From the NCBI GenBank assembly GCA_016212935.1, contig JACRDE010000395.1, forward strand, positions 1 through 37,447: a stretch of DNA of 37,447 bases, written 5' to 3'. Below are positions 1-37,447 of the stretch, piece by piece (within the stretch, counting starts at the first letter, position 1; every line of letters begins with the position of its first letter). Source of the DNA: Desulfomonile tiedjei. Its GTDB lineage: Bacteria; Desulfobacterota; Desulfomonilia; Desulfomonilales; Desulfomonilaceae. The notes beneath the pieces are model-generated. The model did not search any database and was not told the DNA's origin. It worked only from the letters and a program-made list of their open reading frames with translations. Both the position numbers and the translations under genes were made by a program.

Positions 1-1697
1 CAGCACAGTTGTTGGACGTGAGAGTTGCCGCTGTAGCAGGAGGAACATTCCATTCTACCGGGAACATGCTTCTGAGGAGATACGCATCACTGCTGGGCTT
101 TGAGTCCTCGTTTTCCATCATGGACCAGGGGGACTCGCTGGAAGCTCTGGATCATGTGAAGAAGAGCCTCAATCCGCCTATAGGAGATGCAAAAGGATTT
201 CCCAAGACTCGCACCATCGCGGAGATAATCACTCGGTCGGTGGGGTCTTCGTGCAGCATCGCGGAGTCTTTGAAGAAGCGCTATCCCCATTTCGAGGAAT
301 ACGCGCCTGAAATAGAAAGGATACTGAATCAATACGAACAACACAAGAAATCCAATAATCTCATGGATTATGACGACCTGCTCGTGAACATGATTCGTCT
401 CCTGGAGGAGCATGAGAAAGTCAGGGAGGACGTGTCCACAAAATGGCAATACGTTCTTGTGGACGAATATCAGGACACTAATCGTCTCCAGGCAAAGATA
501 GTGAGGCTGCTTGCCTACACCCACGACAACGTGATGGTCGTGGGTGATGATTCCCAGAGCATCTATTCCTTCAGGGGCGCTGATTTTACTCACATTATGG
601 AATTCCCGAAGATTTTCCAAGGCTCAAGAATTATCAGACTCGAGGAAAATTACAGAAGCACCGCTCCCATACTTACGGTAACGAACAGCATAATCGAAAG
701 AGCTGCAATGGGATACCCCAAGAGGCTTTTCACGAGGAAAAGCGGCGGACCTCTGCCCATACAAGCTAGAGCGTCTACTGAACGTGAACAGAGCAGGTTC
801 GTCCTGCAATGCGTGAAAGAACTTCACGAGCATGGGGTTCCTTTGTCGGAAGTGGCGGTGCTTTTCCGCGCCGGCTTTCATTCGTTCGATCTGGAAAGCG
901 AGCTTACGCGCAACAACATAACGTTCGTCAAGTACGGCGGCTTTAAGTTCCTGGAAAGCTTGCATATAAAGGACGTGGTCGCACATTTGAGAATAATCAT
1001 CAATCCCAAAGACCGCCTGAGCTGGATCCGGATTCTCAGACTGCTGCCAGGCATTGGGGATAAGACGGCCCTTCAGCTTGCCGGTAGAATAGTGGAAGCA
1101 GGCGTTCCCAAGACCGCTTCAGAGCTGACTGGTAAGCCGCAGAAGTATTCCGAGTCACTGGGAAAGCTAGTCGACCTGATTAATGAACTCGACGCGGATA
1201 CCGGTCCTATATCCCACAAGGTCGAACTCATAAACCATTACTACTTTCCCTTCTTGAAGGAAAAATACGACAACTACCCCAAACGGATGCGTGACCTGGA
1301 CTATCTGGCCGACCTCACGACTGGCTATAAGAGCTTGAACAGATTTCTGAACGACATGGCATTGGAGCCTCCGGATGAAGAAAAAACCAACGGTTACGGC
1401 AAGCAGGACGCTCTTGTTCTCTCTACCATACACTCGGCGAAAGGCCTGGAGTGGCACACTGTGATTCTGATCTGGGCGGCAGAAGGGCGAATTCCTTCAC
1501 CCATGGCCATCGGTTCGCCGGAAGACCTAGAGGAAGAACGCAGACTTCTTTATGTGGCCACTACTAGGGCGAAGCACAATCTGGTGGTGGTCGCGCCCCA
1601 CATGGCTCTGGATCGTCAGAAGGGGCATGTGCCGGTGAAACTGTCCAGGTTTGTTGAAGAAATTCCGCAGGAGTACTTCCGCACTCACTCCGTTTAG
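1..1697 (+). CDS. UvrD/PcrA/Rep-family ATP-dependent DNA helicase, 5' truncated by the window edge
   Basis: Superfamily 1 motifs VLVDEYQDTN, VVGDDSQSIYSFRGA, LEENYRST, LSTIHSAKGLEW and EEERRLLYVATTRAK. The Walker A region expected at the N-terminus is absent, so the gene starts outside the window. Confidence 0.95.
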   Translation, partial: AQLLDVRVAAVAGGTFHSTGNMLLRRYASLLGFESSFSIMDQGDSLEALDHVKKSLNPPIGDAKGFPKTRTIAEIITRSVGSSCSIAESLKKRYPHFEEYAPEIERILNQYEQHKKSNNLMDYDDLLVNMIRLLEEHEKVREDVSTKWQYVLVDEYQDTNRLQAKIVRLLAYTHDNVMVVGDDSQSIYSFRGADFTHIMEFPKIFQGSRIIRLEENYRSTAPILTVTNSIIERAAMGYPKRLFTRKSGGPLPIQARASTEREQSRFVLQCVKELHEHGVPLSEVAVLFRAGFHSFDLESELTRNNITFVKYGGFKFLESLHIKDVVAHLRIIINPKDRLSWIRILRLLPGIGDKTALQLAGRIVEAGVPKTASELTGKPQKYSESLGKLVDLINELDADTGPISHKVELINHYYFPFLKEKYDNYPKRMRDLDYLADLTTGYKSLNRFLNDMALEPPDEEKTNGYGKQDALVLSTIHSAKGLEWHTVILIWAAEGRIPSPMAIGSPEDLEEERRLLYVATTRAKHNLVVVAPHMALDRQKGHVPVKLSRFVEEIPQEYFRTHSV

Positions 1698-1733
1698 AAG
1701 TCGCTGCAAGCCTTCAGTCGCGTGGTGCAAACT

Positions 1734-1821
1734 GTAATTGCGAGAAACGAAGTGCCGAAGCAATCTTTCCCTTTTTATGGCCCTCAACTCAATGAGATTG
1801 CTTCCCTGCGCTCAAAATGAC
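1734..1821. repeat. Imperfect inverted repeat / hairpin element, copy 1
   Basis: gtaattgcgag...gaagcaatct...(loop)...gagattgcttc...ctgcgctcaaaatgac. Both arms resemble the element at 19947-20022. Confidence 0.55.
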
Positions 1822-1932
1822 AGCATCCCAGCCGAGCGTCCTTCCCGCCCACTAGTGAGTGGTTACAAATTGCGGCCGAAGGGCCTTGACATTCTACCGC
1901 TGGCCAAATACTCTAGTGGGATCGACCTCCGC

Positions 1933-2025
1933 GGAGAGATGACCGAGAGGCCGAAGGTGCTCGCCTGCTAAGCGAGTGTAGGGCGTAGAGCCTTACCGAG
2001 GGTTCGAATCCCTCTCTCTCCGCCA
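1933..2025 (+). tRNA. tRNA-Ser (anticodon GCT), CCA encoded
   Basis: Acceptor ggagaga...tctctcc-g-cca, anticodon arm ctcgcctGCTaagcgag, long variable arm, T-arm gagggttcgaatccctc. Confidence 0.93.
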
Positions 2026-2050
2026 TTCCTCTCACCTCGAGTTCTCCTTT

Positions 2051-2593
2051 TCAGCGAAAGAGAATCAGACTGACGATCACGGCAGCGACTACTCCTGCAG
2101 CATCCGCCAGTAATCCCGCGTGGACCGCATATCGAACACGAGTTACAGAAACAGCCCCAAAATATACAGCTACCACGTAAAGCGTCGTCTCAGTGCAGCC
2201 TGTAATCACGGAAGCCAATCGAGCTTCATAAGAGTCTGCACCGCGGCTCGAGATGATCCCCCCAAGGATCCCCAGTGACGCGCTTCCGGAAAGCGGTCTC
2301 ATAAGGCTCAGGCTCACCACGTCTGGAGTCAGCCCAAGGCTCTTCATGAAATCGGGGAAGGCAGCGGAAATCATGTCCATGGCGCCAGAGGCCCGAAACA
2401 TCCCCACAGCCACAAGTATGGCGACAAGGTAGGGAATAATACGGACAGCGACCTCGAACCCCTCCCGCGCTCCTGTAACGAATGTCTCGTATACCTTTAC
2501 GCCTTTGAAATAACCGTAAACCGGAATTCCTACCAAGAAAGACAGGAAGACTATATTGGAAGCTATTGAAACAAATCCAGGCAACCCGTCCAT
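2051..2593 (-). CDS. spmB: Spore maturation protein B-like (nucleoside recognition/Gate domain membrane protein)
   Basis: Hydrophobic protein containing MRPLSGSASLGILGGIISSRGADSYEARLASVITGCTETTLYVVAVYFGAV, typical of SpmB. Adjacent to the spmA-like gene. Confidence 0.85.
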   Translation of the reverse strand: MDGLPGFVSIASNIVFLSFLVGIPVYGYFKGVKVYETFVTGAREGFEVAVRIIPYLVAILVAVGMFRASGAMDMISAAFPDFMKSLGLTPDVVSLSLMRPLSGSASLGILGGIISSRGADSYEARLASVITGCTETTLYVVAVYFGAVSVTRVRYAVHAGLLADAAGVVAAVIVSLILFR

Positions 2594-2595
2594 GA

Positions 2596-3198
2596 TCAGC
2601 CTCGATCCTTGTCTTCGCGAAATCTACGCATCCTGGATAAGAATTTCGCAGAGAGAACTCCTGTTACGGTGGATACAATCGTGGCCAACAGGGCAGGAAA
2701 GACTATTATCGTGGGGTCGGAAGATCCACCTGCGGCCAAAAGTGCTATGGCTCCGGCAGGGACAAGCTGTAAGCTTGACGTGTTAATGGCCAGGAACATG
2801 CACATGGAATCCGTGGCGGTATCTTTGCGGGCGTTAAGGGAGTCAAGATCCTTCATGGCCCTGATCCCCAGGGGGGTAGCCGCGTTGTTTAGCCCAAGCA
2901 TGTTCGCGACCATGTTCATTGCCATGCTCCCCATAGCCGGGTGATCGCGAGGTATCTCCGGGAACAGATACCTCATTATGGGTGCGATTGCCCTTGTGAT
3001 CAGCTCAACGAGACCGCTTTCTTCGGCTATTTTCATTATGCCCAGCCAGAGCGCCATGACGCCAGTAAATCCGAGGGCCATCTTGAAAGCCGATTCAGCG
3101 CTTTCAGTGACCGCAGGTACTATGTCCTTCAGATGGCCGGTGAACACTGACACGACAACAGACCCCACCAGCAGTACAAGCCAGATGACGTTCAACAC
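2596..3198 (-). CDS. spmA: Spore maturation protein A-like (nucleoside recognition/Gate domain membrane protein)
   Basis: MLNVIWLVLLV...GVMALWLGIMKIAEESGLVE...MNMVANMLGLNNAATPLGIRAMKDL, typical of SpmA. Confidence 0.85.
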   Translation of the reverse strand: MLNVIWLVLLVGSVVVSVFTGHLKDIVPAVTESAESAFKMALGFTGVMALWLGIMKIAEESGLVELITRAIAPIMRYLFPEIPRDHPAMGSMAMNMVANMLGLNNAATPLGIRAMKDLDSLNARKDTATDSMCMFLAINTSSLQLVPAGAIALLAAGGSSDPTIIVFPALLATIVSTVTGVLSAKFLSRMRRFREDKDRG

Positions 3199-3261
3199 GG
3201 CAATTCACCCCTCTTGCTCAGGTTGACGGTCAAACCAAAGGCCGTCCAATTCGGTCGGATA

Positions 3262-4401
3262 TTACGCCCTGCTTTTTATGAAGGAAACACTGGATAGCGG
3301 AATGGTGTAAAGATCGCTCCCTGCTTCAACGCCGATCAGACCGTTCTCGTTCCACATAAGAACGCCGTTGATGAGTGTTTCTGAACCGATCAAAGAGATC
3401 TCTACCTCGGTTTTGGTGGAAGACAGTTTTTCGAGAATGCTGCTTGTGGTGGCAACCGAAGTGGACGTAACGCGTCCCATCGTGGTGGTGACCGGAGGGG
3501 ACTCCACTGAGGTAACCACATCAGATTCGATCTCCGGTTCGTAATCCTCATCGGGCCCAGGCGGCAGAGGGCCGTCCGCAACCACGCTGCCAGTCATGGA
3601 AATATCATCGATGAGTTCATCGATAATCGTCTCGTCCAATACGAGAGAGTCTTCCAGAGACTGGCCTGCCAAAGGCGCGCCACCCTGGCTACGGGGATCC
3701 TGAGATCTTTCCTCGGAGAACCCGGGGGGAGCAGAAGCGGGCTTGGGTGCAGGCCTAGGAGACGGGGGGACAACAACTCGCTGCCCAAGATTCTCAAAAT
3801 CCTGGAGAGTGTATCTGAAGTTAGGGTTTATAAACTTTACGTCGCAATTGACCGGCTTTCCAGGCACTTTGGTGTTTACGGTCTCGGGCAGGCGCAGCAC
3901 TGTGTCCAAGCTCACATCAGTATCGCATTGCAGATGATCGCTGATGGTGCGCAGGATTTTTTCAATTTTCTCGATGTCCGTGACTTCCGTCACCTGCTTC
4001 AGCAGCCAGTAGAGATGCGCTCCCCTGCCTGATTCAACGATGATGGACGGGGCCCTAGGAAAACTCCGGATCGCCTTTGCAGCTTGCTGAGGACCTTCGT
4101 AGAAGACTCTCTTGTCTTCGTGGCCCTCCGATCCGATATCCAGATCGGCCCAAAGCGCCACTAGGTAGTGAATGTGCTCTTTCTCGGCTTTCATTCGTTC
4201 CCTGGGGCAGATACCGAAATAGACGTCCCTTTCTTCTCCGTAGTGCTCTTTGGCCAGAATCTCTATATTCGGAAAGTAACGGGTGCTCATTTTGGGATCG
4301 CCGCGCTTTACGCTCTTTACCAGAATGAAGCCTCTGTGCTCCTTGTAGTAAGGTGAGAACAGAGCCTCAAGAAAGTCCTTGCGCGTGAATTTGGCGATCA
4401 T
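3262..4401 (-). CDS. RepB/AEP-type primase-like protein with a disordered linker and a putative Sm/Hfq-like C-terminal domain
   Basis: Motifs in the order expected of the RepB-primase/PrimPol family: LVALWADLDIG (DxD), VESGRGAHLYWLL (SGxGxHxYW), CDTDVSLDTVLRLPETVNTK (RLPxTxNxK). C-terminus KTEVEISLIGSETLINGVLMWNENGLIGVEAGSDLYTIPLSSVSFIKSR resembles an Sm-fold strand order. Confidence 0.7.
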   Translation of the reverse strand: MIAKFTRKDFLEALFSPYYKEHRGFILVKSVKRGDPKMSTRYFPNIEILAKEHYGEERDVYFGICPRERMKAEKEHIHYLVALWADLDIGSEGHEDKRVFYEGPQQAAKAIRSFPRAPSIIVESGRGAHLYWLLKQVTEVTDIEKIEKILRTISDHLQCDTDVSLDTVLRLPETVNTKVPGKPVNCDVKFINPNFRYTLQDFENLGQRVVVPPSPRPAPKPASAPPGFSEERSQDPRSQGGAPLAGQSLEDSLVLDETIIDELIDDISMTGSVVADGPLPPGPDEDYEPEIESDVVTSVESPPVTTTMGRVTSTSVATTSSILEKLSSTKTEVEISLIGSETLINGVLMWNENGLIGVEAGSDLYTIPLSSVSFIKSRA

Positions 4402-4508
4402 GAAGAACCCTTGTAACCTGTAATTAGAAAGGAAATTTGCCGACCATTCTATTATTGGACGGACAAAAAGTCAATATTACGCTGCGTTCAGGGCCCGATA
4501 GAATGGCG

Positions 4509-5921
4509 TCATCCCTCTTTGGTCTTCTTCTTGGCGGTGCCTTGTTCTTTCTTCTCTTCCGTCAGGTGGCTTTTTTGTTTGGCTTTAGAGAGATTATCCT
4601 GGATTACTTTATTGTTGGGAACGAGTTTCGCTGCCTTCGTCAGCAGGTCCGTCTCTTGCTTGTGGTCCCCCCTTTTCCCGAGGATTACCGCATAATCATT
4701 GTATGCCAGGGCGAGATCGTCCTTTATTTCTGCGCTGGAAGGAACCAATTTATGGGCCTTCTGAAGCAATCGGATCTCTTCCTCATGTTTTCCTGCTTCT
4801 CCGCTTTTCAGACCCTCGTTGTGATAGGCCGCTGCCAAGTTGGCCTGGACCGTTTTGTTGTTCGGATCGATCTTCGCCGCTTTTTCCAGTATGTCCGCTG
4901 CCTTGGAAAACGCTCCATGTTTGGCTTCGGCCACCGCCTTTTCAATCAATAGACGACTTAAATTGCCTATTGTGGACTGGTTGTTTGGATCCAGTTTCAA
5001 AGACGATTCGAGAAGCGCAATGCGGTCTGTCGGTCTTATATCCGAGTTTTCGGAAACAGCATAGTTGTTGTATGCAGCGGCAAGATTAGTCTTCGTGATC
5101 GAATCTCCGGGGAGAAGGTCCAATGATTCTTTCAACAAGGCGATCTGAGCCGTCGTGTTACCTTCTTTTCCCTTAATTACAGCCAGGTTGGACATTGAGC
5201 GCGCCAGATGCTCAGTGATCATAGGATCTTTTGGGGAGAGCTTCAGAGCGGCTTTTAGAAGCTCCGTTTCTTCCTGATGCCCCCCTGCTCTTCCCTTTTC
5301 CACTGCCACGTTGTAGTAAGCCGTGGCCAGGTTTTTCTTTATTTTTGAATTGGCAGGGTCCAGCGACAACGCTCTCTCGAGTTCTTCGAGTTCCTGTTCA
5401 TGGCTTCCGGTTTTGCCTTTTGTCACCCCCGCGTTGTTGAGCAAGGCGGCCAGAATCTTACGGGCCGCCGCGTTTTCAGGCTCCAGTTCCACTACTTTTT
5501 TCAACGCGGCTGTCTTCTGTTCAAGCGGTATCTTCTCTTCGGGAGCAGCGGCCGCCTGAAGTGTCCCATGAATGAAATTGGCCGTTATATCTTTGTCGTC
5601 CGGGGTGAGTTCCCTGGCTTTGGTAAGAGATCTCAGGGCATCTCTGATATTTCCTTCACGGTTGGATTTCAGTCCTAAATTATTGTACGCGACCGCAAGT
5701 ACGCTCTTGTACTTACTGTTTTGAGGTTCCAATTTAACTGCTTTTTCGAGCGCCTCAACCGCTTCGGAAATGCTTTCCCTGGACAGGAGATGACTGCCCC
5801 TAAAGAAGGCGTTTTCAGCCTGCACAGAGTCAGAGGCATCTTCCCCCCAGGCAATAGAACAACAAACAAGTAGTAAAAAGGGAATAATACCGACACTTCT
5901 AGGAATTACACATGAGATCAT
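4509..5921 (-). CDS. Secreted TPR-repeat protein with about nine 41-residue repeats
   Basis: Start at MISCVIPRS..., signal-peptide-like N-terminus ending ..CCSIAWGEDA. Repeats of the form LAxAYNNxAVxxGKxGxHxxExxLLxKAxKLxPxNxxIxxN. Confidence 0.85.
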   Translation of the reverse strand: MISCVIPRSVGIIPFLLLVCCSIAWGEDASDSVQAENAFFRGSHLLSRESISEAVEALEKAVKLEPQNSKYKSVLAVAYNNLGLKSNREGNIRDALRSLTKARELTPDDKDITANFIHGTLQAAAAPEEKIPLEQKTAALKKVVELEPENAAARKILAALLNNAGVTKGKTGSHEQELEELERALSLDPANSKIKKNLATAYYNVAVEKGRAGGHQEETELLKAALKLSPKDPMITEHLARSMSNLAVIKGKEGNTTAQIALLKESLDLLPGDSITKTNLAAAYNNYAVSENSDIRPTDRIALLESSLKLDPNNQSTIGNLSRLLIEKAVAEAKHGAFSKAADILEKAAKIDPNNKTVQANLAAAYHNEGLKSGEAGKHEEEIRLLQKAHKLVPSSAEIKDDLALAYNDYAVILGKRGDHKQETDLLTKAAKLVPNNKVIQDNLSKAKQKSHLTEEKKEQGTAKKKTKEG

Positions 5922-6163
5922 CGCAGACCTCTCAAAATTGTTGGAGCGTTTCCGCAAGCATTTATCACAATATCATGAGCAGCTCTTCGGGTCAATTGTT
6001 AAACGGTTTCATTTAGATCCGTCAGAATCCTATCTGTGACACTGCGGAAATTGAAACCGACATTATCGCTTACCATGTCGACGCGTTTCCGATCAGCTCT
6101 TGACAAATCCGGTTGTATGGGTAAAAGGAAGCTTTTGACAGAGAGCGTTAAGGAGCATAGCCG

Positions 6164-7150
6164 ATGATCGAAGTGGAAGGCCTGACCAAATACTACGGAC
6201 GGCTGGCGGCCATCAGGGGCGTTAATTTTCGCGTAGAATCCGGCGAAATAGTGGGTTTTCTCGGGCCAAACGGCGCGGGGAAAACCAGCACGATGAGAAT
6301 ACTTACGTGCTTCTCACCAGCTTCCGCCGGAGTTGCGCGCATTCTCGGAATGGACACCCGCGAGGACTCCATGAAGATCCGACAAAAAGTGGGTTACGTT
6401 CCTGAGAACGTCCCTCTCTACGAATGGATGCGCGTGAGAAATTACCTCGAGTTCGTGGCTCGAGCGAAACGGGTTTCTGCTTCGGATCGGTCCGCGGAAA
6501 TCAATCGCGTGGCTGAATCCGTGGGACTGGATCAGGTGATGGACAAGCTGATTCGATCCCTGTCCAAGGGCTATCGGCAAAGAGTGGGATTGGCTCAGGC
6601 GTTGCTGGGAAATCCGCCCATATTGATACTGGATGAGCCCACCATCGGCCTGGATCCAAAGCAGATACGAGAAATAAGACAGCTCATAAAAAGCTTCTCT
6701 CACAACAGGACCGTGATCCTGTCGACTCACATTCTCCCCGAAGTGAGCCAGGTTTGCGACCGCGTGATCATAATCAACAAGGGGTCCATTGTTGCTGAGG
6801 ATTCACCGTCGAACCTTATGAAAAGCCACGGCAAGTTTTCCAGGGCCCGGGTCGTAGTGAGGGCGCCGGACGCCGAGGCAACCGAACTGTTCTCAGGACT
6901 TCCAGGAGTTCATTCCGCGCATTCTGTTGCTCCCGCGGAAAACGATGAAGTGGCGGTAACCGTGGAATCCTCACCTGATATCGATGTCCGGCCAGCCCTG
7001 GCTCGGGCAGTGATGGAAAAGGGATGGGATCTCCTGGAACTGCGCAGCCTTCAGGTAAGCCTTGAGGACGTGTTTATAGATTTGATCACTGAAGAAACTG
7101 AAGACCAGGGGGCCCCGGAGGACCAGGAGCGCAAGGAGGAGACTGCATGA
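6164..7150 (+). CDS. ABC transporter ATP-binding protein (GldA-like)
   Basis: Walker A GPNGAGKTS, signature LSKGYRQRVGLAQAL, Walker B ILILDEPTIGLDP. Followed directly by permease and GldG-like genes. Confidence 0.93.
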   Translation: MIEVEGLTKYYGRLAAIRGVNFRVESGEIVGFLGPNGAGKTSTMRILTCFSPASAGVARILGMDTREDSMKIRQKVGYVPENVPLYEWMRVRNYLEFVARAKRVSASDRSAEINRVAESVGLDQVMDKLIRSLSKGYRQRVGLAQALLGNPPILILDEPTIGLDPKQIREIRQLIKSFSHNRTVILSTHILPEVSQVCDRVIIINKGSIVAEDSPSNLMKSHGKFSRARVVVRAPDAEATELFSGLPGVHSAHSVAPAENDEVAVTVESSPDIDVRPALARAVMEKGWDLLELRSLQVSLEDVFIDLITEETEDQGAPEDQERKEETA

Positions 7151-7917
7151 CCGGATTGATTGCAGTGTTTCGCAAGGAGATGGCTGGTTTTTTTGTGTCG
7201 CCTGTGGCGTATTGCGTCATAGCGAGTTTCCTGTTTATTTTCGGCTTCTTTTTCTGGGCAAATATGTCCTTTATGAGTTTGGTGAGCCTCCAGGCGATGA
7301 ATAATCCAATGATAGCGGAACGCATCAACCTCACTGACATTGTGGTCAGGCCCTTGCTTCAGAACATGGGGATAGTTTTGCTTTTTTTGATTCCGTTGCT
7401 ATCCATGAGAGTATTTGCGGAGGAGAAGAAATCCGGGTCCATTGAATTGCTGCTCACCTACCCTATTTCGGACGCTGCTGTGGTGTTGGGAAAGTTTCTG
7501 GCAAGCGCTCTACTGTTATTGATTATGCTGCTTGCCACGTGGCCGTCCATGATCCTTTTGTTCGGGATCGGAGACCCTGATGCTGGAAACATGCTCACTG
7601 GTTATCTCGGGCTATTTCTTATGGGCGGTGCTTTCATGGCTCTCGGTGTTTTCGTTTCTTCCCTCACGGAAAACCAGATCATCTCCGGAGCATTGACCTT
7701 CGGAGCGGCCCTGCTTTTCTGGGTACTGAGCTGGAGTTCCACACTCGCCGGAGACCCTTGGGGAACAGTGCTGCGCCAGTTGTCCATACTTGAGCATCTC
7801 GAGTCCTTCTACAAAGGATTGATAAACGTGTCTGACCTTTCGTTTTTTGTGCTCTTTACGAGTTTTTTCCTCTTCATGACCTTTCGGTCTCTGGAAACCT
7901 ACAGGTGGAGGGGGTAA
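7147..7917 (+). CDS. ABC transporter permease (GldF-like)
   Basis: Hydrophobic; RVFAEEKKSGSIELLLTYPISDAAVVLGKFLAS typical of ABC-2 permeases. Start overlaps the upstream stop. Confidence 0.9.
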   Translation: MTGLIAVFRKEMAGFFVSPVAYCVIASFLFIFGFFFWANMSFMSLVSLQAMNNPMIAERINLTDIVVRPLLQNMGIVLLFLIPLLSMRVFAEEKKSGSIELLLTYPISDAAVVLGKFLASALLLLIMLLATWPSMILLFGIGDPDAGNMLTGYLGLFLMGGAFMALGVFVSSLTENQIISGALTFGAALLFWVLSWSSTLAGDPWGTVLRQLSILEHLESFYKGLINVSDLSFFVLFTSFFLFMTFRSLETYRWRG

Positions 7918-7920
7918 ACA

Positions 7921-9402
7921 ATGGCGATCAATTCCAGAAGCAAGATCTTTCTCGGAGGCGGAACCGCAGCGGGTGTTTTGATATTCCTGGCCATAATCGT
8001 GGGGGTTCAGTACATAGCGTTGCAGCACCCCAAGCGGTGGGATCTCACCGGGAGCGGTAAGCACACACTCGCTCCTCAGAGCAAGAAGCTCATGGAAACG
8101 CTGAGAGAAAAGAAACTCCCAGTGGAGATCCTGGCCTTCTACGAATCAAAAGATATGGGCCCTCGGGATAACGCCAAGGATTTGCTGGATCAATACAAAG
8201 ACGCGTATTCCGATTTCAAGTATTCCTTTGTAGACCCCGATAAAGAACGAACCCTTGCGATCCAAAACAAGGTCGAAGCCTACCCCACCCTGGTGATAAA
8301 GGTCGGGGGCAAAGATGAACGAATCACGACAGCAGACGAAGAGAGCCTCACTAATTCGGTCGCCAGGTTGCTAAGGACGGAAGTCAAGAAAATCTATCTA
8401 CTCAAAGGGCACGGCGAATTGTCTCCAGAATCGTCCGAAGTCGATGGATTCAATGCAGGTAAGGCCGCAATTGAAAAGCAGAATTATAAGGTAGAAGATT
8501 TGGTTCTGCTGCAAGCCCCGGGAGTACCGGAGGACGCCTCTGTCGTAATAGTCGCCGGCCCCAAAACGGATCCCCTGGATACGGAAATCCATTCAATAAA
8601 AGAGTACTTGAATCGCGGTGGGCATCTCATGGTGCTTCTCACTCCATTCAAGACCCCGAAACTTTGCGCCCTGCTCAATGATTACGGATTCAAGACTGCG
8701 GATGACATAGTTGTGGACCGCATGAGCCGCGTGCTTGGCGGGGACTATCTCATGCCGGTGATAACTACGTACATCAAGTTTCCCATCACCAAGAATTTCA
8801 CTCTGGCATCATTCTTCCCTGAGGTCCGATCCGTGGTGGCCTCTCGTGACTACAAGCCCGGAGTAGATGTTCAGGAACTCGCCCTGACCAGCCCAGTATC
8901 CTGGACCATTAACGAAGAGCAGCTTAATTCCGGGAATGCAAATTTCGACGAAAAAACAGGGATGAAGGGACCTGTCTCAGTGATGGCCGCATCAACTTTT
9001 ACTGCTCCCCATGGAAAATCAGACAAGGAAAAGGACAAACAGCTCTCAAAGGAAGAAGAGTTCACAGAGCCGGGTTCACAGGACCAAAAGGCCACGGATA
9101 AAGGCGATCAGCCCAAGGCCGTGAAGTCTCGGATTGTGGTATTCGGGAGTTCTCTTCTCGCTGCGAACAAGTTCTTCAAACTTCAGGGGAATCCTGATCT
9201 GTTCATGAACTCGGTCTCCTGGCTCGCAGAAGACGAGAACTTGATAGCCATTCGTCCGAAATCCACAAAATCCAACCCGATAGTTCTTACAGGCAGCGAA
9301 TCATGGGCAGTCCTTCTGATCCCACTGCTCATAATTCCCTTCATTTGGATCGGGATCGGCGTGGTGGTTTATCTGTACAGGCGGAGGACAGTGCTTGCAT
9401 GA
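7921..9402 (+). CDS. GldG-like ABC-type auxiliary component
   Basis: N-terminal TM, W..LTGSGKHTLAPQSKKLMETL...PVEILAFY, C-terminal TM. Lies directly after the permease. Confidence 0.85.
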   Translation: MAINSRSKIFLGGGTAAGVLIFLAIIVGVQYIALQHPKRWDLTGSGKHTLAPQSKKLMETLREKKLPVEILAFYESKDMGPRDNAKDLLDQYKDAYSDFKYSFVDPDKERTLAIQNKVEAYPTLVIKVGGKDERITTADEESLTNSVARLLRTEVKKIYLLKGHGELSPESSEVDGFNAGKAAIEKQNYKVEDLVLLQAPGVPEDASVVIVAGPKTDPLDTEIHSIKEYLNRGGHLMVLLTPFKTPKLCALLNDYGFKTADDIVVDRMSRVLGGDYLMPVITTYIKFPITKNFTLASFFPEVRSVVASRDYKPGVDVQELALTSPVSWTINEEQLNSGNANFDEKTGMKGPVSVMAASTFTAPHGKSDKEKDKQLSKEEEFTEPGSQDQKATDKGDQPKAVKSRIVVFGSSLLAANKFFKLQGNPDLFMNSVSWLAEDENLIAIRPKSTKSNPIVLTGSESWAVLLIPLLIIPFIWIGIGVVVYLYRRRTVLA

Positions 9403-9520
9403 TTCCTTTCCGTGGCGTGTACTGTGATCCACTCGGATTGTCCGGAGGGCTCGCTCGTACGTTTTGTTAAGAGTAATGGGGCGTATCAATTCAGAAGATT
9501 CTGATCTCGAATCCACCCAA

Positions 9521-9540
9521 CCGTCTTCTGATGAAGACGG
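9521..9540. other. Perfect 8-bp inverted repeat (CCGTCTTC-TGAT-GAAGACGG)
   Basis: Read directly from the sequence. No T-tract follows, so it is not a canonical intrinsic terminator. Confidence 0.5.
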
Positions 9541-9674
9541 ATTGAGGAGATTTTCATCCGGTAACCTTGATTCTGATTAGACTCTTGGCAATCGCTACGA
9601 GCATCTTCCAGGGAAGTTCCGCAGTTGGACACATTTCCTTTTGAATTTTCAGATCTCGTCTTGGAGGCCTTATT

Positions 9675-11147
9675 ATGAAATTGCGCAATATCTCAATATA
9701 TCTAATTATTTTGGTGGCTCTTGGGGCTTACGTATACTTTGTTGAAATCAAACATAAGAAGGAACAGCAAGCTCAAGAAGAAAAAGCGGCAAAGATCCTT
9801 CAGCTCGAAAAGGACAAGGTTGTCAGGGTTGAGTTAAAGACTTCAGACGGCACCATAGAACTTCAGAAGCCCGGTGAATCGTGGGTATTGACTTCACCGA
9901 TCAAGACCGGCGCGGATCAAATTGCCGTGGGATCGCTCATCCATTCCGCTCTGGACGCCAAGCCCGAAAAGGTGATCTTGGAAAAGGATGCTAATTGGGA
10001 CGAGTTCGGCCTGGACAAACCTGCGTTCACAATTACGCTTGCTACGAAAGACAAGAAGACCGAAGTTTTTTTCGGTGCGACGAACCCGTCGAAAAGCTCG
10101 TACTACGCGCGAGTCGATGAACAACCGAAACTCCTCCTCGTGGCTGACACGCTCAAGAATAGCCTCAACAAGAGCCCGTACGACCTGCGGGACAAATCCA
10201 TTTTGACTCTTGCTGCGGAGGACGTAGATCGGGTGGTAGTGTCCAGGGGACAAGAGTCGGTAGAACTCGAACTCCAGGACAAAGACAAGTGGTTACTCAC
10301 AAAACCCGAGCGTTTCAGGGCTAAGCAGTCGGTAATTGAAGCGGGATTGAACAGTCTTGCCGCCATAAAAGCGAAAGAAATCATTGATGAGCCCAAAACC
10401 GATGGAGACCCTTACGGATTGGACAATCCGCAGGAATCCATAACAATCGGTGGCAAGAATATTGAGCAGACACTCCAGATAGGCAAAGCGGCCGGCGAGG
10501 TTAAAGCGTCTGCGCCAGGTGCGACACCCAATTTTTATGCAAAGATCAAGGGGCACGACACGGTATACGTAATCGAGGGAAGGGCCATAAAGGCCCTGAA
10601 GGCTGACGCCAAAGAACTGCGGGATCGGGCAGTGGTGACGTTCAATCCATCTGACATAGAAAAAGTGGAGATAACGTTGGACGGCAAAACTTGGCTGGCA
10701 ACCCAGGGGCCAGACAAGGTGTGGTCTTTGGAGAAACCCGAGAAAAAAGACAAACTCGATAACTGGGCTATCAGCGGAATGTTGTGGAGTCTAAAGGACC
10801 TGGAATGGAAATCCATTCTTAAGCCTGGGGCTGACCCTACATCGACCCAATTGTCAAACCCGCAGCTCGTGGCTCAGTTCTTCAAGAAAGGTGACAAAGA
10901 TCCGATAGTTCTCAAAGCCGGTTGGCCACAAGAGGAACAGAAAAAGAACGAACCGGCCGAAACCAGCATAGATGACAAGAAAGAGACAACCGGAAAAACC
11001 ACCGCAGTTCCTGATGAGAAGAAGACGCCGTCAACGGTAAGTGTTTCAGTGCAGCCACACGAGGAGGAGAATGCAATTTTTGTCTTGGATGGCAATTTCT
11101 TGGAGCGCTTGCGGGAAGACTTGCAGAAACTTGCTGAAAAGAAGTGA
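9675..11147 (+). CDS. DUF4340-type protein associated with the Gld-like ABC transporter
   Basis: N-terminal TM (MKLRNISIYLIILVALGAYVYFVE), repeated V.RVELKTSDGTIELQK...W.LT.P style modules, position after gldAFG-like genes. Confidence 0.75.
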   Translation: MKLRNISIYLIILVALGAYVYFVEIKHKKEQQAQEEKAAKILQLEKDKVVRVELKTSDGTIELQKPGESWVLTSPIKTGADQIAVGSLIHSALDAKPEKVILEKDANWDEFGLDKPAFTITLATKDKKTEVFFGATNPSKSSYYARVDEQPKLLLVADTLKNSLNKSPYDLRDKSILTLAAEDVDRVVVSRGQESVELELQDKDKWLLTKPERFRAKQSVIEAGLNSLAAIKAKEIIDEPKTDGDPYGLDNPQESITIGGKNIEQTLQIGKAAGEVKASAPGATPNFYAKIKGHDTVYVIEGRAIKALKADAKELRDRAVVTFNPSDIEKVEITLDGKTWLATQGPDKVWSLEKPEKKDKLDNWAISGMLWSLKDLEWKSILKPGADPTSTQLSNPQLVAQFFKKGDKDPIVLKAGWPQEEQKKNEPAETSIDDKKETTGKTTAVPDEKKTPSTVSVSVQPHEEENAIFVLDGNFLERLREDLQKLAEKK

Positions 11148-11388
11148 TTACTTGAGGATTCCGTCTCTGTACGCGTTCCTGGCAATGAATTTTGCAGGGC
11201 TACTATCCGGCGTCCCCAAGGCACGCCCCTCTTTTGAGCCCTGTGGGGATTGCTGAAAGTAGTCCGGTGCTTCAGCGCCGGGCGATCATGATGGCACAAT
11301 TCCGACCATTAGAAAAGATCTGAGACAGCGTCTCCCTTCCGGCCCTTCCGCAGTTTTGTCACCCGATTGAAAAGCCTATCCTGAAAAT

Positions 11389-12579
11389 CTAATGAACTGT
11401 GCATATTGCGCTGAGCGCGTCTCTTCCAAATGGAGATATGGACCTCAGGAATTCTATGATTCCCGGGAGTTCCCGAACCACGAATTCTATCTCCTCCTCA
11501 GTACTGAATCTTGAAAGAGAAAACCTGATCGACCCGTGAACTGCAGTGAACGGTACGCCCATTGCGCGTAATACGTGGGAAGGTTCCAGCGAGCCGGAGG
11601 TGCAGGCTGATCCTGAAGAGGCGCAGATCCCCTTTTCATCCATTCTCATCAAAATGGCTTCCCCTTCCACGTACTCGAACCCAATACTGAGAGTGTTCGG
11701 GAGCCGCCGTTCCAGATGACCGTTCACGCGACAAGCTGGAATTCTCTCGAGAAGGGCCTTTTGAAGTCGGTCGCGAAGCTGACGTACACGGGTGTTCTCT
11801 TCCACCAGATTCTTCCTGGCCAATGCCGCAGCGGCGCCAAGGCCTACTATGCCTGGTACGTTTTCCGTACCGCCTCGGCGATCAGACTCTTGATGGCCTC
11901 CAATGACAAAGGGGGAAAATCTGGTTCCCTTCTTGATATACAGAGCACCTATGCCTTTTGGCGCGTGGAGCTTGTGGCCGGACAAAGCCAAAAAGTTGAT
12001 GTTGGACTCAGACACCTTAATGGGAATTTTCCCTACTACTTGCACGGCGTCCGTATGCATCAGGGCGCCATGTTCCTGGGCGATTTCAGCTATTTCATCT
12101 ATGGGAAAAATCACTCCGGTCTCGTTGTTGGCCCACATTACGGACACAAGAGCGGTCTCGTCGGAGATTTTGTTGCGCACCTCATTCATATCCAGCATTC
12201 CGTCTTTGTCCACTGAAAGCCAACGGACAATGTATCCTTTGGTACGAGCAAGATGTTTGCACAGGTTCAAGACCGCAGGGTGTTCTACTCGAGTCGCGAC
12301 GATTTCGCGTCTACCCGGGTTGGTGGCCAATGCGCTGAGAATGGCAGTTGAATCCGATTCGGTACCTCCTGAGGTATATACTATCTCCTGTGGGGATGCC
12401 CCGAGCAGTTCTGCCAGAGATCTCCTTGCAGCTGAAACCTCTCTCGCTACGCTTCCGCCGAACGAATGCATACTGGAAGGATTACCGTAGCGCTCTGTAA
12501 AGTAAGGTCGCATGGCCTCAAAAACCTCAGGAGCGACCTTCGTTGTAGCGTTATTGTCCAGGTAGACGACCTTTTTCAT
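11389..12579 (-). CDS. nifS: Cysteine desulfurase, NifS type
   Basis: [61 protein letters not shown]. Confidence 0.95.
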
Positions 12580-13421
12580 GCCGCCACCTCCTCAACGAAG
12601 AGGTCCGGGTGCACCAGTTCTCTCAGTTTTGCCTCGATTCCTCCTTTTGTAAGTGAGGAACTTGGGCAGGAGGTGCACATTCCTCGCAGAGCGACCAGCA
12701 CTCTATTGCCGTCGAGATCCACCAGTTCCACATCTCCTCCATCCTGTTGGAGCATTGGGCGGATCTCCTTTTCTATTACGTCTTGTATCTTTGCGATCTT
12801 CTGAAGATTCGTCATTCTGGGGGCAGGCTTTTCGGTCTTGGGCTCCTGCTTGCGCTCTCCCCGAACCTGTTGAATTATCCCAGCGATCTTTTCGTGGCAC
12901 AGTCCGCACCCACCGCCGGCTTTGGTGTAATGGGTCACCTGCTCCACAGTGGTTAGATTGTTGGCTTTTACTTCGTGCCTGATCTGCTCGTCGGTGACGC
13001 CGAAGCATTCACAGACCAATTGGCCCTCAAGTTCTTCGCTTGGAGCCGGTTGACCTCTATAACAGGCCACAGCGGCGTGGAACGCGTCGCGTCCCATTAC
13101 CGAGCAATGCATTTTTTCTTGAGGCAGTCCGCCGAGGTATTCCGCTATGTCCTGATTTGTAATTTTCAGAGCTTCGTCAACGGTTCTGCCTTTTACCATT
13201 TCGGTGAGCGCGCTGCTGGACGCAATTGCACTGCCGCACCCGAACGTCTGGAATCTTGCATCAACGATCTTCTCGGTTTCAGGGTCTATTTTCAGGAAAA
13301 GTTTCAAGGCGTCTCCGCATGCCAGGGAGCCCACTTCCCCCACCGCATTGGCGTCTTCTAGTTCTCCGATATTCCTGGGATTAAAAAAATGATCTTTCAC
13401 TTTGTCGCTGTATTCCCACAT
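12576..13421 (-). CDS. nifU: Fe-S cluster assembly scaffold NifU (IscU-type N domain, BFD-type [2Fe-2S] domain, Nfu C domain)
   Basis: N domain [30 protein letters not shown]; middle [12 protein letters not shown]...[12 protein letters not shown]-terminal GMCTSCPSS. Overlaps nifS by 4 nt. Confidence 0.95.
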
Positions 13422-13847
13422 GGAAACACCTCATGATTCGCTTTTTTCAGGGATTTGAAGATATCAGACCCCAATTCGTACTTCAAGGATTAGTGACCGA
13501 TTTTCGCCTGGTACTTAAGATGCAATAAAAGGCCCTGCGGTTTCCTGTTTGCGCCAAAAAGGGGATCATTTTTTGTACGGAGAGATAGTTCCTCGCAAAG
13601 ATTTTGCGGATATCCGAGGCCGTTCATATAGTATGATTTTAATTTTACGCAACTGTGTCGTCTACCCTACGAGAAATCGGCGATATGTGCGAAGAATGAA
13701 AGAAATTGAAAATACCAAAGAAAACGGTTCCATGGGCAGCTAAGGAGGGAATCGCTACATCGATCGAGGCTTCAGGCCTTTGAAGCAGAAGCCTGGATGT
13801 CACTGATTTCCGCTGTCACAACAAACGTAAGGAAGGGAAGAAAAAAC

Positions 13848-15356
13848 ATGAATCCAAAAGATTCATACGAGAAAATATCGGCACACAGCAAAGAGATGAC
13901 ACATCTAGGGTCCGCCATGGCCATACTCAACTGGGACCAAAGAACCCAAATCCCTCGCAGCGGCCACGCCTCCAGGGCCCAAGTGCTTGCCACCATGGCC
14001 GGAATGATTCACAAAATGGCCACAGATCCCAGAGTCGGAGAGTGGCTATCTATCTTGGAGAATTCTCACGTATGCAGAGATCCTCTCGCCATTGAGGCGG
14101 TTAACGTTCGAGAGTGGCGACGATCATTCGACCGCGCAACCAAAATTCCCCAGGAGCTTGCAGTGGAAATCGCGCGTGCTGCCGCTGAGGGGCAGTCGGT
14201 TTGGGAAAAGGCGCGGCCCGAGAATGACTGGAAACTCTTCGAGCCCTACCTGGAACGAATTGTCGGCCTCAAGAGGGAAGAGGCCCAAGCCCTGGGGTTC
14301 GAAAATGAACCTTACGACGCTCTGTTGGACGCGTACGAACGCGCAGAGACGGCACGGAACCTCGAACCGGTGTTCAAGCGGCTGACTGAGGCTCTGGTGG
14401 CCCTGTTGCAGCGCATCATCAGCAGCGGAAGGCAACCCGATCCTTGTCTCAAGCACCTGTATTTTCCCATTGCCGAGCAGGAGGCTTTTGCTGTCTCAGT
14501 GGCCAAGCGCATTGGCTACGACATGGAAGCAGGCCGGCTGGACGTATCAGCTCACCCCTTTACCACCGGAATTGCACCCGGTGACGTTCGGATAACCACA
14601 CGGTACAGCGAGAATTACTTCAATGAGGCATTCTTTGGCGTGATCCACGAGACAGGACACGCGCTCTATCATCAGGGATTGCCGCTGGATCATTGGGGCA
14701 CTCCGTTTTGTCGCCCCATATCTCTGGGCATCAATGAATCCCAATCGAGGATGTGGGAAAACCTTGTGGCCAGATCCAAAGAATTCTGGCGGTGCTTCTA
14801 CCCGGAGGCACAGGCAAGGTTCAAGGAGCTTGGCGCAGTCGACGAGCAGGACTTCTATTTTTCAATCAATAATGTTCGTCCGAGTCTTATTCGTGTGGAA
14901 GCGGATGAGGTCACCTACAACATACATATTCTACTCAGATTCGAACTCGAGGTACTACTTATAAGGGGAGACCTTGATGTCCGCGATTTGCCCGACGCTT
15001 GGAACTCAAAAATGCAGGCTTATCTGGGCGTTACCCCTCCTGACTTCTCGCAAGGCTCAATGCAGGACGTGCATTGGTCATCGGGTTCAATAGGATATTT
15101 CCCGACTTACACGCTGGGTAATTTGTACTCGGCCCAATTTTTCGCGCAGGCTGAAAAAGATTTGGGGGATCTTCGTCTGCAGATCGAAAGGGGCGAGTTC
15201 GCTCCATTGCTGGATTGGCTCAGGAGGAAAATACACAACCAGGGAACCAGGTACCTGCCGAGAGATCTAGTGAAGACGGTTACAGGCGAGGATTTGGACT
15301 CCCAGTTTCTGATTGATTACCTCGAGCGAAAATACTCAGAACTGTATGCGCTCTGA
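13848..15356 (+). CDS. Carboxypeptidase M32 (Taq type)
   Basis: HETGHALYHQGLP zinc motif and the GINESQSRMWENLVARS family motif. Start chosen at MNPKDSYEK, preceded by ggaaggga. Confidence 0.93.
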   Translation: MNPKDSYEKISAHSKEMTHLGSAMAILNWDQRTQIPRSGHASRAQVLATMAGMIHKMATDPRVGEWLSILENSHVCRDPLAIEAVNVREWRRSFDRATKIPQELAVEIARAAAEGQSVWEKARPENDWKLFEPYLERIVGLKREEAQALGFENEPYDALLDAYERAETARNLEPVFKRLTEALVALLQRIISSGRQPDPCLKHLYFPIAEQEAFAVSVAKRIGYDMEAGRLDVSAHPFTTGIAPGDVRITTRYSENYFNEAFFGVIHETGHALYHQGLPLDHWGTPFCRPISLGINESQSRMWENLVARSKEFWRCFYPEAQARFKELGAVDEQDFYFSINNVRPSLIRVEADEVTYNIHILLRFELEVLLIRGDLDVRDLPDAWNSKMQAYLGVTPPDFSQGSMQDVHWSSGSIGYFPTYTLGNLYSAQFFAQAEKDLGDLRLQIERGEFAPLLDWLRRKIHNQGTRYLPRDLVKTVTGEDLDSQFLIDYLERKYSELYAL

Positions 15357-15574
15357 GAGTCTTTTCAAAGCCTATACGGTTCACATTGTGTGATGTGACT
15401 CTGAGATGACGGAAGTTCGCCACTCCCGCAAACCCTGGAAGGAAGGGGTAACAGCTATTCCCGATTACGGCTCGGGGCAAGGCGCGCCTGTGAAAATTAC
15501 GGGATGTCCAAAGAATGGTTGCAGTCCGGGCGGCGGCCATGTTGAACGCAAATCGGCATTACTTCCAGCAATTA

Positions 15575-16498
15575 CTAGCCGGCGATTCTACCGAAAAAAT
15601 CGATCTGGTGGGCTATGTACACAAGCCTGCCCTCTTCTATTTGCCTGTGTCTATCCTCGATCCATCGGCCAAAAGGAACGGAGTCGAGTTCAGGATGCTC
15701 TGAGAGAGCGAGGCCCATTGTGTGCACTATAAAATGAAGAAAATATGCTTCGTCTTCTCTGTAGCCCTTTGAGCCGGCGAAGACTACCCAGTCTGACGGT
15801 CCTGCCTCAAGAATTTCGGCTCCAGCTTCCCTGGCATGCTGGAAAAAATGCCTGCCTGTACGGCTGTCTCCGGACAATCTACCTTTTATTACTCGTTGAT
15901 CCATGGTCCTGTGGTACAGAAGCTCTATCTTGGAATCTAAGGCCTTTTGGATCTCTGGCTGCAGAATGGTAGCCCCGTCAAAATTTATCGTGAAATAAAA
16001 CATCCCTCCCGGCTTAAGCATCGAGAACAGGTGCGGAAGCACAGCGGGTACGTCAACAAGATCCAGGAAAGCGTTCGCGATAAGGAGGTCCCATGACAAT
16101 TTGTTCTCTTCATTCTCCATAAACTCCAGCACGTCCGCAGTTACAGGTTTGACGAAGATTTCGCTATTCCCTCGACTCAGCCGGATGCGTCGCCTATCCG
16201 CAGAATACTCGTAGTTGCGTCTGATGGCCCAGTTCGGAAGGCGACCAAAAACCTCAGCAGTGTTTTCGGATTGAGAGTCAACGCAGGTGTAATCAGCCCG
16301 CTTGAGCAGGCCCCAGTCAATAGCCCTCTCGACCATGGTGCCTATGCCAGAGCCAAGCTCCAGGACCCTGAGCGTCTCGGGGCCGGAGGAAACCTCAGCA
16401 GCAAGCCTTTCCCAGACTGATTTGTTCAGGCTTCGGTCATCGACACTCTTCTTTGACGACAAATATCGGGCAAACGTGTATTCTTGCGGCTCGGGCAT
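15575..16498 (-). CDS. Class I SAM-dependent methyltransferase
   Basis: LRVLELGSGIGTMVERAI motif I and LLIANAFLDLVD. Last gene of the five-gene operon. Confidence 0.85.
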   Translation of the reverse strand: MPEPQEYTFARYLSSKKSVDDRSLNKSVWERLAAEVSSGPETLRVLELGSGIGTMVERAIDWGLLKRADYTCVDSQSENTAEVFGRLPNWAIRRNYEYSADRRRIRLSRGNSEIFVKPVTADVLEFMENEENKLSWDLLIANAFLDLVDVPAVLPHLFSMLKPGGMFYFTINFDGATILQPEIQKALDSKIELLYHRTMDQRVIKGRLSGDSRTGRHFFQHAREAGAEILEAGPSDWVVFAGSKGYREDEAYFLHFIVHTMGLALSEHPELDSVPFGRWIEDRHRQIEEGRLVYIAHQIDFFGRIAG

Positions 16499-16500
16499 TT

Positions 16501-17580
16501 CTATTTCACCATCTCCGAAAGAAAATTCCGTATCTTTTCAGCACTGTCGTGCCAAGTGGGGTGGACGGCATATCGGTCGAGAGCTGCGAGGCTCATGTTC
16601 TGCAGCATATCTCTGTCTCGAATCAGTTGGTCGACATAGCCGGCTATTGAATCAATATTTCCAGGAGTAACCAGAAATCCGTCCTTGCCGGGAGTGACAA
16701 TCTCGCGTGCTGCCCCTACATTGCCAGCCAAGCAAGGAAGTCCGAACCCCATGGCCTCCAGATAAACGATTCCAAAGCCCTCATAGGATGAAGGAACAGC
16801 GAGAAACTGGTTTTGACCGTACCTCTCAATAAGACCCTGGCGGTCAAGGACCCCTAGCATGCGAACATTCTTGCCGATGGCCTGAGTTTCCACGATGCGG
16901 TGTATCATGGCGACGTAGTCCGGATCGGATTCGAGACTCCCCACCACATCCAATTTCCACGCGTCCAGTGGGAGGCGAGCAAGCGCCATGAGCAGAGTAT
17001 GGAGTTCTTTGCGTTGGATGAGGCTTCCAACGAACAATATGCGCAAGGGGCCCGGTTCTAATGATTCTTGCGAGATCCGGTTGACAGAGGGCGGCGGGCT
17101 TCCTGCGTCACGGCCGGGATACGCGATAACAGAACGATTGCAGCTTCCGATAAGCTCCTCGACTGTGGAACGAGTGGTCGCGCTGTTAAAAACGTAGCCG
17201 TCGACACGGGAAAGGTAGTCTCTCTCAACAATCCCGTACAGCCGATTTTTCCAGGCGGCTCTCTGTTCGCTGCATCTCAGGTGATGAACTATGGACACAA
17301 TTGGATAGCCCGCATTGCGCTTGAGCAAGCGATTCCCAATGAACAGCGAAGGATGGTTCAACTCGTCTTGCAGAAGAACATCCAGCCGCGCTCCCGACAA
17401 CGCGCGCCAGAATCGCGAGGAAGCGTTGTCCAGCAGATGCCGTCCGTACGTGCGCCACGGCAATGGGAAGATTTCCACCGTATCGCCGCAGGAACGGAGA
17501 TGCTCCACGAGCATCCGGTCATACAGGAAGCCGCCTGTAACAATTTCCAAATGGCCGTAAATTACCAGACCGACTATCAA
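16501..17580 (-). CDS. Glycosyltransferase family 4-like (GT-B)
   Basis: LRILFVGSLIQRKELHTLLMAL, SSYEGFGIVYLEAMGFGLPCLAGNVGAAREIV. Confidence 0.92.
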   Translation of the reverse strand: MIVGLVIYGHLEIVTGGFLYDRMLVEHLRSCGDTVEIFPLPWRTYGRHLLDNASSRFWRALSGARLDVLLQDELNHPSLFIGNRLLKRNAGYPIVSIVHHLRCSEQRAAWKNRLYGIVERDYLSRVDGYVFNSATTRSTVEELIGSCNRSVIAYPGRDAGSPPPSVNRISQESLEPGPLRILFVGSLIQRKELHTLLMALARLPLDAWKLDVVGSLESDPDYVAMIHRIVETQAIGKNVRMLGVLDRQGLIERYGQNQFLAVPSSYEGFGIVYLEAMGFGLPCLAGNVGAAREIVTPGKDGFLVTPGNIDSIAGYVDQLIRDRDMLQNMSLAALDRYAVHPTWHDSAEKIRNFLSEMVK

Positions 17581-17972
17581 GGACGCTCTCGACGAAACGA
17601 AGCCCAGGCGATCTCGTTTTCCCAGATTTTCACTGTGACCGCATTGATGTTCCGTGCACTTATTCGTTCGGAAAATGAATCACAGAATATTCTGGACAGA
17701 TGCTCTATGCTTGGGTTCAGGCTGCTAAATTCAGGCAATTCGTTCAAGGTCTTGTCGCGGTAATACGCGACCAGCGCATCCAACTGGGTCTCAATATCTA
17801 CAATGTCTACCAGATAACCGTGCTGATCGAGTTCCGTTCCCTCAAGCAGCACCTCAACCCGGTAATGATGAGAGTGGCGCTGATTCTCATCGCCCCAGTC
17901 TCCTCCGAAAAGAAAATGCTGCGCTACGAAATCGCGCTGTACCGCTACGGTATAAAATGAGCCATTATTCAT
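17577..17972 (-). CDS. 6-pyruvoyl-tetrahydropterin synthase / 6-carboxytetrahydropterin synthase (QueD) family protein
   Basis: Candidate Zn ligands in FVAQHFL and RHSHHY, terminal KIWENEIAWASF. The catalytic Cys expected before the HxH pair is absent (GDENQRHSH). Confidence 0.82.
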   Translation of the reverse strand: MNNGSFYTVAVQRDFVAQHFLFGGDWGDENQRHSHHYRVEVLLEGTELDQHGYLVDIVDIETQLDALVAYYRDKTLNELPEFSSLNPSIEHLSRIFCDSFSERISARNINAVTVKIWENEIAWASFRRERP

Positions 17973-17973
17973 A

Positions 17974-19014
17974 CTAGTCCTCGTATGTAAGAATCACTTG
18001 TATCGCGTTCTCCGGCTGTTCATCGAGCAGTTTGTATGCTTCCGAGACTCGGGACACATGGAACCTGTGGGTGATCAGGCTGGAAGGTTTCAATCTCTCA
18101 AGCATCCTCAATGCCAGCGTCAAACGGCGGGATTTGGTCCAAAGACCGGTGAATTCCGGCGCCAGGGCGCTCACCTGACTGCTGATCAGCTTTATTCGGC
18201 CCCTGTGAAAACGGCCGCCGAGGTCTATCGCCGCCCTCTTGCCACCGTACCATGAACCGATGACTACCCTTCCCCCAAATCCGGCTGCCGATATTGCAGT
18301 ATCCAAAGCAGCGGGATTTCCGGAGAGTTCGTAAACCAGGTCGGCCCCTGAGCGAGAATGCTCTGCTCCCAACAGCTCCAGAATTCTCGCCGACAGCTCA
18401 GGATCTCCAGGATCGAGGGCGCAAGCTCCGAGCGCGGAGGATTTTTCACGCCTCAACGGGTATTTGTCAAGTGTAACAAGTAGCTGCAAAGGAAAGCCTG
18501 CCAACAGGCCGGCAGTCAGCAGGCCCACTATTCCCTGCCCTATGATCAGAACCCTCTCTCCGATAATGGGCCGTCCATCCATCAGGAAGCTTACCGCAGT
18601 CTCCATATTCGGCAGAAATGCGGCTTCTTCAGCAGACAACTCAGGTGGGACTGGAATCAGGTGCTCAGGCGGTGATGCGAAATAACTTCGGTGCGGATTG
18701 AAGGAAAACACGATCTGTCCCAGCCAATTCCGATCCACCGAGGCACCGGTCTCGATTACCTTTCCAACGCATGAATAACCGTATTTCAAAGGGTACGCGA
18801 ACTTGCCAGCCAAAGATGGGATCGAATCATCTACCGGCAGATCCGCAGGCCAGAGCCCTCTGTACAAGAGCATTTCAGTGCCCGGACTTATCGCGGAGCA
18901 GAGGGTCTCCACCAGGACGTTATTTCTCGGCAGGTCTGGAAAAGGTTCTTCGACTGCAGCTACAGCGTAAGGCGCTCTGAATTCAACAGAAAGGTTCTTC
19001 ATTTGTTTGAGCAA
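17974..19014 (-). CDS. Medium-chain (MDR/zinc-type) alcohol dehydrogenase family protein
   Basis: SAISPGTEMLLYRG, YGYSCVGKVIETG, VLIIGQGIVGLLTAGLLAG, GGRVVIGSWYGGKRAAIDLGGRFHRGRIKLISSQ. Confidence 0.88.
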   Translation of the reverse strand: MLKQMKNLSVEFRAPYAVAAVEEPFPDLPRNNVLVETLCSAISPGTEMLLYRGLWPADLPVDDSIPSLAGKFAYPLKYGYSCVGKVIETGASVDRNWLGQIVFSFNPHRSYFASPPEHLIPVPPELSAEEAAFLPNMETAVSFLMDGRPIIGERVLIIGQGIVGLLTAGLLAGFPLQLLVTLDKYPLRREKSSALGACALDPGDPELSARILELLGAEHSRSGADLVYELSGNPAALDTAISAAGFGGRVVIGSWYGGKRAAIDLGGRFHRGRIKLISSQVSALAPEFTGLWTKSRRLTLALRMLERLKPSSLITHRFHVSRVSEAYKLLDEQPENAIQVILTYED

Positions 19015-19036
19015 CAGGGAGTATTAATATGGCGAC

Positions 19037-19738
19037 TTACGTCAGGTCGCCCCAGAGAATCAGATCTTCTCCCAACCATCTGTGCCCCGGATTCAACACA
19101 CGGGGGAAGCTCTCAGGAGCGTTTGCTCTCAGGTCCTTCACGGCCCTGAGTCCCCCGACCATTACCGGAGCAACAGTCAGAACAATGTAATCAGCCAGCT
19201 TCTCCAGTAAGAAATTCGTGATTATCCCCGATCCACCTTCAACCATCAGACTTCTGATTCCCATTTCGCCGAGCATGTCCAGCATAGCCGAAAGATCCAC
19301 CATAGTCCCAGACCTCGTGGGGACTGCGTGAACTTCCGCCCCTGCCGCTTCTACCGCTTTGAGGCGATCGTCACCGTAATTACCCGTTGAAATGATGATG
19401 GGACGGCGTGAATCCTGATTCAGCAGATTGGAGTCAAGTGGGAGTCTCAAGCGACTGTCCACAACCACAGGCCTTGGGTTCTTGCCATGCACGAGCCGGA
19501 CGTTTAGCCTGGGATTGTCCGAGAGTACGGTTCCAATGCCAACAAGAATCGCGTCGTGACTGGCTCTCAATTGATGTGTGAGTGTGAGGGACTTTCGCCC
19601 GCTTAACGGTAAAGCTTCGCCAGGCTTCGCGGAAATACACCCATCAAGACTCTGGGCATAACTGAGAGTAACAAAGGGACGCCGAGTTCTATCAAAATGA
19701 TTCTTAGAAAGAGCGAGAAGAGATTTAAGAAAATCCAT
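19037..19738 (-). CDS. RibD C-terminal/DHFR-fold reductase (stand-alone)
   Basis: RPFVTLSYAQSLDGCISA, LRASHDAILVGIGTVLSDNPRLNVR, SLMVEGGSGIITNFL. Start moved to internal Met MDFLKSLLAL. Confidence 0.88.
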   Translation of the reverse strand: MDFLKSLLALSKNHFDRTRRPFVTLSYAQSLDGCISAKPGEALPLSGRKSLTLTHQLRASHDAILVGIGTVLSDNPRLNVRLVHGKNPRPVVVDSRLRLPLDSNLLNQDSRRPIIISTGNYGDDRLKAVEAAGAEVHAVPTRSGTMVDLSAMLDMLGEMGIRSLMVEGGSGIITNFLLEKLADYIVLTVAPVMVGGLRAVKDLRANAPESFPRVLNPGHRWLGEDLILWGDLT

Positions 19739-19946
19739 GCCACAAAAAAATAAAACGGCTCCCGCTTGATTACTGTCGGCCGAATTACCCACTAGTAAAT
19801 CTCGGCTCGGAGCGGAACACTATCACGATGTTTGTAAACATACAAGATTCTTTATTCACGCACTGGAAGCATTCAGCCACGTGTCGGAAATGCTCAACTC
19901 GGAATGCGATCTTTCAACTACTCGGCGCATCGAGGCTCCTCGACAT

Positions 19947-20022
19947 GTCATTGCGAGCGGAGCGGAGCAATCTCAGGCAGTTAACTATTGAGATTGCTCC
20001 CGGTGTTCGCCCCTCGCAATTG
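19947..20022. repeat. Imperfect inverted repeat / hairpin element, copy 2
   Basis: tcattgcgagcggagcggagcaatctc...gagattgctcccggtgttcgcccctcgcaattg. Long imperfect palindrome. Confidence 0.65.
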
Positions 20023-20203
20023 CGTAAGTTCTTGCATGAGATTTGAATAGGGCTTATGTTAAATGGTTGATGTCTGGACGAAACGCATTCCGGGACACCG
20101 CTGATCGGGTGCGCGAAGTCTACGCACGACCCAATTCTTAGAAGATTATGGGGTCTTGCGGTGCGTTAAGTAAAACTGGCGAGAGGAAGCGTCACACGGT
20201 GTC

Positions 20204-20731
20204 ATGAGAAAGACTTTTGAAATCACCAGCAAATCAGAGTCAGATACATTCGAGCTGGGAAACGCTATCGGACGAATTCTCAAACCCGGTGATACGATTT
20301 TTATGCTGGGAGAATTGGGTTCCGGAAAAACAAGGCTGGCAAAAGGTATCGTTTCGGCTGCAGTGGGAATCCCGCAGGAAGAAGTGGTAAGCCCCACTTT
20401 CACTTTGATTAACTGCTTCGAGGGGGATTTCGATGTTTACCACGCAGATTTGTACAGGTTGGCCCCGAACCAGGTGGAAGGGATCGGCTTGGAGGACGCC
20501 CTGGACCAAGGGGGAGCGCTGATAGTTGAGTGGGCCGACCGAATAAACGCGTTCCAGGAAGATACCCTGATCGTTCATATTCGGTTTGGCGAGGTTCCGG
20601 ATTCCAGAATCATAAATCTGGAATGGCAAGCTGACGGGACCTGGCGGAACAGACTTGAATCTGCTGCAAGGGCTTTGTTCAACAATTGGAAACTTCCCGA
20701 TGATCCCAGTGTAGGACTCGGAACAGAATAG
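20204..20731 (+). CDS. tsaE: tRNA threonylcarbamoyladenosine biosynthesis ATPase TsaE
   Basis: GELGSGKTRLAKGIV Walker A, VVSPTFTLINCFEG, HADLYRL, IVEWADRI. Confidence 0.93.
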   Translation: MRKTFEITSKSESDTFELGNAIGRILKPGDTIFMLGELGSGKTRLAKGIVSAAVGIPQEEVVSPTFTLINCFEGDFDVYHADLYRLAPNQVEGIGLEDALDQGGALIVEWADRINAFQEDTLIVHIRFGEVPDSRIINLEWQADGTWRNRLESAARALFNNWKLPDDPSVGLGTE

Positions 20732-20843
20732 TATCGGCTATGGACTTAGAATCCATCAACCGGAATGAATAGCGAGTGCAGCCCCAGGAATAGCCTGTAC
20801 GGGTCTGCATTCGAGAATAAGCAATCGCACGGAGAATGAACTA

Positions 20844-22064
20844 ATGGCTTTGATCGTGCAAAAGTACGGAGGGACCTCTGTCGGCGATCTGGAGCGGATC
20901 GCTAACGTGGCGCGCAAAGTGGCAGCGACCAAAGACAGGGGGGATGATGTGGTTGTAGTTGTTTCTGCGATGGCCGGCGAAACTGACAGGCTTATTGGGC
21001 TTGCCAAGAAGGTCTCGCCTCTACCCAACGAAAGGGAGATGGACGTCCTGCTGTCCACAGGGGAACAAGTGACCATCGCATTGCTCGCCATGACGCTGGA
21101 ATCCATGGGTTACAAAGCTCGATCCTATTGCGGGTGGCAGATTCCACTGGTGACTGACCCGGCATACGGCGCGGCAAGAATAACGGCAATCAAGAAAGAA
21201 GCTATACTGGAAGACGTGAAGAACGGTCACATAATTGTGGTAGCGGGATTTCAGGGCGTCGACGACAAGGGTAGCATAACCACTCTGGGCAGAGGAGGCT
21301 CGGATACTTCGGCCGTGGCTGTTGCAGCGGCCCTGAATGCGGATCTGTGTGAGATATTCACCGATGTGGACGGTGTTTACACCACTGATCCCAACATTAC
21401 TTCAAAGGCATGCAAAATAAGAAAGATCGCCTACGAAGAGATGCTAGAGATGGCTTCAGCAGGAGCAAAAGTCCTTTACATAAGAGCCGTTGAGTTCGCT
21501 ATGCGGTATCGGGTTCCTGTGGTAGTACGTTCGAGTTTCAGCGATAATGATGGTACTCTGGTTACCGAGGAGAGTTCAGATATGGAGAAAGAGTCAGTAA
21601 GGGCCGTTACATGCAACACCAAGGAAGCCAAAATAACCATTTCCGGAGTAGAAGACAAACCTGGAATCGCCTCGAGGATATTTTCGTCACTAGCTGATGC
21701 AAACATTGTGGTGGACATGATAATCCAGAATGCCAGTGCAGATGGCAAAACGGACATCTCTTTCACTTTACCGGAATCCGATCTTCAGAAAGGTCTTGAG
21801 ATTTGTGGGAAGTTCAAAGAGCAACTCGAGGCCACACAGATTTCGGGAGCATCGGACATAGCAAAGGTTTCCATAATAGGACTTGGGATGCGTTCCCACT
21901 CGGGCGTCGCGGCGAAGATGTTCACCGCTCTTTCCAAAGAGGGCATCAACATCGAGATGATTTCCACCTCGGAAATCAAGATCTCCTGCGTTATCAACCA
22001 GAAGTATGCGGAATTGGCGGTGCGCACGCTGCACGACGTGTTTGAGTTGGAAAAATCCTGCTAG
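20844..22064 (+). CDS. lysC: Aspartate kinase
   Basis: MALIVQKYGGTSVGDLERI, GRGGSDTSAVAVAAAL, FTDVDGVYTTDPNI, C-terminal ACT domains. Confidence 0.97.
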   Translation: MALIVQKYGGTSVGDLERIANVARKVAATKDRGDDVVVVVSAMAGETDRLIGLAKKVSPLPNEREMDVLLSTGEQVTIALLAMTLESMGYKARSYCGWQIPLVTDPAYGAARITAIKKEAILEDVKNGHIIVVAGFQGVDDKGSITTLGRGGSDTSAVAVAAALNADLCEIFTDVDGVYTTDPNITSKACKIRKIAYEEMLEMASAGAKVLYIRAVEFAMRYRVPVVVRSSFSDNDGTLVTEESSDMEKESVRAVTCNTKEAKITISGVEDKPGIASRIFSSLADANIVVDMIIQNASADGKTDISFTLPESDLQKGLEICGKFKEQLEATQISGASDIAKVSIIGLGMRSHSGVAAKMFTALSKEGINIEMISTSEIKISCVINQKYAELAVRTLHDVFELEKSC

Positions 22065-22177
22065 CAGCTGGATGCAGCGACTCAGATCTCGGATTGGCGT
22101 TTGAGCCGCTGATGCATCAACTGGTCCTGTCGGTCGCGAATGAAATTCCGACTGAAATCAAGGACGGAGGCACTTGA

Positions 22178-23758
22178 TTGAACCGGATCGAACTCTATGA
22201 CACCACCTTAAGGGATGGCGCCCAAACATGGGGTATCACCTTCTCTCTGGACGACAAGTTGAGGATAGCTCAGAAGCTTGATGAGATCGGAATTGACCTG
22301 ATTGAGGGAGGATACCCGGGGTCTAATCCCAAAGACCGCAGATTCTTCAAACTGGCCAGGGAAATACCCTTCAAGAACGCTCGGGTGGTGGCTTTCGGGA
22401 GTACGTGCAGGTCAGACCTGTCCCCCGACAAAGATCCCCAAATCGCCAGCCTTATCGAAACCGGCACGGAGATCGTGACCATAGTCGGAAAAAGTTGGGA
22501 TCTCCACGTCAGAGAGATTTTGGCGATACCCCTGGACCGAAATCTCCAAATGATCTGTGATTCCATAGCATATTTGCGAGACCATTTCTCCAGAGTGATC
22601 TTTGATGCCGAGCACTTCTTCGATGGATTCAAGAGAAATCCGGAATATGCCCTGCAAACCCTCCGCTCTGCGGAATCAGGCGGAGCAGCAGCCCTGGTGC
22701 TATGCGATACCAACGGTGGGTGCCTTCCATCGGAAATATATGAAATAGTGCGACAACTGAAGAAACTCATCTCAGTGCCGCTGGGGATACACGCTCACAA
22801 TGATTCGGAAACCGCTGTGGCAAACTCTCTGGCCGCGATCGAGTCTGGAGCGGTCCACGTTCAAGGAACGATCAACGGTATTGGGGAACGCTGCGGAAAC
22901 GCAAATCTGATCTCGATAATTCCAGCCCTGGCCCTGAAAATGCGCAGACTGGAGGCCCATGCAGAGCGACTGCGCCTGCTCAAACACGTCTCGGAATTCG
23001 TGGACGAGATGGCCAATCGAACTCCGCTGAAATCCCAACCGTATGTAGGGGCTTCCGCCTTTGCACACAAAGGTGGATTGCACACCAGCGCGGTAATCAA
23101 GAACACAGTAGCATACGAACATATTGATCCCAGGCTTGTAGGCAATGCGCGCATCTTTCCTATGTCGGAGCAGGCCGGCAGGGCTGCGCTAGTTCAAAAA
23201 GCCGCGCACTACGGGATCGAGCTCAAGTCAGAAGATCCCAGGGTTAATGAAATCCTCAAGACGATCAAAGACCTTGAAGCCCGTGGAGCCCATTACGAAG
23301 TGGCAGACGGATCTTTTGAGCTTCTTATGAAAAGGATGCTTGGTTTGCACAAGAAATTCTTCTCTCTTCACGGTTTTCATGTGAGCAACATGAAGCGACA
23401 GGGAGACACAAAGACCTATTCAGATGCCGTGATTCGCGTGGTTGTAGGTGAGAAGATGGAGTTCTCCGCGGCAGAGGGTAACGGACCGGTGAACGCTTTG
23501 GATCAGGCCTTCAGAAAGGCCCTGGAAGCTTTCTATCCTTGCGTCAGTGAAGTTAGACTGACCGATTTTAAGGTGCGCGTTTTAGAGGGAACCTCAGGCA
23601 CAGGGGCTACAGTCAGGGTGTTGATTGAGTCAACTGACGGGGAGAAGGTGTGGTGGACGGTGGGATTCAGCCAAAACGTCATTCAGGCTTCATGGGATGC
23701 ACTCGTGGACAGCATTGACTATAAGCTCCAAAAGGACTTGGTCTCGCTACGTCAATGA
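22178..23758 (+). CDS. cimA: Citramalate synthase (CimA type)
   Basis: IELYDTTLRDGAQTWGITFSLDDKLRIAQKLDEIGIDLIEGGYPGSNPKD, HAHNDSETAVANSLAA, FAHKGGLHTSAV. TTG start preceded by ggacggagg. Confidence 0.94.
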   Translation: MNRIELYDTTLRDGAQTWGITFSLDDKLRIAQKLDEIGIDLIEGGYPGSNPKDRRFFKLAREIPFKNARVVAFGSTCRSDLSPDKDPQIASLIETGTEIVTIVGKSWDLHVREILAIPLDRNLQMICDSIAYLRDHFSRVIFDAEHFFDGFKRNPEYALQTLRSAESGGAAALVLCDTNGGCLPSEIYEIVRQLKKLISVPLGIHAHNDSETAVANSLAAIESGAVHVQGTINGIGERCGNANLISIIPALALKMRRLEAHAERLRLLKHVSEFVDEMANRTPLKSQPYVGASAFAHKGGLHTSAVIKNTVAYEHIDPRLVGNARIFPMSEQAGRAALVQKAAHYGIELKSEDPRVNEILKTIKDLEARGAHYEVADGSFELLMKRMLGLHKKFFSLHGFHVSNMKRQGDTKTYSDAVIRVVVGEKMEFSAAEGNGPVNALDQAFRKALEAFYPCVSEVRLTDFKVRVLEGTSGTGATVRVLIESTDGEKVWWTVGFSQNVIQASWDALVDSIDYKLQKDLVSLRQ

Positions 23759-24405
23759 ACCCCGTAAGAGAATTTCGGTGTGTAAACTCTTTGCACGGAG
23801 CCCTGATCCTGGGACTGGCGACCCTATTGATCAAGTCATGGTCGTACCTTGAGCCCATATTTCATGACACGCGGACCTACAGAAGCGGCGACTGCGTGTA
23901 TGAAATAATTCAAGACAATGAGCGGCAGGGTGCTGTGTTCCTCGAAAATCCCGAAGTATTGTCCAAAATACTCCAGATCGCGGGCTTGCCCCGTGAAATA
24001 TTGCCGAATCCATGCGAGGAGCGGATTCCCTGCAACAGAACGATCCGATTCACCGGAATTCCCGCTGAAATAACCGTTGAAAAGATTTCCGGAGCGCAGC
24101 TTATGAACATTGGGAAAAAGGTGGATATAAACGTCGCAGACGAATCCGACCTCAGAGGGGTTCCTGGGATCGGGCCGGTCCTCGCAAAGAGGATCGTTGC
24201 GCACAGAATCTCTGCCGGAGGATTCAAGACTCTGGAGGAATTGAAACAGGTCCGGGGAATAAGGGAGAAAAAATTTGCCAACTTCTCCCGCTACCTAGAA
24301 ATCAGATCAGAGTTCTCCGACCGGCTCCAACACGTCCAGTCCGGCAGAGGTTTCTTTGATCCATCGGGCAGGATCGACGAATATCACATATACGGCACCC
24401 ATTAG
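23755..24405 (+). CDS. Helix-hairpin-helix (ComEA-like) protein
   Basis: VDINVADESDLRGVPGIGPVLAKRIVAHRISAGGFKTLEELKQVRGI. Start overlaps the cimA stop (ATGA). Confidence 0.85.
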   Translation: MNPVREFRCVNSLHGALILGLATLLIKSWSYLEPIFHDTRTYRSGDCVYEIIQDNERQGAVFLENPEVLSKILQIAGLPREILPNPCEERIPCNRTIRFTGIPAEITVEKISGAQLMNIGKKVDINVADESDLRGVPGIGPVLAKRIVAHRISAGGFKTLEELKQVRGIREKKFANFSRYLEIRSEFSDRLQHVQSGRGFFDPSGRIDEYHIYGTH

Positions 24406-24870
24406 ATCCCGCAACGAGAGAGCGGCGCCCACAGACATCACGATCCACATTTCAGGTCCAAGCCCCGTTCCGGCCGCCAACAAGCCGCATAGGAGTGGGA
24501 TTTGCGCGACCGCTGGAACCAATAGGGCCAGCAAGAACCAGTTTCTGGGCAGTTCCCCCCCTCGGAGCGGGTGAACCTTGAGGCTCTTCCCCGGGTATTT
24601 TCGCCTCGCTTTCAACCTGATTAAGCCAAACGCGACAAAACGTATGCCGAAGTAGAAAACTGTGACGGCTATTCCGCTAGTCATGAGAATAGCCAGTGAG
24701 GGCGTGTGTCCTACCGGCGCGGGCGACAGGAATTTCAAGATGAGCAACGACAAAAGGCCGAGAAGGGTGGACCACACCCCCATGCCTGAAAGCCGAATCT
24801 CGCTTTCGAGAAAGAATGATTGTGTGCCTGGCAGGCGCTGAGCTGCCGCTGATTTCGTGCTAATAGGCAT
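24307..24870 (-). CDS. Membrane protein, possibly DUF3267-like but without a visible HExxH motif
   Basis: Several hydrophobic segments; C-terminal SLRDLMGAVYVIFVDPARWIKETSAGLDVLEP pattern. Family assignment is tentative. Confidence 0.55.
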   Translation of the reverse strand: MPISTKSAAAQRLPGTQSFFLESEIRLSGMGVWSTLLGLLSLLILKFLSPAPVGHTPSLAILMTSGIAVTVFYFGIRFVAFGLIRLKARRKYPGKSLKVHPLRGGELPRNWFLLALLVPAVAQIPLLCGLLAAGTGLGPEMWIVMSVGAALSLRDLMGAVYVIFVDPARWIKETSAGLDVLEPVGEL

Positions 24871-24926
24871 AAGCTGGCAGTTTACAATCGCCGAGGGTTT
24901 TCGCCAAGGGCTTGATCAGACATCAC

Positions 24927-26501
24927 TCAATTGTTTTTTTTCCCTGATCGAGACACAGAAACTCGCCCCTTCTTTACCTTCACGTCGATAACAACTGCTT
25001 CTCCCGAACTAACCTTAACGCTTGGAATCGTCCTTTTACCAGGATTTATTCCAGCCACTGAGGGAAGAATTATCGAGTAGGTCCCAGGAGTTAGAGCGAT
25101 TTCTTCCTCTGGAACGGCGTTGAATACAGCCTTTTCGCCCCTGATCTCAACTTTCTCCATTATTGGACTCTTAAGAGTTTTGGCGTACCTGGCCATTGCT
25201 TGATCCAGATCGCCTGGGCCTTCCAACTTAAGAAAAACGCCGTTGGTTTTCTTTGCAAGCGCAGCATAGCCGCTGTTTCTTTTCTTCCCAACTCCCAGGG
25301 CTATGACATCAATGTGCACCCGCTCTTTTCCCACAGAATGCTCCGCGATTTTGATCACGTCGGAGGGAGAACATTTGCCTGCAGCGTCAGTTATTATGAG
25401 CACCCTTGGGTCAAGGTTGGCCTGATTCGCAAAGTCCTTCTTCAGAGAGTACAGTGCAGCTGCACAGGGATTTGTTTTCCCTGCTGCTGAGAGGTTTTCC
25501 ACTTTTTCCTTTATGCCGGAGAAAGGTGATTCAGTCCAGTCAAGCATCATGCGGCTGAGGCAAGCAGATTCTTTGCTCTTTGAGTCTGTTTCTGCTTTGT
25601 TGCACTGAAAATCCCGGACAGCAACTCTTGATCCTGGGGTAACAGCCTCGGAAAGCTTGGCAACAGCAGCCTGGGCCACCTTAAGACGTCCTCCACTCCA
25701 TACGCGGTTCTTGCGTCCCATGGAAGCGGAATCGTCCACAATCACCATGAGGCCCCATTTTGCCGGCGTGCCGGAATAATTTTGGATCTTTACCGTCACC
25801 GAACCCGGAAGCTGAAACTGTTCGTTCTTGCTTCGATCTTCCTGATCATGTGCTTTGGTTAAACTTCCAGAAGGCGCGTCAGATTGTCTGCGATCGTGTT
25901 TCTTAGGACCGTCGGCCGGTGGAGGCGAGGTTTGCTGCACCTCCTGTTTTGCTGGTTCAGAGACGGGCCCGGACACCGCCGGCTCCTGTGGTTCAGACAC
26001 CACAGTCTCGTTTGGCTGCACCGTGACTATTACGGGAGTATCCACGGGTTGGGGCGCTGTAGCGCCAGCGACGGACCGTTGATCTCCGGCCTTTGCTGCA
26101 ACCGCAACTGGACCGCTTGCCGCCGATCCTACAAGTTGACCAGGCGGACAGCTTTTGGGCTTTCTTTCACCCTTAGGATCCAGAGATCGTTCAAGTGCAG
26201 GCAACAGCACTTTTGATGGATCGACCGGGCTCTGTCCAACGTCCTTCAAGAGACTTGAGGATGAGAATAGATTGCCGGACGGTTCACGGCTGAAAGAAGC
26301 GCTCGAAGGCGACACAGCGTCGCCCTTTTTCGTGGATCCGACCTGAATTCCGACATTGTAGGCCGCTACAGCCGAGCCGACAATAATGACGATCAAGATT
26401 AAAAACTTGAAAATTCCGCGTTTCTTGCTCACATGAATGGGAGACCTAACCTGCGGTGTTTCCAGGTTTTCCGATTTCTGCTCTTCGGGTCTGTCTGACA
26501 T
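24927..26501 (-). CDS. Membrane-anchored von Willebrand factor A (VWA) domain protein
   Basis: N-terminal TM FKFLILIVIIVGSAVAAYNVG, long Pro/Ser/Glu-rich linker, WGLMVIVDDSASMG MIDAS motif, RVLIITDAAGKCSP. Confidence 0.88.
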   Translation of the reverse strand: MSDRPEEQKSENLETPQVRSPIHVSKKRGIFKFLILIVIIVGSAVAAYNVGIQVGSTKKGDAVSPSSASFSREPSGNLFSSSSLLKDVGQSPVDPSKVLLPALERSLDPKGERKPKSCPPGQLVGSAASGPVAVAAKAGDQRSVAGATAPQPVDTPVIVTVQPNETVVSEPQEPAVSGPVSEPAKQEVQQTSPPPADGPKKHDRRQSDAPSGSLTKAHDQEDRSKNEQFQLPGSVTVKIQNYSGTPAKWGLMVIVDDSASMGRKNRVWSGGRLKVAQAAVAKLSEAVTPGSRVAVRDFQCNKAETDSKSKESACLSRMMLDWTESPFSGIKEKVENLSAAGKTNPCAAALYSLKKDFANQANLDPRVLIITDAAGKCSPSDVIKIAEHSVGKERVHIDVIALGVGKKRNSGYAALAKKTNGVFLKLEGPGDLDQAMARYAKTLKSPIMEKVEIRGEKAVFNAVPEEEIALTPGTYSIILPSVAGINPGKRTIPSVKVSSGEAVVIDVKVKKGRVSVSRSGKKNN

Positions 26502-26520
26502 GGCGGACCTCGTGTGGAGT

Positions 26521-26874
26521 CCGGGGGGGCGGTAAGCCGAATTCTGTTCCCGACAAATCGGGTGGCGATCATTCGTCTAGGACGACGGTCTCCCGCCGTC
26601 TCGAGCGACCTACCCGGAAGCATCGGACGGGCCATCCTTAACGCTTCCCTATTTGGTCTTGCTCCGGATGGGGTTTACCAGGCTCACGTGTTACCACGAG
26701 AACCGGTGAGCTCTTACCTCGCCATTTCACCCTTACCCCCCTTTCGGGAGGCGGTATATTTTCTGTGGCACTTTCCTTGGGGTTACCCCCACCGGGAGTT
26801 ACCCGGCATCCTGCCCTATGGAGTTCGGACTTTCCTCCCGCGTTGTTACGCCGGCGATCGCCTCACCCCCCCAG
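26521..26874 (-). ncRNA. rnpB: RNase P RNA (bacterial class A)
   Basis: Plus strand shows the reverse complement of conserved 5' gaggaaagtccgaactcc and 3' acagaattcggcttac. A 7-bp G/C P1 helix joins 26523-26529 and 26866-26872. Ends are approximate. Confidence 0.93.
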
Positions 26875-27006
26875 ACATTGCGGTATATATGACAACCTAC
26901 GACGAAAAGCAAGGGATTCAATGAGTTCCAGAAAGTCCTTGAAATACCGAGTATTGTATTGTAGGATTTAAACACTTTATAAGCTTCTCGTCCAAGGAAG
27001 CACATT

Positions 27007-28467
27007 ATGTCACTAAATCAACTAATTGCATTTGCGCTCATTTCCCTGCTAGGTCTTGGGCCTGTTTGCGACGCAGCTACGGGGTTGCAGGACTCATCGT
27101 CGTCGAATTTCCGAGTTCTTTCTACTCCTCCGCCAGCCGGCGACATGATTCTGCAAGATTTGAAAGGGAGGCAGGTGAGTCTTTCCGGACTTCGCGGGAA
27201 AGTTGTAATCCTTAATTTTTGGAAAATTGACTGCCCGCCGTGTTCCGCAGAAAAACCGATTTTGGAACGAATTTATAGAAAATTCTCAGGAAGCGGGTTG
27301 GAAATTGTGGCAGTGAACCTCACCGACCCGCCGGACCAGCTTCAGGTCTATGCTCAGAGAGGCGGATTCAGCTTCACTTTCGCTTTTGATCCTTCATCTC
27401 GTTTTTCCCTAAGGAGACACACCATTGGGCCGGGCCTGCAAACTACCTTCGTTGTCAATCCCAGATCGGAAGCAATATACGAGATTCCAGGCGTTCCGAC
27501 CACCTATGTTATAAACCGAAAAGGCCAAGTGGTAGGGAATTCTGTCGGAATGGTTAATTGGGAAGATCCCGAAATGTCTGCATTCCTGCAATCGTTGCTC
27601 CAGCCGGAGTTGAGAACGGCCTCGACCGCAGTCAATGCGACCAGAGCGGAAGAAATTCGTTCATCTGACCCAATGTCGATGGAAAGATCCAGGAAACTGG
27701 AGCGATCCCCTGAAGACGTTCCGCCCCGGGTAAGATTCGCATCCGCCGAGACTCCGGAGGAGCCCCCATCACAATTCCCCGGGCGGGGTCCCTACCCGCC
27801 GGCGACAGCTCAGCAGGGCTTCAACTACCCATCTGCTCCCGTGGAATCCCAGGTTCAGCTGCAACGACCTCCACAGACTGCCAGGCCGGGAAGCCAGGTT
27901 CAGCCTGGGGCCCGGAAACCGGCAACCGGTGTGGATAACCGACCTAAACAGGAAACCGCCGCCAAGCCGCCCAAGTTGGCCAAACCAGCGCAGCCCGGAA
28001 CTGGAGCCGCCAAGAGAGACCCCTCAGTGTATCCGACAGCGCAACCTCCTCAGCCGTCAGTTCCGGTGGCTCATACTGGCCCCGCATCACCAGGCATGCA
28101 GCCGCTTCCACCTGCAATGCCCTACTCCCCTCCTCGCGATCAGGTAGCGACCGTCGGCACTGTGGCCCCGGATGATAACGGGACAGTAACAGCGAGAATA
28201 CCCGGAATGGTTGGGGGGCCTCATTTGCCTGCTGCTCAGCAGGTGACCCGACACAACCCCATTGGCGGCTTCATACTGGATTCCTTCGGAACAACAAATG
28301 CTCCTTCTTCCGCTCAGGCTCCCCGGCCTCTAACCGTCCAGCGGCCCCAACTGGAGCAGCCCCCGCAACAGCAACCGGGTAACATAATCCAGCAGATAGG
28401 ACAGGATTTTCAAAACCTTGGGGTAGGGATCAAAGAGACATTTTCCAGGATTCTCCCCGGAAAATGA
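27007..28467 (+). CDS. TlpA/ResA-like thioredoxin-fold protein with a long Pro/Gln-rich C-terminus
   Basis: Signal peptide, VVILNFWKIDCPPCSAEKPILERIY (CPPC), PGVPTTYVINRKGQ. Confidence 0.87.
   Translation: MSLNQLIAFALISLLGLGPVCDAATGLQDSSSSNFRVLSTPPPAGDMILQDLKGRQVSLSGLRGKVVILNFWKIDCPPCSAEKPILERIYRKFSGSGLEIVAVNLTDPPDQLQVYAQRGGFSFTFAFDPSSRFSLRRHTIGPGLQTTFVVNPRSEAIYEIPGVPTTYVINRKGQVVGNSVGMVNWEDPEMSAFLQSLLQPELRTASTAVNATRAEEIRSSDPMSMERSRKLERSPEDVPPRVRFASAETPEEPPSQFPGRGPYPPATAQQGFNYPSAPVESQVQLQRPPQTARPGSQVQPGARKPATGVDNRPKQETAAKPPKLAKPAQPGTGAAKRDPSVYPTAQPPQPSVPVAHTGPASPGMQPLPPAMPYSPPRDQVATVGTVAPDDNGTVTARIPGMVGGPHLPAAQQVTRHNPIGGFILDSFGTTNAPSSAQAPRPLTVQRPQLEQPPQQQPGNIIQQIGQDFQNLGVGIKETFSRILPGK
28439..28466. 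terminator. Possible hairpin between convergent genes
   Basis: cattttcc-aggattctcccc-ggaaaatg, 8-bp stem at the end of the TlpA-like CDS. No T-tract, so low confidence. Confidence 0.2.
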
Positions 28468-28473
28468 CCATAA

Positions 28474-29022
28474 TCAGATGAGTTCCAATCTCGTGGATGG
28501 ATCCAGCGTTACCAGCACACTTTGATTGAACATCTGTACGGACAGGGCAAGTTGACGTTCCAGTCGGCTCCTGACGATAACCCCTGATGTCCCCTCAAGC
28601 GGCCCGGAAAGTATGAGAACCTTCCTGCCGGGGACAAGGCCGGAGCGCACCATCAAATCCTCGCCCGAGTCTATGGCCATCGCCACCGCTCCGAGTTCCT
28701 GCACAAATCTCAGCTGGTCTTCCACTTTTATGATTCTTACGAATTTCTTTGTGTCGTAAAGAAGGTTGTGCTTGTCGCGATCGAGAGCGAAGCAAATATA
28801 TCCGCTGAACAGTGGTATTTCCACTTCCCTGATTCTTCTCAAACCGCCAATCCTCTTCTTATGTTTGTAAAGTGGAAGGTAATAGCTGATATTGCGATTT
28901 AGCATGTATGCGGCCACCATTCTTTCGCAATTCGGTTTTATGTGCATAACCCACCACGCTCCCAAGTCCTCATCCAGAGGTCTGTCCTCCGGATAGCGCG
29001 AGTGTATGATATCTTTCGACAT
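28474..29022 (-). CDS. NusG/RfaH-family transcription antitermination-like protein
   Basis: WWVMHIKPNCERMVAAYM...YYLPLYKHKKRIGG..REVEIPLFSGYICF NGN domain; VPGRKVLILSGPLEGTSGVIV KOW motif. Confidence 0.85.
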   Translation of the reverse strand: MSKDIIHSRYPEDRPLDEDLGAWWVMHIKPNCERMVAAYMLNRNISYYLPLYKHKKRIGGLRRIREVEIPLFSGYICFALDRDKHNLLYDTKKFVRIIKVEDQLRFVQELGAVAMAIDSGEDLMVRSGLVPGRKVLILSGPLEGTSGVIVRSRLERQLALSVQMFNQSVLVTLDPSTRLELI

Positions 29023-29321
29023 AGCATTCCCCAATTGGTGTACTATTCTCCGGAAGCTCCTGTGGAACAGCGAAACACGAATACTTCTACAAATTCTTAT
29101 CGTACTATGAAATATTGGGGACAGTCTGTCAACTTGCGGGAACCTTAATCCTTTGGGCTTCGATCTTTGGGTTCAACAATGCCGAGCGGGTGGTAACCCC
29201 AAGGCCGGCAGACCGGTTGATTGCAGCCTTTGCCGTACTGCGGTAATGTTGTATTCGTGGGCTCTATCATATTAATTTCCGGTTCTTGCCTCTCTTCACC
29301 ATGCGCAATGGAGGCCTATGA

Positions 29322-29474
29322 ATTAGAAAACTATCATTTCTAGGGCTGATTCTTCTGCTGATTTTCTGCGTCACATCATCAATTTCTTCAGCCGAAAAGA
29401 CCATCAAGATCGGAATCTCGCATATCGTTGAGCACCCAGCCCTGGACATGTTCGTTCACAAGAATTCGGGCTAG
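29322..29474 (+). pseudogene. Truncated TrpX-like ABC transporter substrate-binding protein (50 aa remnant)
   Basis: Manual reading gives (att)RKLSFLGLILLLIFCVTSSISSAEKTIKIGISHIVEHPALDMFVHKNSG-stop: signal peptide plus the characteristic KIGIxxIVEHPALD start. ggagg lies 7 nt upstream of an ATT codon. Confidence 0.65.
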
Positions 29475-29526
29475 CTCTCAGAGCTACCGGAGACAATCCG
29501 AAAATGGCCCCGTCTCAAGGAGTGAA

Positions 29527-29777
29527 CACTCATACGGCCAATAATCGCGGGCGTTGCGCTTTTCAACGGCTGGTGGCCCTTTCTGGGGCTCTGCTCGCCC
29601 AGAGCCTGGGGAGCGCTGATGTGGGTATAGGGAGGGGGACAATCCGCATTTGTGGCCACTATGGACGTGCTCTTAGGCCCCTTGGGTCTCAGTCCCAGCG
29701 ACCTCAATCTGATCACTGCTATACTGGTTATCCTTACCTTGACTTTTCCGAGGGTGAAACGACGTCTGCGGATCTGA
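29527..29777 (+). pseudogene. Frameshifted C-terminal remnant of an ABC permease (TrpY-like)
   Basis: One frame reads RLVALSGALLAQSLGSADVGIGRGTI; another reads AFVATMDVLLGPLGLSPSDLNLITAILVILTLTFPRVKRRLRI-stop. Both resemble the same permease family C-terminus. Confidence 0.6.
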
Positions 29778-29779
29778 GT

Positions 29780-29854
29780 TGGCTGGGGCGGGAGGATTCG
29801 AACCTCCGAATGCGGGTTCCAAAGACCCGTGTCTTACCGCTTGACGACGCCCCA
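29780..29854 (-). tRNA. tRNA-Gln (anticodon TTG), CCA encoded
   Basis: Minus strand tggggcgtcgtcaagcggtaagacacgggtctTTGgaacccgcattcggaggttcgaatcctcccgccccagcca. Confidence 0.93.
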
Positions 29855-29886
29855 GTGGGGAAACTTTCGGGAATTGACCGGAACTC

Positions 29887-30744
29887 TTACTCCAATGTAA
29901 CACCATGGTTCAGTGGACGGGCTACAATTGCTCGCCATTTCAACGGCAACCCTTTTCCTGACTCTACGGCATTGCCATGCTCAACGATGCCGAACACTGT
30001 CGGACCGCTGCCGGACATCAATACGCCTAGGAGTCCCTGTTCTTTCAGACGAGTTCTGATCGTAAAGACTTCCGGATACAAGCTCTCCGTGACGGGCTGC
30101 AGGTCGTTGTGGAGCAGATCCGCAAGTGTTCGGGCCTCCCGAAGTACATTCCACAATCTACCTTCCCTACTCCGGCCTGTCAAGGTTTTGGAAAATTCAG
30201 AATAAACAGCGGCTGTGGATACCGGAAATCCCGGGTTGACCAGCAACAGGCCGTAATCCTCTGGAATAGTTACTGGTGTCACCAGCTCACCTATCCCCTC
30301 GCCCACTGCAGCACCTCCCGTGAAAAAGAAAGGAACATCCGCTCCCAGGCCCAGAGCAGCGCTTCGGATTTCTTCGTCTGAAACGGGCAGCCGGAACAGC
30401 TCGCGAATTGACAATAAGGCGGCAGCGGCATCCGAGCTTCCTCCGCCAAGACCTGCTGCCATGGGAATCCGTTTGTCGAGTCGGATTTTGACTCTAAGAT
30501 CTACCCCCACATGCTTCTCAAGCCACCTGAGCGCTCGCATGACGAGATTGCCTTCGGACTGCAGTTCTGGAATCCCGACGACTTCAAGTGCGGTTGAACC
30601 GGAAGTTTCTTCGACAATCAACTCGTCGTACAGGTCGATTGCCTGGAACAGCGTCTCAATGCTATGGTACCCATACGGACGTCTGGCCAGAACTCTGAGG
30701 AAAAGATTTATTTTTGCTGGAGCGAGTGCTCTTATGATTCGCAT
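29887..30744 (-). CDS. ispE: 4-diphosphocytidyl-2-C-methyl-D-erythritol kinase
   Basis: ALAPAKINLFLRVLARRPYGYHSIETLFQAIDLYD, RIPMAAGLGGGSSDAAAALL, GVLMSGSGPTVFGIV. Start chosen at MRIIRALAPAK. Confidence 0.95.
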   Translation of the reverse strand: MRIIRALAPAKINLFLRVLARRPYGYHSIETLFQAIDLYDELIVEETSGSTALEVVGIPELQSEGNLVMRALRWLEKHVGVDLRVKIRLDKRIPMAAGLGGGSSDAAAALLSIRELFRLPVSDEEIRSAALGLGADVPFFFTGGAAVGEGIGELVTPVTIPEDYGLLLVNPGFPVSTAAVYSEFSKTLTGRSREGRLWNVLREARTLADLLHNDLQPVTESLYPEVFTIRTRLKEQGLLGVLMSGSGPTVFGIVEHGNAVESGKGLPLKWRAIVARPLNHGVTLE

Positions 30745-30853
30745 TGCCAGTTTTCCGGGATTTATGGGAGACGTTTTCACGAAACATAGTTTTGATAGGC
30801 GGAAAAGTCAATGCGTGGTGACCAGAGCAAACAGGATTCACGGGGCTTATGGA

Positions 30854-31480
30854 ATGACGAATGAATCATCTGTCGAAAAAATCACTATTGGGCTAGCCGA
30901 TATGCAGATACGCATGTTGGCTCCCCGTGACAAAGAGGATTCAGGCTCCAGAATATCCTTTTGGTGGGGAATCACCTCCGCTGCAGTGGTTCTCGCTCGA
31001 CACATAGAATCTCACTGCGAGGACTTTTACGGCAGACGAGTGATTGAACTGGGGTGCGGTCTCGGATTGACCGGAATAGCCGCAGGGCTGGCTGGTGCGA
31101 ACGTGCTGTTCACTGATTACGTTTCCCAGGCATTGGAGTTCGCAGAGAGAAATGCTCTCTTGAACGGTCTCGAACAGGGAGCTTTCGACACAGGGATTCT
31201 TGATTGGGAGAATCCCGGCCCCCTGCAGGAATTTGATGTTGCCCTCGGATCTGAAATTGTTTACGACTACTTTTTTCACGGTTCGCTGATTCGTTTGGTC
31301 CGGCAAATACTCAAACCGCACGGAACCATATTGCTAGCCGATAGAAAGAGGCTTTGCGTATCTCGTTTTATCGGACGAATGATCTCCGCGGGGTTCAATT
31401 GCGAGGAGACCACACACAAATTAGTACTCGGCGGATTTCCGGATCAGGAAATAAGCATTTTTGCCTTAACTATGAGCTAA
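30854..31480 (+). CDS. METTL21/FAM86-like class I methyltransferase
   Basis: FWWGITSAAVVLARHI, RRVIELGCGLGLTGIAAGLAGANVLFTDY, DVALGSEIVYDYFFHGSLI. Start placed at MTNESSVEK. The longer ORF upstream is antisense to ispE. Confidence 0.82.
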   Translation: MTNESSVEKITIGLADMQIRMLAPRDKEDSGSRISFWWGITSAAVVLARHIESHCEDFYGRRVIELGCGLGLTGIAAGLAGANVLFTDYVSQALEFAERNALLNGLEQGAFDTGILDWENPGPLQEFDVALGSEIVYDYFFHGSLIRLVRQILKPHGTILLADRKRLCVSRFIGRMISAGFNCEETTHKLVLGGFPDQEISIFALTMS

Positions 31481-31567
31481 TTGTAATTACTACTGTCTTG
31501 GTTTTGCCGTATCGGGACGAATGAGTATTCTAAGGTTAGCAAACACAATTAGTAAGGAGGATGAGCC

Positions 31568-31867
31568 ATGGAGGTAGAAAGATATACGCCAACAAGATTG
31601 GAATGGCTCGTGTTGAGCGTCGAAGCCAAGGTACCGATGTTTCTTTCCCAGGTGCGACGCCTCACAAACGTCAAATCCGTGGACGATATCAGGGTGTATT
31701 TCAGGTTGAAAGAACCCGACACAATTGTTGTTGTGGTCAGGTTTGTCAAAGACATCCCGCAAAACGTTGTTGACGCTATGGATCAAGGTTTGGAAAGAGA
31801 AATCCGCGACATTGCCAAGTATTACGGATGGGGAGATTGGTTGAAAATTGAGTGGGACGTCAGGTAA
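31568..31867 (+). CDS. Small protein of unknown function (99 aa)
   Basis: Intact ORF with taaggagg about 10 nt upstream of ATG. No family recognised. Confidence 0.7.
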   Translation: MEVERYTPTRLEWLVLSVEAKVPMFLSQVRRLTNVKSVDDIRVYFRLKEPDTIVVVVRFVKDIPQNVVDAMDQGLEREIRDIAKYYGWGDWLKIEWDVR

Positions 31868-32258
31868 GCTTCTACCGGTTTTTTCTGTTGACTACAGCGA
31901 GATTTCTCCAACAGGGTGAAAAACTCGCAGCCCTGAAAAAAGGCACAAGTCTCGGCCAGCTAGCGGTGGCCTGCGGAACGAATGTTGATGTTGGTCCAAG
32001 TCTCCTGGCCGTCGCGTGACTAGTCTTGCCGTGTTTTCAGGCAAAAGCGGGGACGCGTGCTTCTTGACCCCGCCATCCGAACTGTACTTCTAGACCGAAT
32101 CTGGGCTGCCCTTGGCGCCGATCCTGGGTTCTCGGGGGTGACTGCGTGGGTTGATGAGATTCCTCAGTAAGTCAACATAGTCGCCAGGAACAGGGTACCG
32201 AGCTTGTCCGCAAGTGTCCTCGGAACAGTCGTGTGAAACCTATTCAAAATAGGCTGGA

Positions 32259-33245
32259 TTAGCGCTGAGGAGCGTTGTCGTCCTTGGACTCCGGCCCACC
32301 GAGAATTCTATCTATGGTCGACGGCGCTTGTTCCTCCAATTTCGCTTGGGCCGCCTCCAGCTGTTCGCGAAGCTCCGAAATCTCCGAAGCTGCAGCGTTC
32401 ATTTGTGAGCTGAGCCGTTCCGCTTCCTGTTTCATCTGTTCACCGTATTGTCTCCACTGGTCAAGCTGCTGATGAATTTGTTGGCCGAAACTCTGGTGCT
32501 TGGTTATTTCCTGGCGGGCCTGCTCGGTTTCGTTTTTCGCAGTCTCCAGTTGTTTGAGCGCTTCGGTGAGATTCTCCCGCACTTTGGCCGCATCAGCCTC
32601 CGCCGTGGTCTTCAGTTTACTGGCATCGGAGACTGCATTCTTCAACGCGCCTAGGAGTTCCGCCTTTTCGTCCAGTTCACGTTTGAATTGTTCCGCGGCC
32701 GTCGAACGTTCTCTGAGCTCCTTTGCAATGGATTCCAGCTTGGACTGGAGTTCAGCGGTGCGAGTCTGATCTGCTTTCTGGAGTTCCGCCACTCTCTGCC
32801 TGAGTTGCTCTACTTCAGTGTTCTGCTGTTGTGCGTTGCGCCTGATTGAAGCCACTTCTTGCTCTTTACGGTCCAGGTCCTGAGTGAGCTTTTCCACACG
32901 TCGGTCCAGTTGCTCGGCTCGGAACTCCGCAATGGCCTTTGCGCCCATCAGTTCAATCCGGTTCTCGTCGCCTTTGCCTTTTCCGGCTTTTGCTTTTCGC
33001 TCCTCGGCTTTCGCCGCGATGAGCTTCTCCATTTGGGCAATTTTGTTGGTCAGTTCCTGGACCTGCTTCACCAGCTGCTCTCTTTCCTGAAGCTTGGCGT
33101 CCAACGATTCGCGGGCGTCCGAAAGCTGGTTTTTGAGCTCTGAAATAGTCTTCTGGTCCTGAGTTCTTGCCTGTTGATGCTGCTCTGATTCACCACAGCC
33201 AAATAGCGCCAGACCGGAGAGCATTATTAGAAATAATTTCTTCAT
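32259..33245 (-). CDS. Coiled-coil lipoprotein
   Basis: MKKLFLIMLSGLALFGCGES (lipobox LFGC), then almost continuous Glu/Lys/Gln/Ala heptad-like sequence. Confidence 0.85.
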   Translation of the reverse strand: MKKLFLIMLSGLALFGCGESEQHQQARTQDQKTISELKNQLSDARESLDAKLQEREQLVKQVQELTNKIAQMEKLIAAKAEERKAKAGKGKGDENRIELMGAKAIAEFRAEQLDRRVEKLTQDLDRKEQEVASIRRNAQQQNTEVEQLRQRVAELQKADQTRTAELQSKLESIAKELRERSTAAEQFKRELDEKAELLGALKNAVSDASKLKTTAEADAAKVRENLTEALKQLETAKNETEQARQEITKHQSFGQQIHQQLDQWRQYGEQMKQEAERLSSQMNAAASEISELREQLEAAQAKLEEQAPSTIDRILGGPESKDDNAPQR

Positions 33246-33822
33246 TTAGGGCACTCCTTTGGGCTCGGGAAAATTTCAACGGAGCCGGACCGAAGACAAG
33301 CTTCCAATGCAATTCAGCCACTGCGGGCTTACGAATTGTAATGTGAAACAGTTAGTTTTGTCAATGTAAATCAGATAAATACTCCTGCAACATTCCAACG
33401 TATCTGTTTTTTGCCTTCATTATCCTGAGAATAAATGGAATCCACGGCAAGTGCATGGAATTGTTTCCAACACGACTTTAGGGGGAAGTTGACGGCAAGA
33501 GATGTCCTGTCGAACTGAATCCGTAAAATCAGTCATTCCGAATGTAAGGCCTGTTAGCAGGACTGTATTCGGCTTGACAAGGGAACTCCGCATCTGATAT
33601 TGAAATTTTGATTGGAGCGTCCATTCGTCTCTTCCACTTCGGCTCACGTAAGATCCTAAATCTAGGCTCCTCAGGCGGTTATCCGGTGTACGGAAAAGTT
33701 CCCCGTCGGGCAACGCTGCGCTTCCGGCTCATGGACTCGGCTCAGAATCCGGCTAAGAGGATTTGCCGGCCAGTGTCCGGAGCTTTCATAACTCTTCTAT
33801 TCTGGCTTAAGGGGGTTTAAGA

Positions 33823-34992
33823 ATGTCCTTAAATTTTGATCTTCCCAAGGATGCAGAACTCACCAGGAAGGTCGTCCGGGAATTCGCAGAGAAAGAAATC
33901 GCTCCTGTCGCCCAAGAACTGGATGATAAAGAAGAATTCTCTTACGATCTCGTGCGCAAAATGGGCGAACTGGACTTTTTCGGTCCTTTCGTTCCAGAGG
34001 AATACGGCGGCAGCGACGTAGGTTATCTGAACTACATCATCACGGTCGAGGAAATCGCGCGAATAGACGGCTCCCAGGCTGCAACCATAGCCGCAGGAAA
34101 TTCCCTTGGCGTAGCCCCCATTTATTATTTCGGTACGGAAGAGCAGAAACGGAAATGGCTACCCGATTTGTGCAAGGGGAAAATCCTCGCTTCATTCGGA
34201 CTGACCGAACCCGATGCCGGTTCCGACGCTGGCGCCTCCCAAACCACAGCAGTTCTCGATGGAAACGAATGGGTCATCAACGGCAGCAAGATATTCATAA
34301 CGAACTCAACCACAGATATCAGCGCAATATGCACGGTTCAGTGCGTCACTGACTCTTCAGATCCGAAGAAACCGGAACTTAGCTGCATCCTCGTGGAAAA
34401 CGGCACCCGCGGTTTCATAACTGAGACCATGCACGGCAAAATGTGCTGGCGTTCCTCAAATCCCGGCCAACTTACGTTCCAGGACTGCCGGGTTCCTAAA
34501 GAGAACCTCTTGGGCAGGAGGGGCGAGGGGTTCCACCAGATGCTTAAGACCCTTGATGGAGGTCGATTGTCCATAGGGGCCATGGGACTCGGTGGGGCCC
34601 AAGGGGCTTTCGAACTAGGGCTGGATTACTCAAAGAAAAGAAAGCAGTTCGGCAGACCCATCGGTTCCTTCCAGGTCAATGCATTCAAGCTCGCGGACAT
34701 GGCCACTGAAATCGAAATGGCGAGGCTGCTTCTTTACAAGGCATGCTGGCTGATGGATAATAATAAGCTCAATCCCAAAATTGCGGCCATGGCCAAACTG
34801 GTATGCTCCGAAACATATTACAGAGCTGCTAATCACGCAGTTCAACTGCACGGCGGATACGGATTGATGAAAGACTATGCTGCCGAGCGCCATTACAGGA
34901 ACCAGAAGCTGCTCGACATCGGTGAAGGCACGTCTGAGGTCCAGAGAATAGTCATTGCCAGACAAATCGGTGTGCCCGGAAAATCCATGTAA
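33823..34992 (+). CDS. Acyl-CoA dehydrogenase
   Basis: FGLTEPDAGSDAGASQT, WVINGSKIFITN, RKQFGRPIGSFQ, QLHGGYGLMKDYAAERHYRNQKLLDIGEGTSEVQRIVIAR. Confidence 0.97.
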   Translation: MSLNFDLPKDAELTRKVVREFAEKEIAPVAQELDDKEEFSYDLVRKMGELDFFGPFVPEEYGGSDVGYLNYIITVEEIARIDGSQAATIAAGNSLGVAPIYYFGTEEQKRKWLPDLCKGKILASFGLTEPDAGSDAGASQTTAVLDGNEWVINGSKIFITNSTTDISAICTVQCVTDSSDPKKPELSCILVENGTRGFITETMHGKMCWRSSNPGQLTFQDCRVPKENLLGRRGEGFHQMLKTLDGGRLSIGAMGLGGAQGAFELGLDYSKKRKQFGRPIGSFQVNAFKLADMATEIEMARLLLYKACWLMDNNKLNPKIAAMAKLVCSETYYRAANHAVQLHGGYGLMKDYAAERHYRNQKLLDIGEGTSEVQRIVIARQIGVPGKSM

Positions 34993-35035
34993 CCATAAGC
35001 TTGAGCGGGCCGACAGGTCTGAAAGGATTCAATCC

Positions 35036-35725
35036 ATGGATGAAGAGAAAAAATTGGCCTCTTATGAAGATTTTCGAGAGGCGGTTTCAGAATACGGCGA
35101 GGAAAGAGAGGGCCACGACCTTCTGACCGATCCGGAGGCATTGGCCTCCTCCAGGGAAAAAGCCGAGCACGAAGAAGCAGTCACTCACGGCCAAAGGCTC
35201 AAGGCTGCCAGAGAACAGCGAGGATTCACTGTGGAGGAACTGGCTTCAAAAACTGAAATCCCCGTCGATGTTCTGAGCCAGCTGGAAGCAGGAGAGGCTT
35301 TCCTGCCGCTCGGGCAGCTAATCAAACTCAGCAAGGCCCTGTCCCTCAAAATGGCCGACGTGATCTCCGCTGGCGAAGAGCCCTTCACCATAGTAAGAGC
35401 CGACCAACGCCGCAGTTTCGCTCGCTTCGGCAAGACCAAGCAGGACCGCCATGGGTACGAGTACGAATCCCTTGCACCCAACAAAAAAGACCGCCTCATG
35501 GAACCGTTCATCGTTACGCTGAACCCCGCGTCCGCGGACGAGCCGTCGAGCCACGACGGGCAGGAGTTCATTTATGTAATTGAAGGCGAAATGGAGGTTC
35601 TTGTGGGCGATACGCGGGATGTGCTCAAACCAGGAGATGCGATTTACTATGACTCTACCAGCTTGCATCTGGTAAAGGCTCACGGAGACAAGGCGGCAAA
35701 GATCCTGGCAGTTCTTATAAGTTGA
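35036..35725 (+). CDS. XRE-family HTH plus cupin domain regulator
   Basis: LKAAREQRGFTVEELASKTEIPVDVLSQLEAGEAFLPLGQLIKLSKAL (HTH) and HDGQEFIYVIEGEMEVLVGDTRDVLKPGDAIYYDSTSLHLVKA (cupin). Confidence 0.9.
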   Translation: MDEEKKLASYEDFREAVSEYGEEREGHDLLTDPEALASSREKAEHEEAVTHGQRLKAAREQRGFTVEELASKTEIPVDVLSQLEAGEAFLPLGQLIKLSKALSLKMADVISAGEEPFTIVRADQRRSFARFGKTKQDRHGYEYESLAPNKKDRLMEPFIVTLNPASADEPSSHDGQEFIYVIEGEMEVLVGDTRDVLKPGDAIYYDSTSLHLVKAHGDKAAKILAVLIS

Positions 35726-35873
35726 TGTTCTTTTCTCTTACTCACAGCTCACACGAGACTTCTGGACGATGCCGTAAGGCGGATCACTCTTTTTCGCTCT
35801 TCACCGGGTTGCAGCCGCGATGACTCGGATTTAGCGACGCAACCCGTTAACCTAAGCCAGCGAGGTTCCTTCC

Positions 35874-37447
35874 ATGACGATGATTGAGCCGGCGGATGTG
35901 CCGCTAGCCGGCATACCTGCCCCGATCGTGGCCGCGGTGATTCTCTTCGCTGCGGTATCTTTTTTCTCATATGTGATGTTTCGGCGGATAGACCTTCTGC
36001 GAAAAGCGATGCCTGACTTTCGGTTTTCCGACATAGGCGAACGGATTCGCATGCTCTTGGTTTACGGATTCGGGCAGTTCAGGCAACCCAGGTATCTTGG
36101 AGCAGGCATTCTGCACATTTTGCTTTTTGCGGGTTTCATCATACTGTCCTTGCGATCGCTCACATTGATAGGCCGCGGTTTTTCGTCGGGATTCAATTTG
36201 CCTGGTCTTACAGGGCCGATTGCCTTCGCGTACGAGGCACTGAAGGATTACACAGTCCTCATGGTGCTGTTGGTCTGCATCATATGTATTGTGCGACGGG
36301 CTGTTTTCCATCCGGCGAGGTACTCCCACCCGGGAGGCGGTGGACACGAATACGAGGCGTATGTAATTCTGGGGCTTGTCTCATGCCTTATGATCACTGA
36401 CATGGTTTACGACGGCAGCGCATTTCGGGCCCAACCTGAAGCCGGACCGCTCTTTTTTCCGGCAGCGGCTCTCGGTTCTTTGTTCATGGCCGGGGCTGGT
36501 CCTGAGACTCTGGAGAGACTTCACATAGGCGGTTACTGGGCTCACATTCTGGTGTTCTTCGGTTTACTGAATTATCTCCCTATTTCCAAGCACTTCCACG
36601 TGATTTCCGCGCTCCCGAACGTGTTTTTTGCCAGGCTCAAGAAGGGTCAGATAAAGCCCGTGAAATGGGGCGCCGAAGACTGGATGTCCCTGGAAGAGTG
36701 TGGTGTTGGGCGATTCGGAGCATTCACTTGGAAGCACGTGCTCGATTTCTATTCCTGCGCGGATTGCGGGAGATGCTCGGACAACTGTCCTGCCAATGCG
36801 GTCGGTAGGGGGCTTTCCCCAAAAATGATAAGCATAAAGGCCCGGGATTACGCGTACAAGTACCACCCGGTATTTGGGCCCGCGCCGGCACCGGGTGACA
36901 TCAAGTTCGTCGGGGACGTGATCACGGAAGAGGAAATCTGGTCTTGCACGACTTGCGGAGCGTGCGAACAGGAGTGCCCGATCTTCATCGAATACATTGA
37001 CAAGATCGTTGACATGAGGAGATATCTCCTGGATCAGGGAAGTCTGCCGCAGTCACTTCAAAAACCCATGCAACAGGTAAAGAAAAAAGGCAATGCCTAT
37101 GGAGCGAACAAAGTCAAGAGAGCCGCATGGGCCAAAGAAATTGAAGGTTGCGACATCAGGGAGCTAAAAAAGGGAGATTCAGCGGACCTGTTATTCTTCG
37201 TGGACAGCTGCGGTTCCTTTGATCCTCGGATTCAGGAAATCTCGAAATCATTCTCTCGAATCCTTTCAAAGGCCTCCTGTGATTTCGGAATCCTGGGCCA
37301 GGACGAAACCGAGTCAGGCAACGAAATACGGCGGTTGGGTGAGGAAGGTCTATTCGAGCAGGTTGCCCAGAAGAATATCGAAGCATTCCAGCAGAGGCAA
37401 TTCAGAGAAATAGTCACTTTTGACCCGCACGCCTATAACGTGATCAA
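35874..37447 (+). CDS. Membrane-bound (Fe-S)-binding oxidoreductase, ETF:menaquinone oxidoreductase/HdrD-like, 3' truncated by the window edge
   Basis: Manual translation from ATG 35874 is open to the end: MTMIEPADVPLAGIPAPIVAAVILFAAVSFFSYVMFRRIDL..., TM helices, then CADCGRCSDNCPAN and CTTCGACEQECPIFIEYIDKIVDMRR ferredoxin motifs. Missing from the ORF track because no stop is reached. Confidence 0.88.
   Translation, partial: MTMIEPADVPLAGIPAPIVAAVILFAAVSFFSYVMFRRIDLLRKAMPDFRFSDIGERIRMLLVYGFGQFRQPRYLGAGILHILLFAGFIILSLRSLTLIGRGFSSGFNLPGLTGPIAFAYEALKDYTVLMVLLVCIICIVRRAVFHPARYSHPGGGGHEYEAYVILGLVSCLMITDMVYDGSAFRAQPEAGPLFFPAAALGSLFMAGAGPETLERLHIGGYWAHILVFFGLLNYLPISKHFHVISALPNVFFARLKKGQIKPVKWGAEDWMSLEECGVGRFGAFTWKHVLDFYSCADCGRCSDNCPANAVGRGLSPKMISIKARDYAYKYHPVFGPAPAPGDIKFVGDVITEEEIWSCTTCGACEQECPIFIEYIDKIVDMRRYLLDQGSLPQSLQKPMQQVKKKGNAYGANKVKRAAWAKEIEGCDIRELKKGDSADLLFFVDSCGSFDPRIQEISKSFSRILSKASCDFGILGQDETESGNEIRRLGEEGLFEQVAQKNIEAFQQRQFREIVTFDPHAYNVI

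Follow-up and report, generated by a model that had tools for sequence, protein, structure and literature searches.

A gene on the minus strand of a 37,447-nucleotide stretch of Desulfomonile tiedjei DNA (the window) encodes a protein in which an AEP primase domain, whose motif residues appear intact in alignments, is followed by a C-terminal domain predicted to adopt the Sm/Hfq fold. Among the genomes searched, only those of the family Desulfomonilaceae carry this fusion, at a shared chromosomal locus. We consider it most likely that the product is an active primase or primase-polymerase, oligomerized through its Sm domain and acting on host DNA. The best explanation in its full form, that of a domesticated AEP primase which, oligomerized by a linker-joined Sm domain, makes primers or patches on host ssDNA, is in our judgment about evenly balanced between right and wrong. 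The protein consists of three conserved islands, namely the AEP domain, a short acidic motif, and the Sm/Hfq-fold domain, set between fast-evolving linkers, as follows.

3262..4401, minus strand: AEP-Sm fusion gene, 379 aa, ATG start at 4401 (ORF and orthologue comparison)
3784..4401, minus strand: AEP primase domain, residues 1-206 (PHROG, tblastn, and PriS profile matches; pN/pS 0.03)
4138..4146, minus strand: motif I, D86-L-D88, predicted catalytic metal ligands (alignments)
4015..4017, minus strand: motif II, His129 (SGRGxH), nucleotide binding (alignments)
3922..3924, minus strand: motif III, Asp160, third catalytic Asp (invariant in 3 fusion proteins and 10 mobile-element or related primases)
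3874..3894, minus strand: motif IV, Arg170 ... Asn176, PrimPol-PV1 signature, spacing 6 (alignments)
3658..3783, minus strand: linker 1, Pro/Ser/Ala-rich, residues 207-248 (pN/pS and composition)
3592..3657, minus strand: acidic motif LEDSLVLDETIIDELIDDISMT, residues 249-270, about 20 residues, net charge -8 (pN/pS)
3442..3591, minus strand: linker 2, acidic and Pro/Ser/Thr-rich, residues 271-320 (pN/pS and composition)
3265..3441, minus strand: Sm/Hfq-fold domain, residues 321-379 (AF2, VIA-align, Foldseek, and sub-threshold Pfam match)

The gene is under strong purifying selection in its domains, which is relaxed in the linkers. Between two genomes of the same genus, pN/pS is lowest in the acidic motif (0.025) and the AEP domain (0.03), intermediate in the Sm domain (0.20), and highest in the linkers (0.44 and 0.62); across comparisons, the values span 0.03-0.12 for the AEP domain, 0.025-0.09 for the acidic motif, and 0.44-0.83 for the linkers, with synonymous sites at or near saturation. 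The acidic motif, despite its position in mid-linker, is thereby conserved on a par with the primase domain, and a related stretch, TLVLDESLVEVVEDS, is present in one paralogue (L011). By its appearance, it might be a docking motif.

The AEP fold assignment rests on sequence, because AF2 gave no confident model of this domain (residues 1-206, six sequences; pLDDT about 25-65 in 10-residue blocks). The similarity of the N-terminal part to primases is well above chance in sequence searches: its best match in PHROGs is a phage polymerase/primase family (E 1.1e-9, residues 52-188), and tblastn recovers an Oceanotoga phage primase (3e-12) and Bacillaceae plasmid primases, those of pGEOTH02 (4e-12) and of an Anoxybacillus plasmid (6e-12), with all these phage and plasmid matches confined to the N-terminal ~207 residues. 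Further, a profile weakly matches the archaeal primase small subunit PriS (1g71; E 0.0088) over the corresponding motif III-IV region. NCBIfam yielded no match to the fusion protein, a Pfam domain search found no fused helicase or PriCT domain in it, and PADLOC assigned the primases to no defence family. In the course of these comparisons, AEP-like-motif proteins of Pseudanabaena phage Pam3 (L108:2902-5253) and of Bordetella and Pseudomonas phages were seen to be deposited as “integrase,” probably a propagated misannotation, and AEP-motif proteins of Clostridia plasmids (L111:2872-4140, Paraclostridium), annotated as “DNA-binding response regulator,” are likely to be misannotated replication primases.

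As judged from the alignments, the residues of AEP superfamily motifs I, II, III, and IV are intact in the fusion protein, which supports its catalytic potential. Motif I (hhhDhD/E) reads LWADLD, with D86 and D88 retained in all eight readable fusion orthologues; its counterpart in phage and plasmid primases has D or E at the D86 position and D at that of D88 (D/E-x-D). Motif II (sxH) is G127-A-H129, or G-L-H in one orthologue (G010), and H129 is again present in 8/8. In motif III (hD/E), D160 aligns with an invariant Asp of ten primases and is kept by seven of the eight orthologues. The Arg-hydrophobic pair of motif IV and the Asn six residues on, characteristic of PrimPol-PV1, are represented by R170 and N176 in 20/20 family sequences, with the same spacing as R231/N237 of PolpTN2, a mark of the PrimPol-PV1 supergroup (PMC5862659). 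Over 13 aligned sequences, comprising three fusion proteins and ten phage, plasmid, and related primases, D88, D160, S124, G125, G127, R170, and P172 are invariant. The segments that a preliminary description of this locus had quoted as primase motifs are all in place (residues 84-90, 124-132, and 170-178). Of the two outcomes that it had named as refuting, neither came about in the fusion orthologues: the C-terminus matches the Sm fold by predicted structure, and D86, D88, and H129 are retained in all eight readable ones. It gave no strand and did not mention the acidic motif, D160 as the third catalytic aspartate, or the degenerate paralogues described below. The one orthologue lacking D160 (G010, L010) has Gly at this position, along with a diverged acidic motif and linker. 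It is possibly a lineage losing catalysis, which may be dispensable there given the missing aspartate.

For the C-terminal domain in isolation, AF2 (six family members) gave a pLDDT of 85.6 and a topology of one helix and five strands, and the predicted model has the N-terminal helix and five-stranded bent sheet of the Sm/Hfq fold; the full-length model repeats these elements at residues 315-377, in blocks of pLDDT 72-85. In comparisons with the PDB by Foldseek and VIA-align, Hfq structures make up 50/50 of the matches listed, the best among these being 6gwk_A (Z 11.0, rmsd 1.4 Å over 61 residues, 18% identity), and the Foldseek E value against Hfq is 4.7e-4. Together with the PHROG and tblastn matches of the N-terminal part, the modeled fold bears out the earlier suggestion that a primase and an Sm/Hfq-like domain are joined in one protein. 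At the profile level, Pfam Hfq_1 (PF21979) matches the isolated domain with E 0.0048 and 17.4 bits, below the cut-off of 27 (six of nine members match), and the full protein with E 0.18; PF17209 does not match the fusion protein. Since the hhalign match to the Desulfomonilaceae's own Hfq is marginal (score 17.0 vs 16.7 for the best of 60 column shuffles), the Sm/Hfq assignment depends mainly on the predicted fold. A tblastn search of plasmids and phages with the Sm domain gave chance matches only (E 3 and 7). An Sm-profile match in another genome (G059; L060, E 0.0036) was rejected, its translation being that of an unrelated phosphatase/phosphodiesterase-like protein.

In Hfq, the FDxF and YKHA residues form the uridine pocket and the rim arginines bind RNA, and Sm-fold domains do not universally form rings. 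The same genome carries a separate, canonical Hfq, and alignment to it places WNENG opposite SFDSF, YTIP opposite YKHA, and SSTK opposite the rim RKAR; the residue at the Q8 position and most rim arginines are likewise absent from the fused domain, the net charge of which is mostly negative. Because the uridine-pocket residues are gone, the RNA guidance put forward in the preliminary description is not supported. One might still suppose that the Sm domain binds RNA and passes it on to the AEP domain, there to serve as a primer, template, or guide for RNA-dependent or RNA-primed DNA synthesis, a notion that could appeal to the predicted Hfq fold, to the reverse transcriptase activity of the plasmid AEP PolpTN2 (PMC5862659), and to the zinc-finger/Hfq-like fusions whose genes follow closely after helicase genes in archaeal plasmids (PMC3543421). 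However, the lost RNA-binding residues and the charge of the domain, the presence of the cell's own Hfq, and the finding of a tRNA-Ser as the sole RNA gene within positions 1-12000 of the window make it distinctly improbable. Very unlikely is a docking role, in which the domain would enter mixed rings together with cellular Hfq or some other Sm protein and so tie the primase to RNA metabolism: the predicted fold is the same as that of Hfq, which is encoded in the same genomes, but the two are only about 20% identical, and genera without the fusion have Hfq too.

The locus around the fusion gene comprises the following features.

4446..4474, minus strand: sigma-70-like promoter TTGACT-N17-TAGAAT, upstream of the fusion gene, conserved in 7/8 genomes
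4509..5957, minus strand: TPR gene, upstream, with an apparent signal peptide; constant neighbour
2596..3198, minus strand: spmA-like gene, downstream, 63 bp after the fusion gene
2051..2593, minus strand: spmB-like gene
9-1697: UvrD/PcrA-like helicase ORF, convergent with the primase operon
1933-2025: tRNA-Ser(GCT), between the UvrD-like ORF and spmB

The order TPR, fusion, spmA, and spmB is conserved; two genomes without spmAB retain the TPR and fusion genes side by side, and wherever the locus is long enough to show it, the TPR gene stands with the fusion gene. In genera g5 and g7, which do not have the fusion, spmA directly follows the TPR gene: the fusion gene either entered a TPR-spmA-spmB operon or was lost from it. 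In the seven genomes with the promoter, a TTGAC and a -10-like element stand at the same position. The operon holds no replication or repair genes, and mobile-element genes were not seen near the locus. The TPR protein was considered as a partner and set aside, its signal-peptide-like N-terminus suggesting that it is exported, which makes direct contact with the primase unlikely. The earlier statement that no helicase is present stands insofar as none is fused or specifically linked to the primase, and fails for the window as a whole, in view of the UvrD/PcrA-like ORF. The latter, for which the sister family gave no match at E 1e-80, adjoins the locus also in genera without the primase and lies elsewhere in some carriers; hence, it is probably unrelated, and a functional link was rejected.

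Our searches covered 99 relatives and 395 genomes sampled evenly from the phylum, and the fusion was found in 9 of the 11 Desulfomonilaceae genera seen. Eight of the nine copies are full length, with that of G002 cut by the contig end, and the full-length orthologues in seven other genomes of the family are 55-80% identical. A tree of the UvrD-like host helicase has a branch with 99/99 support that separates carriers from non-carriers, so that one gain or one loss suffices. In the AEP tree, all Desulfomonilaceae copies form a single clade (99/99) apart from the mobile-element primases, within which the Sm-fusion clade (92/81) and a clade of paralogues (93/91) are sisters. Fusion copies were found neither in viral nor in plasmid collections, and scans of viral contigs returned no relative. 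The fusion gene is vertically inherited, consistent with the host tree. The Desulfomonilaceae carriers are soil and groundwater bacteria.

Taking the vertical inheritance together with the gene's own conserved promoter and its insertion into, or loss from, the TPR-spmA-spmB operon, we propose that it is most likely a mobile-element primase, domesticated once and kept as a host gene, with the mobile origin inferred from where its relatives live. This accords with the “exapted mobile-element protein” of the preliminary description. That it might rather be a still-mobile or decaying remnant of a selfish element, devoid of host function, we hold to be exceedingly improbable: the nearest relatives do reside on phages and plasmids, and bacterial AEPs of this kind were reported to occur almost without exception on integrated elements (PMC5862659), but the locus is shared across genera, with a conserved promoter and no mobile element seen around it, and purifying selection is strong with saturated synonymous sites. 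The fusion is an exception to the confinement reported in that study.

The D. tiedjei genome has two further AEP genes, and its relatives carry one or two, whose chromosomal surroundings vary; they co-occur with the fusion in 8/9 carrier genomes. There are 12 such paralogues (L002, L003, L011, L015-L020, and L022-L024). None of the AEP paralogues has an Sm domain, and their C-terminus is instead a long amphipathic helix, as predicted from sequences such as ...ADEIVDKVVDRL... In each of the 12, two of the three catalytic aspartates are gone, D86, which is replaced by G or A in 12/12, and D160, the position of which is taken by A, S, P, G, Q, N, R, E, T, or K, and they retain D88, S124, G127, H129, R170, and N176. 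They are under purifying selection, yet evolve faster than the fusion (pN/pS 0.20 and 0.32 vs 0.03 and 0.08 in the same genome pairs). They are probably noncatalytic binders of nucleotide or DNA. These dead paralogues, with their retained binding residues, their selection and co-occurrence, and the loss of D160 from the G010 orthologue, strengthen the main rival to our proposal, namely a purely regulatory role in which the AEP domain senses nucleotides or ssDNA, or acts as a nucleotidyltransferase, in a complex with the paralogues, and DNA synthesis is not its function. We nevertheless regard this as unlikely, given that both motif I aspartates are retained in 8/8 of the fusion clade and D160 in 7/8, and that the AEP domain of the fusion is far more constrained than that of the paralogues (0.03 vs 0.20).

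Returning to an active primase, we envisage that an ancestor shared by most Desulfomonilaceae domesticated an AEP primase from a mobile element as a chromosomal gene, with a long flexible linker joining the primase to the Sm-fold domain. The latter might self-assemble into a ring bearing several tethered AEP heads, each on about 115 linker residues, which would allow a single stretch of ssDNA to be engaged by several catalytic domains. The acidic motif could bring in a partner, for example a protein of replication or repair. The acidic recruitment motif that human PrimPol has in its disordered tail offers an analogy only, and bacteria have SSB, not RPA. Action on ssDNA is plausible; working on that of the host, the enzyme may make primers or short patches of DNA, as in repriming or gap filling, rather than replicate an element. 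The inactive paralogues with their helical C-terminus might serve as noncatalytic nucleotide- or DNA-binding partners, or as competitors. The more specific picture of an Sm ring with multiple active heads and dedicated dead-paralogue regulators, constituting a cellular non-DnaG priming or repriming machine in one bacterial family, is correspondingly tentative, and we would rather doubt than assert it.

In the open-access full-text literature, we found no report of a primase-Hfq/Sm fusion or of inactive AEP paralogues matching these. Here, then, an AEP is fixed in the chromosome of most of one bacterial family, together with a predicted Sm/Hfq fold and conserved pseudo-primases. Should this AEP prove active, it would be a bacterial host priming enzyme besides DnaG, on a possibly oligomeric Sm scaffold, and the system offers a natural setting for testing the job of inactive primase copies.

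Among known systems, the PrimPol-PV1 AEPs (Kazlauskas 2018, PMC5862659) and the D5-helicase-linked primases of phages and plasmids (pGEOTH02, Oceanotoga phage UFV02) share with the fusion motifs I-III, the Arg...Asn spacing of motif IV, and significant similarity across the AEP domain. The fusion differs from them in having an Sm-fold C-terminus and neither a helicase nor PriCT, and, unlike PrimPol-PV1, which is typically (if not by definition) found on integrated mobile elements, it has a fixed chromosomal locus across genera. Likewise, in contrast to RepB-type primases with a helicase, it has no fused or adjacent replicative helicase or PriCT, the nearby UvrD-like gene not being tied to the presence of the primase. 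Human PrimPol, an RPA-recruited repriming enzyme (PMC5457501), resembles the fusion in being an AEP that acts without its own replicative helicase, but it has no Sm domain. With Hfq and Hfq_1 (PF21979), the C-terminal domain shares the predicted fold, strand order, N-terminal helix, and the Tyr that starts the Sm2 region, but it falls under the Pfam cut-off, has neither FDxF nor YKHA, is fused to an enzyme, and is distinct from the true Hfq of the genome. The nearest precedent comes from the zinc-finger/Hfq-like proteins encoded beside helicase genes on archaeal plasmids of Thermococcus and Methanocaldococcus (PMC3543421), which have an Hfq-like C-terminal domain and a link to the replication cassette of a mobile element. 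These are separate archaeal proteins, whereas in the Desulfomonilaceae the domain is fused to the primase itself, in a fixed chromosomal gene.

Follow-up and report, generated by a model that had tools for sequence, protein, structure and literature searches.

Five adjacent minus-strand genes in the analysed window, a stretch of 37,447 nucleotides from Desulfomonile tiedjei, appear on balance to form the core of a specialised-metabolite or cofactor pathway that branches from riboflavin synthesis after GTP cyclohydrolase II (GCH II). The genes encode a RibD_C reductase, an MDR dehydrogenase, a PTPS-fold protein, a GT4 glycosyltransferase and a class I SAM methyltransferase (MT), and a glycosylated, methylated pterin-like compound is a reasonable guess for the putative product. 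An orphan PTPS-IV-like subfamily would thereby gain a place, in hundreds of genomes, in a defined pathway whose starting point can be tested, and the hosts of this cassette include the cultivable Rhizobium, Agrobacterium, Methylosinus, Streptomyces, Haloarcula and Desulfomonile. In addition, a frequent mis-annotation is corrected, as public records label the cassette PTPS as 6-carboxytetrahydropterin synthase or assign it to queuosine biosynthesis. In the literature, no paper on the cassette was found, only remarks on the PTPS-IV neighbourhood.

Organization of the Operon

The cassette covers positions 15575-19792 of the minus strand, and all five open reading frames are intact and in frame. 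In transcript order, it consists of the RibD_C reductase (19037-19792, GTG start; PF01872, E-value 1.5e-43), the MDR dehydrogenase (17974-19014; ADH_zinc_N and TIGR01202), the PTPS-fold protein (COG0720, 17577-17972; PF01242, 1.5e-26), the GT4 glycosyltransferase (16501-17580; Glycos_transf_1, PF00534, 3.2e-33) and the methyltransferase (15575-16498; Methyltransf_23, PF13489, 8e-7). The Pfam ADH_zinc_N match of the MDR protein (1.1e-6) lies slightly under the cut-off, and the NCBIfam models for BchC and threonine dehydrogenase concur with it. The intergenic gaps from RibD_C to MT are 22, 1, -4 and 2 nt. These gaps and the Pfam matches confirm the five almost unspaced genes described in an earlier note on this DNA, and the recomputed coordinates also bear out the 4-nt overlap of the PTPS and GT4 genes. 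The span given there, 15575-19738, is correct at the 15575 end; position 19738 is an internal ATG of RibD_C, of which the GTG start is at 19792. No riboswitches were found beside the cassette in the six loci scanned, terminators were no more numerous than in shuffled sequences, and promoter matches were mostly located within genes.

Conservation and Co-Inheritance

The RibD-MDR-PTPS-GT4-MT set recurs in Desulfobacterota and Chloroflexota, with the order mostly kept, and rearranged versions are present in Pseudomonadota, Streptomyces and haloarchaea. At least 546 PTPS relatives were confirmed in one scan. Among relatives picked by PTPS similarity alone, and counting only loci with enough flank, the PTPS gene is accompanied by GT4 in 77 of 87 loci, MT in 72 of 87, MDR in 65 of 78 and RibD in 42 of 78, compared with none of the cassette genes at the four QueD-type PTPS loci. 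Among 148 genomes of Desulfobacterota, the nine that carry the MDR gene are precisely the nine that carry the PTPS gene (nominal p 1e-14). In four of these nine genomes the two genes are on separate contigs, and in two of the four RibD adjoins MDR. In Chloroflexota, MDR is present in 11 of the 12 genomes with a cassette-type PTPS, at a distance of at most 4 kb in 10. The pairwise distances of the five proteins are also correlated (rho 0.49-0.83; 0 of 500 permutations equally high), a correlation that is partly the common ancestry of the host genomes. The grouping of the five genes is not due to chance, and both the proposal that they are one biosynthetic unit and the expected co-occurrence of the families, mostly in the same order, are upheld by these data. 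The same holds for GT4 and MT as members of the set, since both are co-inherited with the PTPS neighbourhood. Glycosylation and methylation would not be universal, because GT4 is missing from some haloarchaeal and rhodobacterial loci and an MT match is missing in three of the nine Desulfobacterota genomes that have MDR and PTPS.

The PTPS-Fold Protein

The PTPS of the cassette carries the motif ExxxHSH and retains the zinc ligands His19, His33 and His35 as well as the pterin-anchoring Glu118. The position of the catalytic Cys is occupied by Glu29, and the Asp-His dyad is replaced by Arg-Asp; catalytic Cys, Asp and His are missing from every cassette PTPS of this clade. The protein therefore differs from PTPS-I/QueD, which has CxxxHGH, the catalytic Cys and the Asp-His dyad. 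It also differs from PTPS-II (BH4), as the motif region has no Cys for CxxxxxHGH, and from PTPS-III (folate bypass), for which ExxHGH is expected and Glu29 lies one residue further upstream, with Asn at position 30. To our knowledge, PTPS-IV has no known function. PTPS-IV is defined by the signature FGPAQ, and its published neighbourhood contains PF00925 and PF01872 (PMC5445326). In the operon PF01872 is present, and PF00925 is found in many relatives, outside this window. The letters aligned with FGPAQ are WGDEN, mostly WG[APS]EN in relatives and PGPEG in haloarchaea. The nearest solved structure by sequence and fold is the PTPS-IV protein SCO6650 of Streptomyces coelicolor (PDB 3d7j), with a TM score of 0.88 to the predicted structure. 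The QueD catalytic residues are lost in both, FGPAQ aligns with WG-EN, and FGPAQ-type members are flanked by the same cassette genes. However, the motif is not a literal FGPAQ, Glu29 stands where PTPS-IV has Ala, and all three zinc His are kept (HSH), whereas in Streptomyces and Pseudomonadota the FGPAQ members read HGA at this site. Judged from its residues and modelled fold, the protein is best described as PTPS-IV-like.

The QueD model TIGR03367 scores 45 on this protein against a cut-off of 89. In the closest relative with a complete genome, a member of the same genus, a QueD with CExxHGH and the DH dyad exists alongside two PTPS genes of the cassette type; the cassette PTPS is thus not the QueD orthologue. 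Five further relatives each have one close and one distant PTPS. In the 86%-complete source genome, the cassette PTPS is the only PTPS found and QueC is present. The missing QueD probably lies in an assembly gap.

The RibD_C Reductase and the Link to GCH II

The RibD_C protein (PF01872, 149 bits) has no deaminase domain and is thus not a bifunctional riboflavin RibD. Its top equivalog-type NCBIfam model is TIGR01508, the archaeal diaminopyrimidine-phosphate reductase (134 bits, cut-off 186), and its nearest PDB entries are riboflavin-type reductases. Among the top matches are the archaeal and fungal 2,5-diamino-6-ribosylamino-pyrimidinone 5'-phosphate reductases (PDB 2azn, 6p8c), in which the deaminase is also absent. 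Unlike these enzymes, it scores under the equivalog cut-off, lies in a GT4/MT/PTPS cassette and has a host with a separate riboflavin RibD. The host genome encodes a separate full-length RibD and a RibBA; the second RibD_C match of the genome lies in a 403-aa frame on contig C317. The reductase is therefore not the sole one for riboflavin, and a role of the cassette outside riboflavin synthesis, as suggested before, is sustained. From its sequence, it is a probable stand-alone DHFR-fold pyrimidine reductase acting on the GCH II product; the true substrate of the enzyme could have shifted.

The operon itself has no GCH II, and the link to this enzyme is drawn from relatives. In many of these, including Chloroflexota, GCH II (PF00925) adjoins RibD_C or is fused to it, the fusion being found for example in an Anaerolineae. 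In Rhizobium and Agrobacterium, GCH II is adjacent to the cassette. In Streptomyces, it is near the cassette and has Met at the position equivalent to Escherichia coli Tyr105, a change known to yield the FAPy product in SCO6655. In Haloarcula, GCH III accompanies the cassette; FAPy-type cyclohydrolases thus take the place of ordinary GCH II in Streptomyces and haloarchaea. The neighbourhoods inspected contained no FolE. Given a GCH II gene ahead of the cassette or joined to the RibD domain in many relatives, and FAPy-type cyclohydrolases elsewhere, the pathway probably starts from diamino-ribosylamino-pyrimidinone phosphate, which GCH II forms as the first riboflavin intermediate. Dihydroneopterin triphosphate, the substrate proposed in the earlier note, is disfavoured by the unseen FolE, the associated GCH II and the loss of catalytic Cys, Asp and His from the PTPS. 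Within this window, there are indeed no riboflavin-type genes to explain the set, as the earlier note has it; across the family this does not hold, as GCH II is a member of the cassette there.

The MDR Dehydrogenase, Glycosyltransferase and Methyltransferase

In an alignment with 6ie0, the GHE of zinc-dependent MDR alcohol dehydrogenases is replaced by GYS in the MDR protein, and the Cys region reads SPGTE. The top-scoring NCBIfam model is BchC, bacteriochlorophyllide hydroxyethyl dehydrogenase (TIGR01202), but it reaches 72 bits where the cut-off is 291, and the cassette has no bacteriochlorophyll genes. The sequence points to a BchC-like enzyme, apparently without catalytic zinc ligands.

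GT4 (PF00534, 115 bits) has the E-x7-E motif of retaining glycosyltransferases; E267 and E275 of this motif and R190-K191 are invariant in 25 homologues. In MT (model pLDDT 93.7), the SAM motif E47-G49-G51-G53 is invariant in 28 homologues, and the C-terminal part is family-specific. The nearest structural matches of GT4, MT and MDR are all generic, and none points to a pterin. The PDB matches of GT4, generic sugar or sugar-phosphate glycosyltransferases, were ruled out as a clue to the acceptor, and the structure search with MT gave generic class I methyltransferases only, which leaves its fold aside as a substrate clue.

Proposed Pathway and Alternative Explanations

In the proposed pathway, GCH II would form 2,5-diamino-6-ribosylamino-4(3H)-pyrimidinone 5'-phosphate from GTP, a step probably performed here by the host RibBA and in relatives by a GCH II that is either dedicated to the pathway or fused to RibD, or by a GCH that forms FAPy. 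The stand-alone RibD_C would then reduce the ribosyl to the ribityl group without deamination, and therefore the 2-amino group typical of pterins would stay. The MDR dehydrogenase may oxidise or reduce a side-chain alcohol or ketone, and the PTPS-IV-like zinc protein, with its altered catalytic site, may act on the pyrimidine or pterin, perhaps by ring closure, aldol chemistry or tautomerisation. Finally, GT4 would attach a sugar and MT would methylate the product. Observed are the genes and their order, the co-inheritance, the residue changes and the GCH II link; all reactions and the product are inferred from these.

The existence of pterin glycosides in cyanobacteria, the intact zinc site with Glu118 and the co-inherited GT4 and MT would fit a pathway in which PTPS turns dihydroneopterin triphosphate, the FolE product, into a 6-substituted pterin, MDR and RibD_C are pterin reductases, and GT4 and MT yield a cyanopterin-like glycoside. 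This is unlikely, as the clade has lost the catalytic residues, Glu29 is off the PTPS-III position by one, and the associated cyclohydrolase is GCH II or III, with RibD_C fused to GCH II, rather than FolE. Cyanopterin is also unsupported as a model at the glycosyltransferase: the tetrahydrobiopterin glucosyltransferase BGluT (PDB 5ze7) is likewise a GT4 enzyme that acts after a PTPS in its pathway, but is one among many generic GT4 matches and scores well under the top structures, Tll1590 and MshA-type enzymes. The cyanopterin-type route itself relies on FolE, PTPS-II and a sepiapterin reductase. It is very improbable that the PTPS is a housekeeping QueD or PTPS-III folate bypass enzyme with incidental neighbours: its status as sole PTPS beside QueC is outweighed by the low TIGR03367 score, the multiple PTPS genes of the relatives and the conserved, co-inherited neighbours.

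A flavin- or F420-type branch, in which RibD_C is an auxiliary riboflavin or F420 reductase and the product a modified flavin or lumazine, is a minor alternative of low probability. GCH II and RibD_C are riboflavin-pathway enzymes that also mark the PTPS-IV neighbourhood, and PTPS-IV was linked to F420 once, in an unpublished remark (PMC5041015), but deaminase, lumazine synthase, riboflavin synthase and CofG/H were unseen among the recurrent cassette genes, and the host has its separate RibD and RibBA. Similarly improbable is a role in cell-envelope glycosylation, with GT4, MT, a CDP-alcohol phosphatidyltransferase and flippase-like proteins building a glycolipid and the PTPS non-catalytic or acting on an unrelated small molecule. 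The recurrent membrane proteins of relatives and the generic sugar transferases nearest to GT4 agree with such a role, but the core is inherited together with GCH II and RibD_C, and zinc site and anchor Glu are kept throughout the clade of this PTPS. A branch from riboflavin synthesis after GCH II is thus the preferred reading.

Additional Genes in Relatives

Relatives add genes for a CDP-alcohol phosphatidyltransferase (CDP-OH_P_transf), a flippase-like protein (LPG_synthase_TM) and cytochrome b561/DUF420 membrane proteins, of which the first two recur in many relatives. These membrane proteins hint at a membrane-associated product. A bolder, rather doubtful extension is that the product is a new guanine-derived, glycosylated, methylated redox cofactor or lipid, anchored in the membrane via the CDP-alcohol phosphatidyltransferase, exported or flipped by LPG_synthase_TM, with cytochrome b561/DUF420 proteins as partners, and common to distant bacteria and haloarchaea. 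The creatininase of Streptomyces loci was considered as an ArfB-type deformylase; it scores better as MftE-like and was therefore left out of the argument.

Gene Organization and Conservation

The five minus-strand genes, which the earlier note had described as a tightly packed operon that may make a glycosylated, methylated pterin, are intact and separated by gaps of 22, 1, -4 and 2 nt. Pfam and NCBIfam assign them to a stand-alone RibD_C reductase (19037-19792), a BchC-like MDR protein (17974-19014), a PTPS-fold protein (17577-17972), a GT4 glycosyltransferase (16501-17580) and a class I methyltransferase (MT, 15575-16498). This cassette is conserved. The PTPS alignment was used as a query against 84,980 species genomes, and at least 546 PTPS relatives were confirmed, the best 80 of which are chiefly from Chloroflexota, together with Desulfomonile relatives. 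The conserved co-occurrence proposed as a check was found by clustering the ORFs flanking these relatives, with RibD_C-MDR-PTPS-GT4-MT as the commonest arrangement. Among dereplicated loci with sufficient flank, PTPS has a GT4 nearby in 77 of 87, an MT in 72 of 87, an MDR in 65 of 78, RibD in 42 of 78 and GTP cyclohydrolase II (GCH II) in 39 of 78, and none of these is present in any of four QueD-type PTPS loci.

In a sample of 148 Desulfobacterota, MDR and PTPS occur in an identical set of nine genomes (nominal hypergeometric p 1e-14, relatedness ignored). The two genes lie on different contigs in four of the nine (G047, G084, G119, G176), and RibD adjoins MDR in two of these four. Among 151 Chloroflexota genomes, MDR is present in 11 of the 12 having the window-type PTPS, at ≤4 kb in 10. 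The loci read in 17 further MDR genomes fall into four groups: nine have RibD-MDR-PTPS-GT4 in which the PTPS is of a different type (mostly FGPA..HGH), three have RibD-MDR, one has GCH II-MDR and four have no partner. This different PTPS type, at Chloroflexota loci L156-L160, L164, L166, L167 and L169, is intermediate between the window type and the FGPAQ type. The five core proteins have correlated distance matrices (rho 0.49-0.83, 0/500 permutations as high).

MDR-PTPS-(GT4)-MT sets are also found on annotated plasmids of haloarchaea, Streptomyces, Rhizobium, Agrobacterium, Neorhizobium, Methylosinus, a rhodobacterium and Thiodictyon, usually with RibD, GCH II or CDP-alcohol phosphatidyltransferase close by. 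On the Methylosinus and Neorhizobium plasmids (L135, L142), an OpgH/MdoH glucan glucosyltransferase gene adjoins the cassette beside MDR, and on one Streptomyces plasmid an FGPAQ-type PTPS (L130:8010-8405) has no cassette around it.

The PTPS-Fold Protein and Its Partners

The window PTPS retains the Zn ligands H19, H33 and H35 and the anchor Glu118, and its AlphaFold model (pLDDT 93.3) is closest to Streptomyces coelicolor SCO6650 (3d7j, TM 0.88), followed by QueD. Sequence and model thus make it plausible that the ligand is a pterin or a pyrimidine; however, the QueD cysteine is replaced by Glu29 and the Asp-His dyad by Arg-Asp, so that QueD, PTPS-II or PTPS-III chemistry through the known residues is not plausible. 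The Streptomyces and proteobacterial cassette PTPSs (FGPAQ..HGA) have lost one Zn histidine. The MDR is without zinc ligands (GYS where GHE is expected), the GT4 catalytic motif is retained, and the confident MT model has generic matches.

A second, distant PTPS coexists with the cassette type in six relatives, including the complete same-genus genome, where it carries the QueD motif. No second PTPS was found in the window's 86%-complete Desulfomonile-group genome although QueC is present, so a dual role of the window PTPS, though improbable, is conceivable. The complete same-genus genome also has a second cassette-type PTPS (L029:8555-8956, contig 1, about 847.6 kb; 69% identical), apart from the other core genes, its QueD-type copy (L046) being the third.

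Precursor and Proposed Pathway

The cassette is linked to GCH II. In Anaerolineae, GCH II is immediately upstream of RibD_C or fused with it, as in the 436-aa protein of L057 (PF00925 + PF01872). The tyrosine equivalent to E. coli Tyr105 is kept in 37 of 37 GCH II motif matches in the fetched loci; the Streptomyces copy, missed by the motif search, has Met there. In work on SCO6655, this Met reportedly makes GCH II stop at formylaminopyrimidine. In Haloarcula, the first enzyme is GCH III (PF05165). These differing first enzymes point to one shared early intermediate pool. The window RibD_C has no deaminase domain and is nearest to riboflavin-type pyrimidine reductases. GCH II is absent from the operon in the window; the host genome encodes a single GCH II protein (403-aa frame), probably RibBA, and a separate RibD.

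A GCH II-derived pathway is the most likely reading. The tie to GCH II, the conservation and the altered residues are observed, whereas we infer each of the reactions: the pyrimidine would be reduced, its side chain oxidized or reduced and the PTPS-fold protein would act, with glycosylation and methylation as the last steps. CDP-alcohol phosphatidyltransferase, LPG_synthase_TM, DUF420 and cytochrome b561 recur among relatives' loci, which suggests a membrane connection; none of the four is beside the cassette in the window. The Rhizobium and Agrobacterium sets have an added flippase-like protein and cytochrome b561.

The neighborhood of PTPS-IV with PF00925/PF01872 had been noted computationally (PMC5445326), a PTPS-IV tie to F420 appears only as an unpublished remark, and PTPS-V was left unclear (both PMC5041015). 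A search of the open-access literature found neither the full cassette nor its product described.

Elsewhere on the minus strand, the window encodes a bacterial RNase P class A RNA (26517-26874, 326 bits), a NifU/NifS-type Fe-S assembly pair (11389-13421; a NifU-like scaffold with NifU_N, BFD 2Fe-2S and NifU domains, then a cysteine desulfurase) and two adjacent Gate-domain membrane proteins (PF07670, 2051-3198) resembling the spore-maturation A/B pair.
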